In this document: one piece after another, positions 1 through 64,000 of the stretch | How positions within the stretch are numbered: the stretch's first letter is position 1 | Layout: every line of letters starts with the position of its first letter | Assembly: GCF_034259205.1 (NCBI RefSeq) | Contig: NZ_CP139487.1 | Location: 3,472,001-3,536,000 of the forward strand | Reading direction: 5' to 3' | Length of the DNA stretch: 64,000 nt | Origin: Peredibacter starrii | GTDB lineage: Bacteria; Bdellovibrionota; Bacteriovoracia; Bacteriovoracales; Bacteriovoracaceae | Notes under the pieces: generated by a model | The model's input: only the letters and a program-made list of their open reading frames with translations | Databases searched by the model: none | Told to the model about the DNA's origin: nothing | Made by a program: the position numbers and the translations under genes

Positions 1-756
1 AATGCTGTTGGCGTTCTCCATGTTTCCAAGCACAAGATAAAGTCTTAAACGAAGGATCTTTGCCGATACTGATGGAGCAAAACGAAAAGCATCTTCCAGT
101 TCTTCGGCACAGGCCTTGAACTGACCTTTATCAAAAAGAGCTTTCGCTTTTTGAACCAGGATATGTGAAATGGTTTCTGATTGGTTCTCCTGCCCTACTT
201 TTGAAAGCATGATGCGGTAGTTGTAGGCCTGGTCCCAATCTTCGGTATCTTCAAAAATTCTACAAAGAGCAAGAATCACATCGTGTTGATCACGATTGAT
301 TTTTAAAACGTCTTTATAAGTCTCAACCGCTTTATCAATGAAACCACCCTTGTCAAAATCCAGGGCCAGTTCTTTCAAAGCAAGAAGTCGAGTTGATTCA
401 GAAATACTTTCGCGGGCAATCAGTGAACGGTGAATGGAAATCGCCTTCTCAATCTCTCCGTTAGACCGGAAAAGACCACCGAGTGCGAAATAAGTATCAA
501 TCGTTTCACGATTAAGATCTACGGCATTCAGGAACTCTTTAATCGCGAGGTCTTTGTTACCATCAATTAAGTATTGAGTAGCATTTAAGAAGATGCGTGA
601 CTGGGCCTCAAAAATAGAATTGCGATATTTCTTAGAGAGCTTGACTGCTTTATCACGTTCGATCACGTAGTGATAAATAAGCACAAGTGTGATCACCACT
701 GCCACAACTGTGAGTGCGTGATCCTTTCCCCAATCTAGAAGAAAACTATAATCCAT
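1..756 (-). CDS. lapB: LapB/YciM-type tetratricopeptide protein (partial, C-terminus off the left edge)
   Basis: My translation of the minus strand from the ATG at 756 stays open for 252 codons to base 1. The first 10 residues are followed by a hydrophobic segment (about residues 13-29), then tandem TPR units, including FALGGLFRSNGEIEKAI near residue 83. The TPR order and wording closely resemble LapB (YciM), the inner-membrane-anchored protein that in E. coli works with FtsH to tune LpxC and lipopolysaccharide synthesis. The rubredoxin-like zinc tail expected at the C-terminus would lie outside the window. The gene starts 8 nt after the sppA stop, with AGGGA upstream, so the two are probably co-transcribed. 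Confidence 0.75.
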   Translation of the reverse strand, partial: MDYSFLLDWGKDHALTVVAVVITLVLIYHYVIERDKAVKLSKKYRNSIFEAQSRIFLNATQYLIDGNKDLAIKEFLNAVDLNRETIDTYFALGGLFRSNGEIEKAISIHRSLIARESISESTRLLALKELALDFDKGGFIDKAVETYKDVLKINRDQHDVILALCRIFEDTEDWDQAYNYRIMLSKVGQENQSETISHILVQKAKALFDKGQFKACAEELEDAFRFAPSVSAKILRLRLYLVLGNMENANSI

Positions 757-764
757 TCGGGTCC

Positions 765-1685
765 CTACGGTTTAAAGAGGTACGCCGGCGTGGTCTTCGT
801 CTCTACTTTGTTTTTGATAAATGAAAGAGTATCTTCAGTATCTTGCAAAAATTCAGAGAGAGAAAACTTTTTACGTGCCGGTTTCATATAACGAAGAGCA
901 AACTTCCCTTCGAGTTTCATTTCTTTATGGATGGCACGGCCTGCCTGCCATAAGCTTCCCACTTCATCTACAAGACCAAGTTCTTTCGCCTCGTATCCGT
1001 GGAAGATCTGACCTTGAGCAAGTTCAGTAATATCTTTTTTCAAACGGTCCTTACGAACAGCTGAGATATCGTCCATGAATTGTTTATGAGTTCCAGCAAG
1101 AAGTGTTGTTAAGAACGCACGCTCTTCTTCAGTCATCGGACGACCAGGGTTACCAATGTCTTTATAACGGCCGGCCTTGATTGTTTCTTGCTTATACTTT
1201 GCCCATGCGAATAGTTCAGAAAGGTCCGCCATCTGCATGATCACGCCGATTGAACCAGTAAGTGTTCCTGCATTGGCCCAAATCTTACGAGTAGCTGCAC
1301 CGATGTAGTAACCACCAGAAGCGGCAACTGTACCAAATGAAGCGTAGATAGGTTTTTTCTTATCGATACGTCTCACCTCTTCATAGATCTCTTGAGTTGG
1401 GGCAACTGCACCACCGGGAGAATCAATGCGAAGGATGATCGCTTTGATTTCTTTATCTTCTTCGGCCGCAAATAGCATCTCAACAACTTTCTTCGATTCC
1501 ATGATTTCATTTTCAATTGGAATCACGGCGATTGGTGCTGACTTTGAATCCATCAGACCTTCACCCATCGAAGTTGTTTGCTTTAGTTGCGAAACTGTAT
1601 AGAAAGCAAAAATGAGGAACACAAAAAATAGAACAGTAACGAGGATAAATATACCAACTATCCCTTTGGATCTTTCACGGCTCAA
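765..1685 (-). CDS. sppA: Signal peptide peptidase SppA, 36 kDa type (TTG start)
   Basis: 306 residues, the length of short SppA (protein IV-like, single domain). One N-terminal membrane segment (about 9-31) places the protease domain in the periplasm, where it degrades signal peptides left after secretion. The Ser-Lys dyad is visible: Ser123 in AASGGYY and Lys175 in GRYKDIGNPGRPM. The oligomerising SPGG motif (89-92) is present. The start is TTG at 1685; it is chosen because GGAAGGAG lies 6 nt upstream and no in-frame ATG occurs before the membrane segment. lapB follows 8 nt downstream. The weak start codon next to a very strong ribosome site suggests tuned translation. Confidence 0.93.
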   Translation of the reverse strand: MSRERSKGIVGIFILVTVLFFVFLIFAFYTVSQLKQTTSMGEGLMDSKSAPIAVIPIENEIMESKKVVEMLFAAEEDKEIKAIILRIDSPGGAVAPTQEIYEEVRRIDKKKPIYASFGTVAASGGYYIGAATRKIWANAGTLTGSIGVIMQMADLSELFAWAKYKQETIKAGRYKDIGNPGRPMTEEERAFLTTLLAGTHKQFMDDISAVRKDRLKKDITELAQGQIFHGYEAKELGLVDEVGSLWQAGRAIHKEMKLEGKFALRYMKPARKKFSLSEFLQDTEDTLSFIKNKVETKTTPAYLFKP

Positions 1686-1756
1686 GCGGAACTCCTTCCC
1701 TAAGTTTCCAGAGCCTTAAGTATATCTAACTTTTAGATAAAAGTGAAAAGATTGTC

Positions 1757-3103
1757 CTAGAAATGGTAGCCCTTGTTAGCACAAGCGGCCTCTTTCTGGC
1801 TCACCTGTTGAAGAAGCCAAGAGTTGGGGCCGAGTGAAGCACTCTGCTTAATTCTGTCGTATTCACGTGCATACTGCTCAGCAATTCCTACACCCTCAAC
1901 CACAACCAGAGTCTCGTCATTGATGTAGTTTGCCGCTTCGGACCAGTTCTGAGAACCAACGATTACGGCCCTACGGTCAACAACTGCAAATTTATGATGG
2001 AGCATGTCACCTTTTGGAAGGTTGGCATAGCCCGCTTCTTGAACTGGATTTCTCCAAGGATTGTTATCTGGTTCGTACTCACACTTCTGGTTTAAAAGTG
2101 CGATGCCCATAAGATCTAAAAGTTCAGAGTATTCACGGAAAGCAAATGACGGCTGAATGATGACCCCGATATTCACGCCAGCATCATGTCTTCTTTCCAT
2201 GACGTCAGCGATCTTTTGATCAGAGAAAACAAACAGGGCCGCTTTGATTGATTGAGTAGAACGCGAAAGAACTTTTGCGATCAGACCATTCACCGATTCT
2301 TCCCAATTAAATCTTGCCGAAGTTGGCGAGAATTGAACCGTTAACTTAACTCCACGAACTGAAACAGTTTGTGGTGGACGGTAGGCCTTATTTTGACCGT
2401 AGTTACCACGACGGCCGTTACCCCATAGTTGAGCAAATTCTTGAGTAAAGATTTGAGCGAACTGAGCGCTTTGAACTACCAGCATTGAGTTGGCGTTACC
2501 ACGAGATTGCGGAGCCAGGATATCACCATGGATACAGCTCATGGTGAAGTTGGCCGTACTCACAACCGTCGATTTTCCGTCTACGATCATGAATTTATGG
2601 TGCATAAGTCCCGAGCCACGAGATCCATCAAATGTATCATCCATGAGAGGCACTTGGGCAGCACGAAGCATATAGATAGCATCACGAGTTTCTTGTTCGC
2701 TCTTTTCAATTCTGCCGTTACGATTAAGGTCTACGAAAGCAACCAGATCATTTACACGAGTTGCTTCATGCTCATTATCGCCGGCCGTATCACGTTGAGA
2801 CATAACATCGAAGTTATAACTATCTTCAATCACCAGACGAACATCCACACCCTGTTTCTTTTTATTGATAAGGGCCTGAGCAATTAGTGGAAGACGAATT
2901 TCTTGAACGGCTACGTAGATACTTTTTTGAGCAGAGGCGATTTGATCAAGGATCACGGCCTCAAGGTTGTCACCATTACGAGTAATGTTGCGATAAGGAT
3001 CTGTATAACGAGTGCTTGTTCTTTGATTAAAATATGCAGACACACTTCCAAAAGCAGAAGTTGTGAAAACGAAGCTTAGTGCTAATAATTGCCAGTACTT
3101 CAT
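1757..3103 (-). CDS. Secreted phospholipase D-like protein with two HKD motifs and an EF-hand-type loop
   Basis: 448 residues starting with a signal peptide (about 1-23). Two complete HKD motifs are seen: H168-K170-D175 (HHKFMIVD) and H369-K371-D376 (HHKFAVVD), each followed by the usual S/T-x-N (TANFT, SQNWS). Such two-motif proteins are monomeric phosphodiesterases acting on phospholipids or nucleic acids. Between the first beta-strand block and HKD1 lies DLNRNGRIEKSE (125-136), which fits the 12-residue EF-hand calcium loop (D1, N3, N5, G6, I8, E12). That insertion is not a standard part of the PLD fold. Export plus possible calcium dependence suggests a periplasmic or secreted enzyme. Substrate cannot be told: phospholipid and DNA are both possible. 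Confidence 0.88.
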   Translation of the reverse strand: MKYWQLLALSFVFTTSAFGSVSAYFNQRTSTRYTDPYRNITRNGDNLEAVILDQIASAQKSIYVAVQEIRLPLIAQALINKKKQGVDVRLVIEDSYNFDVMSQRDTAGDNEHEATRVNDLVAFVDLNRNGRIEKSEQETRDAIYMLRAAQVPLMDDTFDGSRGSGLMHHKFMIVDGKSTVVSTANFTMSCIHGDILAPQSRGNANSMLVVQSAQFAQIFTQEFAQLWGNGRRGNYGQNKAYRPPQTVSVRGVKLTVQFSPTSARFNWEESVNGLIAKVLSRSTQSIKAALFVFSDQKIADVMERRHDAGVNIGVIIQPSFAFREYSELLDLMGIALLNQKCEYEPDNNPWRNPVQEAGYANLPKGDMLHHKFAVVDRRAVIVGSQNWSEAANYINDETLVVVEGVGIAEQYAREYDRIKQSASLGPNSWLLQQVSQKEAACANKGYHF

Positions 3104-3249
3104 AAAGACCTTCCAAGTACGAATATATCAACGAGACTAATACCTGACTTAAACTCTCCTAATACATGGTGGTATGTCATCCAAAAAATGAGATTTAACA
3201 AAATCCTGACCTTTTTACCCGGTCTATCTAATTGAAATTTGGTCTCTAC

Positions 3250-3276
3250 TACAGTTTTTATTCAAAGCTCCGATAG
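3250..3276 (+). promoter_or_regulatory. Candidate sigma-28 (FliA-type) promoter
   Basis: TACAGTTT (3250-3257), 11-nt spacer, TCCGATAG (3269-3276). The FliA consensus is TAAAGTTT-N11-GCCGATAA, so this is 7/8 and 6/8 with exact spacing. It sits 46 nt before the ATG of the small secreted protein at 3323, which also has a good ribosome site. Confidence 0.5.
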
Positions 3277-3322
3277 GAATTTATGGGTGCCGCTGCGCCC
3301 TTAAGCTAAGGAAAGGTATTTT

Positions 3323-3580
3323 ATGGTTAAGAATTTAATTTTATTAGGACTTCTTACTTGGGTTAGCTTTTCGTACGCAAAACACCCTGTTGCCCAAGAA
3401 TCAATGGGTGACGCTGAATCCTATAAAGTCGAAAAGGCCGTGGAAGAACAGGAAGCTCAACGTTCAGTTGCTGGTGAGAAAATCAAAAAGCAAAAGAAAG
3501 TTCAGCATGGTGACTCTCCTGCGAGAGAACCTATGGGCGAACCTGGTTCTGAAGTACGCTACTGGCAATACTCGGAATAA
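3323..3580 (+). CDS. Small secreted protein of unknown function
   Basis: 85 residues with a clear signal peptide (MVKNLILLGLLTWVSFSYA, 1-19); the mature part is about 66 residues, highly charged and without cysteine. I see a loose internal duplication: AQESMGDAESYKVEK (about 25-39) resembles AREPMGEPGSEVRYW (about 67-81). The start is supported by AAGGAAAGG 7 nt upstream and by the sigma-28-like promoter before it. The last 50 nt overlap the 3' end of rlmN on the other strand. No family recognised; it could be a periplasmic or surface small protein made together with motility genes. Confidence 0.65.
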   Translation: MVKNLILLGLLTWVSFSYAKHPVAQESMGDAESYKVEKAVEEQEAQRSVAGEKIKKQKKVQHGDSPAREPMGEPGSEVRYWQYSE

Positions 3581-4655
3581 CTTTCGGCTCTGAATCTTTG
3601 CTCCAAAGGTTCAGCTTATCGAACTCACTCTTCAGCTGTCCGCATGCCGCGAGGATATCACTACCCTTCGTCGTGCGGATGGTGCATGTAAATCCACGCT
3701 TAATCATCTGATCCAAGAACCACATGATCTTCTGCTCTGAAGGACGCTTGTATTTCGAGCCTGGGAATTCATTGAATGGGATAAGATTGATCTTCGACTC
3801 TTTCGAGTTAAGAAGATTTGCCAAAGCTTCAACGTCTTCAAGACCATCATTCATACCATCAATCAGAAGGTACTCATAAGTGATACGGCGGTGAGCTTTA
3901 AGAGGAATCATCTTGATCGCTTTGAAGAGACGTTCAAGATCATACACTTTATTGATTGGCATTAGTTCAGTACGAACATCGTTACGTGCTGAGTGAAGTG
4001 AAAGAGCAATGTTTACTGGTGGGAAATCGATGGCAAGTTTTTCAATTGCTGGAACCAGACCAGAAGTTGAAAGTGTAATACGACGCTGGCCAAGTCCCAT
4101 GCCCTTCTCGCTCATGAAAATCAGCGTGGCCTTTTTCATGTTCTCGAAGTTGTGAAGAGGTTCACCCTGACCCATATAAACGATATTCGTAAGTTTCTCC
4201 TCTGGAGAAACGTTCTGGATCAACCAGTTTTGGATCGTGATGTATTGAAGAACAACTTCACTTGCTTTTAAGTGACGTTTAAGACCTTGAGTGGCCGTGT
4301 GACAGAAAGTACAACCAACCGCACATCCAACTTGTGAAGACACACAAAGTGTCAGTCGATCACGGGCCGGAATCGCAACTGTTTCCACAGTCTGACCATC
4401 AGTCATTTTCACCAGAAATTTACGAGTGCCGTCTTTTGAAAGACCATGCCACACAACTTTTAAAAGAGTGAAGTCATAGTTCTCAGCGAAGAAGTCTTTG
4501 GCCTTATTTGAAACGTTCGACCATTCTTTCGGATCGTAGACATACTTCTTGTATACCCAATCAAAAATCTGGGTAGCACCAAAAGGACTAAATCCCTTCT
4601 CTGTTAAAAGGGCCTTTAACTCGTCATAAGTAAGATCGAAAAATGATGGTTTCAT
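3531..4655 (-). CDS. rlmN: Dual-specificity RNA methyltransferase RlmN (23S rRNA A2503 / tRNA A37)
   Basis: 374 residues from the ATG at 4655. Radical-SAM enzyme that places a C2-methyl on adenosine 2503 of 23S rRNA and A37 of some tRNAs. The CxxxCxxC cluster motif is CAVGCTFC; the second catalytic cysteine lies in GSDILAACGQL near the C-terminus. The open frame extends upstream to 4934, but family alignment places the N-terminus at MKPSFFDLTYDELKALL. No Shine-Dalgarno precedes this ATG; instead TATACT ends 6 nt upstream, so the message may be leaderless. The tail after CGQL is about 30 residues longer than usual and is encoded over the end of the convergent small gene. Confidence 0.93.
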   Translation of the reverse strand: MKPSFFDLTYDELKALLTEKGFSPFGATQIFDWVYKKYVYDPKEWSNVSNKAKDFFAENYDFTLLKVVWHGLSKDGTRKFLVKMTDGQTVETVAIPARDRLTLCVSSQVGCAVGCTFCHTATQGLKRHLKASEVVLQYITIQNWLIQNVSPEEKLTNIVYMGQGEPLHNFENMKKATLIFMSEKGMGLGQRRITLSTSGLVPAIEKLAIDFPPVNIALSLHSARNDVRTELMPINKVYDLERLFKAIKMIPLKAHRRITYEYLLIDGMNDGLEDVEALANLLNSKESKINLIPFNEFPGSKYKRPSEQKIMWFLDQMIKRGFTCTIRTTKGSDILAACGQLKSEFDKLNLWSKDSEPKVIPSIASSVLQNQVRP

Positions 4656-4770
4656 AGATGCAGTATAAGTAGTGGAATGCACACCCATTTGCAAGGAGAA
4701 ATGGCCAGAGTGGTTAAGTTTACAATGAGTGGATTTGTTCAAGAGATTCGGGGAGTTACCTCCCCTAAAA

Positions 4771-5157
4771 TTAACTAAAAAGCTTTCCGAACAGACCTTT
4801 TTTCTTCTGAGCAGCTTCGTTGATGATTTTCTCACCATACTTTTGGAAAATGCTCTGAAAACTCGCCAGATCCTTCGCTCCATCCAGACCAATGTTGTAG
4901 TCTTGGACCGAAATAAGCTGAACATCCGGAGCATTTAGTTCCTGACTTACTCTTAAAGCGAAGTCTTTCAAATCATCAAGATTCAAAAATGTCAGCGCCT
5001 GATGATCAGCATTCGGAACTGATTTAGAAAGTTCCTGAAGCATCGAGCGATCAATAAAACCTTGATCATCAAAAAAATAAACCACGTGATAACTTGCTGG
5101 TTTAAATTCCTCATCTTGATTTTGGGACGTCTGAAAATGATAAATAAGATTAAGCAT
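4771..5157 (-). CDS. Hypothetical protein (128 aa), coupled to the gene at 5157-6908
   Basis: I do not recognise a family. The protein is soluble-looking, with an alternating beta/alpha pattern, an acidic middle and a basic tail (QKKKGLFGKLF). Its ATG overlaps the TGA of the upstream gene (TGATG), and GAGGAGG lies just before it, so the two are translationally coupled and very likely work together. It lies 115 nt upstream of the rlmN start on the same strand. Confidence 0.6.
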   Translation of the reverse strand: MLNLIYHFQTSQNQDEEFKPASYHVVYFFDDQGFIDRSMLQELSKSVPNADHQALTFLNLDDLKDFALRVSQELNAPDVQLISVQDYNIGLDGAKDLASFQSIFQKYGEKIINEAAQKKKGLFGKLFS

Positions 5158-6908
5158 CAGGCCTCCTCATAATGGCCAAAATCCAGAGCGATTTTTCCAT
5201 TTGGAAGAAGCTCTACATCCACTCCATCCGGAGTTGATTTTGCCTGGGCCTTAATCGGATCGATCATTCTCATAAAGGCAAAATGCTTGTGAGTCTTAAT
5301 CGAAATAATTTTTTTGTAGCTGGTTGGATTATAAAAATTCACGCGACGAACATCCAGATATGAAAGTTCATGTGGAGTTGTTCCACGAATTCTCCAAAGA
5401 CTAAAAACATCATCATCCATCTGAAGTTCAGGTTGAACGAGATTCAAATATCGGAAAATGTGCTGCCAGAATTTTTCTTTTTGCGGCTCAGAAAGAAGTT
5501 TTTCACCTTCAAAAGTAATGAATCTTCCCTCTCCCAGCTCCACAATATTTGTGGTCGTAAGATAATTCACGGACTGCATTTTAAGATTATTCTCGAGTAA
5601 GAAAATTTGCAGTCTCTTATCGAGATCCGGATGAAGTCCTTCCAAATCAAGAAGGATTCTCTGGCCCATAAGAAAGAGTTTCAGGATCTGACCGAACTTC
5701 GTGCGATCAAGATCGCGACCATGGAAAAACTTGATTTTGTCGTGATGAACATCGATCCACTCAGGAGTGAATTCTAACTCTTCATGACGCTGATAGAGCC
5801 AGCGAAAGTGTTTATCCAGGAAAGCTGTCAGACCCAATCTTTGGAACTGTTCTGAGACTCTTCCACCAAAAAGCGAGATCACACCGAAAGGTCTAAATTC
5901 CTCCGTGAGTTCCGCTCCGTAGCTTTCATAGTTGTAGCGTTCAGCGATCTCGCGACTGCCGAAATGCTCTCCTAAAATTCTTTCCAGAGAATCTTTCTTC
6001 TCTTTTTGAGTGAGAAGCGCACTTGTGATCCACTGGTGATTCACATAATGATTGAAAAGATCTTTGGTGTATTCAAGTTGAGATTTACCGCCATCAAATG
6101 AGCGTTCAATCGTTTCCTTAGGACCCGCGCCTAGAGCGACAATCTTCTGAACTCCACCCCAAAATGGTGCAAGTCCAGCTTCCGCGGTCGTCTTAAACAG
6201 TGACAGAACTTCTTCCGTGAAAGTTTCTTTTAATTGCGCCTCACGCTTTGTTTCAGTGAGATCATTTCCATTAGGATTGTTTTTTTTCAGATAACGAGAA
6301 AAACCCTGCTCGAAGGCCAGAGAACGATCTTCCATGAAAGAAATGTTCTTTCCGTCCTGGTAGTACGAAAATTGAGCGCCCCACACCGATGCTTTGATTT
6401 TTGAAGAGGCCAGGAAACTTCCGAAGGCCTTTACGAATGAAGCAAAAGATTGGAAAACTTTTGGTTCAAAAAATGAATACATCTTATTGAGCTTCTGCTC
6501 CTGATCAAGCACGGCCAGGTGAACCCCTTCCGTATTGACACTCATAACTCGTGCGGCAGGAACCGGCACTCCACCATTTGGTAAAAATGGGGCCGGAGTG
6601 AGAGGTAGAATCCAACAAAACTTACGGCCATGGTGCGTTAACAATTGAGTCAGACGCAGAATGTCTCGTTCAGGTTGAATGCGACCAAAATCCCACTCAG
6701 TGGCAGACTCGGCATGAAATCCCCAGTAAAGAGGAATAAAAACCACTTCATGTGGTTGGAACTGGAGGATTCGGCTCTCCCAAAGTGCAGCAGAAGTCTT
6801 CCAATAAAAGAACCACTGTTCACCTGGTCGTACCGGATCACCGTTCTTAGAAGAATCTTCCAAATAACTCAAAAATGACTCCGAAAATAAACGCAAAGTT
6901 ACTGTCAT
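5157..6908 (-). CDS. Uncharacterised 583-aa protein, possibly a divergent TIM-barrel glycosidase-like protein
   Basis: No signal peptide or membrane segment. The first 120 residues (PLYWGFHAESATEWDFG, then a run describing a strand-helix-strand step and FLPNGGVPVPA) recall the opening of clan GH-A enzymes such as GH35/GH42 beta-galactosidases, where a W-x-x-H-E...F motif precedes the barrel. I cannot place the two catalytic glutamates, so activity is uncertain. The remainder is rich in aromatic residues. The start has no clear Shine-Dalgarno. The next gene is coupled to it. Fold assignment is an inference from pattern only. Confidence 0.5.
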   Translation of the reverse strand: MTVTLRLFSESFLSYLEDSSKNGDPVRPGEQWFFYWKTSAALWESRILQFQPHEVVFIPLYWGFHAESATEWDFGRIQPERDILRLTQLLTHHGRKFCWILPLTPAPFLPNGGVPVPAARVMSVNTEGVHLAVLDQEQKLNKMYSFFEPKVFQSFASFVKAFGSFLASSKIKASVWGAQFSYYQDGKNISFMEDRSLAFEQGFSRYLKKNNPNGNDLTETKREAQLKETFTEEVLSLFKTTAEAGLAPFWGGVQKIVALGAGPKETIERSFDGGKSQLEYTKDLFNHYVNHQWITSALLTQKEKKDSLERILGEHFGSREIAERYNYESYGAELTEEFRPFGVISLFGGRVSEQFQRLGLTAFLDKHFRWLYQRHEELEFTPEWIDVHHDKIKFFHGRDLDRTKFGQILKLFLMGQRILLDLEGLHPDLDKRLQIFLLENNLKMQSVNYLTTTNIVELGEGRFITFEGEKLLSEPQKEKFWQHIFRYLNLVQPELQMDDDVFSLWRIRGTTPHELSYLDVRRVNFYNPTSYKKIISIKTHKHFAFMRMIDPIKAQAKSTPDGVDVELLPNGKIALDFGHYEEA

Positions 6909-6961
6909 TTTAGCTTAATAAAGAGGGAGAAGTGTATCAAAATATGCTCACCTTGATTTGA

Positions 6962-6990
6962 TTCACAAAAACTGATTTTTCCGCTACACT
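6962..6990 (+). promoter_or_regulatory. Sigma-70-type promoter for the acyl-CoA dehydrogenase operon
   Basis: TTCACA (6962-6967), 17-nt spacer, TACACT (6985-6990): 5/6 to TTGACA, and 4/6 to TATAAT with the key first, second and last bases kept. The ATG at 7017 follows 26 nt later with AAAAGGAAG as ribosome site. Confidence 0.6.
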
Positions 6991-7016
6991 TTGCATCTCA
7001 GAAAAAGGAAGTCTAT

Positions 7017-8162
7017 ATGTGGTTTTTCACTCCAGAAGAAAAAGAAATTCAAAAAGTTTGTCGCGACTTCGCTCGTAATGAATTAGCTCCATTCGCTGAA
7101 AAGCATGACAACGAAGAGACCTTTAATCTAAAGGCCTTCAAACATATGGGAGACCTTGGTCTTCTCGGTATCACGGCCGACCCGGAATACGGTGGAGCTG
7201 GCATGGGGGCAGTTGCTGCCACAATCGTTATGGAAGAATTTGGTAAGGCCTGCGCAGGTTCTACCCTGTCTTACCTTGCTCACACGATTCTTTGCGTGAA
7301 CAATCTGAGCAACAACGGTTCTGCTGAACAAAAAGCAAAGTATCTTCCAAAACTTATTTCTGGTGAGCACATCGGTTGTATGGGAATGAGTGAACCAGAA
7401 TTCGGTTCAGATGCTGTTGGTATGCAAACAAAAGCAGTAAAGACTGGTGACTTCTACGAAATCACTGGTAACAAAATGTGGATCACAAACGCTCAGTATG
7501 CTGACATCGTTTATCTCTATACTCGTACAGGTCCAGGTAAAAAAGATCTTACGACTTTCATCGTTGAGAAAGGCACACCTGGTTTCTCGGTTTCGAAAGA
7601 AATTCACAAAATGGGTATGCGCTCTTCTCCAACTGGTGAGCTTTCATTCCAAAAATGTAAAGTACCGGTCGCGAACCGTGTAGGTAACGAAGGTGATTCA
7701 ACCATTCACATGATGAAGAACCTTGAGCTCGAGCGTATTACAATCGCTGGTATCTCTCTTGGTATCGCGCAAGCTTGTCTTGATCAGTGTGTGAAATATG
7801 CTGGCGAGAGAAAACAATTCGGTAAAAACCTTGCTCACTTCCAGATGATCCAAAAAATGATCGCTGAGATGTATTCAGAAACAGAAGCGATGAGACGTAT
7901 GCTTTACACTGTTTGTTATGAATATGATCACGGTAACAAATCAAATAACCTTGCTTCTGCAGTTAAACTTCAGCTTCCAAAAATGGCGACGAAGATCGCC
8001 CTTGATGCCATCCAGCTTCACGGTGGATACGGCTACTCTCGCGAGTTCCCGGTTGAGCGCATGATGAGAGATAACAAGCTGAATGAAATCGGCGCAGGAA
8101 CAAACGAAGTGATGATTATGATCATCGCGAAGAACCTTCTTTCAGAAGCGCTAAGAGGATAA
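7017..8162 (+). CDS. Acyl-CoA dehydrogenase, isovaleryl-CoA dehydrogenase type
   Basis: 381 residues, full-length FAD acyl-CoA dehydrogenase. It has the N-terminal helical domain, the FAD-binding segments CMGMSEPEFGSDA (121-133) and MWITN, and the C-terminal helical domain with RKQFGK. The usual catalytic Glu of EGT is absent: the site reads EIGAGT (357-362). A Glu instead stands at E239 in LELER, the helix-G position that carries the base in human isovaleryl-CoA dehydrogenase. This pattern marks the isovaleryl/long-chain branch and suggests leucine breakdown. It is followed 1 nt later by a second dehydrogenase and then pgi, so it heads an operon. Confidence 0.88.
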   Translation: MWFFTPEEKEIQKVCRDFARNELAPFAEKHDNEETFNLKAFKHMGDLGLLGITADPEYGGAGMGAVAATIVMEEFGKACAGSTLSYLAHTILCVNNLSNNGSAEQKAKYLPKLISGEHIGCMGMSEPEFGSDAVGMQTKAVKTGDFYEITGNKMWITNAQYADIVYLYTRTGPGKKDLTTFIVEKGTPGFSVSKEIHKMGMRSSPTGELSFQKCKVPVANRVGNEGDSTIHMMKNLELERITIAGISLGIAQACLDQCVKYAGERKQFGKNLAHFQMIQKMIAEMYSETEAMRRMLYTVCYEYDHGNKSNNLASAVKLQLPKMATKIALDAIQLHGGYGYSREFPVERMMRDNKLNEIGAGTNEVMIMIIAKNLLSEALRG

Positions 8163-8163
8163 G

Positions 8164-9303
8164 ATGAACGAATTTCAACGTGAGTTAACTTCTAGTCTAG
8201 AAAAGTTTTGTCAGGACAACATCGAACCTCATATGGAGCATGATGATCACGAAGGAAAGTTCCGTATGGAAATTTTCCGTGGTCTTGGTGAATACGGTGT
8301 TACAGGTGTAACGCTTCCGGAAGAATTCGGTGGTGCTGGTCTTTCATATCAGGACTATGCTTACGTTCTTGAAACGATCGCAAAATACTCTGTGCCTTAT
8401 GCTGTGACTGTTTCAGTTTCAAGTATGGTGCAATCCATCCTTCTTAACTTCGGTAATGCTGAACAAAAGAAAAAATATCTTCCTGCCCTAACAAGTGGTG
8501 AAGAAATCGGCGCGTTTGCTCTTTCTGAGTCTCACTCAGGTTCAGATGCAGCCAACATGAAAACGACTGCCAAGAAAGTTGACGGTGGTTACATGCTGAA
8601 CGGTACAAAGATGTGGATCACATCAGGTGGTATCGCTAAAACTTATATCGTGATGGCAAGAACCGGTGGCGAAGGTGCTAAAGGTGTTTCTGCTTTCATC
8701 GTTCGCGATGGCGATAAGGGTTTCTCTTTCGGTAAGGCAGAAAAGAAAATGGGTTGGAAAACTTCTCCCACTCGTGAGTTAGTTTTTGAAAACTGTTTTG
8801 TTCCTCAAGAGAACCTTCTTCTTGAAGAAGGCAAAGGCTTTAATGTTGCGATGGGTGGACTTGACCGAGGGCGTGTAGCAATTGGCGCCATTGGTGTTGG
8901 CTGTGCTCAGCGTGCGCTCGATGAATCAATTAAGTACTCTCTTACGCGTCAACAGTTCAAGCAGGCCATTTTCGATTTTCAGGGACTACAGTTCATGTTA
9001 TCTGATATGGCAACGGAAACTGAGGCCTCTCGCCTCATGGTTCATTCTGCGGCCCTTTCACTTGATTCCGGTACACCGAACTCTAAACTTTGCTCAATGG
9101 CCAAATTGAAAGCTACAGATACGGCCATGAAAGTTACGACTGATGCAGTTCAAGTTCTTGGTGGTGTCGGTTATACATCTGAATATCCGGTTGAAAGATT
9201 CATGAGAGATGCGAAAGTTCTTCAGATCGTTGAGGGCACCAATCAAATTCAACGTGTGGTCATCGCCCGCCACCTCAAAAAAGAGTACGAACAACATGCT
9301 TAA
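8164..9303 (+). CDS. Acyl-CoA dehydrogenase (short/medium-chain or branched-chain type)
   Basis: 379 residues. FAD-dependent alpha,beta-dehydrogenation of an acyl-CoA, passing electrons to ETF. Motifs: FALSESHSGSDAANMK, MWITSG, RQQFKQ, and the standard catalytic-base site VEGTNQIQR near the C-terminus. Unlike its neighbour upstream it therefore has the base in the normal place, so the pair are not redundant copies. AGGAT precedes the ATG, 1 nt after the previous stop. The exact chain-length preference cannot be read from sequence. Its stop overlaps the pgi start by 8 nt. Confidence 0.88.
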   Translation: MNEFQRELTSSLEKFCQDNIEPHMEHDDHEGKFRMEIFRGLGEYGVTGVTLPEEFGGAGLSYQDYAYVLETIAKYSVPYAVTVSVSSMVQSILLNFGNAEQKKKYLPALTSGEEIGAFALSESHSGSDAANMKTTAKKVDGGYMLNGTKMWITSGGIAKTYIVMARTGGEGAKGVSAFIVRDGDKGFSFGKAEKKMGWKTSPTRELVFENCFVPQENLLLEEGKGFNVAMGGLDRGRVAIGAIGVGCAQRALDESIKYSLTRQQFKQAIFDFQGLQFMLSDMATETEASRLMVHSAALSLDSGTPNSKLCSMAKLKATDTAMKVTTDAVQVLGGVGYTSEYPVERFMRDAKVLQIVEGTNQIQRVVIARHLKKEYEQHA

Positions 9304-10531
9304 TTGGAAACTTCGATCAAGTCACAAGGCAAAGGTTAATACTCCAGAGCTTGAAAAAGCGATGTCTTCGTATCTGAAGACCCTGTCGTCTCCGGACATT
9401 GGCTTTTTCGGACTTCCAAATAGAAAAGACCTGGTTGAAGAAACTCAAAAAGTTTTCAATCAGTTTAAGCACAAAAAATATTTCATTCATATCGGGATCG
9501 GTGGCAGTGCCCTTGGTCCTGAAATGCTTCTTTCAGCCTTAGGTAATGGCAGTGGAGTCAAATTTGTTTTCATTAACAATATTGATCCAGACGATATGTG
9601 CCGCAAGCTCGATAAAGTTGACATGAAAGAGGCCCTTATCTACGTTGTTTCTAAATCAGGAACAACTGCAGAAACAGTTGCAGCCATGGCGATCCTTATG
9701 AACGCACTTAAAGATGCGGGCATCAAAGAGAATCAATACAAAGATCATTTCGTGTTCTGTACTGATCCAGTGAAAGGTGAGCTTCGTAAACTTGGTAAAG
9801 AATGGGGCGTTCACACACTTGATATTCCTTCAAATGTTGGTGGTCGTTTTTCAGTTCTAACTCCGGTGGGATTTCTTCCTGCGATGTTCTCGGGCATTAA
9901 TGTTCAGGACGTTCTTGAAGGTGCGGAAGATATTCAAAGACATCTTTCAGATCCAAAAATCGGCGCTTCGTTTTTCGAACTCGCACAATGGATCAAAGAG
10001 CTTCACGATCAAGGTGTTAATCAAACTGTCCTCATGCCCTACTCATCTTTATTAAAAGATTACTCGTCATGGTTCGTACAACTATGGGCAGAGAGTTTAG
10101 GTAAAAATGGAAAAGGACTAACTCCAATTCCTGCCTACGGAGCAACTGATCAGCACTCTCAAATGCAGCTTTTCATGGAAGGACCTAACGATAAGGTCAT
10201 GATGCTGATTGAAGTGGAGAAATTCCATAACGATTACCCTCTAAAAAATTCATTGAGTGGTGAGGCCTTCAAAAACCTCGCTCCTTTTAAACTATCTGAC
10301 CTCATGAAGGCCGAATTTGAAGGGACTTTAACTGCCCTTCAGGAGAATGGTCGTCACGTGGTTCACCTACAAATTCCAAGCCTTCAGGAAGAGTACGTGG
10401 GCCAACTCATTCTATTTGCTGAATGCTTGACTGTTATGGTTGGAGAGCTAATTAAAGTTGATCCGTTTAACCAGCCGGGAGTAGAAGCTGGTAAAAAATA
10501 CGCTAATGAATGGTTAAAAAACCACCAGTAA
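9296..10531 (+). CDS. pgi: Glucose-6-phosphate isomerase
   Basis: 411 residues from the ATG at 9296, a short bacterial PGI. Interconverts glucose-6-phosphate and fructose-6-phosphate. Visible: HIGIGGSALGPEM (phosphate-binding loop), SKSGTTAET (SIS-domain signature), the Glu of QLWAESLGKNG, the His of TDQHSQMQLF, and the Lys of PGVEAGKKYANEWL near the end. The open frame extends to 9209, but the ATG at 9296 gives the right N-terminus and overlaps the previous stop by 8 nt. The final codons and stop contain a sigma-28-like promoter reading into the next gene. Confidence 0.93.
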   Translation: MLNWKLRSSHKAKVNTPELEKAMSSYLKTLSSPDIGFFGLPNRKDLVEETQKVFNQFKHKKYFIHIGIGGSALGPEMLLSALGNGSGVKFVFINNIDPDDMCRKLDKVDMKEALIYVVSKSGTTAETVAAMAILMNALKDAGIKENQYKDHFVFCTDPVKGELRKLGKEWGVHTLDIPSNVGGRFSVLTPVGFLPAMFSGINVQDVLEGAEDIQRHLSDPKIGASFFELAQWIKELHDQGVNQTVLMPYSSLLKDYSSWFVQLWAESLGKNGKGLTPIPAYGATDQHSQMQLFMEGPNDKVMMLIEVEKFHNDYPLKNSLSGEAFKNLAPFKLSDLMKAEFEGTLTALQENGRHVVHLQIPSLQEEYVGQLILFAECLTVMVGELIKVDPFNQPGVEAGKKYANEWLKNHQ

Positions 10532-10541
10532 ATGCCGATAA
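10515..10541 (+). promoter_or_regulatory. Candidate sigma-28 (FliA-type) promoter before the FHA-GGDEF gene
   Basis: TAAA (10515-10518), 15-nt spacer, GCCGATAA (10534-10541): a perfect match to the core FliA consensus TAAA-N15-GCCGATAA, although the last four bases of the -35 box (AAAC) do not fit GTTT. It spans the pgi stop codon and lies 81 nt before the cyclase ATG. Confidence 0.55.
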
Positions 10542-10556
10542 GCCACTTGCCGCGTC

Positions 10557-10585
10557 TTGAAGAAAATTTAAGCCGGGCCTAAAAT
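10557..10585 (+). promoter_or_regulatory. Candidate sigma-70-type promoter before the FHA-GGDEF gene
   Basis: TTGAAG (10557-10562), 17-nt spacer, TAAAAT (10580-10585). Together with the sigma-28-like site just upstream it would give the cyclase two promoters. Confidence 0.45.
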
Positions 10586-10621
10586 AGTGGGATACAAATT
10601 GTTGGAATTTCTGGAGAAGAC

Positions 10622-11533
10622 ATGAGCGATGATAAAAACGCCACCGTCGTCATTACCGATATTAGAAAAGCACTCTCTTCATTAGAAGAAGAGGCAAAGC
10701 AGAAACCTGCTTGCTTACTAGTAGTTGGTGGCGAACTCAATGGTTCAATTTTTAATTTAAACCTTGGCGAAACTACTGTTGGTCGTAATCCAGATTGTAC
10801 CATCTCTCTTGATTTCCATGGCGTTTCTCGTCGTCATTTTACGATTGAAGTAACAGATAGTGAGGTCACATTAAATGACCTCGGCTCTGCAAACGGTACT
10901 TACCTTAATAACCAGAAGCTAACGACTCCGACAGTGCTTAAGCGCGGTGACGTGATTAAGATCGGTGCCATCGCCATGAAGTTCCTTCCTAAAGGGGATC
11001 CTGAGCGTCTGACGTACGATAAGCTTCTTGAAGAGGCCCATACTGACGGTCTTACGAAGTGCTACAACAAAACATTTTTCAATAACCAACTCGAACTTGA
11101 AGTTAAGAAATGTAAAGTGACTGGGAAACCACTCTCTTTAATCATCTTCGATCTCGATCACTTCAAGAAGTTGAACGATAATTACGGCCACGATGCGGGT
11201 GACTACGTGCTCAAAGAAAAAGCACGTCTGATTCGTGAAAATGGTATTCGCCAGGGCGATATTTTTGCTCGCTATGGTGGTGAAGAATTTTGTATTCTTC
11301 TACCTAATACCAACCTAAAACAAGGTTTCGAAATCGCTGAACGACTTCGTAAACTGGTTGAGAAACACGAATTCATCTACGACGGTAAACGTCTTCCGGT
11401 AACTGCTTCAATTGGTGTTGCAGATTATCGTCAGGGTGTTGAAAACGGGACTGATCTCTTTAAGCGTGCAGACTCATCTGTTTATAAATCGAAAGAAGGC
11501 GGAAGGAACCAAGTTAACTTCTATAAGGCATAG
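10622..11533 (+). CDS. FHA-GGDEF diguanylate cyclase, DgcB-like
   Basis: 303 residues. An N-terminal tail (1-28) precedes an FHA domain (about 30-125: VGR at 53-55, SRRH at 69-72, NGT at 91-93) and a GGDEF domain (about 140-303). The active site is GGEEF (219-223), the metal Asp pair lies in FDLDH (176-180), and an inhibitory I-site RQGD (210-213) sits five residues before GGEEF, so it should make c-di-GMP with product inhibition. This is the layout of Bdellovibrio DgcB, a cyclase needed for prey invasion whose FHA domain reads its own phosphorylated N-terminal tail. Here Thr8 with Ile at +3 (TVVI) is a plausible matching phosphosite. GGAGAAG precedes the ATG. mutL follows immediately. Confidence 0.93.
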   Translation: MSDDKNATVVITDIRKALSSLEEEAKQKPACLLVVGGELNGSIFNLNLGETTVGRNPDCTISLDFHGVSRRHFTIEVTDSEVTLNDLGSANGTYLNNQKLTTPTVLKRGDVIKIGAIAMKFLPKGDPERLTYDKLLEEAHTDGLTKCYNKTFFNNQLELEVKKCKVTGKPLSLIIFDLDHFKKLNDNYGHDAGDYVLKEKARLIRENGIRQGDIFARYGGEEFCILLPNTNLKQGFEIAERLRKLVEKHEFIYDGKRLPVTASIGVADYRQGVENGTDLFKRADSSVYKSKEGGRNQVNFYKA

Positions 11534-13147
11534 ATGGTTTCTGTTCCCCCGAAGATCGATCTACTACCAGAACATCTCATCGATCAGATTAAGGCCGGGG
11601 AAGTCATTGAACGTCCAGGTAACCTCATCAAAGAGATCCTGGAAAACGCAGTGGACGCCGGCTCAACTAAGATTGAGCTATCAATCAAGAATAACGGTCT
11701 CGATTTAATCTCATTAAAAGACAATGGCCATGGAATGCGAAAGGACGATCTTCCTCTCGCCTTCTCTCGCCACGCCACTTCTAAGATCTCTCGCTTTGAG
11801 GATTTATATAAGCTTCGCTCATTCGGTTTCCGTGGTGAGGCCCTGGCCTCGATTGCGGCGATTTCAAAGCTCCACTGTATTTCTCAGACCAGAGAAAGTA
11901 AGACCGCCTCTGAGATCAAAATTGAAGGTGGCCTGACTCTCTATCACGGGGAAAGACAAACTGGCTCAGGGACTCATGGAACTGAACTTCAGATTCAGGA
12001 TCTGTTCTTTAATACTCCTGCTCGTTTGAAATTCATTCAGTCTCAACAGGCCGAGAAGACCTTCATTCGCAAAATCGTATTTGCTTTTATTCTTTCTCGT
12101 CCGGAGATCGAGTTTCAAATCAAATTCGATGACGCAGATAAGGACATTTATCCAGGACGTGAAACTCTACGTGAAAGAATCGAGGACATTTTTCCAAAGG
12201 CCAAAGAGACCATTCTTCACTCTGAGCGCTTTTATGAAAATAATGAGCTTACTCTATTCTTAATTCCTGGATCATTTAAGGCGCCGGTGAAATTGCAGAA
12301 CATTTTCATCAATGGCCGTTATATTTTGGATAAACAACTTCACCGTGTCTTGAGTAACGCTCTTGATGCAACTTTTGGTGGAGACGACTTCCACTATGTG
12401 GCCCATTTCCATTTGCCGCCAGATACAATCGATGTAAACGTTCATCCTAATAAAACTGTTATTAAGTGCCTTGAAATCTCTAAGATGATTTCTCTCTTAA
12501 CTTCAACGGTTAAAGAACTGGGTTCAAAACGTCCGGTGAGAGAATCACAGATTCCGGTTGAGGCAATGCCCATGCCGCAGTCCCAGACTTTTTTCGATTC
12601 ATTTCAAGAAGCGGCCCCTACTCTTCAACAAGAAAGACATCAGTATAACATGGAGGGTTTGTTCTCTCCTCACCGCCTACCAGTGGCAACTGAAGCTGAT
12701 CTCATCTGGATCAATCAGTTCTTCTTGAAGCGCGTGGAAAATGTCTGGATGGGAGTATCGGCACCTAAACTCGTTGAACTTTTCACTAAGAAGAAGCTTG
12801 AAACTCAGGCATTAACTATTCCTCTTCTTGTGAGTGAACCTTTCCCTTCGAAAAACGTCAGTAAAGAAGTGCTTCATTCCCTTCAAGAAGGCGGAATGGA
12901 AATCGAATACCTGGGGGCCGAAACTCTTGTCTTAAGAGGCATCCCGGAATGGATGAATGGCTTTCCACTTAAGGGTGTGGTCACTCTCCTTCTTCATCAA
13001 AAGAACTTCACGGAACTTGAAATTGTCCCGGAAGAATGGTCACAAACCACTTGGGAAGAGATGCTTCTCTTTTTCCCGATTGATGAACTCATCAGTAAAA
13101 AAATCGTGGTCGATCTCGCTGCCCTTCTGAAGGACAAACTCAAATGA
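11534..13147 (+). CDS. mutL: DNA mismatch repair protein MutL
   Basis: 537 residues, short for MutL. The N-terminal GHKL ATPase is complete: catalytic Glu34 and Asn38 in KEILENAVDAG, DNGHGM, GFRGEALASI, then the transducer domain up to about residue 330. A low-conservation linker and a C-terminal dimerisation domain follow. The endonuclease motif DQHA(x)2E(x)4E expected near residue 410 is missing; that place reads WMGVSAPKLVELF. The start directly abuts the preceding stop (TAGATG). miaA overlaps the end by 4 nt, the common mutL-miaA order. Confidence 0.93.
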   Translation: MVSVPPKIDLLPEHLIDQIKAGEVIERPGNLIKEILENAVDAGSTKIELSIKNNGLDLISLKDNGHGMRKDDLPLAFSRHATSKISRFEDLYKLRSFGFRGEALASIAAISKLHCISQTRESKTASEIKIEGGLTLYHGERQTGSGTHGTELQIQDLFFNTPARLKFIQSQQAEKTFIRKIVFAFILSRPEIEFQIKFDDADKDIYPGRETLRERIEDIFPKAKETILHSERFYENNELTLFLIPGSFKAPVKLQNIFINGRYILDKQLHRVLSNALDATFGGDDFHYVAHFHLPPDTIDVNVHPNKTVIKCLEISKMISLLTSTVKELGSKRPVRESQIPVEAMPMPQSQTFFDSFQEAAPTLQQERHQYNMEGLFSPHRLPVATEADLIWINQFFLKRVENVWMGVSAPKLVELFTKKKLETQALTIPLLVSEPFPSKNVSKEVLHSLQEGGMEIEYLGAETLVLRGIPEWMNGFPLKGVVTLLLHQKNFTELEIVPEEWSQTTWEEMLLFFPIDELISKKIVVDLAALLKDKLK

Positions 13148-14088
13148 AGGTCATCGTTATCTCTGGCCCTACTGCCTCAGGAAAAACTGATCTTGCAGTA
13201 GAGCTCGCGACTAAGTTTGGTGGCGAAGTGGTGAACTTTGATTCTCTACTTCTCTATAAAGAGATTGAGATAGGTACTGCCAAGCCGACCATGGAAGAAC
13301 AAAAAACAATTCCTCACCATATGCTTAATGTTCGTAGCATTTCAAATCCGATGAATGCAGCCGACTACGCTCGTGAGGCACTGCCAATCATTGAAAGACT
13401 TTTAAGTGAGAATAAACTCGTTTATCTCGTTGGTGGTAGTGGCTTCTATCTTCAGGCCCTACTTAAGGGCATGTACGACTCTCCTAAGACTCCCAAAGAG
13501 ATCATGAAACGCTCGGATGAACTTTATGAGAAAGAAGGTATTGCTCCTTTTCTTTCTATCTTAAAGGACCAGGATCGTAAGAGTTTTGAGCGCTATCATG
13601 AAAATGATCATTATCGCGTGCGCCGTGCGGTTGAGCACCTATGGACCACCGGCTCTCCCATGTCAGAGGCGCGTGAAGAAAAAGATGATTCAAATGAGAA
13701 GATGGAGCGACCAACGATTCATAACTGGGACCTTCTTCACATCTATCTCGATCTTCCAAAAGAAGAGCATTTAAAGATCATTGAGAAACGAACGGATCGT
13801 ATGCTCGCAACAGGTCTCATCGAAGAAGTGAAAGGTCTCCTCGATCAAGGTTTTACCGGTCTGGAAAAACCACTGCAAAGTATTGGCTACAAGGAAACAC
13901 TGGATTTCATTCTAGGTGTTTATAAAAATCTTTCAGAATGTCGTGAGCGGATTGTGATCTCAACCAGGCAGCTGGCGAAGTCTCAGAGAACGTGGTTTAA
14001 GCGGGATTCTTTCAAAAAGACATTTCACCCACTTGAAGAAAGATCAGAGATCTTCCTTCAAGTAGAGAAATTTATCAGAGAAAATTAA
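13144..14088 (+). CDS. miaA: tRNA dimethylallyltransferase MiaA
   Basis: 314 residues, usual length. Transfers the dimethylallyl group to N6 of A37 in tRNAs reading UNN codons. The P-loop GPTASGKTD is at residues 8-16, with NFDSLLLYKEIEIGTAKP (substrate loop), PHHMLNV, VGGSGFYLQALL and QLAKSQRTWFKRD all recognisable. The start overlaps the mutL stop (ATGA). The stop overlaps that of the convergent peroxidase gene in the palindrome TTAA. Confidence 0.96.
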   Translation: MKVIVISGPTASGKTDLAVELATKFGGEVVNFDSLLLYKEIEIGTAKPTMEEQKTIPHHMLNVRSISNPMNAADYAREALPIIERLLSENKLVYLVGGSGFYLQALLKGMYDSPKTPKEIMKRSDELYEKEGIAPFLSILKDQDRKSFERYHENDHYRVRRAVEHLWTTGSPMSEAREEKDDSNEKMERPTIHNWDLLHIYLDLPKEEHLKIIEKRTDRMLATGLIEEVKGLLDQGFTGLEKPLQSIGYKETLDFILGVYKNLSECRERIVISTRQLAKSQRTWFKRDSFKKTFHPLEERSEIFLQVEKFIREN

Positions 14089-15116
14089 GGATCTGGAGTA
14101 AGAGTTGTTCCAACAGTGTGAGGAAGCATTGGCATAGTTTGCTTCGGGAACTCACCAGTTAGTGCATTCATGAATGCTACGATGTCTGCAACTTGAGTTT
14201 CAGTAAGATCCATATCAAGCTGAGTTTTTGCCATTACACGAACCGCTTCATCAAGAGTCTGAACTTTACCGTTGTGGAAATATGGTGCTGTAAGAGCAAT
14301 GTTTCTCCAAGTTGGTACACGCCAGTGGTTCTTATCTTCGGCCTTCTTAGTCACTTCATAGCGACCAAGATCAGACGTTAGATCATATTGTTTGTCGTAT
14401 TTCGAACCAGGGATCTGAGGGAACGGCTGATAGTTACCTTCACCCATTTTCAGACCGTCACCCGCAAAGTTCACACCAGTGTGACAAGAAGTACAACCGA
14501 TCTCGTCCACAAGTTTCATCCCGCGGATTTGCTGAGCAGTCATCGCCTTCTTATTTCCTCTCATATATTTATCGAAAGGAGAATTTGGAGTGATAAGAGT
14601 TCTTTCGTAAGAAGCAATTGCCTTGGCAACGTTATCGATATTGATCTCTTTATCCTTCGGGAAGACTTTTTTGAAAGCTTCAACGTAACCAGGGATCTGC
14701 TTAATACGACCGATCACGATATCGTGATTTGCCATACCCATCTCAACTGGATTCGTCATTGGACCTTTCGCCTGACCTTCTAGAGAAGCTTCACGACCGT
14801 CCCAGAATTGAACTGTGTGATAGGCCGAGTTCCAAACTGTCGGAGAGCCACGTCCACCACGTTTACCATGGATACCAGCACCAACTGGACGTCCATCACC
14901 ACCGTGAGACATAACGTTGTGACATGAGTTACAAGAGATTGAGCCGTCAGCTGAAATACGAGGATCGAAATAAAGTTGTTTTCCTAGCTCAATCTTCGCC
15001 GGAGTCTGAGGGTTATCCACAGGAATCGGAGGTACTGGAGGAAGTGCTTTGAATTCTGCCCACGCGTTTAGAGAGGCCACGGCCATTAGGGCCATAAAGC
15101 TTTTTCTTAGGTGCAT
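14085..15116 (-). CDS. Di-haem cytochrome c peroxidase (CcpA/MauG family), periplasmic
   Basis: 343 residues with a signal peptide (1-20). Two haem c sites: CNSCH (C62, C65, H66) and CTSCH (C208, C211, H212), in the arrangement of bacterial di-haem peroxidases, which reduce hydrogen peroxide with electrons from small cytochromes or copper proteins. The GRG...SPTVWNSAY segment and PTWRNIALTAPYFHNGKVQTLDEAV are typical. AGGGA lies before the ATG. A MauG-like maturation role is a less likely alternative, as no amine dehydrogenase genes are near. Confidence 0.92.
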   Translation of the reverse strand: MHLRKSFMALMAVASLNAWAEFKALPPVPPIPVDNPQTPAKIELGKQLYFDPRISADGSISCNSCHNVMSHGGDGRPVGAGIHGKRGGRGSPTVWNSAYHTVQFWDGREASLEGQAKGPMTNPVEMGMANHDIVIGRIKQIPGYVEAFKKVFPKDKEINIDNVAKAIASYERTLITPNSPFDKYMRGNKKAMTAQQIRGMKLVDEIGCTSCHTGVNFAGDGLKMGEGNYQPFPQIPGSKYDKQYDLTSDLGRYEVTKKAEDKNHWRVPTWRNIALTAPYFHNGKVQTLDEAVRVMAKTQLDMDLTETQVADIVAFMNALTGEFPKQTMPMLPHTVGTTLTPDP

Positions 15117-15212
15117 TTGAGTTCCCTGTTATAGTAAAATTGTAATGTCTATTTTAACCCGTTTTAAAAATAGGGCCAATAATGTTTTACTATGGCCCAA
15201 TAGATAAAAACT

Positions 15213-16088
15213 ATGATGCAGATCAATGATAAATTAAAAGTTATTGTTATTTCCGATGGTACTGGAGAGACAGCTTCGGCCATTACCAGAGCGGCGATGA
15301 CTCAATTTCAGGATAAAGAAATCTTCTTCACCCGTTATAAGAATATCCGTACCCGCGAACAGATCGATGCCATCTTTCAGGAAGCGGCCATTCACCACGA
15401 TATTGTGGTTTATACGATTGTTTCCGTTGAACTACGGGCATATATTGCCGAACTCTCAAAACGTGATCACGTCCGATCAGTGGACGTTATGGGCCCGCTC
15501 TTAACGACCTTCTCTAACTTCTTTGAGGCCGAGCCTAATTACCAGCCTGGTCTTCTCCACGCCGTAAATGATTTGTATTTTAAGCGTGTGGCCGCGATTG
15601 AATTTACCTTGAACCATGATGATGGAAGAAATATTAGTTCATTGGAAGAAGCTGAAGTGGTTCTTGTGGGAATTTCCCGTACTTCCAAAACTCCTCTTTC
15701 AATGTACCTTTCGCTGGAAGGTATTAAGACCGTAAATGTACCAATCGTCATGGGAGTGCCTCTTCCGGAGAAACTATTTCAGGTTGATCAACGAAAGATC
15801 TTTGGTCTTACCATTGATCCAGATGCCCTCTTCCAGATTCGTAAGAATCGCCTAAGCCGCCTGGGTCTTTCCAATGATGAAGGTGACTACGCTGACATCT
15901 CGAAAGTTTCAGAAGAAATCGAATGGGCCAACCGCATTTTCTCAGAAAACAAGCGCTGGCCGGTGTTTAATGTGACGGGAAAAGCCCTGGAAGAAACGGC
16001 CGCCGAAATCATCAAGCTTCTTAACATGCGTAAGGTAAATCGCTTTAAGCAATCGAAGCGTTTTGAAGATCCGAAGCCAGAAGAATAA
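15213..16088 (+). CDS. Pyruvate, phosphate dikinase regulatory protein (DUF299)
   Basis: 291 residues. Bifunctional Ser/Thr kinase and pyrophosphorylase of the DUF299 family, which switches PPDK or PEP synthase on and off with ADP and phosphate. Motifs: VISDGTGETA near the N-terminus, the P-loop-like GISRTSKTPLSMYLS, and NVPIVMGVPLPEKLF. Two adjacent ATGs (15213, 15216) are possible starts and neither has a strong ribosome site. Its target is not in the window. Its presence suggests reversible PEP/pyruvate flux, of interest beside the unusual pyruvate kinase at 51.6-53.3 kb. Confidence 0.9.
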   Translation: MMQINDKLKVIVISDGTGETASAITRAAMTQFQDKEIFFTRYKNIRTREQIDAIFQEAAIHHDIVVYTIVSVELRAYIAELSKRDHVRSVDVMGPLLTTFSNFFEAEPNYQPGLLHAVNDLYFKRVAAIEFTLNHDDGRNISSLEEAEVVLVGISRTSKTPLSMYLSLEGIKTVNVPIVMGVPLPEKLFQVDQRKIFGLTIDPDALFQIRKNRLSRLGLSNDEGDYADISKVSEEIEWANRIFSENKRWPVFNVTGKALEETAAEIIKLLNMRKVNRFKQSKRFEDPKPEE

Positions 16089-18053
16089 TTACTCTAAGAA
16101 GTGCTTACGATTCTCTTCGATAATAAATTCGACTTTCTTCTCTGTGCCTAAGATTGGATTGACCACTCTCGCCTGATAAGTACCTTCAGGAATCTGCACA
16201 TCTTTGAAAGGTAGGTCACGTTCTACTTCCACACCCTGCTCTTCATAAATCAATTTAGAGCCAGCAGTATAGTTCATAGAAGTTGTAAGAAGCCCAACTC
16301 GAGCACGTTCCAATTCAGGAACGTTGATCACTTGGGAATTGTTGTCTTTTGTTAAAGTCAGTTTCGTTACGAAAGGCAGGTATCCCGCCTTCTTAACAGT
16401 GACCGTGATTTCCTGGTTAAGATCCACTTTAAGTGGCTTACCCATATAATCTGTCTTGGCACCATTTACCTGAACTTCCATCGAAATATCAACGCCCCCA
16501 AGAACAATGTTACCAGTGCCTTGTTCAGCAGATTGATCCGGTTGTTCAGTCTTATTGTTTCTTTTCGATGAAGGAACGGAAGAGATTTGTCTTCCAGAAT
16601 CCTTGCCATGAATTGCATGCTTTAAGTTGAAGCCAATAATGCCTTCAACCGTGTCGGCCTGAAAGTATGCAAAAGCGGCCAGAGTCGCAGTCAGAACCAT
16701 CACCATTGCTGGAGTTGAAGAGGACTTTTCACTCTCTTCCTGAAGTTCTTTCTTCGACATGACTCGGCTACTAGTCTTGTCTTTTGAGACCTTGATAGAA
16801 ACGGCCGTTCCACCAGGTGTGGCCTTTGAGACTTTCGTGCTAGAGGCCTTGGTTGGGGCCTGTTGCATGAGGGTCTTATTCAGTTTCTTAGTCTGAGTTT
16901 TCTCTTTAATCGTCTGAAGCTCAATCTTGCCTTCAACTGGTTCAATCGCAAGATCTAGTTCACGGATCTTCTCACGTGGACCTTCTTCTTTAGCGCCGGG
17001 CTTGATCACTCCATCTTTCTTGGAGATTTTTCCAGTGCGGCTCTCTTCGTCTTTCATGTCGGTGATGTACGACTGAATATCGATCTTACCGTATTCAACA
17101 AACTTCTCACGGTCCTTACCGATTTCTACTTTGAATAGATCATCAGCAAACGTCTTTAAGTCAGAGGCGTTGAAGTCCGGATAAGTTGAATACAGGAAAC
17201 GCACCAGAGCGCGGTTCATCTGATCCAGGTTCTCATAACGATGAGAACGATCTTTTGAAAGGGCCTTCATCACAATCGCATCCAGTTCTTTTGGAACTGA
17301 TGGATTGATTTCAGACGGAGGAATGATCTTACAGGCCTGAATCTGCTTCAGTACTGCGAGGTCGTTGTTCGCCTGAAACAACTTACGAGAACAAAGTAAT
17401 TCCCAAAGAGTAATACCAACCGCGAACTCGTCATAACGAGCATCAAGCTCTAGTCCATCAAGATATTCAGGAGCGAGATAAGAAAGCTTACCTTTGATCG
17501 TTCCCGCCTGAGTGGCCTCTGAGTTTGTATTTGCTTTGGCGATACCAAAGTCGATCACCTTCACCGCACCATCATACGTAAGCATGATGTTGTGAGGAGA
17601 AATATCACGGTGAACGATATTGTATGGCTTACCAGTTAGTTTATCTGTGAATGTGTGAGCATAGTGAAGACCCAAGCACACCTGAGAAATGATGTAACAA
17701 GAGATCTCAACCGGGAACACTACCTTGCGCTCTTTAAGGCGATCAAGATACTGCTTTAAGTTCGCACCATGGATGTACTCCATAGCGGTATAAAGCTGAC
17801 CATTGGTTTTACCATAGTCATAAACTTGCATGATGTTCGGGTGAAGCATACCGAATGTGATGTTAAGCTCGTCCTGGAACATGCGAACGAATGCTTCATC
17901 ATTAGAGAACTGAGGTTGAACCATCTTCACGGCAACCATCTTGTTCGCCTGCTCACCTAGGTAGCGGGCACGACAAATCTTGGCCATACCACCATCAACC
18001 AGGTGATCCAAGATCAGATACTTTCCGAAACGTTGAAACTTTTTGTCGCTCAT
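16089..18053 (-). CDS. Membrane-anchored Ser/Thr protein kinase with PEGA-like C-terminal domain
   Basis: 654 residues. Kinase domain about 10-290: Lys43 (VAVKM), HRDISPHN (148-155), DFG (168-170), YDEFAVGITLWELL. A basic, Ser/Thr-rich linker follows, then one transmembrane helix (about 450-470, MVMVLTATLAAFAYF) and a C-terminal beta-rich PEGA-like segment (VQVNGAKTDYMGKPLKVDL). Topology: kinase in cytosol, sensor tail outside. Such kinases make the phosphothreonines bound by FHA domains, so the FHA-GGDEF protein encoded 6 kb away is a possible client; this link is inferred. The stop abuts that of the convergent DUF299 gene with no gap. Confidence 0.92.
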   Translation of the reverse strand: MSDKKFQRFGKYLILDHLVDGGMAKICRARYLGEQANKMVAVKMVQPQFSNDEAFVRMFQDELNITFGMLHPNIMQVYDYGKTNGQLYTAMEYIHGANLKQYLDRLKERKVVFPVEISCYIISQVCLGLHYAHTFTDKLTGKPYNIVHRDISPHNIMLTYDGAVKVIDFGIAKANTNSEATQAGTIKGKLSYLAPEYLDGLELDARYDEFAVGITLWELLCSRKLFQANNDLAVLKQIQACKIIPPSEINPSVPKELDAIVMKALSKDRSHRYENLDQMNRALVRFLYSTYPDFNASDLKTFADDLFKVEIGKDREKFVEYGKIDIQSYITDMKDEESRTGKISKKDGVIKPGAKEEGPREKIRELDLAIEPVEGKIELQTIKEKTQTKKLNKTLMQQAPTKASSTKVSKATPGGTAVSIKVSKDKTSSRVMSKKELQEESEKSSSTPAMVMVLTATLAAFAYFQADTVEGIIGFNLKHAIHGKDSGRQISSVPSSKRNNKTEQPDQSAEQGTGNIVLGGVDISMEVQVNGAKTDYMGKPLKVDLNQEITVTVKKAGYLPFVTKLTLTKDNNSQVINVPELERARVGLLTTSMNYTAGSKLIYEEQGVEVERDLPFKDVQIPEGTYQARVVNPILGTEKKVEFIIEENRKHFLE

Positions 18054-18154
18054 AATGCCTCAAGTACCTATCGGTTCTTGGCAGATTTTCTTAAGAAAAA
18101 TCGGCAGAGCTGATGTAAATTAGGCGGTCTTTCGCCATTTCACTAACTTGACCC

Positions 18155-18685
18155 TTAAAGCTCAATCTCTAAGTGACGGAAACTTGGGAAGTTAATGGCG
18201 ATATTTGGAGTATTTAAACGGCTTGGAGATCGCTTACAAAAGCCCATTAATTTATAGTTCTGGAATCTCCACTCTGCCGCTGATGGATGGGTACGGAGAT
18301 ATGAAGCAAAGTTATTAATGATCACATCATCATAACCGTTGAGTTTCATCTGTTCGCGGAAGTTTACGTGAGAAATTTTCGAAGGGTCTGCGCTGTACCC
18401 TACTGTCACCAGGAACGATTCACATTTTGTAAAAAACTCTTTCTCAGAAGCTGAGAACCATTTTGCGAATGGTGAATTCAAATCTGCCTTATAAAAAAGG
18501 GCATCATAATAAAGAGTCACACCGTGGTACCAGCTCATTCTTTGGAAAACGAGAAGATCATCCCAGGCCTCTTTTTGATAAATACCGCCGCGGATAACGA
18601 CTTGTCCTTTAGTGCTCTGGTTATAATTCTTATAAGCAGCACATCCCGACATTACTACGAGCATGGCCATTAAAAAGAATTTCAT
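18155..18685 (-). CDS. Lipoprotein of unknown function
   Basis: 176 residues with signal peptide and lipobox VMSGC (Cys15). The body is mixed alpha/beta with several aromatic residues and a second cysteine near the end (LMGFCKRS). No family recognised. The ATG overlaps the stop of the upstream hydrolase by 4 nt, so it is the last gene of a three-gene unit (PilZ protein, hydrolase, lipoprotein). Confidence 0.7.
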   Translation of the reverse strand: MKFFLMAMLVVMSGCAAYKNYNQSTKGQVVIRGGIYQKEAWDDLLVFQRMSWYHGVTLYYDALFYKADLNSPFAKWFSASEKEFFTKCESFLVTVGYSADPSKISHVNFREQMKLNGYDDVIINNFASYLRTHPSAAEWRFQNYKLMGFCKRSPSRLNTPNIAINFPSFRHLEIEL

Positions 18686-19569
18686 CGGGTCTCCTTGAGC
18701 TGCTTTTCAACCCATGTCTTCATGGTTTCAAAGATGCTTTGACGATCTATCTCATTCCACAATTCATGGTGGTGATGTGGATATTGTACGATCTGGGTTA
18801 GCTGTTTATCAATCCCATGGGCAAAAAGAGTCGTAACTTCTGGGTCTACGATCTTGTCAGTTCCGGCAATGAGAAAAAGACTTGGTATACGCAAATAATA
18901 AGAAAGTCCACGGATACGGTGACAGGCATCCAGGATCTCTTTAACCATCCTGACACTAATAAATTTTGGAATCAAAGAATCAGTATCGAAGTCATTGGCA
19001 CGGTCAGAGTCCCGAGTGAGGTCTGAACCGCTATAGAGCATTGGCAGATGGAGTTTCGGAGTAAGTTTGTCCAACTTCCGGACCAAAGGTTCTGAAATGG
19101 ATTCAAACATCACCTGAGGGCGAATGCATGGACTTGAGAAGATCAGCCCTTTCAAAGGATAGGGATAGCCGTAAGACGTATCCAGAATTCTAGTGAGGGT
19201 AATAAGACCACCCAGTGAGTGAGCACAAATAAAGGTCTGGGTCTTATCAGAGTTCTTACTATGAACAAACTCTGCTGCTTTCAAAAAGTCTTCAACATAA
19301 TGCTTGAAGCTTTCAACGTACGCGCGAGTTCCCCCACTACGTCCGTGTCCGATGTTATCAAAAACAGTAACGGCCACTTCCTGATAATTTTTTAACCAGA
19401 AGTTCACCAGGTCCATATGACGGCCCGAATGTTCCAGGGCCCCATGAACTAAAAAGAAATGAATCTTCGGAGTTCCACGAGTGAAATGGCGGACAAAAAT
19501 AGAAGACTCGCCATCACTGGCGGGAAACGAATGATCTTCAGTTTTGAAAGGAGCAATACCCTTGGCCAT
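18682..19569 (-). CDS. Alpha/beta hydrolase, monoacylglycerol lipase-like
   Basis: 295 residues. Fits the serine aminopeptidase/MGL family: oxyanion segment VHGALEHSGRH (41-51), FDNIGHGRSGG (70-80), nucleophile Ser118 in AHSLGG (Ala replaces the usual first Gly), Asp in AGTDKIVDPEV, His in HHHHELWNE. No signal peptide, so cytosolic. Likely cleaves monoacylglycerols or lysophospholipids. It lies between a c-di-GMP receptor and a lipoprotein, coupled to both by overlapping start/stop codons. Confidence 0.88.
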   Translation of the reverse strand: MAKGIAPFKTEDHSFPASDGESSIFVRHFTRGTPKIHFFLVHGALEHSGRHMDLVNFWLKNYQEVAVTVFDNIGHGRSGGTRAYVESFKHYVEDFLKAAEFVHSKNSDKTQTFICAHSLGGLITLTRILDTSYGYPYPLKGLIFSSPCIRPQVMFESISEPLVRKLDKLTPKLHLPMLYSGSDLTRDSDRANDFDTDSLIPKFISVRMVKEILDACHRIRGLSYYLRIPSLFLIAGTDKIVDPEVTTLFAHGIDKQLTQIVQYPHHHHELWNEIDRQSIFETMKTWVEKQLKETR

Positions 19570-20345
19570 TAATTTTCTTGAACGTACTTTTCAATTGAAC
19601 GCTTGGCCTCGTCAGAAAGTCCCTGGAAACGGAACGAGAATCCCGAATTGCCTTCCAGGATACGAACAACAACACCAGACGCTACGAAGTGATAATCTGT
19701 ATTTTCCGGATGAACGTTAATTGAAATTTTATCTCCGGCATTGCCTTTGAAGTTATCCAGAAGCACTTGCATGCCTCCGATGGAAATATCACGGCAAATA
19801 CCTTCGAAAAGACTCTTATTATTCTGAACAAACAAACGCGCGATGAATGGTTTTCTAATCGCTGCTCTACGATCCGCTTCTTGAATCATTGGCGGAACTT
19901 CTTCAAATACTTCCTGATACTCTGGAAGATCAGCGAGAAGTTTCCAATCTCTCATACCTGTTACGAAAACAAGTGTCTTACCGTTAATACGGTTCTCTTT
20001 AAAGAGTTGCTTAATTTGTTTCAGATTGAATGGGCCGTAATCAGTAGCAGCGCCTCCTCTGTCCGCACCAATGCGAATAAAGATGACTCTTTCGTCAGGA
20101 TTTAAAGTACTGAATTTAATTTCTTTCTCAGGAAGTTTCGCAACTTCAGGTGGTAATTGAGGAGCAGGAGCTTGCTTAACTTCTAGCTCTGGAACTTCTT
20201 TAATTTTCTTCCAGTTCTCGAAGCCTTTTTTCCAGACAAAATCTTCGGCCTTAAGTTCTTGATTAGTGATCATCGACATGATGACTTCAATTTCTACTGG
20301 CCCCTGACGATTACCTTTTTGAACGTAATACCAATTGTCCGCCAT
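19569..20345 (-). CDS. GYF-GYF-PilZ protein, likely c-di-GMP receptor
   Basis: 258 residues. Two GYF_2-like domains: WYYVQKGNRQGPVEIEVI (5-22) and YGPFNLKQIKQLF (103-115), each ending in a conserved W (ENWKKI, RDWKLL). A PilZ domain occupies about 155-258, with the c-di-GMP motifs RxxxR (R160-R164) and DISIGG (186-191). GYF_2 domains are protein-interaction modules, so this is likely an effector linking c-di-GMP to a partner. It is the first gene of a three-gene unit. Together with the FHA-GGDEF cyclase it gives both a producer and a reader of c-di-GMP in this window. Confidence 0.9.
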   Translation of the reverse strand: MADNWYYVQKGNRQGPVEIEVIMSMITNQELKAEDFVWKKGFENWKKIKEVPELEVKQAPAPQLPPEVAKLPEKEIKFSTLNPDERVIFIRIGADRGGAATDYGPFNLKQIKQLFKENRINGKTLVFVTGMRDWKLLADLPEYQEVFEEVPPMIQEADRRAAIRKPFIARLFVQNNKSLFEGICRDISIGGMQVLLDNFKGNAGDKISINVHPENTDYHFVASGVVVRILEGNSGFSFRFQGLSDEAKRSIEKYVQEN

Positions 20346-20472
20346 ACTATCCTCAACCTATTGAAATAATTATTAATAATATATTACTCCAACCGATATG
20401 CTTTTTAGGTGTAAGGGCAAGATTTTCCTAAGGAAACACCGTGAATGAACGTCAAGTATTCTACTCAAAAAC

Positions 20473-20500
20473 TAAAGTTTCGCCCCTATTACTCCGATTC
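20473..20500 (+). promoter_or_regulatory. Candidate sigma-28 (FliA-type) promoter before the VWA-like lipoprotein
   Basis: TAAAGTTT (20473-20480) is a perfect FliA -35 box; after 12 nt comes TCCGATTC (20493-20500), 5/8 to GCCGATAA with the CCGAT core kept. The ATG follows at 20531, preceded by AAGGTG. Confidence 0.5.
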
Positions 20501-20530
20501 GTAGATCAGGAAATACCTTAAGGTGAAATT

Positions 20531-21979
20531 ATGAAAATTAAATGGTCGGCTTTTTTCTCTATTCTAGCTCTAGCAACCTTCGTGGGATGCGGATCAGAAC
20601 AATTCGGAACGACCCCTCAATCCTCTACGAGTAATCCGGATGCGGTGAAGGAATATCAGCAATATTCTTGCTCTGATTTTACTCTGGTGAAACCCAAAGT
20701 CGATATTATCTACATGCTGGACAACACCCAGAGCTACTACTATTCATCCACTGATATCAAGAATGCGGTAAATGGAACGTTAAATAGTATTTCAAGTCAG
20801 TTTGATTATCGCATTATCACAACGACTCTAGTAAACCCTTCACACGATTTAATTAACACTTATCAGAACTACAATTCATCTGATGATAATAGTGATTTTC
20901 GTGTTTTAACAAATTCTGAGACTGCACTTCCATCTAGTGTTGCAAGTAAAAAGGTCATCTCTACTAGTGAACTTACTTCTTTTTATAACGTTCTAGATGT
21001 TGCCCATGTGGAAAGAGGACTATGGCGTTTGAAGAAGTTTATGGATCGTCATATCCAGACAGGTCTACTTCGTCAGGGTGCTTATCAATTAGTAGTAATT
21101 GTATCCAATAAATTTGATACTGAGGTCGAAGCAATTAACAGTAGCAGTGCAAATTATCCAATTGAGTCAGCGTTTACTACGCGTTTTAACCAGCTGAATG
21201 CAATTAAGACCCAACTTCAGGCACCAGAATTCAGACTTTTCTCTGTAACGGCCAAGACCTCTGGCTGTAAGGAAGGCTGGTGGGCCTCAACCTATTCTTA
21301 TACAAGAATGTCTCAGGCCTTTAATTCTGATGATAGCTTTGACTTGTGTTCTGGGAACATCAGTTCAGTTTTTAGTTCGGTAAATAATTCTATTAAACAA
21401 GTCGAAATTCCTCACACATACCGTTTTTGGCCAGTTAAATTTGTTCCTAATGATACGACTTCTGCAAATTTTGTTAACTTTGAAGTTCGCAAAGTCAGTG
21501 CAAATGGAACTTCGACTCTAATTCCAGCAAGCGACTATACAAAATTTGACAACGGTCAGAGTGCTCCGGATAAAAACATTCTAACTACAAATTATCCTAA
21601 CCCTGTTCAAATCGTAAAAAATGTTCGTCACTTCATTGAGTTCAAATCAGGGGCGGAAGTAACTTATCCTGATTGCGTTTTAGTTAAATCAACTTCGAGA
21701 ACTGAATATTTTGGATACATAAAACTAGATAGAGCTCCACAAGTTGGAACAATCTACGTAACTATTAATGGTCGAGTGATTCCTCAAAGCGCAACGAATG
21801 GATGGACTTATCTAGGGAACACAACTGTACAAAACACAAAGGTCGAGACGTCAGATCCGAATGATAGTATTTCACCGGCCACACCGGCGACAGGTTTTAT
21901 TCTTCAACTGAACGGAGAGAGTAATTACTACAAGTCAGGTGACAACGTTCAAGTGAACTTCATCCCATCTTCAATCTAA
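20531..21979 (+). CDS. Lipoprotein with von Willebrand factor A-like domain
   Basis: 482 residues, lipobox FVGC (Cys20). After a Ser/Thr-rich linker, KVDIIYMLDNTQS (56-68) looks like the first strand and metal-binding loop of a VWA domain, but reads D-x-T-x-S instead of D-x-S-x-S. Further blocks (LVVIVSNKFDTEV; FRLFSVTAKTSGC) fit the next strands of that Rossmann-like fold. The C-terminal 170 residues look beta-rich. VWA proteins are usually adhesion or protein-binding modules; a surface-exposed or periplasmic binding role is likely. The gene stands alone between a sigma-28-like promoter and a terminator. Confidence 0.75.
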   Translation: MKIKWSAFFSILALATFVGCGSEQFGTTPQSSTSNPDAVKEYQQYSCSDFTLVKPKVDIIYMLDNTQSYYYSSTDIKNAVNGTLNSISSQFDYRIITTTLVNPSHDLINTYQNYNSSDDNSDFRVLTNSETALPSSVASKKVISTSELTSFYNVLDVAHVERGLWRLKKFMDRHIQTGLLRQGAYQLVVIVSNKFDTEVEAINSSSANYPIESAFTTRFNQLNAIKTQLQAPEFRLFSVTAKTSGCKEGWWASTYSYTRMSQAFNSDDSFDLCSGNISSVFSSVNNSIKQVEIPHTYRFWPVKFVPNDTTSANFVNFEVRKVSANGTSTLIPASDYTKFDNGQSAPDKNILTTNYPNPVQIVKNVRHFIEFKSGAEVTYPDCVLVKSTSRTEYFGYIKLDRAPQVGTIYVTINGRVIPQSATNGWTYLGNTTVQNTKVETSDPNDSISPATPATGFILQLNGESNYYKSGDNVQVNFIPSSI

Positions 21980-21992
21980 TGATTTATTGAGC

Positions 21993-22015
21993 GAAGGCCC
22001 TAAATCGGGGCCTTC
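21993..22015. terminator. Bidirectional hairpin terminator
   Basis: GAAGGCCC (21993-22000), 7-nt loop, GGGCCTTC (22008-22015). It lies between the lipoprotein and the convergent cNMP-binding gene, whose stop codon is inside the left arm and loop. The T-tract is weak on both sides. Confidence 0.6.
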
Positions 22016-23091
22016 TCTTGATTTAATTTCTTGATGGCATTCATGAAACAGATAATCGGATAGAGCTTCTTCATCTTCTCAAAATCAATCTCTACCATCG
22101 TCCCGGCATTATCGATCAACACCTCACCAAAGATACTTAGGTTCTTTCCATCTTCAGTTTGATCAGCACCGATGGCCACGTTTTCTGCTTGAAACTCTTT
22201 GAGGACATTCGTGAGATTGTAATACTGAGTGAATTTCGGTTTGTAATCCGAATCGGCCTTAAGATTTGGAATCGTAGAAACAGCTCCTTCGGCCTTCTCA
22301 AGCATCTTCCCAATGAGAGTCTGACACTTCTCACCGATTTGAATTTTCTTCTCTTCCGGAAGATGACGTTCAGAATTGTAATAGATGAAGACCTGACGAA
22401 TGAGTTCTACATGCTTCAACGTCAGAATGTTTGGTAGTTTATCAGCGTCTTCCGCAACTTCCATCCAACCAAGAGCAACCAGAATATTAATCACACTCTC
22501 CTGCTTTACTTCCATGATGGTGTAAAGGTCCTGAGTATAGAGATTAAGCGTCTTCTTATTAATCGTGAAAGTCGATCCCTTCACTTCACCATGAGCTTTG
22601 AAAACCAGAAACAACGTTCCGAGAATTCTCATCACCTCAATGGGCTTCACAAATTCATAACCCGCATGCTTACCACTATAAGAAACTGAAGCTTGATTAT
22701 CTTCAAGTTCACGAATGCGAGCATTGCTCTTACGAAGACGTGTTACCAGTGTATTGATGATTGTTTTGAACCATGGATTGAGGGACGACATGGTCTTACC
22801 AAAGGCCGCGAATGAAATCTCAATGATCTCGACTGGCGTAATGGCAGAAGCAGAACAAGAACGTTTTTTTCCAGAACCGTCTTCATCAAAATAGGCCATC
22901 TCACCGATCACTTCGCCAGAGCGGAGAACCGCGATTTCGATGTACCCCTTCCCTTTTGGTTTAAAGAGACGGATCTGACCTTTCTGAATAATAAAAAGCG
23001 AATCGGCAGCGTCTCCATCATTAAAGAGGATCTCACCTGGCTTAAAGGTTTTGAGACCTGATTTAGCTTGGGCCGCTGCCGGAGTTGTCAT
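22000..23091 (-). CDS. Cyclic-nucleotide-binding-domain protein without a Crp-type DNA-binding domain
   Basis: 363 residues. Residues 15-130 form a cNMP-binding jelly roll: FKPGEILFNDGDAADSLFIIQ, LRSGEVIGEMAYFDEDG, RSCSASA (phosphate cassette region). A helix carrying RLRKSNARIRELE follows, as in the Crp dimer helix, but no typical Crp winged helix comes after it. About 220 residues of unknown, mostly helical sequence follow instead, with a beta-rich end. It probably acts through a non-standard effector domain. The thiolase gene lies upstream and its stop overlaps this start by 1 nt, so the two are co-transcribed. Confidence 0.82.
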   Translation of the reverse strand: MTTPAAAQAKSGLKTFKPGEILFNDGDAADSLFIIQKGQIRLFKPKGKGYIEIAVLRSGEVIGEMAYFDEDGSGKKRSCSASAITPVEIIEISFAAFGKTMSSLNPWFKTIINTLVTRLRKSNARIRELEDNQASVSYSGKHAGYEFVKPIEVMRILGTLFLVFKAHGEVKGSTFTINKKTLNLYTQDLYTIMEVKQESVINILVALGWMEVAEDADKLPNILTLKHVELIRQVFIYYNSERHLPEEKKIQIGEKCQTLIGKMLEKAEGAVSTIPNLKADSDYKPKFTQYYNLTNVLKEFQAENVAIGADQTEDGKNLSIFGEVLIDNAGTMVEIDFEKMKKLYPIICFMNAIKKLNQEKAPI

Positions 23092-24254
23092 TATCTGATC
23101 TTCTCGATGATAACACTTAGTGCTTCACCACCACCGATACAGATTGCTGTACAACCGTATTTAGCATTTTTCTTTTTCATGGCGTTCATAAGAGTAACCA
23201 TAATACGAGCACCAGAAGCACCGATTGGGTGACCAATAGCAACTGCGCCACCGAATACGTTTACTTTATTGTGAGGAATTTTACATTCCTTCATCGCTGC
23301 CATTGTTACAGCTGCGAATGCTTCGTTAATTTCGAATAGATCGATTTGTTCCATTGAAAGACCGGCCTTCTTAAGGGCCTTATTGATCGCGTCTACTGGA
23401 GCAGTTGTGAACCAAGTTGGGTTCTGAGCATTTGAAGCGTAACCAAGAATCTTGAATTCTGCTTTATCAGCGAAAGCGTCACCAGCAAGAACTACGGCAG
23501 CCGCACCATCATTGATAGTTGAAGCGTTAGCTGCTGTGATTGTTCCGTCTTTTTCAAAAGCAGGCTTAAGACCCGGCATTTTTTCGAAGTTGGCCTTGAA
23601 TGGACCTTCATCTTCAGTGATATCTGTTGTGCCGCCTTTAGCAGGAACTTTTACAGCAACGATTTCGTCTTTGAATACGCCTTCTTTAGCAGCGGCCTGA
23701 GCGCGTTTGAAAGATTCAATCGCGAAAGCATCTTGCTCTTCACGGCTCATGCTATATTTTTTTACACACTCTTCAGCACAAACACCCATCGCTACATTTC
23801 TGTAAGCGTCAGTTAGACCGTCCCATGCCATAGAATCTTTCATCTCTGTTGGACCGAACTTAAAACCGTTACGAGAGTTCATGAGCATGTGAGGAGCAAG
23901 TGACATGTTCTCCATACCACCGGCCACAACTACCTGGTTATCACCAGTCATGATTGAACGAGCACCAAGGATGATTGCTTGAAGACCAGAACCACAAACC
24001 TTACCAACAGTTGTTGTTGGAACGCTTTCTGGAATACCAGCACCCAGAGAGGCCTGACGTGCAGGGGCCTGGCCAACACCAGAACTAATCACGTTACCCA
24101 TGAAAACTTCATCAACTTTATTTTTTTCAATATTTGATTTTTGAAGTGCACCTTCAATTGCTGCTGCACCTAGTTTTGGAGCAGGAACTTGTGAAAGTGT
24201 ACCAAGAAAACTACCGATGGCCGTGCGGGCACCGCCAAGAATATAAACTGCCAT
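23091..24254 (-). CDS. Acetyl-CoA C-acetyltransferase (thiolase)
   Basis: 387 residues from the ATG at 24254 (AAGGA upstream; the open frame extends to 24299, but family N-termini begin at MAVYILGGARTAIGSF). Condenses two acetyl-CoA or cleaves acetoacetyl-CoA. The nucleophile is Cys87 in KVCGSGLQA, with GHPIGASGAR (catalytic His) and CIGGGEALSV (second Cys) near the end. With Hbd, Crt and the butyryl-type dehydrogenase at 27.5-30.3 kb it completes the acetyl-CoA to butyryl-CoA path. Confidence 0.93.
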   Translation of the reverse strand: MAVYILGGARTAIGSFLGTLSQVPAPKLGAAAIEGALQKSNIEKNKVDEVFMGNVISSGVGQAPARQASLGAGIPESVPTTTVGKVCGSGLQAIILGARSIMTGDNQVVVAGGMENMSLAPHMLMNSRNGFKFGPTEMKDSMAWDGLTDAYRNVAMGVCAEECVKKYSMSREEQDAFAIESFKRAQAAAKEGVFKDEIVAVKVPAKGGTTDITEDEGPFKANFEKMPGLKPAFEKDGTITAANASTINDGAAAVVLAGDAFADKAEFKILGYASNAQNPTWFTTAPVDAINKALKKAGLSMEQIDLFEINEAFAAVTMAAMKECKIPHNKVNVFGGAVAIGHPIGASGARIMVTLMNAMKKKNAKYGCTAICIGGGEALSVIIEKIR

Positions 24255-24358
24255 AAAATGATCCTTTTTCAGAATGATAAGATTGTCTTTCTTTTCCAAA
24301 TATTTTAATTAAGGGGCATATAAAAGACCACTAAATCTTTCACTTAAGGCGGGGCGTC

Positions 24359-24838
24359 ATGTTAGCTAGAAAAAAGACTTCAAAACAAGGTAAATCCCTC
24401 CCATCTGAATGGCTAGAAAGTCTAAATCGACTTTTAAATGAAACATACAAAAGTGAGTGTAAACAGAACGGTCGTTATTTCGACGTATATGGACAAGTAT
24501 ATCCAGAAGAACTTCTTCTAACGGTTTCGTATCTCTCAGAGAAAGATGAGTATCTTTCTCCGATTACTTGTTTCCTTTCTTGCGAGCCAGATCAGATGGC
24601 CACAGAAGAAAAAGTAAAAGAGACTCAGGCGAATTTCATCGATATCGTGGGCCTCTTCTTCGATGAGATTTTTGCTGATTCTGAATGGGATGAGTTTGAG
24701 CCAACTTGGCAGGAAGTAAGTCACAAAAACCAGAATTACTTCTATAAGCTCTCAAGAGAGAACATCAACCTCACTCTGGAGGCCGATAAGCTTCTAGGAG
24801 AGGAATTTCAGGACCTTGAAGAGGAAACTGACCACTAA
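24359..24838 (+). CDS. Hypothetical acidic protein (159 aa)
   Basis: No family recognised. Basic first 13 residues, then a strongly acidic alpha/beta protein with many Glu, Asp and aromatic residues (EWDEFEPTWQEV) and an acidic tail. No signal peptide or membrane segment. AAGGCGGGG lies upstream of the ATG, and a hairpin follows the stop by 23 nt, so it is a single-gene unit divergent from the thiolase. Confidence 0.6.
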   Translation: MLARKKTSKQGKSLPSEWLESLNRLLNETYKSECKQNGRYFDVYGQVYPEELLLTVSYLSEKDEYLSPITCFLSCEPDQMATEEKVKETQANFIDIVGLFFDEIFADSEWDEFEPTWQEVSHKNQNYFYKLSRENINLTLEADKLLGEEFQDLEEETDH

Positions 24839-24861
24839 AAGTTAATCATTGCTTAAAAACT

Positions 24862-24879
24862 GGCCCTCTTTTGAGGGCC
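24862..24879 (+). terminator. Hairpin terminator
   Basis: GGCCCTC (24862-24868), TTTT loop, GAGGGCC (24873-24879), just after the 159-aa gene. The following T-tract is short. Confidence 0.55.
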
Positions 24880-24926
24880 TAACTTCCTGCATTCACGACA
24901 CTTTTTTCCCCTCATAAACAAACGTT

Positions 24927-24954
24927 TTGTAGATATCCCGGACTGCTCTATACT
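24927..24954 (+). promoter_or_regulatory. Promoter giving a probable leaderless message
   Basis: TTGTAG (24927-24932), 16-nt spacer, TATACT (24949-24954). Only 6 nt separate the -10 box from the ATG at 24961 and there is no ribosome site, so transcription should start at or next to the ATG. Confidence 0.5.
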
Positions 24955-24960
24955 GTTTTC

Positions 24961-25428
24961 ATGTCGATGAAGACTCTTTCCCTCATTTTGACATTCATCC
25001 TTCCTTTAAGTGCCTTTGCTGCACCTGCGGATATCTACAAATCTCTTGGCCTCACACAAGGTAAAGTTGAAGTCATTAAAGATGCTGATGATAACTGCTC
25101 TGATGGCCCGTTTCGTTTCGTAGGTAAAGAAGGCTCAGAAGTACTTATGGTTGGCCCTACTATTACTTTTCATCAACCTACCAAAGAGAAGTTGAACTCT
25201 GTAAAAGCTGATGCTGAAACATGTGCAGAAGACGTAGAAAGCAAGCTTCTTGGTAACAGACTTTTAATGAAGACCACTGTTCACTCTTGTCCCAAGGATC
25301 AGAAGAAGCTAGAACACGTGTCTGAAGAACTACTTGAAGTTAATAAAGATCAGATTAAATACACCAAAAAAGACAATCTCAGGAAAATTGAGTGCATTTT
25401 AAAGTGGAGCGCGAATGATAAAGAATAA
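24961..25428 (+). CDS. Small secreted protein of unknown function
   Basis: 155 residues with signal peptide (1-20, ending AFA). The mature part carries four cysteines (in DNCSD, ETCAED, HSCPKD, IECIL), likely two disulfides in the periplasm, and the repeated theme of a beta-sandwich. No family recognised. Its ATG has no Shine-Dalgarno and lies 6 nt after a -10 box. The second Met (residue 3) also lacks one. The 3' end overlaps the next gene by 14 nt, so the two are coupled. Confidence 0.65.
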   Translation: MSMKTLSLILTFILPLSAFAAPADIYKSLGLTQGKVEVIKDADDNCSDGPFRFVGKEGSEVLMVGPTITFHQPTKEKLNSVKADAETCAEDVESKLLGNRLLMKTTVHSCPKDQKKLEHVSEELLEVNKDQIKYTKKDNLRKIECILKWSANDKE

Positions 25429-26134
25429 AATCATTCCTCTCCTATTTCTGCTCTCATCTTTCGAGGCCTTTGCTTCAAACGAAGATGTTATCAAACAAGG
25501 CGTTAAGGCCCTTACAAGTACTGCCATTCAAGGCCCAACTGTCACCTGTGAAGAAGAATCACTCAAACTCAGCAAGAAGTATTACGGCAATGGAGCAGAT
25601 TGCTCAAAATTCATTGATAGCAATGGAAAGTTAGGTCCTCTGGGAAAGACGATTGTTTCACACATCAGCTCTATTCCTGGCTCTCAATACTTTCGTAAAG
25701 ACAGTGTCGGTCTTCAGATGGCCTGTCCTAATTGGGTAAACCTCAGCAGAGAACAACAGGCCTTTTATTGGGTCTGGGTTTTTGCGGCGATTTCCTGGAA
25801 GGAAAGTACTTGTGGTGCAGAAACATTAAATAAAAAGGCCACTCACGGAACTGCAGCTGGATTGCTTCAGCTAAATCAAAACCGAGACGATCGCGATTGG
25901 AGAGGTGGAGATAGTGGAAACAGCTGTGCTGTCGCCAATATTAGGCCGGATGTAGCGAATCTTAAATGCGGCCTTGAGATCATGAATGAACAGTTGAAAG
26001 GTAAAAAGGGCGTTTACGAAGGTAATGGAACGCTATTTGGCCGAGGGGCACACGCCTACTGGCATGAGATCCGAAAGAAAGATGGCGGACTGATTATGCG
26101 ACTCGTGAGGGACTTCCCTCTCTGTAAGAAATAA
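25415..26134 (+). CDS. Secreted lytic-transglycosylase-like protein
   Basis: 239 residues with signal peptide (1-20). The core, AAISWKESTCGAETLNKKA then GTAAGLLQLNQ, matches the SLT/lysozyme-like pattern in which a Glu within x-x-x-E-S starts the active site (here Glu130) and G-x-x-Q-L follows. Cysteines (in TCE, DCS, MAC, STC, SCA, KCG, LCK) suggest disulfides, fitting a periplasmic enzyme that cuts peptidoglycan glycan strands. It is coupled to the small secreted protein upstream by a 14-nt overlap, so that protein might be a partner or inhibitor. A non-enzymatic lysozyme-like fold is the alternative. Confidence 0.78.
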   Translation: MIKNKIIPLLFLLSSFEAFASNEDVIKQGVKALTSTAIQGPTVTCEEESLKLSKKYYGNGADCSKFIDSNGKLGPLGKTIVSHISSIPGSQYFRKDSVGLQMACPNWVNLSREQQAFYWVWVFAAISWKESTCGAETLNKKATHGTAAGLLQLNQNRDDRDWRGGDSGNSCAVANIRPDVANLKCGLEIMNEQLKGKKGVYEGNGTLFGRGAHAYWHEIRKKDGGLIMRLVRDFPLCKK

Positions 26135-26158
26135 AAAAGGCTCCTTTCGGAGCCTTTT
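26135..26158. terminator. Bidirectional Rho-independent terminator
   Basis: AAAAGGCTCC (26135-26144), TTTC loop, GGAGCCTTTT (26149-26158): a perfect 10-bp stem with A/T flanks that works in both directions between convergent genes. Confidence 0.85.
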
Positions 26159-26159
26159 A

Positions 26160-27416
26160 TCATTCGTCTTCGTAACGAAGTGAACTAGAGATTGTTTCAA
26201 TTCCGATATCATCATCAGAATCATCATCATCCACCGCATTTTCAAATTCATCCTCTTCGAAATCAAATTCAGAAGTGATGTTAAGCTCATTAAGAACTTT
26301 GTAGAACTCTTTATCATCAGAAAGATCTGAAAGAAGAGCTTCGATATACTTCGGTGGGTATTTAGAAATAAGCTCTTCGATATACTCCTGAAGTTTACCT
26401 TCTTTAAGGATATCGCGCTTCTTCTGTACCGTTTTCCAGTTCTTTAGGTAGTGCAGACGACAGTAGCTTTGAGTCGTGCGAATGTTGTCACAGCCCTTCT
26501 CAATACACTCATCGTTTTTAGCATCAATGAAGAAATCCATTGTCGCGATTGATTCAGCGATTTCCTTCCAATTGAAGTGTTCGCGAAGTTGCGCAATTTC
26601 ATCAGCAATGTTGTTTTCCAGATCAGCTAGAACAGCATTGTTGTATTTCTTCGAAGGCTTAGATTGGAAAAGATCAACGTGACCATCTTCTTCTTCGTAG
26701 GCCTTCTTACCTGTTTTTTTCTTCTCTTTAGATTTTTTGTAGTCCTCTTCGAACTCATCAAAATCATCATCTTCAGAAGGGCGTTTTTTAGATTCTACAA
26801 CTTCTTCTTCACCGTCGTATTCTTCACCGCCAAGATCCTCATCATCAAAATCCTCGTCCTCATCGTCGAAGTCTTCTTCATCTTCTTCGTCAGATGCTTT
26901 CTTAGATTTTTTAGTAGAGGCCTTATCAGCTTTTGCCTTCGCTTTTTCAGCTTCTTTATCGGCCTTAGCTTTAAGCTTTTCAGCTTCTTTATTTTTCTTT
27001 TCTAATTCTTTTTGTTTTTTCTTATCTGCTTCAGCTTTCGCCTTCTCTTTCGCCGCAAGAGCTTTTTCTTTCTCTTTGTCTTTGGCAGCTTGAGCTTTGG
27101 CCTTTTCAGCATCTTTAGCAGCTTGTGCTTTTTCTTTCGCAAGAAGAGCTTTCTCTTTTTCTTTTAGCTTCTTCTCTTGTTCTTTTGAAAGAGGTTTTGC
27201 CTTTGGAGCAGCAGCTTTAGGCGCAACTTTCTTTTCAACTTTCTTTGGAGCCGGGGCCGCTTTCTTAGCTGGAGCTGCCGGTTTCTTTGCAGGAACTTTT
27301 TTTGCCATTGGTGCCGCTTTTTTTGTTGGAGGAGCTTTCGCTACCGGTTTTTTGACCGCAGCTTTTGCTACTGGTTTTTTCACTGGCATTTTAGCAGCAG
27401 GCTTCTTTTTCGCCAT
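26160..27416 (-). CDS. Histone H1-like protein with acidic middle and C-terminal C-C-C-H zinc-type motif
   Basis: 418 residues in four parts. Residues 1-75 are Lys/Ala/Pro repeats (KKPVAKA, AKKAAPAPKK) like histone H1 tails. Residues 76-170 are a Lys/Glu/Ala charged coil. Residues 175-245 are mainly acidic. Residues 255-418 form a folded domain with C304-x4-C309-x9-C319-x2-H322, a likely zinc site, and an acidic end. H1-like tails bind DNA or RNA without sequence preference. The C-terminal domain is probably the specific part. ribosome site GGAGAAAAAC lies before the ATG. Role in chromosome compaction is an inference. Confidence 0.82.
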   Translation of the reverse strand: MAKKKPAAKMPVKKPVAKAAVKKPVAKAPPTKKAAPMAKKVPAKKPAAPAKKAAPAPKKVEKKVAPKAAAPKAKPLSKEQEKKLKEKEKALLAKEKAQAAKDAEKAKAQAAKDKEKEKALAAKEKAKAEADKKKQKELEKKNKEAEKLKAKADKEAEKAKAKADKASTKKSKKASDEEDEEDFDDEDEDFDDEDLGGEEYDGEEEVVESKKRPSEDDDFDEFEEDYKKSKEKKKTGKKAYEEEDGHVDLFQSKPSKKYNNAVLADLENNIADEIAQLREHFNWKEIAESIATMDFFIDAKNDECIEKGCDNIRTTQSYCRLHYLKNWKTVQKKRDILKEGKLQEYIEELISKYPPKYIEALLSDLSDDKEFYKVLNELNITSEFDFEEDEFENAVDDDDSDDDIGIETISSSLRYEDE

Positions 27417-27515
27417 GTTTTTCTCCTCAAATAATAACAGACGCGTGCACTACGCGAATAAAACAAATTTAATGGACACTCTAGCAAACAGAGTGTCCAT
27501 TGACGAGCGTAAAAA

Positions 27516-28658
27516 TTAGTGAACTGCTTTTAATTCGCTAGACGCAATAACCATGCGCTGAACTTCAGAAGTCCCTTCGTAGATTTCAGTAATCTTGGCA
27601 TCTCTGAACATACGTTCAACCGGGTATTCTCTGGTATAGCCGTTACCGCCACAAAGCTGAATGGCCTTTGTGGTGATCCACATAGCTGATTCAGAGGCGA
27701 AAAGCTTGGCCTGGGCAGATTCTTTTGAATATGGCTGCCCTGCATCCTTAAGAGCTGAAGCGTGGTAAATCAGAAGACGTGAAGCACCAATTTTTGTACT
27801 CATATCCGCCAACATAAACTGAATCCCTTGAAGGTCAGAAAGTGGCGCGCCGAACTGTACACGCTGCTTTGTGTAACGGATTGCGTAGTCAAAAGCACCT
27901 TGAGCGATACCCAGGGCCTGAGAAGCGATACCGATACGACCGCCATCAAGAGTTGCCATCGCTACACGGAAACCTTTTTCAAGATCACCAAGAAGAGCAT
28001 CTTTTGGTACTTTCACTTTATCGAAAGCAAGCTGACAAGTAGATGATCCACGGATCCCTAGTTTGTCTTCTTCTTTGATGATTGAGAAACCAGGAGTTGT
28101 TGTCTCAACGATGAAACAAGAAATTCCTTTATAGTCCGGAGTCTTTTTCGTCTTGGCGAAAACGATACAAACACCGGCCTCTTTACCGTTTGTGATCCAG
28201 TTTTTTACACCGTTAATTTCCCAGTGATCACCTTTGTCTTCAGCAAAAGTTGTAAGAGATCCAGCATCTGAACCTGCGTTTGGTTCTGAAAGACAGAAAC
28301 AACCGATCCATTCACCAGATGCCATCTTTGGGAGATATTTTTTCTTCTGAGCTTCTGTACCGAAGTTAAGAATTGGCCAGATACCAAGTGAAGTGTGAGC
28401 AGAAACAAACACGCCTGTAGAAGCACAGTTACGAGAGATTTCTTCAACGATGAGTGAGTAAGACATATAGTCCATACCTGCACCACCGTACTCCTCAGGA
28501 ACATATGATCCTAAGAAACCGTTATCAGCAAGTTTCTGGATTTGAGATTGTGGAAGGTGGCCTTCGTGATCAACTTGTTGAGCGAAAGGAAGAATTTCTG
28601 TATCAGAAAACTTCTTAACCATGTCACGAATTTCTTTGTACTGTTCATCAAGTAGCAT
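27516..28658 (-). CDS. Short-chain (butyryl-CoA type) acyl-CoA dehydrogenase
   Basis: 380 residues. Motifs: CFCLSEPNAGSDA, NWITNG, QRVQFGAPLSDLQG, LCGGNGYTREYPVERMFRDAKI and catalytic base in YEGTSEVQR, all characteristic of the SCAD/Bcd branch. Reduces crotonyl-CoA to butyryl-CoA or the reverse, with ETF. Last gene of the run hbd - enoyl-CoA hydratase - this gene, 12 nt after the hydratase stop, with AAAGGACACTC before its ATG. ETF genes are not in the window. Confidence 0.92.
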   Translation of the reverse strand: MLLDEQYKEIRDMVKKFSDTEILPFAQQVDHEGHLPQSQIQKLADNGFLGSYVPEEYGGAGMDYMSYSLIVEEISRNCASTGVFVSAHTSLGIWPILNFGTEAQKKKYLPKMASGEWIGCFCLSEPNAGSDAGSLTTFAEDKGDHWEINGVKNWITNGKEAGVCIVFAKTKKTPDYKGISCFIVETTTPGFSIIKEEDKLGIRGSSTCQLAFDKVKVPKDALLGDLEKGFRVAMATLDGGRIGIASQALGIAQGAFDYAIRYTKQRVQFGAPLSDLQGIQFMLADMSTKIGASRLLIYHASALKDAGQPYSKESAQAKLFASESAMWITTKAIQLCGGNGYTREYPVERMFRDAKITEIYEGTSEVQRMVIASSELKAVH

Positions 28659-28670
28659 ATGAGTGTCCTT

Positions 28671-29453
28671 TTATTTAAAATTGGCTTTTCTTTTTTCCAC
28701 GAAGGCAGTTGTTCCTTCGATCATTTGCTCAGTTTGAAAGATGTTGCCGAAAGCTTTTGCTTCAACAGCAAGACCTTCAACCAGAGACTTTTCAATACCG
28801 TCACGAAGCGTTTCTTTCGCTCTGGCAATGGCGTAATTTGAATTGGCATTAGCTAGTTTGAACCAGTTCTGACAACCCTCAAGAAGCTTTGCTTTATCTT
28901 CAAAAACTTCAAGAATAATTCCAAGAGACTTCGCCTCTTCACTGGTTACATTGCGGCCAGAGAACATAAGTTCTTTAGCGCGTCTTTCGCCCACAATGCG
29001 AGCAAGACGTTGAGTTCCGCCGAAACCAGGGATAAGTCCAAGCTTCACTTCCGGAAGACCGAATACGGCATTTTTAGAAGCGAAGATGAAGTCACAGCTC
29101 ATGGCCATTTCAAAACCACCACCAAGCGCAAAACCGTTCACGGCCGCAATTGTTGGGAATGGAAGTGATTCCATGAGAAGTGTAACTTGTTGGCCAAGTT
29201 CTGCGAAAGCTTGAGCTTCGCCTGAGGCCATTGGTTTCATTTCTGCGATGTCAGCACCCGCGATAAAGGCCTTCTCGCCTTCACCAATCAGAATCAAACC
29301 TTTAAGTTTTGAATTCTGAAGCTCAGTTAGACATGCTTTAAGTTCACGGTGAACTTGAATGTTGAGAGCATTCAGTTTCGCCGGACGGTTGATAGTAAGA
29401 ATCCCTACTTCACCAGTAGTATCTAATACAATTGTCTCGAAATTATTTGTCAT
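28671..29453 (-). CDS. crt: Enoyl-CoA hydratase (crotonase)
   Basis: 260 residues from the ATG at 29453 (AAAGGG upstream; an ATG at 29474 has no ribosome site). Hydrates crotonyl-CoA to 3-hydroxybutyryl-CoA. Crotonase signatures: [11 protein letters not shown] (oxyanion), [40 protein letters not shown], in which both catalytic Glu positions are present. Start overlaps the upstream hbd by 11 nt. Confidence 0.93.
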
Positions 29454-30300
29454 AAGAATAGAACCCTTTACCATTTTTGCGACCGTATCTGCCAGCAGCT
29501 ACATACTGCTTAAGAAGAGGACATGGACGGTATTTCGTATCGGCCAGACCATCATGAAGAACGTTCATGATCGCCAGACATGTATCTAGACCGATGAAGT
29601 CAGCCAGCTCTAGTGGACCCATTGGCTGGTTCGTGCCAAGCTTCATTGCTGTATCGATATCTTTGACTTCAGCAACACCTTCATAAAGAGCGTAAACAGC
29701 TTCGTTAATCATTGGCATGAGAATGCGGTTAACAGCGAAACCAGGATAGTCTTTCGCACGAACGAATACCTTGCCCATTTTCTCAGCGACAGCTGCAACT
29801 GTATTGAAAGTCTCATCAGATGTTTCAAGACCACGGATACCTTCAACTAGCTTCATTACTGGAACAGGGTTCATGAAGTGCATACCAGCAACAAGGTGCG
29901 GACGCTTAGTAACTGCTGCGATTTCAGTAATAGAAATAGAAGAAGTATTTGAAGCAAGAATAGCGTCGGCCTTAACAACCGCATCTAGATTCTTGAAAAT
30001 TTCGAATTTAAGTTCTTTTTTTTCTGTCGCCGCTTCAACAACCAGGTCACAGTTTTTAAGATCATTAATATCTGTTGTCGCTTTGATTTTTCCGAAAGCG
30101 TTTTTAGCATCGTCGGCCGACCATTTGCCCTTTTCGGCACCTTTGTCTAGCTGCGTCTTAATAAAATTATGACCAAAATCGAGAGAATTTTTGAAAGCAT
30201 CAAAAAGAATTACTTCAAATCCGGTCTGGGCAGCAACTTGAGCGATCCCTCGTCCCATTTGACCAGCACCAACAATTCCAATAGCTTGAATGTTTTTCAT
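29443..30300 (-). CDS. hbd: 3-hydroxybutyryl-CoA dehydrogenase
   Basis: 285 residues from the ATG at 30300 (AAGGAAT upstream; the frame extends to 30339). NAD-binding GxGxMG in [15 protein letters not shown], catalytic His in [19 protein letters not shown], then [15 protein letters not shown] and [16 protein letters not shown]. Length matches clostridial-type Hbd (about 282). First gene of the hbd-crt-bcd unit, which makes or breaks butyryl-CoA and is divergent from rpsT. Confidence 0.95.
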
Positions 30301-30388
30301 AGGATGATATTCCTTATAATATAGAGATTTAGCGGACAAAAGGTACCTTATAGTGGATCATTTGCCAAAGACCTTTATCAATTCACTA

Positions 30389-30418
30389 TTGCCATGAAGG
30401 TGGCTTTAGGTTTATAAC
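30389..30418 (+). promoter_or_regulatory. Sigma-70-type promoter for rpsT
   Basis: TTGCCA (30389-30394), 18-nt spacer, TATAAC (30413-30418): 5/6 to both boxes. The GTG start of rpsT follows at 30460. Confidence 0.6.
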
Positions 30419-30459
30419 ATCGCAATATTTTTGAAAGAAAATGAATTAGGAGAACCACT

Positions 30460-30726
30460 GTGGCTAATCACAAATCATCAGTTAAAAGAGCTAAACAAGA
30501 AAAAAAACGTCGCATGACGAACAAAACTAAAACTGCTGCATCAAGAACTGCTGTAAAAGCACTTCGCGCTGCTGTTTCTAAAGGTGACGTAGCTGAAGCT
30601 CGTACACTTCTAGTTAAAGCTCAATCACTTCTTGCTAAACTTGCTAAGTCACCAGCTATGAAGAAGCAAACTGCTTCTCGTAAGACATCGCGTCTTACTA
30701 AGCTTGTTGCTTCAATCAATAAATAA
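30460..30726 (+). CDS. rpsT: 30S ribosomal protein S20 (GTG start)
   Basis: 88 residues, normal for S20. Basic, Ala/Lys-rich helical bundle that binds the 5' domain of 16S rRNA: ANHKSSVKRAKQEKKRR at the start, SLLAKLAKSPAMKKQTASRK at the end. The start codon is GTG at 30460, with TTAGGAG 8 nt upstream. A non-AUG start is also found in E. coli rpsT (UUG), where it is part of autogenous control. Confidence 0.97.
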   Translation: MANHKSSVKRAKQEKKRRMTNKTKTAASRTAVKALRAAVSKGDVAEARTLLVKAQSLLAKLAKSPAMKKQTASRKTSRLTKLVASINK

Positions 30727-30757
30727 TTTGCTTTAGCACTTGATTTAAACAAAAATG

Positions 30758-30792
30758 AACCCAAAGTATTTAAAGTACTTTGGGTTTTTTGT
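30758..30792 (+). terminator. Rho-independent terminator of rpsT
   Basis: AACCCAAAGTA (30758-30768), 7-nt loop, TACTTTGGGTT (30776-30786), then a T-tract reaching into TTTTGTTTTTT. Confidence 0.9.
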
Positions 30793-30816
30793 TTTTTGTT
30801 CAACTCAGGAGCTTTA

Positions 30817-31389
30817 ATGAAATCGTTTATTACAATCGTTCTCGGATCACTCTTCCTCGTTTCTTGTGGTCTACAATCAATCCCTCAATCAAATAACAAT
30901 GTGGAAGCTTCTTGGGCAGAAGTTCTGAACCAATACAAGCGTCGCACAGACCTTATCCCTAACCTGGTTAACACAGTTAAAGGTTACGCTTCTCATGAGA
31001 AGGAAACTTTGGAAGGTGTAATGGAAGCTCGTGCGAAAGCAACTTCTGTTACTGTTGATCCAAAAAATCTTACTCCGGAAAAACTGCAAGAGTTCCAGCA
31101 AGCTCAATCAGGTGTTTCTCAAGCGCTTGGCCGTTTGATGGTGGTGTCTGAGCGTTACCCGGATCTTAAAGCGAACCAAAACTTTCAGGGTCTTCAAGCT
31201 CAACTTGAAGGAACTGAAAACAGAATCGCGATCGCTCGTCGTCGTTATATTGAAGCTGTTCAAGAGTTCAATAACCTTGTGACTGTTTTCCCGACAAGCT
31301 TAACAAACTCTCTTATTCATCACTTTGATAAGAAGCCTCAGTTCTCAGTTGATGAAACTGAACAGAAAACACCTGAAGTTAAATTCTAG
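30817..31389 (+). CDS. lemA: LemA family lipoprotein
   Basis: 190 residues from the ATG at 30817 (AGGAG 6 nt upstream; an upstream ATG at 30796 lies in the terminator tail). Lipobox LVSC gives Cys14 here. LemA hallmarks: EASWAEVLNQYKRRTDLIPNLVNTVKGYA and ENRIAIARRRYIEAVQEFNNLVTVFP. LemA proteins usually have an N-terminal membrane helix; here a lipid anchor is predicted instead. First gene of a three-gene operon with two TPM-domain proteins. Confidence 0.93.
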   Translation: MKSFITIVLGSLFLVSCGLQSIPQSNNNVEASWAEVLNQYKRRTDLIPNLVNTVKGYASHEKETLEGVMEARAKATSVTVDPKNLTPEKLQEFQQAQSGVSQALGRLMVVSERYPDLKANQNFQGLQAQLEGTENRIAIARRRYIEAVQEFNNLVTVFPTSLTNSLIHHFDKKPQFSVDETEQKTPEVKF

Positions 31390-32255
31390 TGCGCTTACTT
31401 TTCTCATTTCTCCTTTTATTTTCTCTACAAGTCTGGGGAGCTGAACTACAGCTCCCCGCTTTAACTTCTCCGGTCATGGATCAAGCGGGCTTTTTGAATG
31501 AAGCTGAACGAAATGATCTCGCCGAACTCGCTTACGAAATTTATACCAACAAGGGTCCGCAGATAACGATCCTGACAGTTCCGGATATGCAGGGCTGGCC
31601 CATTGAGGAATTCTCCATTCGTGTTGCTGAGAAATGGCAACTAGGTTCAAAAGATCAGGACAACGGTTTGCTCGTCATTATTGCAAAGGCCGAACGCCAG
31701 ATGCGTATCGAAGTGGGCAATGGCATTGAAGGTGAAATTACTGATTACGACACCACGAAATACACTCGCGAAATTTTTCCGGAATATTTTCGTCGTGGAG
31801 AATTTCACGCGGCCCTTCGTCTCTTCGAAGAAGATGTTGCAAAACGTTTTAATATTCAGGTCGATCCAGGACGCACGGCCTATGTTCGTCGAGCTCCGGT
31901 TCGCCAGAGTAACGGACTCCTTAATCGTCTTTTCCCTATCATGCTTGTGATTATCGTAGTCGTTCATCTCATCATGAGAAGAAATCCTTTTGCCAGAGGT
32001 CTATTCACTGGTGCCGGGATGGCAGGTGCAAGCTTCTTAATGGTTCCAGGTGCTGCAATGTTTGCGGTGATTATTTTCATCGTGGGCTTTTTATTAGGTC
32101 TAATAGGAATTAGTAACTTCCTCTTCGCTCTACTTGCTAGTGGTGGTGGCCGTGGTGGTCGCTATGGCGGAGGTGGCGGTGGATTTGGTGGAGGCGGAGG
32201 CTGGAGCGGCGGCGGTGGTGGCTTCTCGGGCGGCGGCTCTTCGGGGAACTGGTAA
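31389..32255 (+). CDS. TPM-domain (YgcG-type) membrane protein with Gly-rich tail
   Basis: 288 residues. GTG start overlapping the lemA stop by 1 nt (TAGTG). Signal peptide (1-17), TPM domain (about 23-150: VMDQAGFLNEAERNDLAEL, QLGSKDQDNGLLVIIAKAERQMRIEVGNG in two blocks), two membrane segments (about 180-245) and a C-terminal stretch of glycine ending SGNW, exactly the YgcG layout. TPM domains sit outside the membrane. The lemA neighbour is the classic partner. Molecular role is still unclear for the family. Confidence 0.9.
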   Translation: MRLLFSFLLLFSLQVWGAELQLPALTSPVMDQAGFLNEAERNDLAELAYEIYTNKGPQITILTVPDMQGWPIEEFSIRVAEKWQLGSKDQDNGLLVIIAKAERQMRIEVGNGIEGEITDYDTTKYTREIFPEYFRRGEFHAALRLFEEDVAKRFNIQVDPGRTAYVRRAPVRQSNGLLNRLFPIMLVIIVVVHLIMRRNPFARGLFTGAGMAGASFLMVPGAAMFAVIIFIVGFLLGLIGISNFLFALLASGGGRGGRYGGGGGGFGGGGGWSGGGGGFSGGGSSGNW

Positions 32256-32881
32256 TGAAAAAGATTTTACTACAAGATGATGTTCAGCATGTTGAATCTC
32301 GCCTCAAACAGTTTGAAGCGACGACTGGCTGCGAGTTACTTTTAGTTGTAGCGGATTCTTCTGATCCATATCCCGCGGCCTCATGGCGTTTTGGTGTGAT
32401 CGCTGGCTTCATGCTTTCACTTTGTTTCAGTTATTATTTTGAATTTCATCATTCGTATTTCTGGCCACTCACTATTCTTCTACTCACTCTTCTCATGACT
32501 TGGGTCGGACATTTCCCTTGGGCCAAACGTCTTGCTTTGAGTGATTGGGAGATTGATCGCGAGTGTGGTGAGAAGTCGCTTGAATACTTCCATACTCTCG
32601 GAACATCTCAGGTATCTCATAAAGTAACGGCGATGATTATGGTCTCTGTTCTCGAGAAGAGAATCATGGTTCTTGTTGATGAAAAGTTAAAAACACACAT
32701 CACCCAAGAAGAACTTAATGAACTTGTTTCGATCATGAAGAAGCACTTCAAAGATGGCAACATGGGTCTAGGTTTTATTCAAAGCATCCAATCTTTGGAA
32801 GAAAAAATCTTGAAAGATTTCGGTGGAAGAGTCAGTGACGCAAAACCATCAGAACTAAAAGACCAAATTCACTTCCTCTAA
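32255..32881 (+). CDS. TPM-domain membrane protein, second of the operon
   Basis: 208 residues; ATG overlaps the previous TAA by 1 nt (TAATG). N-terminal segment DVQHVESRLKQFEATTGCELLLVVADSSD is TPM-like, then two membrane helices (about 45-90) and a C-terminal TPM continuation (EKRIMVLVDEKLKTHI; FKDGNMGLGFIQSIQSLEEKI). This is the short YgcG-like partner commonly found third after lemA. Confidence 0.85.
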   Translation: MKKILLQDDVQHVESRLKQFEATTGCELLLVVADSSDPYPAASWRFGVIAGFMLSLCFSYYFEFHHSYFWPLTILLLTLLMTWVGHFPWAKRLALSDWEIDRECGEKSLEYFHTLGTSQVSHKVTAMIMVSVLEKRIMVLVDEKLKTHITQEELNELVSIMKKHFKDGNMGLGFIQSIQSLEEKILKDFGGRVSDAKPSELKDQIHFL

Positions 32882-32959
32882 TGCAGATAGCATGTGCTTT
32901 AGCATTAACAAGTTAAAGCTTATGGTTAAAACTTCATTGTAAATTTCAATCTCCCATAA

Positions 32960-32988
32960 TTGAGCATACAAAATTCATTGGCTATAAA
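32960..32988 (+). promoter_or_regulatory. Sigma-70-type promoter
   Basis: TTGAGC (32960-32965), 17-nt spacer, TATAAA (32983-32988), 33 nt before the ATG at 33022, which has AAGGAG as ribosome site. Confidence 0.55.
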
Positions 32989-33021
32989 CTTCATCGGCAA
33001 ACTTCTATCTAAGGAGATAAC

Positions 33022-34197
33022 ATGAAGTTTCTTTTAATCGGCTTAATGCTTGCTATTCCCCCAAGTTGGGCAGAAGTCTACGATGGTTCCAGTCATCCGA
33101 ATAACTTCAGAAGGATCGCAGGAATCAATTTGATTTTGAACTACAATGCACTTCCGAAGATGGGTAAACTTTCAGACGATCGTCTCGGTTGGTCTGAATC
33201 ATACTGGCCATCGAATAAAGGTGGTGTGGCCTATCGTTGGAATCATCCGAATCCAGAACCTTTCAAGTATCGCCTTCATTCGAGGGAAGAACTTGCAAAA
33301 ATGAGCCAAGAAGAACTCGGTAAGTTATCTCCTGCTGAATTATACGATATTGCTAACAACGATTATAACTACACACTCACAAGACGTGCTTTCAACCTCT
33401 ACTCTCCAAGAGATCTTTGGTGGGAAGGTATCTGTCACGGATGGGCACAGGCCGCGATCAACTATCCTGAGCCAGAGCCAGTGGTCGTAACAAACGCTGC
33501 TGGAATTAAAGTTCCATTTGGTTCATCGGATGTGAAAGCGCTTCTGGCCATGCATGAGGCCTACAACTACAAAGGCGAAATTTTCGGTTTCGTTGGAAGA
33601 CGTTGTAAAGTGAATGGTAAGGTTGAAGGCGAAGGCGATGATCGAGATCGTCCTGAACACCGTATGTACCCACCTCGTGAACTAGCGGAATCTCCGGATT
33701 GTCGTGATGTAAACGCTGGTGCGTTTCACGTTGTAATCACAAACATGATTGGTCTTCTAGGAAAGGGCTTTGTTGCCGATATCGACAGATTTAACGATGT
33801 TTGGAATCAACCGATTCACAGCTACTCAACAAGTGATGTGAGAGATGTTGAAGTAACACCTGCTCACAGAGCTCAAGGTATTGCAAAAAGAGTTCACGTA
33901 AGATTGAAAATGACTTACGGAGAAGAGCTAAAATTCTTCACTCCTGAACTAGCGGCCTCAGGTGCCAGAAACTTTGTTTCGAAACAGCCCGTGACCCTGA
34001 CTCCACACCAGGAATTCCGTTCTAAGGACTATGAATACATCGTAGAAATTGACGGCTCTGGGAAAGTTATTGGTGGCGAATGGATTTCATCAACTCGACC
34101 TGATTTCATGTGGATGTACGGTCGTTCGAAGAACTTCAAAAACTCACCTATGCCACTAGCTAATCTAAAGTTTGTTTATCGGCCACTCCGTCGATAA
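33022..34197 (+). CDS. Secreted transglutaminase-elicitor-like protein
   Basis: 391 residues with signal peptide (1-17). WWEGICHGWAQAA (133-145) carries a probable nucleophile Cys138 in a C-x-G-W-x-A setting; NAGAFHVVITNMIG (231-244) carries a candidate His236; VADIDRFNDVWNQPI (251-265) follows. This series resembles the TGase-elicitor family, known from Phytophthora GP42 transglutaminases. Those form glutamine-lysine isopeptide bonds. Identification is by motif memory, not alignment. An exported cross-linking or hydrolysing enzyme acting on prey or self envelope protein would be the natural guess. Single-gene unit with its own promoter and terminator. Confidence 0.65.
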   Translation: MKFLLIGLMLAIPPSWAEVYDGSSHPNNFRRIAGINLILNYNALPKMGKLSDDRLGWSESYWPSNKGGVAYRWNHPNPEPFKYRLHSREELAKMSQEELGKLSPAELYDIANNDYNYTLTRRAFNLYSPRDLWWEGICHGWAQAAINYPEPEPVVVTNAAGIKVPFGSSDVKALLAMHEAYNYKGEIFGFVGRRCKVNGKVEGEGDDRDRPEHRMYPPRELAESPDCRDVNAGAFHVVITNMIGLLGKGFVADIDRFNDVWNQPIHSYSTSDVRDVEVTPAHRAQGIAKRVHVRLKMTYGEELKFFTPELAASGARNFVSKQPVTLTPHQEFRSKDYEYIVEIDGSGKVIGGEWISSTRPDFMWMYGRSKNFKNSPMPLANLKFVYRPLRR

Positions 34198-34207
34198 TAA
34201 AGAAGAC

Positions 34208-34230
34208 GGGCCGCTTGAAAAGGGCGGCCC
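34208..34230 (+). terminator. GC-rich hairpin terminator
   Basis: GGGCCGC (34208-34214), 9-nt loop, GCGGCCC (34224-34230), followed by TTCTATCT. It starts 11 nt after the preceding stop. Confidence 0.65.
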
Positions 34231-34377
34231 TTCTATCTATAATAGTGACATGATGATAATCAATCACGCTCTCATCAATTCTCGCAAAACTGTCACAGTG
34301 TAATCACTGACTGGTCTTCTACGTCCAGTCATCAATTTTTTTTCCATACATTTTTTAAACGCCAACAAGGATCTTAC

Positions 34378-34779
34378 ATGATTGAAGATGGTATTCTCAT
34401 TACAGAGAAAGATTTATTACGCATTAAACACGTACTCAGCTTTCAGAAATCCGAAGACTTCGAAAACCTCGAGCTAGAGCTCGATCGCGCCAGCATCATC
34501 AATGATAATGAAGTGCCTAGCGATCTTGTGACCATGAATTCGAAGGTCAAATTTTTAAACGTCCAGGAAAACAAGGAAATGACCATTACGCTGGTTTATC
34601 CGTCGGACGCCAACTTTTCAGAGGGAAAAATTTCAGTTCTTGCTTCGCTAGGTTCGGCCATCATTGGTCTTCGTGTGGGACAGGAAATTAACTGGATGTT
34701 CCCGGATGGAAAAACCAGAACATTGAAAATTCTGGAAGTTCTTTATCAACCAGAGGCCAGCGGCGATTGGCATCTTTAA
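34378..34779 (+). CDS. rnk: Rnk-type regulator of nucleoside diphosphate kinase (GreA/GreB C-terminal domain)
   Basis: 133 residues, same length as E. coli Rnk (136). Strong matches along the whole protein: LELELDRASII, DLVTMNSKVKFLNV, ASLGSAIIGLRVGQEINW and the terminal YQPEASGDWHL. Rnk has a short N-terminal coiled coil and a FKBP-like domain, binds RNA polymerase in competition with Gre factors, and affects nucleotide levels. AAGGA precedes the ATG. The stop overlaps that of the convergent gene in TTAA. Confidence 0.93.
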   Translation: MIEDGILITEKDLLRIKHVLSFQKSEDFENLELELDRASIINDNEVPSDLVTMNSKVKFLNVQENKEMTITLVYPSDANFSEGKISVLASLGSAIIGLRVGQEINWMFPDGKTRTLKILEVLYQPEASGDWHL

Positions 34780-35267
34780 TTTTTTTTGTGCCTGATCACT
34801 CGATCATGCCATTCTTGAATTGATTCCTTTGGGTATCGTTGGAAGATTTTGTCTCCCCTTTTCTTCTCTAACTTTACCCAAGGGGCCTTAAACTCCACCA
34901 TTAAATGGGTTTTGTGAGGAGTGACTGGTAATGGCGTATCAATGACTGAAGCAAAGGGGTGAACAAGCTCCGGCCAATCAGGATCATATAACCAAAGTCC
35001 AGAACCACAGATTTTACAAAAATTTCTTTCTCCTGAACTTTGATAGGTCTTCTCATCAGGATTGCTTACTTTGGCGCGATAAACGGAGATAAACTTCTTA
35101 CCTTTCACCTTAAGCGACTTGGCGTCAGCTCCAAGATTAATCGCGAAGCCACCTCCGCCCTGCGTTTTTCGACATATGCTGCAGTAACAAAGCTGGTAGG
35201 GATAAAAATTCACTGAATTTACCGTGAACGAAACTTTCCCACAGTGGCACGATCCGTGCAGTTTCAT
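34776..35267 (-). CDS. GFA/Mss4-like zinc protein
   Basis: 163 residues. Zinc-site cysteines in the GFA order: GSCHCGKV (Cys near 6 and 8), CYCSICRK (about 28-33), FCKICGSGLW (about 82-85). Members include glutathione-dependent formaldehyde-activating enzyme, but most are uncharacterised. No formaldehyde genes are near, so only the family is assigned. It lies 9 nt downstream of... no other gene on its strand: acs (35277-37223) ends 9 nt upstream of its ATG, so it is probably co-transcribed with acs. GGAG lies before the start. Confidence 0.88.
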   Translation of the reverse strand: MKLHGSCHCGKVSFTVNSVNFYPYQLCYCSICRKTQGGGGFAINLGADAKSLKVKGKKFISVYRAKVSNPDEKTYQSSGERNFCKICGSGLWLYDPDWPELVHPFASVIDTPLPVTPHKTHLMVEFKAPWVKLEKKRGDKIFQRYPKESIQEWHDRVIRHKKN

Positions 35268-35276
35268 AGGAGACTC

Positions 35277-37223
35277 CTATTTTAGTTTTTTGTGCTCTTC
35301 CACAAGATTGTCCACCACTCCTGGTTCAGACAAAGTAGAAGTATCACCAAGACCTCCGTATTCATGAGAAGCGATCTTACGAAGAATTCGTCTCATCACT
35401 TTTCCTGAACGAGTTTTAGGAAGTCCTTTTGTAATATGAATAATATCTGGGGCCGCAAATCTTCCGATTTTTTCGCGAACCACGTCTTTGATACTCTCTA
35501 CAAGTTCCTTGGTTGATTCTTTGTGCTCATACAGAATCACATAAGCATGAATCCCCACACCTTTAATGTCATGTGGGTAACCAACAACTGCGGCCTCAGC
35601 GATTTCCGGATGCTCCATCAGAGCACTTTCAACTTCTGCTGTTCCCAGGCGGTGACCTGAAACGTTTAACACATCATCAATACGACCTGTGATCCAGTAA
35701 TAACCATCTTCATCACGGCGACATCCGTCTCCAGTGAAGTAAAGTCCAGGATACTGAGTGAAATAAGTCTCAACAAAACGAGCATGATCTTTATAAATCG
35801 TACGGGCCTGGCCTGGCCAAGAAGACTTGATACAAAGCGCTCCCTCTACTCCATTGCCTTTAACTTCTTCACCATTCTCTGGTTTCACAATCAGGGGTTG
35901 CACGCCAAAGAACGGAAGAGTGGCAGAACCTGGCTTAGTTGGAGTGACACCTGGGATTGGAGTGATAAGAATTCCTCCGGTCTCTGTTTGCCACCAAGTA
36001 TCCACGATATCACAGCGACTCTCACCTACCACATCGTGATACCACTTCCAGATTTCTGGATTGATAGGTTCGCCAACAGTTCCAAGAATACGAAGGCTCG
36101 AACGATCATATTTCTTCACAATCTCATCACCCGACTGGGCAAGTGAACGAAGTGCAGTTGGGGCCGTGTAAAAGATGGTCGCCTTTAAATCCTGAATGAC
36201 TTGCCAGTAGCGGCCAGCATCGGGATAAGAAGGAATTGATTCGAAGAGAACACTCGTTGCACCATTGGCCAGAGGTCCATACACAACATAAGAGTGTCCG
36301 GTCACCCAACCTACGTCGGCCGTACAGAAGTAAACATCATCTTCATGATAATCAAAGATATACCTATGCGTGAAAGCGGCATAAGTCAGGTAACCACCAG
36401 ACGTATGCATCACACCCTTTGGTTTGCCTGTTGACCCAGAAGTATAAAGGATGAAAAGAGGATCTTCCGCATCCACAGTCGCACAAGGAGCAACTGGACG
36501 ATACTTTTTGATTTCTTCTTCGTAGTTATAATCTCGGCCTTCCACCATATTTACTTGTGCCGATGTACGATTCACCACAAGTACGGTTTTTACGAAATCA
36601 ATGTCCTTGATGGCATCATCAGTGATGTTTTTTAGTGGAACTTTCTTCCCGCCGCGAAGACCTTCATTGGCAGTGATTACGATTTTGCATTCAGCATCGA
36701 TGATCCTTCCTTTCAAAGAATCGGCACTGAATCCTCCAAACACCACTGAATGAACTGCCCCAAGGCGAGCACAAGCAAGGACTGAATAAACCAGTTCCGG
36801 AATCATCGGAAGATAGATACAGACTCTGTCCCCTTTCTTTACCCCTTGGGCCTCAAGAAGATTGGTTAGGCGACAGACATTTTCATAAACTTCTTGGTAT
36901 GTGATATTTTGATACTGGCCAGGTTCATCCTTGGCCCAGATAAGTGCCGATTTATTCCCACGCTTGGCCAGATGTCGATCCAAGCAATTATAGGTCACAT
37001 TCAATTTCCCACCCATAAACCATGAGTGATTTACTCTTTTAAAATCGCCTTGCCCTGCTTTTTCAGGAAACTTAAACCAATCGAGGTTCTTTGCCGCTTC
37101 CAGCCAGAAACCTTCTGGATCCTTGATTGATCGCTCATACATCTCTTGGTAGGCTTCCATGCCTTTTAAATAAGATTTTGTCTTAACTGCACTCTTAACC
37201 GGATACATGTTTTCAGGTGTCAT
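35277..37223 (-). CDS. acs: Acetyl-CoA synthetase (AMP-forming)
   Basis: 648 residues, standard Acs length. Activates acetate to acetyl-CoA through acetyl-AMP. Motifs: [15 protein letters not shown] (P-loop), [13 protein letters not shown] (adenylation motif; the W of WWQTETG marks acetate specificity), [38 protein letters not shown], and TRSGKVMRR with the Lys that is acetylated in regulated Acs. It feeds the same acetyl-CoA pool as the thiolase and beta-oxidation genes here. Divergent from the MerR-type regulator gene 77 nt away, which might control it. Confidence 0.97.
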
Positions 37224-37284
37224 AGGAATTCCTTTTCATGAGAATATCATGGCATTGAGCACTCTTCTTTTCTAGGTATTACTG

Positions 37285-37293
37285 TGGTAAAAT
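37285..37293 (+). promoter_or_regulatory. Extended -10 promoter giving a probable leaderless message
   Basis: TG-g-TAAAAT: TG at 37285-37286, -10 box 37288-37293. The ATG follows 7 nt later at 37301 with no ribosome site, so the message may begin at the start codon. No good -35 box, as expected with an extended -10. Confidence 0.5.
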
Positions 37294-37300
37294 CATTCCG

Positions 37301-38233
37301 ATGCAGTATTTCAATATCCAAGTTGCCTCTCAACTCTCAGGTGTAGCCAGTGCAACCATTAGGGCATGGGAGAAGCGCTATAATGCAGTCGTACCTGAGC
37401 GCGCTGATAATAAGCATCGTCTCTATTCCGAAAAAGACATCGAGAAACTAGCTCTCCTCTTTAAACTTACTGAGATTGGTCAAAGCATTGGTAAAATTGC
37501 TCATCTGGAATTGGAAGAGCTTAAATTAGTTTTTACTAATCTCATGCACCGTCCTTACGATGAACTTCAACTGGTGACTCCTCACCACGAGAAAATCGAA
37601 TACGATAAGATCTTAAATAATTTTCAAATCGCTCTTTCAGCATACAAACTGGACATCATTTCTCATGAAATGGAAAAGGCCAGAACACTCTTAAGTCCTC
37701 GTGATTTGTGTTTGAATGTACTGGTGCCTCTGTTTCAAGCGATTGGAACAAAAGTTTCGCATGGTGAGCTTTCAATTGCACAAGAGCATACTCTTAGCGC
37801 CATCGTTGGTTTTCATGTGGGACAAATGATCGGCCAGCATTATCAGAAAAAACAAGTGAAGGAAGATCTCATTCTTATTTCAACTCCGGAAGGCGAACTT
37901 CATGAGATTGGAATCTTGGCATCAGCTCTTCTGTGCGTTCATCACAGCATTAAATTTATATTCATGGGTCCAAATATGCCTGCGGAATCTCTTGCTCAAG
38001 CTGCGAATGCTTTGAAATGTAGGGCGATTCTTTTAGGTACAACAAGAAGTGAAATCAACGAAAGACAAAGCCTAGTTTCTTACCTTCAAGACCTTTCAAC
38101 TAAACTTCAAGTTGGTTCGGAAATCTGGGTGGGAGGAAACCTCAAGCCTTCTACTCGAGAAGAACTGGATAAAAGAAAAATCTCTTTCTTTCCAAGTCTT
38201 GAGGCCCTTGATGATTGTTTATCTAGATATTAA
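37301..38233 (+). CDS. MerR-family regulator with B12-binding-like C-terminal domain (CarH/LitR-like)
   Basis: 310 residues. MerR winged helix at 1-70 (VASQLSGVASATIRAWEKRYNAVVPERADNKH in two blocks; RAWEKRY is diagnostic). Residues 100-180 resemble the four-helix cap and 185-310 the Rossmann-like cobalamin domain. The B12 His motif D-x-H-x-x-G is present as E199-L-H201-E-I-G204. In CarH a W-x9-EH motif shields the upper face; here EH (162-163) is kept but the Trp position is Val152. So cobalamin binding is possible but light sensing as in CarH is doubtful. Divergent neighbour is acs, a plausible target. Confidence 0.85.
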   Translation: MQYFNIQVASQLSGVASATIRAWEKRYNAVVPERADNKHRLYSEKDIEKLALLFKLTEIGQSIGKIAHLELEELKLVFTNLMHRPYDELQLVTPHHEKIEYDKILNNFQIALSAYKLDIISHEMEKARTLLSPRDLCLNVLVPLFQAIGTKVSHGELSIAQEHTLSAIVGFHVGQMIGQHYQKKQVKEDLILISTPEGELHEIGILASALLCVHHSIKFIFMGPNMPAESLAQAANALKCRAILLGTTRSEINERQSLVSYLQDLSTKLQVGSEIWVGGNLKPSTREELDKRKISFFPSLEALDDCLSRY

Positions 38234-38511
38234 TCACATTGATATGCAGTCGCGAAAACCTGCATGACCTTTCCATTCGGAACTTCTTGATTCACGAAGA
38301 TCCCAGTTGCTTTAAGATCGGCCGCCTGATTTAGAGCATCGTTGAGTGCAAGCTCTTTGCTTCCCATTTCATCTTTGCCGACAACTTTGCCTTGTACGCG
38401 GCATTCAGTTGGTTTCTGAGCATATACTTCAAGGTTTTTGGCCTTTTCTGTAAGTTGAACTGGACCTGAAGAACAAGCGCCCAGGATAAAAAGCGGAATT
38501 AAGTACTTCAT
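38230..38511 (-). CDS. Small lipoprotein, DUF4156/RcsF-like pattern
   Basis: 93 residues from the ATG at 38511, chosen because GGGAG is 5 nt upstream; the frame extends to 38523. Lipobox LGAC, then a compact domain with cysteines (in TECRV and YQCD) and NQAADLKATGIFV, which recalls small DUF4156 and RcsF-like outer-membrane lipoproteins with an A-x-x-x-G-A/T pattern. Exact role unknown. The stop overlaps that of the MerR gene in TTAA. Confidence 0.65.
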   Translation of the reverse strand: MKYLIPLFILGACSSGPVQLTEKAKNLEVYAQKPTECRVQGKVVGKDEMGSKELALNDALNQAADLKATGIFVNQEVPNGKVMQVFATAYQCD

Positions 38512-38567
38512 CATCACTCCCATTTAATTTTGTTTTATAATGATACCTATACTTAAAGGATCGGGCC

Positions 38568-39305
38568 ATGAAAGCATTATTCCTGAGTCTCCTGCTCTTA
38601 TATTCATGTACGAAGTACGCTGAAGTCTCTCGTGATGCCATGGGAGTTCAAATTACACCTGTTGAAATGGACATCACCCATTTAAATGAAATCGAATGGC
38701 TGGTGGGAAATCCGAAGGAAGTAGAAGTCTCTCAAAGCTTCACTTTCTTAGTTGAAATGCCAAAGATTAAACAAGAAGACCTGGATTATCTCACAGATCA
38801 AAAAGGTGTGGATGCCTGGATTCTGCGTTTGATTGTGAATCGCGGTTCAGAAACTCAGGACCTGGGCTCTATGTATACCCTCTTTCGTCCCCGCAAATTA
38901 TCTCGAGGAAACCAGGGCGCGGGAGCGGCAACAAATGTTTCTATGAAAGTGTATTATGCGGCCGCATATGCGTCTGAACGGTTCCGTACTTTCAAATGTC
39001 CTGCATTCGGACATGATCTTAAAATCGATAAAATGGAGATCAAAGGCGAAAATGAACCATTTGAGCTATCAATTGGACAGACCTCTCCATATCTTGAAAA
39101 AAGCCAACTGGTAGAACTTACTCCAAGCTCATTCAACGGTGGGAACTCTTTAGTGGGCGACTACTATGTAGAGATCGCTCCCTACAATTCAAAAAAGAAG
39201 ATCATCTTCTCAGGATTTAAGCGTTTAAAAAAATATGTGAGTGTTTCGAGAGAAGAAAAGATAAGAATCAAAAGCTGTGACGGAGTTCATCCAGAGATTC
39301 AATAA
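38568..39305 (+). CDS. Lipoprotein of unknown function
   Basis: 245 residues with a short signal and lipobox LYSC (Cys14). The rest looks like beta-sandwich segments (VEVSQSFTFLVEMPKI, WILRLIVNRGSETQDLG) with conserved-looking basic C-terminus. AAGGA lies before the ATG, with TATACT upstream. Divergent from the small lipoprotein gene. Its terminator, directly after the stop, is split by the insertion sequence. Confidence 0.65.
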   Translation: MKALFLSLLLLYSCTKYAEVSRDAMGVQITPVEMDITHLNEIEWLVGNPKEVEVSQSFTFLVEMPKIKQEDLDYLTDQKGVDAWILRLIVNRGSETQDLGSMYTLFRPRKLSRGNQGAGAATNVSMKVYYAAAYASERFRTFKCPAFGHDLKIDKMEIKGENEPFELSIGQTSPYLEKSQLVELTPSSFNGGNSLVGDYYVEIAPYNSKKKIIFSGFKRLKKYVSVSREEKIRIKSCDGVHPEIQ

Positions 39306-39323
39306 GAAAAGGGCCCGTATAAA

Positions 39324-39334
39324 CTGTACCCCAT
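39324..39334 (+). repeat. IS terminal inverted repeat (orfB-side end)
   Basis: CTGTACCCCAT; the same word is found inverted at 40665-40675. IS3 tips usually start with TG, as here after the first C. Confidence 0.8.
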
Positions 39335-39345
39335 AAAAAGTACAT

Positions 39346-40158
39346 TTAAAAAAAACCGCTTAATAATAGCCCTCGGTATTCTGCCGGGGGCTTTTTATTT
39401 AAACCCTTTTGGGGCCTTTCTTCATTATAATATTTGATGGTACTGGATACCACCTTTTCAACCTCTTCATATGATCGACATTTTTTAATCTCTAAGAGAT
39501 CTTTGAAGTGACCAAAAAATGATTCAATTGGTGCGTTATCTAGGCAATTACCTCTCCGTGACATCGACTGAGTTACACCTGCTAGCCTCAGAACTGCTCT
39601 AAATTCTTCATTAGTATATTGGAAGCCTTGATCTGAATGAATCATTAGATCAGTTCTTTTCTCGATTGGAATCTTACTCAGCAATTCTTTGAACTCGCAT
39701 GCAAATGCAGATACTGTTGGTGTTTTCATTAATTTGTAAGAGACGATCTCGTTAGTCGCAAGGTCTTTGGTCGCTGACAAGAAAGCTTTGTCACAATTTC
39801 CATAATACAAGTAAGTCATATCTGTCGAATACACCTGATCTGGAAGTGGTGGATAGAAGTCTCTTTTAAGTAAGTTTGGTATTTCGACATGCTCCCCAGA
39901 CTTCAAAGGGATTGCGCGATAAGGATTTCGACGACGGATTTTTGTTTCAAATCCATACTCTCGTTTAATTCTGGCGATCTTTTTGTGGTTTATAACATGT
40001 CCATCTCTTCGCATGAGTAAATCAAGCGTGATGATACCTGCTTTTTTCCTACTTCTCTCGTGATAATGCTTAATGATCTTACATGCCATTCTATCTCTTT
40101 CTTGGCGGGCCTCTGAGGATTTTCGAGAGGAATAAAATCCACTTCGACTAACAGACAT
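39346..40158 (-). CDS. IS3-family transposase OrfB (DDE integrase core)
   Basis: 270 residues. Integrase core with D in STDMTYLYYG, D in IHSDQGFQYTN and E in DNAPIESFFGHFK, then YYNEERPQKGLNKKPPAEYR, all typical of IS3-family OrfB. It is normally made as an OrfAB fusion by -1 frameshifting. The -1 frame from the T6 run near the end of orfA is open through to this ATG. Confidence 0.94.
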   Translation of the reverse strand: MSVSRSGFYSSRKSSEARQERDRMACKIIKHYHERSRKKAGIITLDLLMRRDGHVINHKKIARIKREYGFETKIRRRNPYRAIPLKSGEHVEIPNLLKRDFYPPLPDQVYSTDMTYLYYGNCDKAFLSATKDLATNEIVSYKLMKTPTVSAFACEFKELLSKIPIEKRTDLMIHSDQGFQYTNEEFRAVLRLAGVTQSMSRRGNCLDNAPIESFFGHFKDLLEIKKCRSYEEVEKVVSSTIKYYNEERPQKGLNKKPPAEYRGLLLSGFF

Positions 40159-40214
40159 TAAACGACAAAGATAGGAGCGATTTAACGATGGATCTTTGGA
40201 GATGGCCTCACCGA

Positions 40215-40598
40215 TTAAAGAAAAAACAGCGGATCGTCTTCGGTGAGACCTTGGGCCTTTTTTAGCTGAGCATTGATCTCCTTTTGGAGAGCAAGTTCGG
40301 CTTTGAGCTCCTCGATAGTCATTTTATTAGGATCTTTCCGGCGACCACGCTTCTTTGGTACATTTTTAAACTTTTCTTCTCTTCTCCATCTATTCAGTGA
40401 GGAGTCAACGTACTTCTTATCGAAGCAGTTAACACTAAGAGTATCATTGAAGAATTGTTGACGAGTTCTACCGTCATCTACTCCATGGAGCATGAGCCGT
40501 TTAAATTCATTGCTGAACGAAATAGATTTTTCGGTAATTTTAATAACGTAGGGATTAGTTGTGAGCTTTTTGCGCTCAGAAAGAGAAAAGGCCCTCAT
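40215..40598 (-). CDS. IS3-family transposase OrfA (helix-turn-helix, leucine-zipper-like end)
   Basis: 127 residues. HTH segment around FSNEFKRLMLHG...TLSVNCFDKKYVDSSLNRWRREE, basic PKKRGRRKDPNK, then the coiled end TIEELKAELALQKEINAQLKKAQ that mediates multimerisation. It ends LFFL-stop, with the codons CTG TTT TTT CTT TAA; the A6 run at 40221-40226 (T6 on the coding strand) is the likely -1 slip site that fuses it to OrfB. Confidence 0.88.
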   Translation of the reverse strand: MRAFSLSERKKLTTNPYVIKITEKSISFSNEFKRLMLHGVDDGRTRQQFFNDTLSVNCFDKKYVDSSLNRWRREEKFKNVPKKRGRRKDPNKMTIEELKAELALQKEINAQLKKAQGLTEDDPLFFL

Positions 40599-40664
40599 AA
40601 TCTGCTCCTTTTAAGGATTTTAGCCCATTTTTTAGAAAAGCGGTTTTTTTAGCTTGTCTAGAAA

Positions 40665-40675
40665 ATGGGGTACAG
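40665..40675 (-). repeat. IS terminal inverted repeat (orfA-side end)
   Basis: Reverse complement CTGTACCCCAT, identical to the other end. Confidence 0.8.
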
Positions 40676-40696
40676 ATCAGTAGGGCCCTTTGTTAT

Positions 40697-40933
40697 TTAC
40701 CAACGTGAGCGATATTGAACGCAACGAAGATCATACCATCCGCGCATTCTGATTTCATAATTACACTGGCGAAGAGCATTCTGGCAGACTCCACGGTGAT
40801 CAGTCTGGCCGTAGAAACGTGCAACGACTCTGTTATAACGATCAATCGCGGCCACCTGACATGAGCCATAGGCCTGAGCGAAAGCTGGAAGTGTTGAGCA
40901 TGCAAGAGTAAGAGCTAGAATAAACTTTTTCAT
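40697..40933 (-). CDS. Small secreted cysteine-containing protein
   Basis: 78 residues with signal peptide ending AFA (about 1-19). The mature part has four cysteines (GSCQV, GVCQN, RQCNY, LRCVQ), enough for two disulfides, and is Arg/Tyr-rich. No family recognised. GGAGG before the ATG makes the start certain. Its terminator downstream is the one split by the IS. Confidence 0.68.
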   Translation of the reverse strand: MKKFILALTLACSTLPAFAQAYGSCQVAAIDRYNRVVARFYGQTDHRGVCQNALRQCNYEIRMRGWYDLRCVQYRSRW

Positions 40934-41168
40934 GAGATCCTCCCTAAATTTTTCTTCTTAAAGTAGAACCTCTGCACTCTCGATATACAAGGCAAAAAAT
41001 ATGACATCAAAGTCAGATACAAGGTGCATTGTGGCCCTAAATTAAGATAAACCATCGTTATTTTAGTGAGTTAGATTGCGTTCTTAGATCTATATTAATT
41101 ACCTTCTCACTGTTTCATTTACCCCTCGGAAGCTATATTTCGCGCACCATTTTTTTTGAGATTTCAGA

Positions 41169-42509
41169 ATGAAACATTTCATCATCGCTCTCCTTTTGTC
41201 TCTGTTTGTCGTCTCCTGCGGAGGCCCGTCAACTAGCAAAAAAAATCCTATCGAAACGGTGACCTCTACCAGTTATTCGAATGCTCCAATTTTTCTCAAG
41301 AGTCAGGATGTTGAATGTTATTCAAGAAACTTTTCCGGGCCCGTGGAGTTTGGTCTTCATTTATTTTTAAATGGTCAAGAAACGTTTGAGACAAAGAGCT
41401 TTGATGGCCTCATTAATCAATCAACTCTCCAGAACGGAGAAATTATTTCAAACGCTGTTTATGGCGAAAGAGTTGAGATCATTCGCTCTCCTGTCCAGCG
41501 CTATATCGGTATTGCTGCACCAAAAAGGATTTCACTTTGTGCAGATCTTGATCAGTACGAAAGAGGCTCTGTAGAAAGTGCTGCACTCAATGCGGCCTAC
41601 TTCATTGCTAAGACGAACACTACGTTCAAGTCAGCGGTAAGTAATATCAAAATCAGACCAATTACTCTGAACATTTCTCCTTCCATCCTTCAGTCCAACA
41701 TCATTCTGAATCAGAAGGGCGAAAGAGTTAAAGAAAGTAGTTATTGGACTGACAATGCTCTCTACTCACCTGTGAATGAAAGAATTACTTTTCTACCTCA
41801 TAGTCAGGAACTGCGACAGTTGGGACTTACAGTAAATTTCTGGGAAGTTCCTATGATTGCGTCCCATGAGTATGGCCACCATATTTATCAGGCGATCTTC
41901 CCTTATCAAAATAATCTCTCGATTGGATGCTTTGATCATTTAAAGAAAACAGAAACCAAAAATAAAACATTTGGATTTCGCTCAGTCGAAATCGACGATG
42001 TTGTAACGGCCTACAACGAGGCCTTCGCCGATTTAATTTCCTACTACACTCTCGGAGAGAATGAACGTGGGGTAAAAGGAATTAAATGTCTTGAAGTGAC
42101 ACGTGATGTGGGGTCCAACACTTTGATTGATGGGAAATCGAAAGTCCTTTCTAAAAGTGTGGTGAACACCTTCTTTTCTTTCATCGAGCAATTTAGCAGT
42201 TGTGAGTCACCATCCTTTCAAGAAGTTCACATCTTAGGAGCATCATTAGCTTACAGCATGGATCAGTTCATGAGTGCGATGACCTCTTCCAAGTCCCAGA
42301 AGCTACAGATTCTGGTGGATTGGGTGAAAGACATGAAGACCAACCATTCAAAGTTGAAGGAACATTATCCGGAAAAATATTTTGAAGAAATGATGTCTCT
42401 ATTCGTTGAAAAGAACCTGCAGAAGTTCAATAATATTGAAGAAGGCTGTGAGGCCGTTAAGACTTACTTACCAGCAATAAACGTAAACAGGTGCTCTCAT
42501 GCAATTTGA
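41169..42509 (+). CDS. Lipoprotein with gluzincin-type metallopeptidase motif
   Basis: 446 residues, lipobox VVSC (Cys17). HEYGH at 233-237 (ASHEYGHHIYQ) and a downstream third-ligand helix NEAFADLISYY with Glu284 and Asp288 give the HExxH...ExxxD pattern of zinc metallopeptidases of the gluzincin type. The protein is therefore likely an outer-membrane or periplasmic protease. No known subfamily recognised. The last 11 nt overlap the MAPEG gene. Confidence 0.8.
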   Translation: MKHFIIALLLSLFVVSCGGPSTSKKNPIETVTSTSYSNAPIFLKSQDVECYSRNFSGPVEFGLHLFLNGQETFETKSFDGLINQSTLQNGEIISNAVYGERVEIIRSPVQRYIGIAAPKRISLCADLDQYERGSVESAALNAAYFIAKTNTTFKSAVSNIKIRPITLNISPSILQSNIILNQKGERVKESSYWTDNALYSPVNERITFLPHSQELRQLGLTVNFWEVPMIASHEYGHHIYQAIFPYQNNLSIGCFDHLKKTETKNKTFGFRSVEIDDVVTAYNEAFADLISYYTLGENERGVKGIKCLEVTRDVGSNTLIDGKSKVLSKSVVNTFFSFIEQFSSCESPSFQEVHILGASLAYSMDQFMSAMTSSKSQKLQILVDWVKDMKTNHSKLKEHYPEKYFEEMMSLFVEKNLQKFNNIEEGCEAVKTYLPAINVNRCSHAI

Positions 42510-42894
42510 ATATCAGGCCCTCGTTCTCATGACAATTTTCTTTTTATTTGCCTGGGTCCCCGCAAGTTTCGGAAAATTACGTGCCTTCGGTCTCGGCTGG
42601 GTCGGCAGTAATCGTGTGCCAGTTAAAGACAAAGAGCTTTCTGCCTGGGCCGCGAGATGTGAGCGGGCCTACAATAATTTGAAAGATTATTATCCTGGTT
42701 TTGCTGTTGCAATTCTTTTACTCGGTCTGACCGATAAATTTGATGAAGGAACAAAAATAGCGGCCGGTGCCTATGTCGTAGCAAGACTGGGTCATTTTCT
42801 GGTTTATGGATTAGGCATCGTTAGTCTCAGAGCTGTAAGTTTTATTACAGGAATTATCGCCAACGTATACCTACTCATCAAAATTCTTATTTAA
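42499..42894 (+). CDS. MAPEG family membrane protein
   Basis: 131 residues, four predicted membrane helices. MAPEG signature region: WAARCERAYNNLKDYYPGFAVAILL, matching the R-x-x-R-A-x-x-N-x-x-E-x-x-P pattern (with Asp for Glu). The family includes glutathione transferases and peroxidases of membranes, but bacterial members are mostly uncharacterised. The start overlaps the metallopeptidase gene by 11 nt; the stop overlaps the convergent gene by 8 nt. Confidence 0.85.
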   Translation: MQFEYQALVLMTIFFLFAWVPASFGKLRAFGLGWVGSNRVPVKDKELSAWAARCERAYNNLKDYYPGFAVAILLLGLTDKFDEGTKIAAGAYVVARLGHFLVYGLGIVSLRAVSFITGIIANVYLLIKILI

Positions 42895-43525
42895 TCGCTT
42901 CTGCCAGGACTTTGTTGATTTCTTCAGCAAGTAAGTGAATGTGGTATCCATCAACAAACCCATGATGGGCCTGCACAGAGAAGGGCATGGAAAGTCTGCC
43001 ATCTGCCAGAGTCGAAAATTTACCCCATGCAATCGAAGGAATATCCGCTGATTTAAAGCGTCCCACTGGATGTTGAATGGAAGTAAAATCCAACCAAGGA
43101 AGACTTGTAATAAAGACATAATCTTTAATATCGCGTGCACTCACATCCGTGGCAGAATGAATGAGCTTAGATGCCTTCATCGATTCATCTTTCGCGGCAA
43201 GGCTTCGACGAATAAATTCTCTAACATCATCACTGAACTCAAAACGAGTGAAGTTAAAAATATTCTCTTCATTTAGGATCGTATAAGAAGGAATTAGACG
43301 ATCTATCTGAATCACTTCCCCATCGTAAATACGATAGCGAAAGTTTTCAACATTCATCAGGGCTTTAAATAAGTAGTAGAGAAAGAAGTGGAACACCGGT
43401 AGGTCTTGCTCTTTACAGTAAGGTCTAAAATCCGGAACTTCTAATCTAAAAGTAAGGTTTAAAAAGGGACTCTCCATACTTTCAAAGAGTTCAAAACGGT
43501 CCCTGCGCTTTTCAAAATTCATCAT
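42887..43525 (-). CDS. Chloramphenicol acetyltransferase-like enzyme (CatA fold)
   Basis: 212 residues, the length of CatA. The catalytic region VQAHHGFVDGYHIHLL near residue 192 matches the CAT HHxxxDGxH motif, and the N-terminal DRFELFESMESPFLNLTF also fits. CAT family members acetylate chloramphenicol, but distant ones act on other small acceptors. Two adjacent ATGs (43525, 43522) are possible; the second overlaps the stop of the upstream 2H gene (ATGATG). Resistance cannot be concluded from sequence. Confidence 0.86.
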   Translation of the reverse strand: MMNFEKRRDRFELFESMESPFLNLTFRLEVPDFRPYCKEQDLPVFHFFLYYLFKALMNVENFRYRIYDGEVIQIDRLIPSYTILNEENIFNFTRFEFSDDVREFIRRSLAAKDESMKASKLIHSATDVSARDIKDYVFITSLPWLDFTSIQHPVGRFKSADIPSIAWGKFSTLADGRLSMPFSVQAHHGFVDGYHIHLLAEEINKVLAEAIK

Positions 43526-44118
43526 AAAATATCAATATCGGCCATGCAGGATTTATCGTTCTTAATTACTCCATCTGCTTCATGAAGATCACGAGTCGTA
43601 AATCCAAGTGTAATATGCGGGAAGAAATGTTCGGCCATAAAAGAGCCTTGAGTTCCCCCTCTTGTTTCAAATAATTTTTGAACCTTCTTTCTAATCTGAA
43701 GTAGGTCCATCGAATTCACCACGATGAAATACGTTTCATCGTTTTTGAGAGCTCCCTTACCAAGGCAAATGACCTTGAAAGTAGAACTCTGAATGCTGCT
43801 TTTTACAGCAATCTCATTGATCTCTTTCATTGAGACCTTGCTTTTTAAGACCTCAAAATACTCAACTGGTGTAATCACTGTGATGTGAGCTTCACCTCGA
43901 GTCTTAAGCTCTTTACGTTCGCTTTTTACGACACTCTTAAAGAGCTCTTTCACCGGAGCGTAACGAACATCCATCGATAGATAAGAATCGAAAGCACCAT
44001 TTCCTTCATGCTTTATAAAGGCCAAATCAGCGTTGTTGTAGACGGTCTTAGATAAACTAAAAGCGAACGAGCTTAAGCTGAATAACAGACCCAGAAATGG
44101 CAGAAGGAATTTAAGCAT
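43522..44118 (-). CDS. Exported 2H phosphoesterase-like protein
   Basis: 198 residues with signal peptide (about 1-19). Two H-x-T motifs, H78-I-T80 (EAHITVITP) and H168-I-T170 (FPHITLGFT), about 90 residues apart, are the hallmark of the 2H phosphoesterase fold that acts on 2',3'-cyclic nucleotides or cyclic phosphodiesters. Most members are cytosolic RNA-processing enzymes; this one seems exported. Coupled to the CAT-like gene by a 4-nt overlap. Confidence 0.78.
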   Translation of the reverse strand: MLKFLLPFLGLLFSLSSFAFSLSKTVYNNADLAFIKHEGNGAFDSYLSMDVRYAPVKELFKSVVKSERKELKTRGEAHITVITPVEYFEVLKSKVSMKEINEIAVKSSIQSSTFKVICLGKGALKNDETYFIVVNSMDLLQIRKKVQKLFETRGGTQGSFMAEHFFPHITLGFTTRDLHEADGVIKNDKSCMADIDIL

Positions 44119-44168
44119 CTCCCAGAATTACTATAGCTCTCCGGGCCATGTCCATTGGATTTCGGATT

Positions 44169-44735
44169 TTATGTACTCGAATCGACCAGATTTTGTTCTA
44201 TTCCAATCATGACTCCGGGCAGCCCTTTTTTATGGAGAATATAGACGGGGACGGGTAAAGGTCTGCGGGAAGTATCTGTTTCAGAAGAGGCAAATGTCCA
44301 AATAGACGGATGAAAATGCTCATGGCCCACAAGATCTTTTCCGCCCTGAATCTGGGCGACTACGCACCCTTTGCCGCCTGGAATATAATGACATGCCACG
44401 ATTTCTCCGCGGATAAATTCAAAACCTGTTGGATCTTTCAAATACTGACGAATGGGATGAAGACGAACTTCTTTAACCAGCACTTGAGCAAAGTAAAAGA
44501 ACAGGAAACCAAGAATTAAAACGGCCCCGGCCCCAGCAAAAAGAGGCATACGCCCCGGCTCTTTTTCCATGGCCACTCCAATCATGAAGAGGCCAGTGGA
44601 GACCGCAACAAAACCCGCAAGATTAAAGCCCAGAACAGCGGGCCAATCACCAACGCTTAAGAGTTTTTTTATCCGTGCCTGGTCTTTGAGTTCAGATTCA
44701 TTTTGAATGATTAAATTTTTCCAAGAACGATACAC
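44169..44735 (-). CDS. Two-helix membrane protein of unknown function (GTG start)
   Basis: 188 residues. Membrane segments at about 33-53 and 65-88, then a C-terminal beta-rich domain of 95 residues (about 94-188) with a cysteine pair region (VACHYIPGGKGCVVAQI). The GTG start is immediately after the globin TAA (TAAGTG), with GGAGG 5 nt upstream. Functional link to the globin is plausible but unproven. Confidence 0.6.
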   Translation of the reverse strand: MYRSWKNLIIQNESELKDQARIKKLLSVGDWPAVLGFNLAGFVAVSTGLFMIGVAMEKEPGRMPLFAGAGAVLILGFLFFYFAQVLVKEVRLHPIRQYLKDPTGFEFIRGEIVACHYIPGGKGCVVAQIQGGKDLVGHEHFHPSIWTFASSETDTSRRPLPVPVYILHKKGLPGVMIGIEQNLVDSST

Positions 44736-45188
44736 TTAGGCCTCCGGTTTGGCCGGAAGAAAATATTGGCTGATCATGAAACTCACTGGATAGAAAACGA
44801 CCTCACGCCAATAGAATGCCAGATCATTATACCACTGAGTATCGTGTTTCTTCACTGTCATCACCAGGGCATCAATCCAATAGTAATAGTCATGCGGATA
44901 AATATTCATATTATCTTTGGCGTGACTCTGAGAAAGTCTCAGCACCTGAGCACGTGCATTGGTATTTGAGTTGTCTAAAAAATCTAGGATATACTTAAGT
45001 CCCGCCATCAATGCTTTTTCTTGATGTTCAAAATCAGTATTCTCAAAGTACTTTTTAATTTTAGGACTCAAAAAGAAAAGATGCTGATAAAAATCGCGCG
45101 CAAAAAGTGGTGTATCGGCCGATCGATTATACGATGCCCTAACAAGAGTAACTTTTTCTTCCCAAGTTTTCTTTCTTTCACGTGCCAT
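44736..45188 (-). CDS. Single-domain globin
   Basis: 150 residues. Globin helix pattern: FYQHLFFLSPKIKKYF (helices B-C, with the conserved Phe), HQEKALMAGLKYILDFL (E helix, distal His55/Gln56), QSHAKDNM with probable proximal His89, and a long C-terminal helix (YWREVVFYPVSFMISQYF). Likely haem protein for oxygen or nitric oxide handling or sensing. First of a pair with the membrane protein at 44169. Confidence 0.85.
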   Translation of the reverse strand: MARERKKTWEEKVTLVRASYNRSADTPLFARDFYQHLFFLSPKIKKYFENTDFEHQEKALMAGLKYILDFLDNSNTNARAQVLRLSQSHAKDNMNIYPHDYYYWIDALVMTVKKHDTQWYNDLAFYWREVVFYPVSFMISQYFLPAKPEA

Positions 45189-45330
45189 AGTGCTCTAATA
45201 TTAACAGATTTTAAGAATTTACCATCAGGAAATTTCCTGATCTAAATCATCTTGTCTAGTTTAATGGAGGATTCCTTAAATTCGAATTTCGGGGCGTTAA
45301 TGCCAGAATAGGATGAGTATAGGAGGTTCC

Positions 45331-45678
45331 ATGGTAACTTCAGCTGGAATTGAAACTCAAAGAATTGATGAACGCGTGCAAGTGTTTCTTGATGGTGTGA
45401 TGATTGCCGACTCCATCAATGCGATTAAACTTCTCGAACCGGGCCATGAACCGGTCTATTACATTCCGAAAAACGATCTCCATGAAATTGATCTTGCGAA
45501 ATTTGACGACTATCACTGCCCATTTAAAGGTGAGGCTGAACTCCTGACTGTGAAGCAAGGAAGTAAGCAGTTCGAAAATGTGGCCTGGTCTTATGAAGAG
45601 CCTTTCGATGAGTTAAGTGAGCTCAAAGGCCGTGTGGCTTTTTATGAAGATAAAGTGGATCAGATAAGAGTCATGTAA
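45331..45678 (+). CDS. DUF427 domain protein
   Basis: 115 residues from the ATG at 45331 (AGGAGG 4 nt upstream; the frame extends to 45313). DUF427 features: RVQVFLDGVMIADSINAIKLLEPGHEPVYYIPKND in two parts, CPFKGEA, and AWSYEEPFDELSELKGRVAFY, all typical of this small beta-barrel family. Function unknown for the family. The stop abuts that of the convergent receptor gene (TAATTA). Confidence 0.9.
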   Translation: MVTSAGIETQRIDERVQVFLDGVMIADSINAIKLLEPGHEPVYYIPKNDLHEIDLAKFDDYHCPFKGEAELLTVKQGSKQFENVAWSYEEPFDELSELKGRVAFYEDKVDQIRVM

Positions 45679-47793
45679 TTAGAAAAACTCTAGATTCAAG
45701 GCCATGTTTACACTTCTCCCCATTCCCGCCACGGCCGTGCGAGATTCAGGAGAATGATTAACAAGATCAATTCCTCCCAGAGGTAAAGCATAGTTGTGAT
45801 CTAAAAGATTACTGATCGAGAGATCAAGACGAGCGAGCTTGGAGAATTGATAGCTTGTTCCTAAATCCAGAAGCGCATATCCTGGAGTCACCGGCTCAGT
45901 TCGTAGTTCATTCACTTGGGATTTTTTATCCACCATCGTGACACCAAAATCACTTACCCATTTTCCAAAAGCATACTGAACGGCAACCTTTCCGTTCAAG
46001 GGCATCAAGTGATAAAGATCGGCCCTACCATCTTTACGGTATCCGCGAGTATAACTTCCAGTGGCCTTAAGACTTAGATTCGCTGTGATTTTCACTTTTC
46101 CGGAAGCGTCTGCACCAAAAATCACAGCATCATGGTTGGCGAAACGAAGAAAGTTATTTCCATTCGCCGAACCAATAAAATCAGCATCAATAAAGTTTTT
46201 GATGTCTGAGTAATAAGGAGTAAAACGAAGCTCCCACTCTTTTGAGGCCTCATCATGAGCGACCAGGCTTGCACTTACTTTATGGGCAACTTCAGGTTTT
46301 AGATTAATGTCCCCCACATAACCATTTCCATCACCGAACCAGTTAATCATGAGCATATCCATCGAAGCACTCATGGATTCCATGTCCATAGGATCAGTCG
46401 GGTCAGTTACTGTTCCGGCCCAAGCGTAACGTTCATACAAATTAGGAGATCTGGTTTTTCTACCAAGGCCAAATTCAAAATCAGTGTGCTCATCCATTTT
46501 TAATTTGGAAGCAAGAGTCACATCATAGTTATGATCACGTTTCTTGTGAGATTTAGCATTAAAGGCGGCGGCATCCGCCGGCAAGTTATCAGTCTCGTTA
46601 TATCCATGAACATCATCCGTATCCATCGAAACGATGTCTGTTCTGAAACCCAGGTTGGTTGAAAACGTTGAACTCCAGTCAGAATCTGTCTCAACAAAAA
46701 GTCCTAAACGATCTCGCTTACCATTATTGATACTTTGAAAGTCACCTGGTCCCATAATGACTGTGAGATCTTCAATGCCTGGCCACCAATCATCTAATCG
46801 GTATCGATCGTAATCACTACCAACTGTTAAAAGATGATCGGCACTGAGCGAATAGCTTGCCTTAACATTGAAGCCTGCTTCCTCTGAGCGAGTCTTCATC
46901 GGCATCTCCCCTCCTCGCTCAGAACTCAGCATATCCATTTCATGATCTGTCTTCTGATAAAAGAAGGTCGAATCGACAATGGCACTGCCTAAATTACCTT
47001 TGTAATTGAGATTGGCCATATTGGAGACGTTATTCACCATATCCATACGTTGATTGATAAAACCTTCGTAAGGAACAACTGCGCGAGTCAGTTTCAATGA
47101 GAGAACACCATCATCTAGCTTTCGCCCGAGATTCAAGGTCTGATTATTTTGATTAAAGAGAGTCGACTTAAGTCTGTTCCCTTCACCATCCCGATAGTTA
47201 TTGGCATGCTCATCAAAGCCAGAATAGCCAATGTAGTTTTTCTTCGTAGCAATGGCGTATTGAAAAGAAGCGCCCTGATTCTCATTGTTGCTTTTGAAAT
47301 AACTTCGAATATTGAGACGTTGTTTGATAACTTCATCACTCTCAGCAAATACCAGGTCACCTGAACGTACAACAATTGATCCGGCTAAACTGTCGCCACC
47401 AGCGCTCACTGGCGTGATACCGGCCATCACTTCAAGTGAAGTGATTTTGGAAGGATCAATGTAAGACATCGCGGGATTCATGTGATTAGGACAAGAAGAA
47501 GTCGCAGTGGCCCCATCAATTTTGATATTGATGCGATCATCGGCCATCCCCTGGATCACAGGAAGAGATGAAAGCCCCCCACCTTTTTGGATAGAGACTC
47601 CCGGAATCATGTCTAGTAGTGCTGCCGAATCTCCGCCGATATTTTGCGAAGACTCATTAGGAGTAATTTTTGATGGTTTAGATAAAGGCGCCTCAACCTC
47701 AATTTCATCAAGATTCTGAGCAGCAATCGCTTCCCCTAAATAAAGGGTGAGAAATGTCAGGGAAATGAGTCGGAGGGACAAACTAAATATCAT
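45679..47793 (-). CDS. TonB-dependent outer-membrane receptor, copper-type (OprC/NosA-like)
   Basis: 704 residues: signal peptide (about 1-25), TonB-box region IEVEAP, plug domain to about residue 150, then a 22-strand barrel ending with aromatic Phe. In the plug, TSSCPNHMNPAMSYIDPS contains C101-x3-M105; in an early barrel loop TDHEMDMLSS has H284-x-M286. Pseudomonas OprC binds copper with the same CxxxM plus HxM pair at nearly the same separation. Methionine-rich stretches (MDMESMSASMDML) add to this. Likely imports copper. Divergent neighbour is a Met/His exported protein. Confidence 0.88.
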   Translation of the reverse strand: MIFSLSLRLISLTFLTLYLGEAIAAQNLDEIEVEAPLSKPSKITPNESSQNIGGDSAALLDMIPGVSIQKGGGLSSLPVIQGMADDRINIKIDGATATSSCPNHMNPAMSYIDPSKITSLEVMAGITPVSAGGDSLAGSIVVRSGDLVFAESDEVIKQRLNIRSYFKSNNENQGASFQYAIATKKNYIGYSGFDEHANNYRDGEGNRLKSTLFNQNNQTLNLGRKLDDGVLSLKLTRAVVPYEGFINQRMDMVNNVSNMANLNYKGNLGSAIVDSTFFYQKTDHEMDMLSSERGGEMPMKTRSEEAGFNVKASYSLSADHLLTVGSDYDRYRLDDWWPGIEDLTVIMGPGDFQSINNGKRDRLGLFVETDSDWSSTFSTNLGFRTDIVSMDTDDVHGYNETDNLPADAAAFNAKSHKKRDHNYDVTLASKLKMDEHTDFEFGLGRKTRSPNLYERYAWAGTVTDPTDPMDMESMSASMDMLMINWFGDGNGYVGDINLKPEVAHKVSASLVAHDEASKEWELRFTPYYSDIKNFIDADFIGSANGNNFLRFANHDAVIFGADASGKVKITANLSLKATGSYTRGYRKDGRADLYHLMPLNGKVAVQYAFGKWVSDFGVTMVDKKSQVNELRTEPVTPGYALLDLGTSYQFSKLARLDLSISNLLDHNYALPLGGIDLVNHSPESRTAVAGMGRSVNMALNLEFF

Positions 47794-47829
47794 AAAAGTT
47801 ACAAGTTTTTATCTCACGTAGGACTTGAA

Positions 47830-47858
47830 TTGTCCCCTAACAAAATGTGTGTTAAAAG
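47830..47858 (+). promoter_or_regulatory. Candidate promoter for the exported MGHG protein
   Basis: TTGTCC (47830-47835), 17-nt spacer, TAAAAG (47853-47858), 26 nt before the ATG at 47885, which has GAGGAG as ribosome site. The 91-nt gap is shared with the divergent receptor. Confidence 0.4.
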
Positions 47859-47884
47859 ATGACCATTAATCCTGAGGAGCCACT

Positions 47885-48271
47885 ATGAAACAAGTTCTAT
47901 TTTCTCTCGTTCTTGCCATGGCCGCAATTCCTGCTCTAGCTTGTGATTTATACTTTAAAAGCGAAGACGTATGTCTAAATGTGAAGTGGGAAGTACTTCC
48001 TCCTGCACGCGCTAACGGTACAATGCTTTTAACTTTCACTGACGCTAAAGATGCTGGTCGTGTTGTTACACCTAAATACACGCCAAATGTGATCCTTTGG
48101 ATGACAAGCATGGGTCACGGCTCTAAGCCAGTGACATTAAACTTCGTAGAAGAAGGTAAATTCCGCTCTACGAATGTATTTTTCGTGATGGGTGGTCCTT
48201 GGGACATCAAGTTCCAACTGAAAGACGGCAATAATGTTGTTGAGGAAGTTGTTCAAAAAATTAAGATCTAA
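47885..48271 (+). CDS. Exported FixH/YtkA-like protein, possible copper-handling partner
   Basis: 128 residues with signal peptide ending ALA (about 1-18). VILWMTSMGHGSKPVTLNF and VFFVMGGPWDIKFQL form a beta-sandwich pattern seen in FixH/YtkA-like periplasmic domains, with Met and His placed for metal binding. Two cysteines near the N-terminus (ACDL, VCLN). Divergent from the copper-type TonB receptor, suggesting a shared role. An extra or alternative role in cytochrome oxidase assembly is possible. Confidence 0.72.
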   Translation: MKQVLFSLVLAMAAIPALACDLYFKSEDVCLNVKWEVLPPARANGTMLLTFTDAKDAGRVVTPKYTPNVILWMTSMGHGSKPVTLNFVEEGKFRSTNVFFVMGGPWDIKFQLKDGNNVVEEVVQKIKI

Positions 48272-48275
48272 CAGA

Positions 48276-48303
48276 AAGGGTCCAAAATCGGGCCCTTCTT
48301 TTT
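48276..48303 (+). terminator. Rho-independent terminator
   Basis: AAGGGTCC (48276-48283), 6-nt loop, GGGCCCTT (48290-48297), one G-T pair, then CTTTTT. Confidence 0.75.
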
Positions 48304-48419
48304 ATAAACCATTAAAATCACTACTACCTGTTAGATTCCTAACACTCAGTAAATAGTTACCAATCCGCCTAAGCTGCTGCCTTTGATTGATAGAATGCCA
48401 AAATATCAAAGGGACTATT

Positions 48420-49595
48420 ATGCAGCTTAAATCTCATTCACTTTTGGCCATCCTCACACTTCTTACCTTGGTTTCCTGCGGGAAGAAAGCTGATGGGACG
48501 GCAGATGAGATAACTTCCGGTGCTACCGTTTTCGGTCCTGATGATCGCATCGCCTTAAATGCTCAAACAAAAATTGAACGCGCGATTGGACAACTCAAGG
48601 GGAAATATCCTTCTTCGGAAAAAGCACAATACTCTTCATGTTCCGCAACCGTCCTCTCAGGCGATTACCTTATCACTGCGGCCCATTGTGTACTGAATAA
48701 TAAAGGCGAAAGACCGACAGAACTTTATTTCTACCCGCAAATCAAAGGTAACGTTACCTACCCTCATGGACGTTACCGTGCCACTGACATCTACTACCCT
48801 GCCAAATATCAAGCGAATCAAAAAACTCTCAAAGATTTTGAGTACGATATGGCGATCATTAAGGTCGATAAAAATGGCAATGGAAACGCGCTCGAAGATA
48901 AAGTCACAGGTTTAGGACTTGATGCTTTGCTTGTCATGGATCAAGGAACTCCTGGGGCCTCTTCAACTATGGGCTATCCAGGAGATAAACCAGCTTCTGT
49001 GCCTTTTAAGCAAGCAAGTTGTTCTCATACTATCTACAATAAACTTCAATTCAAAACCGATTGCGACATTTTCAGAGGTCAGAGCGGTTCTTCTTTTTTC
49101 CACACCGATCCTAAAACCAAGGTTACGTCACTGATCGGAATCGTAGTGGCCGAAACTTCAGAGTACAACGTCATCGCTAGAATGACGGACACGAGATTAC
49201 AAATCATTGAGAGCATCATTAATGAGAATTTTTCTCCTAATGGAAATAGTGGCGAAAGATGGAATCATGAGAGCTTGTCCCGCGCAGATCAAATCAGCAT
49301 CCTGGTTCACAACAAATGTAAAAACGAAATCCTGGTTGCTTATTCAGTCATGAAATCGGATGGAACGTGGATGACCGAAGGCTTTTTTTCCATCCGTACT
49401 GGCCAAACAATGCAGGTAGCACAGACTCAAAACGGTACCTACTACTTATCGTCAATGTTCAAGACCAGCAAACAAGCCGTTATTCAAGGCAAAGAGAAAA
49501 TAGCAATCCCAGGCAGTGGAAGCCATTTCTTCGAACGCTTTAACAAAGGAAGTTATGGTGATGCTCTCCACACTGTTTCTCAGTGTGATGGATAA
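48420..49595 (+). CDS. Trypsin-like serine protease lipoprotein with extra C-terminal domain
   Basis: 391 residues from the ATG at 48420 (AAGGGA upstream; the frame extends to 48387). Lipobox LVSC (Cys20). Catalytic triad: His89 in ITAAHC, Asp143 in FEYDMAIIK, Ser222 in GQSGSS (Gln and Ser replace the usual Asp and second Gly). A calcium-loop-like DKNGNGN (150-156) follows Asp143. The C-terminal 110 residues (about 285-391; ISILVHNKCKNEILVAYSV, then TWMTEGFFSIRTGQ) resemble DUF1036-like beta domains. Exported protease, probably on the outer membrane. Confidence 0.87.
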   Translation: MQLKSHSLLAILTLLTLVSCGKKADGTADEITSGATVFGPDDRIALNAQTKIERAIGQLKGKYPSSEKAQYSSCSATVLSGDYLITAAHCVLNNKGERPTELYFYPQIKGNVTYPHGRYRATDIYYPAKYQANQKTLKDFEYDMAIIKVDKNGNGNALEDKVTGLGLDALLVMDQGTPGASSTMGYPGDKPASVPFKQASCSHTIYNKLQFKTDCDIFRGQSGSSFFHTDPKTKVTSLIGIVVAETSEYNVIARMTDTRLQIIESIINENFSPNGNSGERWNHESLSRADQISILVHNKCKNEILVAYSVMKSDGTWMTEGFFSIRTGQTMQVAQTQNGTYYLSSMFKTSKQAVIQGKEKIAIPGSGSHFFERFNKGSYGDALHTVSQCDG

Positions 49596-49624
49596 AATCA
49601 AAATTCAAATTGATGTGTAGAAAT

Positions 49625-49656
49625 AAAAAAGCCTCAGATTTCTCTGAGGCTTTTTT
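49625..49656. terminator. Bidirectional Rho-independent terminator
   Basis: A6, GCCTCAGA (49631-49638), 4-nt loop, TCTGAGGC (49643-49650), T6. Ends both the protease gene and tRNA-Phe on the opposite strand, and touches the tRNA 3' CCA. Confidence 0.9.
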
Positions 49657-49731
49657 GGTGCCCGGTGCCGGAATCGAACCAGCGACACAAGGATTTTCAG
49701 TCCTTTGCTCTACCAACTGAGCTAACCGGGC
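49656..49731 (-). tRNA. tRNA-Phe (anticodon GAA), CCA encoded
   Basis: On the minus strand the 7-bp acceptor stem GCCCGGT/ACCGGGC, the D-arm (GCTCAGTTGG), anticodon loop CTGAAAA with GAA, and T-arm GGTTCGATTCC are complete. Mature body 49659-49731 plus encoded CCA at 49656-49658. Confidence 0.97.
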
Positions 49732-49854
49732 ATATCGGATTACTTAAAGTATTGGTCTTCTAAAAAAGAGAACTCTAAGTTAATGTGACTAAGCTTTTTC
49801 GTCAATCAATATATTGCGAAAATTTTAAGTTATTGTGCGCGTCAAGGTAGGAAT

Positions 49855-50654
49855 ATGTCTGTAAAAGTAATCACCACTGAACTCTCTCTTCCATGGTTCC
49901 AGGTAAACGCTCTGGCGTTCATCCCTTCCGCCTCTGGAACGAGCTCTATTAAGAGTGAATGGGCACTGTTTACACACGGATACACCTCTCACAAGGGCGA
50001 TTGCCTGAATTGGGCCACACGATTAGTAGAGGCCGGGGTTCCTTGCATGATTTTCGATCAGCCAGGGCATTATTTAGGCAGTTTCAATGAAGTGAATTCA
50101 TTTAGTGACTTCACAGCTCACGCTCATGAGCTGTTTGGAGAAGCTTTTCAGCGACTTCAGTCGCTCATGGAAAATAATTTAAGCGGTCAGTACTCTGGGC
50201 CCACCAATATTATTCTTGGTGGTCACTCATTGGGCGCATTCACTGCAATCAGAGCACTAGAACTGCCGGTTCTTCAAAATTATCAAAGAGTCGCAGTTGC
50301 AGTCGGAATTGGAATTGGCCAAAGACAGGCCACTCACCTTTTTGAAACTGCTTTCTACGAGAAAACTCTCTCAATCAGAAGACAGCTGGTATCTCCAGAG
50401 CTTGATTCAAAACAAGTTTTTGGTTGGCTTAAACATGAAAAAGAAACCATGACTCTTTCTAATCAACGCATCCACCTCATTACAGGTGAGGACGATATTG
50501 TAGTTGGTGGTGGTGGATTAGAGGCGTTCTTAGAAGTGCTTGAGAGAAACAATAACAGTGTGACTTTTGATAAGCCCAAGCGTTTACCACACCACGAACC
50601 TGGTGCGGCCTCACCTTATCTCTATTCATTTTTAAAGAATCACTTCGGTTGGAG

Positions 50655-50658
<4 letters not shown>
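49855..50658 (+). CDS. Alpha/beta hydrolase of unknown substrate
   Basis: 267 residues. THGYTSHKGDCLNWA (oxyanion region), FDQPGHYLGS, nucleophile in LGGHSLGAFT, Asp in TGEDDIVVGGGG and a His near LPHHEPGA. No signal peptide. Typical cytosolic small-ester or acyl hydrolase; no closer family. AAGGTAGG before the ATG. The stop overlaps the convergent queG stop by 4 nt (TTAG). Confidence 0.85.
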
Positions 50659-51610
<952 letters not shown>

Positions 51611-51614
<4 letters not shown>

Positions 51615-53308
51615 GGATTAAAGGGAATGATTTCGATGGCACCAGTTGGACAGGCCTCAACACAGGCCATATCCAAGGTACATTTATGAACGTTTAAACC
51701 GTTAATTCGAGTCTCGTGATGTTCTTCAATAGACGCAGTCCAGATTTCAAATGGACATACGTTGATACACGCCTGGCATGAAGCGCAGATCGATGTATCA
51801 AGTAAGAGCTTTCCCTGGTCAAAAGACACCTCCTGGATTGAATCCTGGTCAGTGTTTTTGAGAGCACGAGGGACATCTTTAATTGTCTCTACGCGAACTG
51901 AGTTTGTAGTTCCCTGACGGAAGAACTTACCATCACCCACTGTTACAACGACCTTATCGCCTATTTGAAGAAGATTTTCTTTCTTCAACTTGTCGATCAT
52001 AAGCTCTTCAAGCTTCGTGAGATCGCTGTTCTCATGAATATTAAAGTAGTACGGAGAAATACCCCAATACAGGCTCATCTTGCGAATTACGTGAAGTGAG
52101 TTCGTTACACCTAGAACATGAGTTTTAGGACGGAAACGAGTCATCTTCAAACAAGAATTACCACCCTCAGTGATCGAGATGATCCAACGAGCGTGAAGTT
52201 TTTCAGCTGCAATTGATGCTGAAACCTGAACCGTCGCTGTCACACTTGTAATATTCATATTACGAAGAAGCGGACGCTCAGTTGGTTTCTTCTCTGCTTC
52301 CTCAATGATTTGACCCATGATTTGGATCGCCTCAATTGGATATTTACCAGAAGCAGTTTCACCTGAAAGCATTACCACATCTGTACCGTCCCAAATGGCG
52401 TTGGCCACATCTGAGGCCTCAGCACGAGTTGGACGAGAGTTTGTGATCATACTCTCAAGCATCTGAGTTGCTGTAATGATCGGCTTCCCAAGTTCATTAC
52501 AAATTTTGATCATGCGTTTTTGAATCGCAGGCACCAGATGGTTCCCTACTTCAACACCCATGTCACCACGGGCGATCATGATCATATCTGAAACCTGAAC
52601 AATACTTTCCATATTGTCGAGGGCCTCGGGCTTTTCAATTTTAGAAACGATTGGAATTTGCACCTTCATTGAATGAAGAAGTGCTTTAACTTCGAGAATG
52701 TCTTCTGCGGTACGAACAAAGCTCAGAGCAACGTAGTCCACACCCTGCTTCAGTCCGAACATAAGATCTTCTCTGTCCTTCTCAGTAAAACTCGGAGCAG
52801 AAACCTTTACGTATGGAAGGTTAATCCCTTTGTTAGACTTGAGAATTCCTCCCACTTTAACTTTGATCTTTAGAACTTCACGATCTTTTTCAATCGCTTC
52901 GGCCTCCAAAAGACCATCATCAAAAAGGATACGGGCGCCCACATGAGCGTCCTTCACCAGGTTTTTATAGATGGTAGGGATGAAGTTTTTTGAATACTCC
53001 GGATACTGATCCTTAACGTGAGAAGGGCCAATGACCCAAACTTCATCGTCTTTCAGTTCCAGAGGCTCCGGGAGTTTATCCACACGAATCTTTGGACCTT
53101 GAAGATCCAGGAGAATCGCTACTTCCTTTCCAACATTTCTTGAGGCCTCTCGAATGTTCTTAATGGATTGTTCATGGGCCTCATAGGTACCATGGGACAT
53201 GTTGACTCGGGCGGCATTCATACCGGCCTTGATCATTTTTTCTAGCATCGGGATTGTGTTCGAGCTAGGTCCGATGGTCGCAATGATCTTCGCGCGACGA
53301 ATAGACAT
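51611..53308 (-). CDS. pyk: Pyruvate kinase fused to a C-terminal ferredoxin-like domain
   Basis: 565 residues. Residues 1-475 are a complete pyruvate kinase: RAKIIATIGPSS, NMSHG, LLDLQGPKIR, VSKIEKPEAL (catalytic Lys223), MIARGDMGVEV, ITATQMLESM and the C-terminal allosteric-type domain. Residues about 503-565 are a ferredoxin: C508-x2-C511-x2-C514-x3-C518-P is a normal [4Fe-4S] site. The second, C543-x2-D546-x2-C549-x3-C553-P, has Asp for the second Cys, as in Pyrococcus furiosus ferredoxin. The reading frame is continuous and the stop is shared with queG. Normal Pyk lacks such a tail. Function of the clusters (redox control, stability or electron transfer) is unknown. Confidence 0.95.
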
Positions 53309-53334
53309 AGATTATCTTTTGAAAGAGTTGCTAA

Positions 53335-55278
53335 TTAACTAAGGCGTTTATATTCCTTCATCTGATCCATCGCCTCTTTGTGGCCATTTTTCATGCCCGT
53401 GATTTGATTTTCATATGAAGAAACTAAGCGAGACTTCTCATCTTCATAGGCCTGCTTAATGCGATCCTGCTCTATTTGATGATTCATGTCCTTCTGGGCC
53501 AACTCTCTACTGTTGAGACCCTTCAGCTCTTTTAATTTATTCTCATAATCATTAGTAAGCAACTTTAATTTCGAATCGTGATCGACCTGCATCTTGTCGA
53601 GCTTCTTCTGGAAGTTCACATTCATCTCAGTAATATTTCTCTTAAGCTGAGCTTCACGTTGATCCATTAAAAGCTTGTGACCCTTAACATCTGCCGCGCG
53701 ACGATCTTCGAAAAGAGTCGTTTGGGCCTTCAAGTTTTTATCAGTCTGATCGATGATATTTTCGATCTTCTGACTCATGCTCATCTTGATGTATTCATTC
53801 TCTCTTTGGAAATTCGTCAGACGGGCCTCATAATTTTGCACCGTAGAATCCATAAGTTTTGAGAATTCACGCTTCATTTCAAAGATTTCGTTAGAACGTC
53901 TTTCTTGGACCTTCTTCATGAATTCGTTCTTGTCCTGATTAGACGTCTTAGTCACGTCTTCAAGGGCTGCTGTGTGCTTTTCTTCAAGACTCTTCATTGA
54001 AGAATTGAAGTTCTCTTTCAAGCGATCAATACGCTGTTTAGAACTGTTTCTTTCCACCATGAGCTGCTGCTCATAGGCGGCCTTGTCCAGGCGGTTTTGA
54101 TGCTCGCGGTTTGCAACTTCAGATTCAGCGCGCTCTCTTTCTTTTGAAACCGTCACGATCTTATCTGCATTGGCCTCATTCAGCTTGCGGTCCATACGGG
54201 CCACTGCTTCTGATGCCTCTTCTTTTAAAGTTTGGTTGAAGCTGTCCTGATCTTTATCGGCCTTCTCATTGTATGTACGTTGAAGGTTATCCAACTGAGA
54301 CATAAGAGAGCGCTCACGGTTCTCGTGAATGATCTGATCTTTCAATCCCGTTTGTTTATCTACGACCTTCGCAAACTCTCCTGTTCCGTTATCGCGACGT
54401 CGTTTCTCACGTTCGATTCCACGAAGCTGGTCATTGAAGTTACGACGAGCATCCAGCATTGTTTCCTGGTGCTCACGATTGGCCTTTAGAGTTTCATTCT
54501 TCTGAGTTTCAGCAAGATTATCACTTCTCATGCTGTAATCTTTCGCCATTGTATCAAAGCGATCCTGATACTTCTTCTGCATGGTCTCAAGGCGATCATT
54601 CGCATACTCTTTGTGATGCTGAAGATCCGCTTGCTGCACTTCTTTACTCTTAGCAATGTCTTTACTGATACGCTCTTTCAGCTCAGCTGTCTTTTTAGAG
54701 TTGCCCTTATGAATATCTGTCATGTGATTTTCATGGGCACGCACTAATTGCTGGCGCTCACGATTGTACTGTTCTTTAAGGTCCGCACCTGCTCCAGTCA
54801 TTCGGTCCTGATAGTTCTGCATTTTCTCAGAAGTATCTTTCGTAATGTCGGCCACGTTACGGGCGTATTTATTTTTTTGAACGTTGGTCAGATCTTCGTG
54901 ACGGTCTTTCTCCGAATCGAAGGCCTTTTGATAGCTGTTTTTGATGTCATTTAGACGCTGATCAAAGTCCTTACTCTTTTTGATACTCTCCTGAGTAAAG
55001 GCCTGTCTTTCCTTCTCCATGTCCTTGTTGAACTTAGAGCTATTGTCTTCAATGTATGAACGAGTTTTTTCTTTGAGGTTATCGAGTGAAGTTTGATAGC
55101 CCTTTTCAAGATCTGCACGGTCTTTTACGAAGGTCTCACGCTGCTTATTGTTCACGTGTTCTGCACGCTCTTCAATATCAGCAACACGCTTATCAGTCGC
55201 GGCCTTCGATTTCTCGTTTGCCTCTCTGTAATATTCGCGTTCCTTGGCCAATTGCTTGGTGTAATCTACGCCGTTCAT
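53335..55278 (-). CDS. Large coiled-coil protein of unknown function
   Basis: 647 residues, almost wholly charged and helical, no signal peptide, no cysteine and no membrane segment. Lys, Glu, Gln, Asp and Arg dominate, with repeated units such as KNKYARNVADIT, MQNYQDRM, MKSLEEKHTAALEDV. Predicted long rod-like cytosolic coiled coil, about 90 nm if continuous. Comparable giant coiled coils act as scaffolds, septal or cytoskeletal filaments, but I recognise no named family. It lies 26 nt upstream of the pyk start on the same strand; a joint unit is possible. Confidence 0.7.
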   Translation of the reverse strand: MNGVDYTKQLAKEREYYREANEKSKAATDKRVADIEERAEHVNNKQRETFVKDRADLEKGYQTSLDNLKEKTRSYIEDNSSKFNKDMEKERQAFTQESIKKSKDFDQRLNDIKNSYQKAFDSEKDRHEDLTNVQKNKYARNVADITKDTSEKMQNYQDRMTGAGADLKEQYNRERQQLVRAHENHMTDIHKGNSKKTAELKERISKDIAKSKEVQQADLQHHKEYANDRLETMQKKYQDRFDTMAKDYSMRSDNLAETQKNETLKANREHQETMLDARRNFNDQLRGIEREKRRRDNGTGEFAKVVDKQTGLKDQIIHENRERSLMSQLDNLQRTYNEKADKDQDSFNQTLKEEASEAVARMDRKLNEANADKIVTVSKERERAESEVANREHQNRLDKAAYEQQLMVERNSSKQRIDRLKENFNSSMKSLEEKHTAALEDVTKTSNQDKNEFMKKVQERRSNEIFEMKREFSKLMDSTVQNYEARLTNFQRENEYIKMSMSQKIENIIDQTDKNLKAQTTLFEDRRAADVKGHKLLMDQREAQLKRNITEMNVNFQKKLDKMQVDHDSKLKLLTNDYENKLKELKGLNSRELAQKDMNHQIEQDRIKQAYEDEKSRLVSSYENQITGMKNGHKEAMDQMKEYKRLS

Positions 55279-55342
55279 GACTTCATCCCTTGTCTGTCAC
55301 TTCCTGTGACATCATGCCTTAGTATAACAAACGGGTTGAAAC

Positions 55343-55384
55343 TAAAAAGCCTTGGGTAAATCTTGCTGATTTAGCCCAAGGCTT
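55343..55384 (-). terminator. Rho-independent terminator of the DsbA-like gene
   Basis: Stem arms 55347-55362 and 55368-55384 (16-17 nt, one bulged base) with a 5-nt loop, followed on the minus strand by TTTTT. It lies between the DsbA-like stop (55410) and the coiled-coil gene start. Confidence 0.8.
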
Positions 55385-55409
55385 CGATTAACTGACTAAA
55401 AAGATATGA

Positions 55410-56447
55410 CTAGCGAGCTAGTTCTTCGTCGATGATCTCGGCAAAAACGTCCATTGGCTGGGCGCCGTTGATCAGCTGACCGTTGATAAAGAACGTCGGA
55501 GTCGACTTAACTTTTACGTTCTTCCCCTGCTCCATATCGGCCTTAACCTGAGCTAGGAACTTGTTCTCAGAAAGACACTTTTCGAAAGCTTCTGATTTAA
55601 GACCAATTTTCTTGGCCGTTTTCTTCAGGCCTTCAGCATCTAGAGAATCCTGGTTAGCAAACATTTCATCGTGCATTTTCCAGAAATAATCTGAACCCTG
55701 CTCGTTAGCACAAAGACCTGCTACAGCTGCTTGCTCAGCGTGATTGTGGAACGGAAGTGGGAAGTTTTTGAAAGCAACAAGAACCTTGTTACCATACTTC
55801 TTTTTGATTTCTTTAAGGATGTCAGCACCTTTAGCACAGAACGGACATTGGAAATCAGAGAACTCGATGATTGTTACTTTCGCGTCTTTAGCGCCAGTTG
55901 TTGGAGCATTACCTACTTCAACCGGGAATGTTGGGCGACGAGGTTTTGGAATATATACTTCCACTGGATCTTTCTTCGTTTGTTCAGCGATCCACTTATC
56001 AACAGCTTCCTTCTTTCTTTCCATTTCAAGGTAGTTTTTGATTTTCTCTCTAACTTGAGGATTGATGTGCTCAGCTGGGATGTTTTGATCTTTAATGAAG
56101 GCATCAATTTCTTTATCAGAAATTACAACTTCTTTAGCGATGTACTTCTCAAGGAACTCATCATTTGAGATGCCTTTTTTACGAGGATCTTTGTCCATAT
56201 ACTTCTGAAGAAGTAGAGACTTAAGACGAGCAAATTTGATTTCGAAAACTTTTGTCTCAGCTTCGAACAAATCAGACTCAATACCATCCGCTAATTCAGC
56301 GTTAGTAATTTCCATTGATCCAACTTTGGCAGCAAGGCCTTCTTTTGGAGCTGGTTTAAATAGGTAACTTGGTTTCCCTGTGCTGTCTGAACAAGCAGAG
56401 AAAGATAACAGAACAACGAGAGCGAGTAGGCCCACAATAGCTTTCAT
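55410..56447 (-). CDS. DsbA-family thioredoxin-fold lipoprotein with SurA-like N-terminal part
   Basis: 345 residues, lipobox FSAC (Cys19). Residues 40-155 are helical and SurA_N-like (VGSMEITNAELADGI; KEVVISDKEIDAFI). Residues about 178-345 are a DsbA/BdbD domain: C201-P-F-C204 in FSDFQCPFCAKG, FKNFPLPFHNHAEQAA, and cis-Pro KSTPTFFINGQLI. Likely a periplasmic thiol oxidoreductase with a chaperone-like arm, anchored in the membrane. Single gene with its own terminator. Other cysteines (LCANEQG, EKCLSEN) are kept as a normal pair. Confidence 0.9.
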   Translation of the reverse strand: MKAIVGLLALVVLLSFSACSDSTGKPSYLFKPAPKEGLAAKVGSMEITNAELADGIESDLFEAETKVFEIKFARLKSLLLQKYMDKDPRKKGISNDEFLEKYIAKEVVISDKEIDAFIKDQNIPAEHINPQVREKIKNYLEMERKKEAVDKWIAEQTKKDPVEVYIPKPRRPTFPVEVGNAPTTGAKDAKVTIIEFSDFQCPFCAKGADILKEIKKKYGNKVLVAFKNFPLPFHNHAEQAAVAGLCANEQGSDYFWKMHDEMFANQDSLDAEGLKKTAKKIGLKSEAFEKCLSENKFLAQVKADMEQGKNVKVKSTPTFFINGQLINGAQPMDVFAEIIDEELAR

Positions 56448-56523
56448 AAATGAGATCTCCTGTTAAAAACTTTCAACATCTTAACGTAAGTCTCGGAGAA
56501 TAAAAACAAAGTGGTTTAGTCTA

Positions 56524-58233
56524 CTAATGGAGGTGTTTGAGGAACTCTTGGTATTTGGCCACACCACGTAAAACTTGGTGAGATCCTGTCGCCGCAATTC
56601 TCCCCTCTTCCATCAGGATGAGCTTGTGAGAATTAAGGATGGTCTCAAGTCTGTGGGTCACGATAATGGTCATCGAGCGAGATTGGAAGAAACGAATAAG
56701 GTCACGAAGAGCGGCCTCTAGCTCCGAATCCAGGCCACTTGAGATTTCATCCATCAAGATCACAGGCTTCTTCAAGAACAGCGCACGAAGACCGGAAATA
56801 AGCTGCTTCTGACCCATTGAAAGGGCCTTTGGAATAACTTTGTCTTCTGGCTTAAGACCCCAACGGTTGAGATATGGTATCGAATCACAGGCAAGTTTCC
56901 AGAAAGTATCAAAACCTTCTGAAGCACCAAGCGTGATATTGAATTTCAGAGTTTCTGTAAAAACATGAGAGTCCTGAGAGATAAGACTCACGTATGATGA
57001 AAACAACCGTAGTCCCTTCTCATCACTGGCATCAATCACTTTGCCGTCCATCGTGATGGTGCCGGTAAAGGTGTGATACTGACCCGAAAGAAGTTTTAGG
57101 AGCGTCGATTTGCCACAACCTGACTCTCCAAGAATTCCGAGAATTTCTCCACGGTGAATTTCAAACTGAATCTTATCAAGTTTAAAACCCTGATCGTATT
57201 GAAAATACTCAAGATCAAACTTCATCGTTTGCGCTTCAAGATGAGTGAAGTCCATTCGCTCTAGATTGTCTTGGTTGAAACTGTCGTTAAATTGGTGAAG
57301 GCGATCAATCCCAGTTCTCGCTCTCTGGATTACAGAGATTTTAGAGGCCACGTCTTTAATCGGAGTAATTGATTTCTGAATAAGGTCAATCAGTGCCGCC
57401 AGGATTGCCACCTCCACGATTTGTGAATGCGGAACAATGATCATTACGAGTGCAACGAGGATGGGATAAAGCGATTCCGCCGCGGAATAGTAACTAGCGT
57501 CCCAAATGTTGGCATGAAGTTGTTTATCCAGAAACTCTTCAAAGATCTTCTCTCCTCTCTTCGTGGCATAGCGATCGTTCGGAGAGAAAAAGAGTTCTTT
57601 TAGACCAGAGGTTAAATCCGTGATTACTCGGGCCATAAGACCAGTGATACGACGAACATCAGCGAAGATTACTGCCATGAACTTACTTCCTTTGATGAGA
57701 AGTAAACAGGCAATCACTTCGGCCACAAACAGGGCCACACCGGTTGTTGAGTTCAGTTGTAAGAAGCTGATGAGACAAGAAAGGATGAAAATAATATCGA
57801 TGAAGATACCAAAGCTACCCGAACTCACAACTTCTCGAACGGCATCTGTATCATTCATTAGACGAGCAAGAACTTCTCCAAGCGGATACTCGTCATGCTT
57901 GCCCGATTTACGCTTGAAAGGAGCTTTCAGCCAAAGTGCAAAACTGCGACGTCTGATTTCTGTCAGGAGAACCTGGATGTAACGGTTAGAGCCCAATGAG
58001 AACAAGAAACGGTTAATGTATTCAATCGAAAATAACAGCACGAGGTTAATCATCTCGCGATGAAAAGAAGCGTCGTTGTTTAAAGACTCATAAAAAGAGG
58101 AGATAAACTTAGGCGTGAGGTATCCAGTGATTGCAGAGATCACGAGATTCACGAGAATAAAAATGGCAAGTGGCGTTTCTGACTTAAGCCAGATGTACGT
58201 CAACCAGTTGTTCTTTGAAGAACTTAGTGACAT
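56524..58233 (-). CDS. ABC exporter half-transporter (canonical catalytic site)
   Basis: 569 residues: six membrane helices (to about 330), then an ATPase domain with Walker A GESGCGKST, signature LSMGQKQ, Walker B VILMDEISSGLD including the catalytic Glu, and H-loop IIVTHRLET. Start ATG 58233 has AAAGGAC before it and overlaps the partner gene by 50 nt. Together they form a heterodimeric exporter of the lipid, peptide or drug type. Substrate not identifiable. Confidence 0.93.
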   Translation of the reverse strand: MSLSSSKNNWLTYIWLKSETPLAIFILVNLVISAITGYLTPKFISSFYESLNNDASFHREMINLVLLFSIEYINRFLFSLGSNRYIQVLLTEIRRRSFALWLKAPFKRKSGKHDEYPLGEVLARLMNDTDAVREVVSSGSFGIFIDIIFILSCLISFLQLNSTTGVALFVAEVIACLLLIKGSKFMAVIFADVRRITGLMARVITDLTSGLKELFFSPNDRYATKRGEKIFEEFLDKQLHANIWDASYYSAAESLYPILVALVMIIVPHSQIVEVAILAALIDLIQKSITPIKDVASKISVIQRARTGIDRLHQFNDSFNQDNLERMDFTHLEAQTMKFDLEYFQYDQGFKLDKIQFEIHRGEILGILGESGCGKSTLLKLLSGQYHTFTGTITMDGKVIDASDEKGLRLFSSYVSLISQDSHVFTETLKFNITLGASEGFDTFWKLACDSIPYLNRWGLKPEDKVIPKALSMGQKQLISGLRALFLKKPVILMDEISSGLDSELEAALRDLIRFFQSRSMTIIVTHRLETILNSHKLILMEEGRIAATGSHQVLRGVAKYQEFLKHLH

Positions 58234-59851
58234 TTTCGTCCTTTAAAAGTTTATGGGCCTCGCCCTGAGCTTTGATACCAGCTTCACGATCGAGATAAAT
58301 CACTTCGTCCGATAAACGAACTGTCGTCAGTCGGTGACTTGAAATAATAAATGTTAAATGGCCCCACTGTTCACTTTGACGAAGGTTCGCCACAACTTTT
58401 CGCTCAAGGATAATATCCACTGATGAGAATGGGTCGTCCCAGATGATTAATTGAGCACCAGACATAAGGGAACGGATGAGTGCTACGCGCTTCATCTGAC
58501 CGCCTGAAAGACGCTTACCGTTCTCACCCACTTCAAGTTTCAAAACTTCATCGATAGTGGGAGCAAGATTATCTAATTGGAAAATTTTAATCAGATCACT
58601 GGCACGCTTTAAGTTCGTCTCGTTAGGAGTTGCTCCTAAAAAAATGTTCTCTTGAATAGTATCGTTAAAGAGATATGGCTCTTGCTGAACCATTGACACC
58701 ACTTCTTTATTCAGGATGAGACCAGTCGCTAATTGAGAAAGGATATAACTCTTACCACTTCCAGTTTCTCCAATAAGTACCGTCCATTTCCCCTTCTCGA
58801 GATTGAGATTAATCGGCTTCTCCCAAAACAGCATGTTGAGGTGGATACTCGATTCGTCTTCTTTCACTTTAATGTTCTGAAGACTAAGTTCCTCTTTCGA
58901 TTCAACTGCAAGGACGCCATAAAGTTCTTTCACACGTTTCCAGGCCGCAAAACCTTGAGACATGATCACTGCCACCCATGACATAAACATTACGGGCTCT
59001 AAGAATAAATATAAAAAGCCAGAGAAAAAGACGAGATCAGAAGTGTCACCACCATTCTTACGAATCAGCATCGCGGCCCAAAGAAGTGAGGCACCCAGAC
59101 CTAGTTTTACGTAAGGACCAGTGATGGCGAATCCAATACTCGACTTGAAGAAGAGTGTTAGCTCTTCAGATGAAGACCTAACAAATCCTTTAATGAAACT
59201 CTCTTCCCGGTGGAAGTTCTTAATCGTTTGCTTCGCTTCGTATGCTTCGATGATGTATTGCTGAACTTCACCCTTCTTATCCATCATCTTTTTAAAATAC
59301 TTCTGATTGATGAAGGTCATGATGGTGAAAAGCACTACGCTAGTGAAAAGCGGAATGAATGCTGGCCAGAGATACGAATCAGTTTGATTCAGTTTAGGTA
59401 TTAATACCCAACCAGCAATAATTAAGTTCCCCACTTGCAGGAGACCAAAACCAATGAAGGCACGAAGGTTATTCACATCATCGAAAAGAATCTGGAAGAT
59501 TTGCCCCTGACTTTTACCTGAGTAACGAGTTGAGGGAACAGTTTCTAGAAGTTCCAGAAGCTCCATACGAAGTAACTTCTGTTGAACTCGGGCCGGGTAA
59601 AAGAAAAGTAACCTTGAGAAAGTTCGAAAGAAAAGAATTCCGATCGCTAGACCCAGGAAGATCCAAACTGAGGCACTTCCGAGCTCCCCTTGAGACATGA
59701 GTTTCGTTAATTGGCGGATTCTTTCCGGGATTTGACTTTGAAAAACCTGCAAAACATATAGGCAGACGAAAGCGCCCAAATAAAACCATTTGAACTCAAA
59801 GGCGTGGTGGATGATCCAAGAACCGAACCGGCGGTGTAATCGCGAACTCAT
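58184..59851 (-). CDS. ABC exporter half-transporter (degenerate catalytic site)
   Basis: 555 residues with six N-terminal helices and an ATPase domain: Walker A GETGSGKSY, signature LSGGQMKR, Walker B LIIWDDPFSSVD, H-loop SSHRLTT. The Glu after Walker B is replaced by Asp, so one of the two composite ATP sites should be inactive, as in the TM287/288 and BmrC/D type heterodimers. The first gene of the pair; the second overlaps its end by 50 nt. Confidence 0.92.
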   Translation of the reverse strand: MSSRLHRRFGSWIIHHAFEFKWFYLGAFVCLYVLQVFQSQIPERIRQLTKLMSQGELGSASVWIFLGLAIGILFFRTFSRLLFFYPARVQQKLLRMELLELLETVPSTRYSGKSQGQIFQILFDDVNNLRAFIGFGLLQVGNLIIAGWVLIPKLNQTDSYLWPAFIPLFTSVVLFTIMTFINQKYFKKMMDKKGEVQQYIIEAYEAKQTIKNFHREESFIKGFVRSSSEELTLFFKSSIGFAITGPYVKLGLGASLLWAAMLIRKNGGDTSDLVFFSGFLYLFLEPVMFMSWVAVIMSQGFAAWKRVKELYGVLAVESKEELSLQNIKVKEDESSIHLNMLFWEKPINLNLEKGKWTVLIGETGSGKSYILSQLATGLILNKEVVSMVQQEPYLFNDTIQENIFLGATPNETNLKRASDLIKIFQLDNLAPTIDEVLKLEVGENGKRLSGGQMKRVALIRSLMSGAQLIIWDDPFSSVDIILERKVVANLRQSEQWGHLTFIISSHRLTTVRLSDEVIYLDREAGIKAQGEAHKLLKDENVTKFFKEQLVDVHLA

Positions 59852-59899
59852 AGACCGAAAATTTACCCCAAATTTTGCTCAAAGTCATTGAAAGGAATA

Positions 59900-59928
59900 G
59901 TGACAGAACGAAGAATTCTTCTTAACAT
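59900..59928 (+). promoter_or_regulatory. Promoter for tRNA-Val
   Basis: GTGACA (59900-59905), 17-nt spacer, TAACAT (59923-59928), 12 nt before the tRNA 5' end. Confidence 0.55.
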
Positions 59929-59940
59929 GATGGACTCAAC

Positions 59941-60017
59941 GCGCCCGTAGCTCAGTTGGTTAGAGTATTACCTTGACATGGTAGGGGTCACAAGTTCGAA
60001 TCTTGTCGGGCGCACCA
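59941..60017 (+). tRNA. tRNA-Val (anticodon GAC), CCA encoded; probable integration site
   Basis: Acceptor GCGCCCG/CGGGCGC, D-arm GCTCAGTTGGTTAGAG, anticodon loop TTGACAT (GAC), T-arm with TTCGAAT and terminal ACCA are complete. The mature body is 59941-60014, CCA 60015-60017. The 3' half is overlapped by the end of the recombinase gene on the other strand. Confidence 0.97.
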
Positions 60018-61633
60018 TTAGTCAAGCTGGTCGAACATTCGGCTTCAAAATAATTAAGGGAGCTGGCATAAACCAGCTCCCTTTTTATTTTAGATCGTCC
60101 CAATCCATAGTGAATCTCAAGCCTGTCAGGAAAAATCTCAATCCGCTCCACTAGACTCGTAATAATCCTCTGTTTCTTCGCCGTGGTTAATCCACTCTCC
60201 TTCAAGTTCCTGAACACATCCAAAAGTTTTTCATAAGTCATCCCATCGGTCGGAAGTTCTCTGTCTAACTCTTCATCCCTTAATTTCAAAATCTGAAGCT
60301 CTAGAAGTTTTTTATCTCCCTCTAGCTTTTCCATTTGCTTATAGATCGGTGCCGCCGACACTTCACGAGGCAACTCGGCAAGCCTAAGCGTAAGGGATTC
60401 AACTTGAGCGTTGATTGAATAGATTTTGTTCTTCAATCGTTCTATTTCAAAAGAGTGATGCTTTTTCTCACTGACCTTAATGACACTTGAAAGGAGAGCT
60501 GTTGCCAATTTTCCAGTGAGAAGTTCCTCAATATCCTTCCAGACTAATTCCTCTGCGATCTGTGCTGGAATCCGATGTGGATCGCAGTTGTAGATTTTCT
60601 CTTTGTACCCCATTTGAATCGTCGTTCGTCTTGCATGCTCATAGTAGGGATGTTTCTTGGTTTTATTATGGGCCGATCTACCACATAATTTTTCTCCGCA
60701 TACGCCACAAGAAATGACTTCCGTCAGGATAAAGGGATAGCGATTCGGGCTTTCAGGCTTCTTCCTCTTATGGTTCTTGGTAAGTTTTTCTTGCACACGA
60801 TTGAAGGTCCCTTCATCAATGATTCCATCCCACGTTGCCTTAGTTTCTTTTACCCCTCCCTTGGTCTTAAAAACTTTTACGCCAATGTAGGATTTGTTGA
60901 TAAGCATCCTATACAGAGTGTCCACCTTGAAATGTCCGGCCCGCATCCATCCACTTCCTTCCCTCTGCTTTCGTAGAGAATAACCGTGGTCATTTAACCA
61001 TCTGCAGGCTGACGACAAAGTGCCTTGATCGAGGAAGGCCTTATAGGCCATCTTCACCACTTTAGATTCATCAGGGTCAGCGTCTAGCTTTCCTTTTGTG
61101 GTTGAGAGTTTGTAACCAAATGCCACTGCACCTCCATTAAACAATCCACGCTCGGCCCTCACCTTAAAACTTGCAGAAATCCTTTCTGCAGTTTGTTTCC
61201 TTTCAAATTCGGCCCAGTTCGCAAAGGATTTAAGCATGAGTTCACCGGTCGCGGTGGTAGTATCGAAATTTTCCCGAAGGGAGTAAAACTCACAGCCAAC
61301 ACTCTTAAAGAACTCCCACATGTTCTCAAAGTCTTTTGTGCTTCGGGATAGACGGGATAATTCCGTCACCATGACAAGGTTCACATCACCTTCTTCAACC
61401 GCTTTTAAAAGCTTCTTCAATGCCGGACGATTCATGTCCTTGGCCGATAGACCTGGGTCTGAAAAGACTCCTACGATGTCGCAGGACTTCCCCATATCCT
61501 TTTGATAGCGGACAGTTTGACGTAAGCGCTCTTCTTGGTTCTTGATCGAACCTTCGGGATTTTCTGCTTGTTCCTCAGTGGAAACTCGGACGTAGAGTGC
61601 AATCTTGAAGTGTTTTGAATCGGACGCATTCAT
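59960..61633 (-). CDS. Large serine recombinase (site-specific integrase), C-terminus reads into tRNA-Val
   Basis: 557 residues. Resolvase catalytic domain 10-160: nucleophile Ser18 in LYVRVSTEEQ, ELSRLSRSTKDFENMW, AEFERKQTAERI. Then a recombinase domain (KAFLDQGTLSSACRWLNDHGY), a zinc ribbon (ISCGVCGEKLCG...NCDPHRIP) and a coiled-coil arm of about 100 residues, the full large-serine-integrase layout. The last 17 or so residues (APDKIRTCDPYHVKV) are merely the antisense of the tRNA 3' half. Integration near the tRNA created this tail. A small ORF lies 2 nt upstream. Confidence 0.93.
   Translation of the reverse strand: MNASDSKHFKIALYVRVSTEEQAENPEGSIKNQEERLRQTVRYQKDMGKSCDIVGVFSDPGLSAKDMNRPALKKLLKAVEEGDVNLVMVTELSRLSRSTKDFENMWEFFKSVGCEFYSLRENFDTTTATGELMLKSFANWAEFERKQTAERISASFKVRAERGLFNGGAVAFGYKLSTTKGKLDADPDESKVVKMAYKAFLDQGTLSSACRWLNDHGYSLRKQREGSGWMRAGHFKVDTLYRMLINKSYIGVKVFKTKGGVKETKATWDGIIDEGTFNRVQEKLTKNHKRKKPESPNRYPFILTEVISCGVCGEKLCGRSAHNKTKKHPYYEHARRTTIQMGYKEKIYNCDPHRIPAQIAEELVWKDIEELLTGKLATALLSSVIKVSEKKHHSFEIERLKNKIYSINAQVESLTLRLAELPREVSAAPIYKQMEKLEGDKKLLELQILKLRDEELDRELPTDGMTYEKLLDVFRNLKESGLTTAKKQRIITSLVERIEIFPDRLEIHYGLGRSKIKRELVYASSLNYFEAECSTSLTNGAPDKIRTCDPYHVKVIL
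60056..60090 (+). terminator. Rho-independent terminator of tRNA-Val
   Basis: AAGGGAGCTGG (60056-60066), 6-nt loop, CCAGCTCCCTT (60073-60083), then TTTATTTT. A perfect 11-bp stem, but it lies within the 3' end of the recombinase open frame. Confidence 0.85.
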
Positions 61634-61635
61634 GC

Positions 61636-61827
61636 CTAACCTACCTTTTCTAATTCCTGTTCATCACAAGAAGTTTTAAGTTTAGGTTCAACAGAACGGT
61701 TTTTATGAAGCTCGCAAAAAGCATCATAAAAAAGTTCTCCCAATTCATCAAGCCGCCTTTCAAACAGTTCTTCATCCACCTCTACGATCTTTCTTCCAAT
61801 AAATTCTGGATTCCATTTCTTCTTCAT
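61636..61827 (-). CDS. Small ORF upstream of the recombinase
   Basis: 63 residues, charged and mainly helical, with GAAGGGAATCAG before the ATG. It ends 2 nt before the recombinase ATG, with GGTAGG in its last codons serving as the recombinase ribosome site. No family recognised. A recombination directionality factor or accessory protein would be usual here, but is not shown. Confidence 0.55.
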   Translation of the reverse strand: MKKKWNPEFIGRKIVEVDEELFERRLDELGELFYDAFCELHKNRSVEPKLKTSCDEQELEKVG

Positions 61828-61943
61828 CTGATTCCCTTCTTCTCATTCGGGACTCATTTGTTTTGCTCATAAGTGTCTTCATAGTTATTTTCCCTTTGTT
61901 GTTAATCATCCAAAGCCGCCGCCTACACATGCCAGACTCTACA

Positions 61944-61990
61944 TTTTTGACCACTATCGCCCAATATCGTTGGGGGGGAGTGGTCAAAAA
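61944..61990. repeat. 47-nt nested inverted repeat with a G7 run
   Basis: Outer arms TTTTTGACCACT (61944-61955) and AGTGGTCAAAAA (61979-61990) pair perfectly over 12 bp; inside, CCCAA (61960-61964) and TTGGG (61970-61974) pair around TATCG. A G7 run (61972-61978) overlaps the inner and outer right parts. Possible att, cruciform or operator site. Confidence 0.7.
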
Positions 61991-62080
61991 TAATCAGGAC
62001 GAGTCGGCATGAAAAAATGCGGCGGCAACTCATTAAAATCAAAAACAAAAATTCAGTTTTAGCTGCTCAATTTGAAAATC

Positions 62081-62121
62081 GAGAAGTGTACACTTGGGAG
62101 CTGCATTAAAGTACACTTCTC
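62081..62121. repeat. 11-bp inverted repeat, spacer 19 nt
   Basis: GAGAAGTGTAC (62081-62091) and GTACACTTCTC (62111-62121) are perfect reverse complements. The left arm also starts the 12-bp palindrome AAGTGTACACTT (62084-62095). Looks like an operator pair. Confidence 0.7.
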
Positions 62122-62260
62122 CCGCGTCATTTTACTCACTTCAATCACCTCCTTTTAGCGTGAGACACTTTTGTGTTTTTCACTCACTACATGCAAGAGC
62201 GTGCCAAAGTAATTGGCGAAGCTAGTCAGAAACAAGTTTTTGTTTTGATTCATTTTTGGA

Positions 62261-62350
62261 GTGAGACAAGTGTTTCACGGTTTTGAGACTGAGACAGTTG
62301 TTTCACGAAATTGTGTCGGGCAGTTGTCTCAAACCCGAGACAGTTGTCTC
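62261..62350. repeat. Four tandem copies of a palindromic element, core GAGACA-NN-TGTCTC
   Basis: Copies: GTGAGACAAGTGTTTCAC (62261-62278), TGAGACAGTTGTTTCA (62290-62305), GGGCAGTTGTCTCA (62318-62331, left arm degraded) and GAGACAGTTGTCTC (62337-62350). Centres are spaced 28, 26 and 20 nt. A further half copy GTGAGACA lies at 62160-62167. Consensus is roughly GTGAGACA-RK-TGTYTCAC. They precede the histidine kinase start by about 150 nt. Confidence 0.75.
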
Positions 62351-62498
62351 ATTCAGAATATGTTATGTAATTTGTTGCAAGTGATTCGCTGCAAGACTAC
62401 CACTACTCGCCATAGTAACAGGCCATCGATCTAGTGCAAAAGTACGTTGCCCCTTGAACAGTTTGATCTACTATGAAAGTATCCATACGAGGAATAAC

Positions 62499-63623
62499 AT
62501 GAGCAAGATAACATCAGAAATGCTTCGAAATAAAATTAGTGAAATCATCTATGCATGGGAGGAAAGAGTTCTTCAAGAAGTGCATGCGGCAAAACTGCAA
62601 AAAGGTCTTGCGCTCCGTAATTCTCTAAGAGAATTTATTAATCAGTTAGCAGAAGAACTTTCTGATTCAAAAACTCGTTCAAGTAAAGAGGTGGAGGAAG
62701 GGAAGCAACTTAGAACTCGTATCGGAAAGCAGCATGGACAAGCAAGGGCAAACAGTATCCTATACACCTTAGACCAACTCATTTATGAATATCATGTTTT
62801 GAGACAGGTCATTTTTAAAGTTCTAGAACGAGACCAACCCATTGAGCTTAATGACCGGGAAATTATAACTGAATACATAGAACAGGCAGTAAACGACGCC
62901 GCCACGGAGTTTAGCTACACATTAAAGGCTGTTCAAGATCAGCTGTCACGCACACTGGCCCATGATTTAAGAAATCCAATTTCCATTGCCAAAGCAAGTG
63001 CAGAATTAATATTACGTAGACCCGATGACGAAAATAGTTGCATCGACAAAGCAACACGTATCGTATCGAGCATGAGTCGAATTGATAAAATGATACGAGA
63101 CTTATTGGATGCTACCAAAATCAAAGCTGGCGAGCTGCCTAGCATGGATCTTAAAATTTGTGATGTCGATTGGATTTTGAGAGAGGTTGTTCTTGAACTA
63201 AATCTTGCAGAGGCCGAAAAAGTCATCTTGAAATCAAAGGCGCCAATCAACGGTTATTGGAATGAAGATGCTCTTCGAAGGATCACAGAAAACCTCATCA
63301 CTAACGCCATAAAATATGGAAAGACCAAAACTCCAGTTATCGTTTCAGTTCAAGAAAAAGACCACTTTGTATCCATAAATGTCCACAACGATGGTCCTCC
63401 GATTTCAGAACAAGATATGAAAAAACTATTTCAACCTTTCGAGAGAGCGAAATCATCAGAAGGAAAAACTGGCTGGGGCATAGGCCTGACTGTTGTAAAG
63501 ACTTTGGTGGACGCTCTTCATGGAGAAATCACAGTGACAAGTGTCGAAGATGAAGGAACGACATTTTCCATCACACTTCCGATAGATTTTCGAAATGAAA
63601 GGGAAAAGCCAATTTTTCAATAA
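62499..63623 (+). CDS. Orphan sensor histidine kinase with RsbRD-like N-terminal domain
   Basis: 374 residues from the ATG at 62499 (GAGG 6 nt upstream; the frame extends to 62454). Residues 1-140 are an all-helical, non-membrane sensor domain resembling RsbRD_N. HisKA box LAHDLRNP with His155; HATPase with NLITNAIKYG (N box) and GWGIGLTVVKTL (G box). So a cytosolic autokinase. No response regulator follows it in the window; the HTH gene at the right edge might be part of one. It sits in the integrated element. Confidence 0.9.
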   Translation: MSKITSEMLRNKISEIIYAWEERVLQEVHAAKLQKGLALRNSLREFINQLAEELSDSKTRSSKEVEEGKQLRTRIGKQHGQARANSILYTLDQLIYEYHVLRQVIFKVLERDQPIELNDREIITEYIEQAVNDAATEFSYTLKAVQDQLSRTLAHDLRNPISIAKASAELILRRPDDENSCIDKATRIVSSMSRIDKMIRDLLDATKIKAGELPSMDLKICDVDWILREVVLELNLAEAEKVILKSKAPINGYWNEDALRRITENLITNAIKYGKTKTPVIVSVQEKDHFVSINVHNDGPPISEQDMKKLFQPFERAKSSEGKTGWGIGLTVVKTLVDALHGEITVTSVEDEGTTFSITLPIDFRNEREKPIFQ

Positions 63624-63680
63624 TGACTTCAGCCTCTAATCAAAGCGACAGAACTGGTATGTCTTTTTGGCCAGTTACTC

Positions 63681-63701
63681 GCTAGTTAGTCCATAACTAG
63701 C
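63681..63701. repeat. 8-bp perfect inverted repeat
   Basis: GCTAGTTA (63681-63688), GTCCA, TAACTAGC (63694-63701), 58 nt after the histidine kinase stop and before a convergent gene. No T-tract, so operator rather than terminator. Confidence 0.55.
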
Positions 63702-63796
63702 TGAACATAGCCTTCCTCACCAGATTCAATATCCAAGTAAGATTTTCTGAAACTACTGCCAGAATGGCCACGTGCTAGCGATTGAGATGAGCTTAC

Positions 63797-64000
63797 TCAT
63801 GTCTCCCCCTTTTTGTCCTTCACTGAACGATCGATTCCGTACAGATAAACCTTGATTGTACTGAGACTAACCCCACAGTGCTGAGCAAGTTCTTTATTTG
63901 TCCATCCGTGTTGTGCCCGAAGAGTTGCGAGCTTCTTCTGACTGAGGTTGAAAACCTCCCGTTTCCATTGAACCGAGAACACCCTCTTGGCAACAACGGG
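63797..64000 (-). CDS. Helix-turn-helix protein (LuxR/sigma-4-like), partial at the right edge
   Basis: 68 codons are open from the stop at 63797 to base 64000. The first in-frame start is a GTG at 63982, but its nearest AGAGG touches the codon directly, so the true start may lie beyond the window. The HTH is NKELAQHCGVSLSTIKVYL, followed by a short basic-acidic tail ending KDKKGET. Could be the DNA-binding end of a response regulator or a small transcription factor of the element. Convergent with the histidine kinase. Confidence 0.55.
   Translation of the reverse strand, partial: PVVAKRVFSVQWKREVFNLSQKKLATLRAQHGWTNKELAQHCGVSLSTIKVYLYGIDRSVKDKKGET

Follow-up and report, generated by a model that had tools for sequence, protein, structure and literature searches.

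Which function can be assigned to a predicted protein of Peredibacter starrii that carries a histone H1-like tail and a putative zinc finger in one chain? Its gene lies on the reverse strand of the 64,000-nucleotide stretch of DNA that was analysed (the window), and the following features were recognised in it and at its borders.

26160-27416, (-): whole ORF, 418 aa and stop codon; H1-like tail, coil, acidic block, zinc-finger/helix domain and acidic tail
27423-27426, (-): GGAG ribosome-binding site, 6 nt 5' of the start codon, read from the sequence
27177-27416, (-): residues 1-80, K/A/P-rich histone H1-like tail, by composition; variable in length and missing from some lineages
26892-27176, (-): residues 81-175, charged K/A/E-rich coil, by composition
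26682-26891, (-): residues 176-245, acidic block, by composition
26508-26681, (-): residues 246-303, predicted helical lead-in, conserved among near relatives only
26451-26507, (-): residues 304-322, C-x4-C-x9-C-x2-H finger, from sequence and alignment; predicted, pLDDT of the block 91-95
26262-26450, (-): residues 323-385, helical part of the core, with an invariant Tyr and near-invariant Trp, Leu, Pro, Asp and Phe
26163-26261, (-): residues 386-418, acidic C-terminal tail with the end RYEDE, by composition
26135-26158, (-): terminator-like hairpin just 3' of the stop codon, from a hairpin scan
27471-27501, (-): terminator-like hairpin between this gene and the upstream acyl-CoA dehydrogenase-like gene, from a hairpin scan

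Organisation of the gene and its product

The initial annotation described an H1-like tail, a charged coil, an acidic block and a C-terminal domain, and the residue composition contains all of these blocks. Residues 1-80 (26 K+R, 2 D+E, 23 A and 15 P) form the long K/A/P-rich stretch with few acidic residues that characterises bacterial proteins with H1-like tails; the coil contains 36 K+R and 20 D+E, the acidic block 38 D+E and 11 K+R, and the last 33 residues 16 D+E and a single K+R. The finger motif was found exactly at the bases originally assigned to it. The ORF begins with ATG and is single copy in its own genome. Since terminator-like hairpins lie on both sides, the gene looks like its own transcription unit and appears to be monocistronic in the window; four such hairpins were found in the region, compared with 2.0 expected from shuffles. 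The codon usage ranks fifth among the 56 window ORFs for likeness to ribosomal and RNA polymerase (RNAP) genes, which may be a weak hint of good expression.

Conserved finger/helix core

The conserved unit consists of the finger and about 65 residues after it, predicted to form helices. The alignment of 81 cores (87 rows kept, less seven weak, truncated or small double-finger ones, L130, L131, L132, L133, L137, L138 and L139, plus the window row) has a mean column identity of 56%. The ligand places C7, C12, C22 and H25 are retained in 81, 81, 80 and 76 rows, respectively, in an alignment that leans to the finger, as its source profile already holds the finger and a Cys-pattern filter was applied; no profile match lacked the pattern. 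The conservation of the Cys/His set, on which the assignment of a zinc-type domain had been made to depend, is thus evident. The five remaining rows have two Cys, two Asp and one Tyr at the fourth place; in family f12 (loci L067 and L068, and also L157), the replacement of His is Asp.

Outside the metal ligands, Arg23 and Tyr26 are present in all 81 rows, Trp30 and Leu45 in 80 and Pro57 in 79, and near-invariant R, Y, W, L, P, D and F positions were found. They demand a specific folded surface, which makes it very improbable that the protein is a polyanion or metal buffer, i.e., a mixed-charge disordered chain soaking up nucleic acid or zinc with no specific partner, even if the mixed basic-acidic composition is consistent with such a role. 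A structure model covering 167 residues was of low quality (pLDDT 64, pTM 0.35); the AlphaFold2 model of the 90-residue core contained the finger (pLDDT 91-95) and five helices, with an overall pLDDT of 82 and a pTM of 0.51, where the predicted packing of the helices is not certain.

Similarity to known families and folds

Searches with the full protein returned 0 Pfam families up to E 10, and no Pfam, NCBIfam or PDB family matched the core above the cut-off, in line with the earlier remark that the combination does not correspond to a named family. PDB chains showed no significant similarity to the core by sequence or fold; with neither model did Foldseek reveal a match at E up to 0.001, and a second look at six chains gave Z-scores of 2.1 and 2.0 only. 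A known non-DNA-binding enzyme, the match that would have spoken against the initial annotation, was not found, and an enzymatic identity was rejected, the sub-threshold Pfam, NCBIfam and PDB matches being scattered and unrelated. The Pfam search of the full protein up to E 10 contained no winged-helix globular domain of linker histones. Neither Pfam nor Foldseek (E up to 0.001) indicated a histone fold of the Bd0055 type, as far as the folds listed go. No Pfam or NCBIfam match above the cut-off pointed to an AlgP/PhaF-type N-terminal domain or a phasin, and no Pfam match to the RNAP-interaction domain CarD_TRCF or to an OB-fold domain as in SSB was obtained; the genome's own SSBs are encoded elsewhere. 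This protein was not found described in the open-access literature searched, supplements aside.

The finger represents a type that recurs elsewhere, and the helical part after it had no match in any library searched. The pattern C-x4-C-x(8,9)-C-x2-H-Y is presumably the ligand spacing of the finger class of phage HNH/HTH proteins, and the spacing and the metal-site residues of the family agree with those of HNH/HTH-associated fingers (81, 81 and 80 Cys; 76 His and 2 Cys among 81). Sub-threshold matches to phrog_5351, phrog_1271 and phrog_12258 were obtained for 51, 44 and 23 of the 81 members, with the best PHROG E value of 1.7e-4 over 81 scans and E 0.022 or worse for the window member. Short overlays of the predicted finger were obtained in the viral structure library BFVD, all with E >0.1; two of them are with named phage HNH proteins (1.0 and 1.5 Å; 26 and 28 columns; E ~1). 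Zf_WRKY19 (PF24906) was matched weakly in 3 of 32 members. The likeness to phage HNH/HTH fingers and Zf_WRKY19 comprises the ligand spacing and the local sequence; unlike the phage proteins, the protein here has no HNH or HTH domain, and its finger is followed by a helical domain. The zinc-type domain, introduced as undescribed, hence belongs to no named family, but its finger resembles those of phage HNH/HTH proteins, below significance. An HNH nuclease was rejected: there is no HNH match, and the resemblance is confined to the finger.

Distribution of the core

With the C-terminal 166 residues as the sole query, much as had been proposed, matches were found in 55 of 58 relatives and to no named family. 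A 32-row profile matched 333 of 368 genomes of the phylum, which we infer to be Bdellovibrionota, and 231 of the 234 good ones, nearly all matched genomes having a single copy; the finger and helical core thus define a single-copy family. Because the C-terminal region recurs to this extent, the ORF is more than chance, and a spurious low-complexity frame is ruled out by the conservation in the relatives and the phylum. The 31 loci from the named collection scan bear the names Bacteriovorax, Bacteriovoracaceae, Halobacteriovorax, Bdellovibrio, Oligoflexia and others, some labelled 'Proteobacteria bacterium'. Three of the 234 good genomes have no profile match, and in family f7 only a weak finger-only relative remains (loci L153 and L154, which cluster apart from the finger family in the neighbourhood comparison), so the core is not strictly indispensable.

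Outside the phylum, the core was found in 0 of 127 distinct genomes, in sets of 20, 17, 54 and 39 from unspecified phyla that had no positive control. The 20 are the genomes new in a search of 388, counted as outside because the list of 368 covered the whole phylum; three of them were later labelled 'same domain'. The absence of the core outside Bdellovibrionota is, therefore, not proven. At the limits set, 72,556 plasmid records and 50,697 phage records contained no relative, and none of five pattern matches in IMG/VR was confirmed; an origin as a mobile, phage or plasmid gene was rejected on these grounds. The core is a marker for the phylum, and a single-copy, near phylum-wide protein with no curated family or paper found is a prime candidate for lineage-specific core machinery.

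Several genomes contain additional matches. Second copies of the gene in G348 and G337 (L135, L136) no longer have an intact ligand set (His replaced by Tyr; Cys replaced by Ser) and are perhaps decaying or re-purposed paralogues. The second match in G291, G302 and G053 is a small protein with two consecutive C-x4-C...C-x2-H-Y/F fingers (L137, L138 and L139), belonging to a different family. The contig position and frame length of L134 (G131:C61) equal those of the match in G093 (272-748, 249 aa), so that G131 may owe its second copy to contamination.

Basic and acidic tails

Tail statistics were obtained for 77 members with a complete N-terminus, taking the first ATG as the start. The finger is preceded by 9 to 374 residues (median 179); in 48 of the 77 members the tail comprises 100 or more residues and has a K+A fraction of at least 0.4, and 13 have at most 60 residues before the finger, while the whole proteins of L073, L075, L076, L084 and L085 (109-121 aa) consist of the core and a short N-terminus. 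The H1-like tail is, therefore, an accessory of many lineages and not the essence of the family; the designation 'histone H1-like protein' is justified for the tail composition, but not as a description of what is conserved.

Such a tail could belong to a nucleoid architectural protein, where it would coat or condense DNA, the finger would select the site or the partner, and phase-like behaviour would be tuned by the acidic blocks. This appears unlikely on balance, in spite of the composition of the tail here and in the 48 long-tailed members and of the weak finger matches, which are to DNA-acting phage proteins. The H1-like tail protein AlgP, as far as the relevant text goes, is described as DNA-binding (PMC9239181), and a review notes, in a passage on the subject, that further unidentified proteins may remodel the chromatin of B. 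bacteriovorus (PMC11318664). Some lineages, however, are almost tail-less, and the proteins named in the accessible text of the B. bacteriovorus nucleoid proteomics study are Bd0055, HU, Dps and Bd1238, and this protein was not recognised among them (PMC10627809). The 'chromatin-like' behaviour suggested at the outset is a live option, but one option only, as the gene neighbours in two other lineages point just as much to transcription or translation.

The C-tail is acidic: its charge ranges from -2 to -18 and is -8 or lower in 68 of the 77 members, with a core net charge of -3 to +8. An acidic-aromatic tip (an aromatic and at least two acidic residues among the last six) is present in 62 members and missing in 15, compared with 26 of 574 neighbour ORFs, some of which are spurious, the relatives not being independent. 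The C-terminal tip of SSB is an acidic tail with a C-terminal aromatic residue, and the genome's own SSB ends in ADDIPF, so a tip of this type is in use here. Many members of the finger family share the acidic tail and the C-terminal aromatic, as an analogy only; unlike SSB, they have no OB fold, and the aromatic residue of the window protein stands four residues from the end.

Genomic context

Upstream of the gene, in the window's own group, lie genes that we take, from their sequences, to encode acyl-CoA dehydrogenase-, enoyl-CoA hydratase- and hydroxyacyl-CoA dehydrogenase-like proteins; acyl-CoA and thiolase genes are the neighbours in this group, and other genes stand there in other lineages. 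The acyl-CoA dehydrogenase-like and thiolase-like genes would suit a tether with its tail on the nucleoid and its finger/helix core holding a cargo, e.g., a granule. In the available account, AlgP determines where polyphosphate granules lie, and a comparable tail presumably allows PhaF to tether PHA granules (PMC9239181). Such a tether is improbable here, given that no phasin-type match was found and that the metabolic neighbours are replaced in lineages that keep the core.

Of 52 loci (L058 and L152 left out), 18 have a MiaB/RimO-family gene downstream in the same orientation; matches above the cut-off were to MiaB at L080, L082, L062, L153 and L154, and to RimO at L078. In family f2 (L080, L082 and L083), the stop of the finger gene overlaps or abuts the start of the next gene (-3, 0 and -31, by ORF bounds). 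Loci L078, L079 and L081 contain a co-directional run of rpoA, rplQ, a thioredoxin-like gene, the finger gene, a pseudouridine synthase gene and a MiaB/RimO-family gene, with the identities tested on L078; in gene names, it is an rpoA-rplQ-rluB-rimO run. The weak finger-only relative of f7 adjoins MiaB as well (L153 and L154), which supports descent.

Possible function

The rpoA, rplQ, miaB, rluB and rimO contexts and the near-universality of the core suggest that the finger/helix protein is a lineage-specific adaptor that serves a machine acting on nucleic acids, with RNAP or the ribosome/RNA-modification apparatus as the likeliest one; a rough probability of 0.4 is assigned to this reading. 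The finger would hold one zinc and, together with the helices, would dock on a conserved partner, either a protein or a nucleoprotein; the H1-like tail would clamp DNA or RNA with no sequence preference, and the acidic block and the acidic-aromatic tip may shield the basic surface or dock a second partner. Judged from sequence, the presence in 231 of 234 good genomes, the core outliving the tail, the near-invariant ligands, the MiaB overlap, the rpoA-rplQ run, the net charges of core and C-tail and the enrichment of the tip would all argue for the adaptor. Counted against it are the acyl-CoA/thiolase neighbours in the window's group, where the gene seems monocistronic, the possibility that the rpoA/rplQ/miaB synteny is ancestral housekeeping order, and the facts that the core is not strictly indispensable and that 15 of 77 members lack the tip. 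It is rather doubtful that RNAP or the ribosome has, in the core, a near-essential subunit or cofactor that defines the phylum; the core would then be a small domain family of a new type, to which an H1-like arm tying the machine to the nucleoid was added in many lineages. The protein is a concrete candidate for studies of genome packing and expression in bacterial predators.

Known systems offer partial parallels. As described in the available text, AlgP and PhaF of Pseudomonas also have a long K/A/P-rich, H1-like and probably disordered tail on a folded domain (PMC9239181); their tail is C-terminal with KPAA repeats, whereas the tail here precedes the folded part, a finger/helix domain, at the N-terminus, and is variable and evolutionarily dispensable. 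Myxococcus CarD, according to the part of the source concerned with it, is a global regulator that binds RNAP and has the zinc partner CarG, and contains an acidic stretch and a basic disordered tail that histone H1 can replace (PMC8156234). The acidic stretch, basic tail and zinc link are common to both, but the protein here has no CarD_TRCF domain, it combines the zinc motif and the tail in a single chain, and the order is reversed. By analogy, and within what these sources cover, AlgP and CarD may be precedents for an H1-like tail acting as a nucleic-acid clamp on an adaptor. The Bdellovibrio histones and the ZZ histones share, in the text available, the phylum and DNA-packing context and, for ZZ, a zinc domain joined to a histone part (PMC10627809, PMC11390915); here Pfam gave no histone-fold match, and the ZZ sites are C4 and C2H2 in a different order (PMC11390915).

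A second conserved neighbour

Another family with no name lies near the finger gene.

24359-24838, (+): neighbour gene; in 29 of 51 loci, it and the finger gene are convergent

The 51 loci leave out L058, L150 and L152 (L058 and L152 being duplicates), and the gap between the two genes is 14-34 bases in nine of the 29 convergent loci. The product, about 160 aa long, gave no Pfam match above the cut-off, and the family occurs in 302 of the 368 phylum genomes. A predicted protein of 239 aa with no Pfam match (25415-26134, (+) in the window) is encoded between these two conserved genes, an arrangement confined to some of the near relatives. Many members of the second family end in His, often as LH.

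Follow-up and report, generated by a model that had tools for sequence, protein, structure and literature searches.

The locus considered here raises the question of what an array of palindromes of the form GAGACA-NN-TGTCTC is for. It lies in the window, by which we mean the whole 64,000-nucleotide stretch of DNA that was analysed (genome positions 3472001-3536000), and the source genome (Peredibacter starrii, G000) is a single contig of 4.15 Mb, 98% complete. A sequence-only reading of the window had described four near-identical palindromes, with an extra half copy, in a non-coding region before a histidine kinase gene, and had proposed operators for a dimeric regulator, possibly encoded in the same integrated element, or iterons of a replication origin. 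The palindromes are real, the region is non-coding, and the half copy is present (GTGAGACAC at 62160-62168); three palindromes are good copies and the fourth is degenerate, with three mismatches. The idea of regulator-binding sites in an integrated element also proved right in kind, while the direction of the target, the source of the binding protein, and the iteron option had to be revised. From the comparisons set out below it seems fairly probable (roughly 0.7) that the array is an enhancer for the NtrC-type sigma54 activator of a helper ICE, which would switch on a mobilizable mini-element.

In the window the dyads take the form TGARACA-NN-TGTYTCA, with 28, 26, and 20 bp from one start to the next (Table 1). 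The three good dyads are the only matches to GAGACA-NN-TGTCTC with at most one mismatch in the 64 kb; with at most two mismatches there are seven matches against 3.3 expected, a loose count that alone is not significant. Dyads of the 7-2-7 form with at most one mismatch are expected 0.23 times per 95 bp, and the array has three, related to each other in sequence. Homology speaks most strongly against chance. In each of the eight type-A loci, those of the window and of seven further genomes, the two dyads nearest the promoter begin at -70/71 and -98/99 relative to TGGCACG; the distal dyads, where present, begin at -125 and -145. A scan of other genomes for the motif, as the sequence-only reading had proposed, gave five exact matches to two half-sites plus the promoter pattern in 84,980 species genomes, all five on contigs that match loci of this phylum bearing the dyad-promoter unit. 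Single dyad matches elsewhere in the P. starrii genome (220102 and 2059719) have no other dyads and no TGGCAC-N-TTGCW site near them, and were taken as chance.

The type-A loci came from a DNA search of 58 relatives with the segment 62060-62510, which led to two other genomes (G015 and G017), from a pattern search with a dyad half and the promoter element in 369 Bdellovibrionota genomes, which added G079, G139, and G313, and from searches with a transfer gene and with the recombinase, which added G316 and G326; loci upstream of the ICE 142-aa gene were scanned for promoters. Comparison of the window with G015 and G017 revealed a conserved minus-strand feature that the sequence-only reading had missed, namely a -24/-12 element (TTGGCACGCTCTTGCA, 62192-62207) followed by a Shine-Dalgarno sequence and directed leftward into a serine recombinase operon. 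Read on the minus strand, the dyads lie 56-145 bp upstream of this element with an IHF-like site in between, a site found at -38/-39 with one or two mismatches in 9 of the 19 tabulated loci. The half copy, too, has a conserved place in the leader, with the variant CTGTCTCAC in G079. Between the window and G139, identity is 56/64 in the dyads and 12/12 in the promoter, against 63/89 at other positions; the distal dyads are absent or changed in some homologs, which counts against the enhancer reading. An assignment of the array to the rightward histidine kinase was rejected because no -24/-12 element lies between the array and 62502. The target of the sites is most likely the leftward recombinase operon, by way of the -24/-12 promoter.

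Table 1. Features of the integrated element and of its regulatory region, in window coordinates.
Feature	Position	Strand	Remarks
tRNA-Val, integration site	59941-60017	+	attL core GCACCA at 60012-60017
Serine recombinase	60018-61633	-	ORF continues into the tRNA
63-aa protein, conserved	61636-61827	-	directly upstream of recombinase; 56% identity in G139; 64-aa proteins like it in four other elements
oriT-like nested inverted repeat, loop CCCCCAACGATATTG	61915-62026	-	DNA fold -38.4 kcal/mol, z -9.6; covariation
Short ORF, 26 aa, GTG start	62059-62139	-	head of recombinase operon; similar stretch in G017
Shine-Dalgarno AAAGGAGGTG	62146-62155	-	same place in ICE operons
Leader half-site GTGTCTCAC	62160-62168	-	conserved between promoter and Shine-Dalgarno in 6/8 type-A loci
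-24/-12 (sigma54-like) promoter element TGGCACG-CTC-TTGCA	62192-62206	-	TGGCAC[GA]-N3-TTGC[AT] at 19 element promoters
IHF-like site AAACAAAAACTTG	62233-62245	-	lies between array and promoter; differs from WATCAANNNNTTR by 1 mismatch
Dyad 1, promoter-proximal, TGAAACACTTGTCTCA (minus-strand reading)	62262-62277	-	0 mismatches; start -71 from TGGCACG; candidate upstream activating site
Dyad 2, TGAAACAACTGTCTCA	62290-62305	-	0 mismatches; start -99 from TGGCACG
Dyad 3, degenerate, TCGGGCAGTTGTCTCA (TGAGACAACTGCCCGA on minus strand)	62316-62331	-	3 mismatches; counterpart in same place in G015
Dyad 4, distal, TGAGACAACTGTCTCG	62336-62351	-	1 mismatch; start -145; counterparts in G015 and G139
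Histidine kinase with RsbRD_N domain	62502-63623	+	domain match
Small HTH protein	63797-64000 in window, start codon at window-frame 64012	-	start beside attR; weak repressor-family matches

The same order and spacing of dyads, IHF-like site, TGGCACG-N3-TTGC, and Shine-Dalgarno sequence is seen before recombinase operons and before the transfer operons of ICEs. In G015 and G313 the promoter heads a long operon with VirB2 (TrbC/VirB2 pilin), VirB4, VirB9-like (CagX), VirB10-like (TrbI), and other T4SS-like genes, the Pfam assignments having been made on G015, and the operons of G316 and G079 begin in the same way. The G313 operon runs on to a VirD4-like coupling protein (with NCBIfam TraD matches), along with a mobilization-type protein and a serine recombinase. 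Promoter and recombinase are not separated by transfer genes in the window, G139, G017, and G326.

Beside the ICE promoter, genes for a periplasmic binding protein, a histidine kinase, and an NtrC-type activator were found at six loci in five genomes (G313, G316, G153, G212 with two, and G056). The three activators scanned with Pfam consist of Response_reg, Sigma54_activat, and a Fis-type HTH, and the linked activators carry the GAFTGA motif (GAYTGA in G316). At the ICE loci, then, dyads stand before a -24/-12 promoter and are linked to an activator with GAFTGA and a Fis-type HTH, the arrangement that marks upstream activating sites. Activators 67-69% identical to each other (G313, G316, and a partial gene in G015, where a fragment at the contig end is 69% identical) go with TGARACA-NN-TGTYTCA dyads, those 82-83% identical (G153 and the two of G212) go with CTCTCA..TGAGAG dyads (type B), and the G056 activator, 46% identical to the G153/G212 group, goes with ACTGTCAT repeats. 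The recognition helices of the activator groups differ in step with the dyad type. The palindromes thus vary in sequence from one activator subfamily to another, within a constant architecture. Since site and activator subfamily change together, these loci offer a natural test of co-evolving specificity.

The binding proteins differ as well: type A (G313) has Peripla_BP_6, and types B and C have the oligopeptide-type family SBP_bac_5, a difference that hints at an extracellular ligand. In the type-B and type-C ICEs the SBP_bac_5 gene stands beside the kinase and activator genes (L075 15790-17280, L078 8280-9755), which suggests peptide sensing as a transfer signal.

The element that carries the array in the window is 4,014 bp long (60018-64031) and is integrated in tRNA-Val. 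Its right end was given only by comparison with an empty site, as a direct search for tRNA repeats did not find it: in G010 the tRNA-Val end GCACCA is followed by the sequence found to the right of the second GCACCA in the P. starrii genome. The attR core is thereby placed at 64026-64031 in the frame of the window, 31 bp past the window end. Like helper-dependent islands, the element encodes an integrase of its own, and its ends are defined and lie at an att site. Along the minus strand it has the short ORF, a hairpin, the 63-aa protein, and the recombinase. Since the recombinase ORF (59960-61633) reads through tRNA-Val, the annotated C-terminus of the enzyme depends on the integration site. 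The histidine kinase is probably cargo; no relatives of it were found in a search of genome contigs. The HTH gene also occupies an end of the mini-elements in G139 and G017, which have the HTH-cargo-array-recombinase layout of the window with different cargo; the G017 recombinase is truncated. No mating-pair genes and no Rep gene were found among the ORFs of the element, and the plasmid collection gave no DNA match to it, with activator relatives there reaching at most 36% identity among the matches listed. Elsewhere in the window, 51611-53308 encodes a pyruvate kinase-like protein with two ferredoxin-type cysteine motifs (SICASCQACINVCPF and CTLDMACVEACP) at its C-terminus, an unusual fusion.

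The interval that separates the promoter from the 63-aa gene contains a nested inverted repeat whose loop is invariant (CCCCCAACGATRTTG, with CCCCCAACGAGTTG or CCCCCAACGAAGTTG in some ICEs). In the ICEs of G015, G056, G313, G153, G212, and G316, an equivalent hairpin closely follows the mobilization-type gene, and other mini-elements have it too. In an alignment of ten sequences, 96.6% of the cells are paired and ten pairs show two-sided changes; the covariation score is 0.338 versus 0.146 in shuffles, and none of 500 shuffles reaches it. The hairpin core occurs in 32 of the 369 genomes, including those of four type-B mini-elements, with no hits for a reversed control pattern. Its place and its sharing with ICEs suggest that the hairpin may be an origin of transfer. 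The ICE mobilization-type protein encoded beside it has a weak NCBIfam MobC match below the cut-off and a PD..ExEK pattern; its structural model, a confident one (pLDDT 89), has no significant PDB match and shows only weak likeness to winged-helix and restriction-enzyme folds. Within the short leader ORF there is another inverted repeat (GAGAAGTGTAC..GTACACTTCTC, 62070-62125), common to G017 only. Its fold is only marginally more stable than that of shuffles (z -1.6).

The enhancer reading can be put as follows. Active activator hexamers would bind the dyads, and the bound activator would loop over the IHF-like bend and open the -24/-12 promoter at 62192-62206, giving leftward transcription through the short ORF, the oriT-like region, the 63-aa protein, and the serine recombinase. 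The activator would be supplied by related ICEs with a histidine kinase and a periplasmic binding protein, which appear to use the same kind of site for their own VirB-type transfer operon. If such a helper ICE became active in the same cell, the element's recombinase would be induced, the element would excise, and the helper machinery may then process the shared oriT-like hairpin and transfer the element. Several points count against this reading: induction of a serine integrase alone need not bring excision, the 63-aa protein is not a recognized excision factor, and the window's element lacks the ICE mobilization gene. Furthermore, no type-A activator was found in the element or anywhere else in the 98%-complete genome, so the interaction cannot be seen in one cell, and among the genomes examined none was found in which a type-A ICE occurs together with a type-A mini-element.

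It is possible that the element is instead a relic, an ICE deletion derivative from which the transfer operon is gone and in which the promoter is simply inherited, with an array that no longer functions. In the P. starrii genome neither the transfer genes or transfer operon of this ICE family nor the type-A activator was found, and the truncated G017 recombinase points in the same direction. We regard this explanation as unlikely. In the window the recombinase, the 63-aa gene, the HTH gene, both ends, the oriT-like hairpin, and the promoter are all intact, the layout shared with G139 and G017 is kept around different cargo, and conservation is higher in the dyads and promoter than at the surrounding positions. 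An equivalent recombinase-operon layout is also seen in four type-B mini-elements (G184, G209, G210, and G211), which have the CTCTCA-type dyads of the type-B ICEs and a 9-bp-spaced promoter; in the three with ORFs listed, a 64-aa protein like the 63-aa protein of the window is followed by a serine recombinase. Three of these four belong to the genus of G212, the carrier of two type-B ICEs. Because mini-elements with a different dyad type show the pattern again, the sites appear to matter in mini-elements and not to be mere leftovers.

In another reading the promoter does depend on an activator, but the dyad-binding protein works with a sigma factor other than sigma54, and TGGCACG-N3-TTGC is a different element. 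Canonical sigma54 promoters have a GG-GC spacing of 10 bp. The sigma54 hallmarks TGGCAC(G) and TTGC(A/T) are both present at the 19 tabulated loci, and the spacing is 9 bp (TGGCAC[GA]-N3-TTGC[AT]) in 19 of 19, in a table that was built with the N3 pattern from loci found by scans that permitted other spacings, the promoter regexes presupposing TGG and TTGC elements. The defining 10-bp spacing (TGGCACG-N4-TTGC) occurs at 0 of the 19, and two candidate sites before ICE operons have 8 bp (TGGCATCCCTTGCT, at the expected promoter place in G209, L052 1000, and G185, L054 1009). Counting further against sigma54, canonical spacing is the enriched class in the P. starrii genome (15 of 29 TGGCAC-N-TTGCW sites), and Myxococcus promoters are lowered by a 1-bp spacer deletion (PMC7910581). 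Nevertheless, a different sigma factor seems quite improbable, as the linked activators combine GAFTGA, or GAYTGA in G316, with the Pfam sigma54-interaction domain, both hallmarks are kept, and rpoN is present as one copy in each of ten genomes checked. With linked activators of the sigma54 type, it is most economical to regard the element promoter as a spacing variant that probably works like a sigma54 promoter, a claim that stops short of canonical membership. Pattern matches in G192, G310, G311, and G365 have the canonical N4 spacing and no dyads, and were set aside as ordinary sigma54 promoters unrelated to the array. A second 9-bp-spaced site in the P. starrii genome (TGGCACGCTCTTGCA, 1501628; L128 1628) has no dyads, lies just upstream of a gene with a signal-peptide-like start, and could be a host promoter that shares this spacing.

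The array could also be an operator for a regulator of the element itself, for instance a recombinase repressor, with the HTH protein (63797-64012) or the 63-aa protein as the binder, much as the sequence-only reading had suggested when it named the ORF at 61636 or the HTH gene. Three type-A mini-elements have this conserved HTH protein at their end, and its weak family matches are to repressors. We consider this very improbable, since no HTH homolog was found in the examined type-A ICE loci that carry the same dyads, the dyads lie 56-145 bp upstream of the promoter element and do not overlap it, and the dyad sequence follows the ICE-borne NtrC-type activator. An enhancer-promoter fits the finding better than a simple operator array does. 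Replication-origin iterons or recombinase accessory sites, as tandem dyads in a mobile element might be, can hardly be what these are, given that the element has no Rep gene, the dyads lie about 1.7-2.3 kb from its ends and elsewhere precede conjugation operons, and the ends bear other inverted motifs (GGTCGAAYA).

Beyond the single locus, the enhancer reading leads to a tentative proposal, to which we give slightly less than even odds: that Bdellovibrionota harbour an ICE family run by sensor-fed NtrC-type enhancers with an undescribed 9-bp-spaced class of sigma54 promoter, and that elements of about 4-5 kb without an activator eavesdrop on it, each bearing the helper's enhancer-promoter and an oriT mimic and awaiting the helper. 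Islands that read a helper's activator are already established in gammaproteobacteria (SGI1 and the SetCD-driven islands) and Bacteroides; if true, the present case would be an independent one in a phylum of predators whose gene transfer is little understood. The uniform 9-bp spacing would challenge the usual strict spacing rule for sigma54, and the oriT-like motif and the dyad-promoter pattern provide practical probes for such elements. No ICE-satellite pair controlled through a sigma54 enhancer was found in the literature searched.

As at canonical sigma54 promoters with NtrC-family enhancers and IHF, the element has distal dyads, an IHF-like site, TGGCACG, and TTGC(A/T), and differs from them in its 9-bp GG-GC spacing. 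Among the known regulators of mobile elements, SetCD is FlhCD-like and RteB is NtrC-like. In Bacteroides, the ICE-borne two-component system RteA/RteB of CTnDOT controls excision and transfer and activates CTn4-bt in trans (PMC1976400). It acts through rteC and responds to tetracycline, whereas the ICEs described here add a periplasmic binding protein and appear to place the enhancer-promoter directly at the transfer operon; the likeness is one of logic. SGI1, like some other islands, has promoters with sites for AcaCD, the activator of its helper IncC plasmids (PMC4207636), a regulator of an unrelated type, and the integrase, host group, and size also differ from those of the window's element. 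The islands driven by SXT/R391 ICEs through SetCD (MGIVflInd1 type) have their own integrase, a site for the helper's master activator, a helper-like oriT, and no transfer genes (PMC5397120). The element of the window is like them in being integrated, with its own integrase, a candidate helper-activator site, a hairpin that may be a helper-like oriT, and no transfer genes. In the SetCD islands the activator targets the gene for an excision factor and int is constitutive, whereas the candidate target in the window is the recombinase operon; the element differs also in its NtrC-type enhancer-like sites on a -24/-12 promoter, its serine recombinase, and its size of only 4 kb. The present case is best read, by analogy, as the logic of the AcaCD and SetCD islands carried out with different parts, probably through a sigma54 enhancer.
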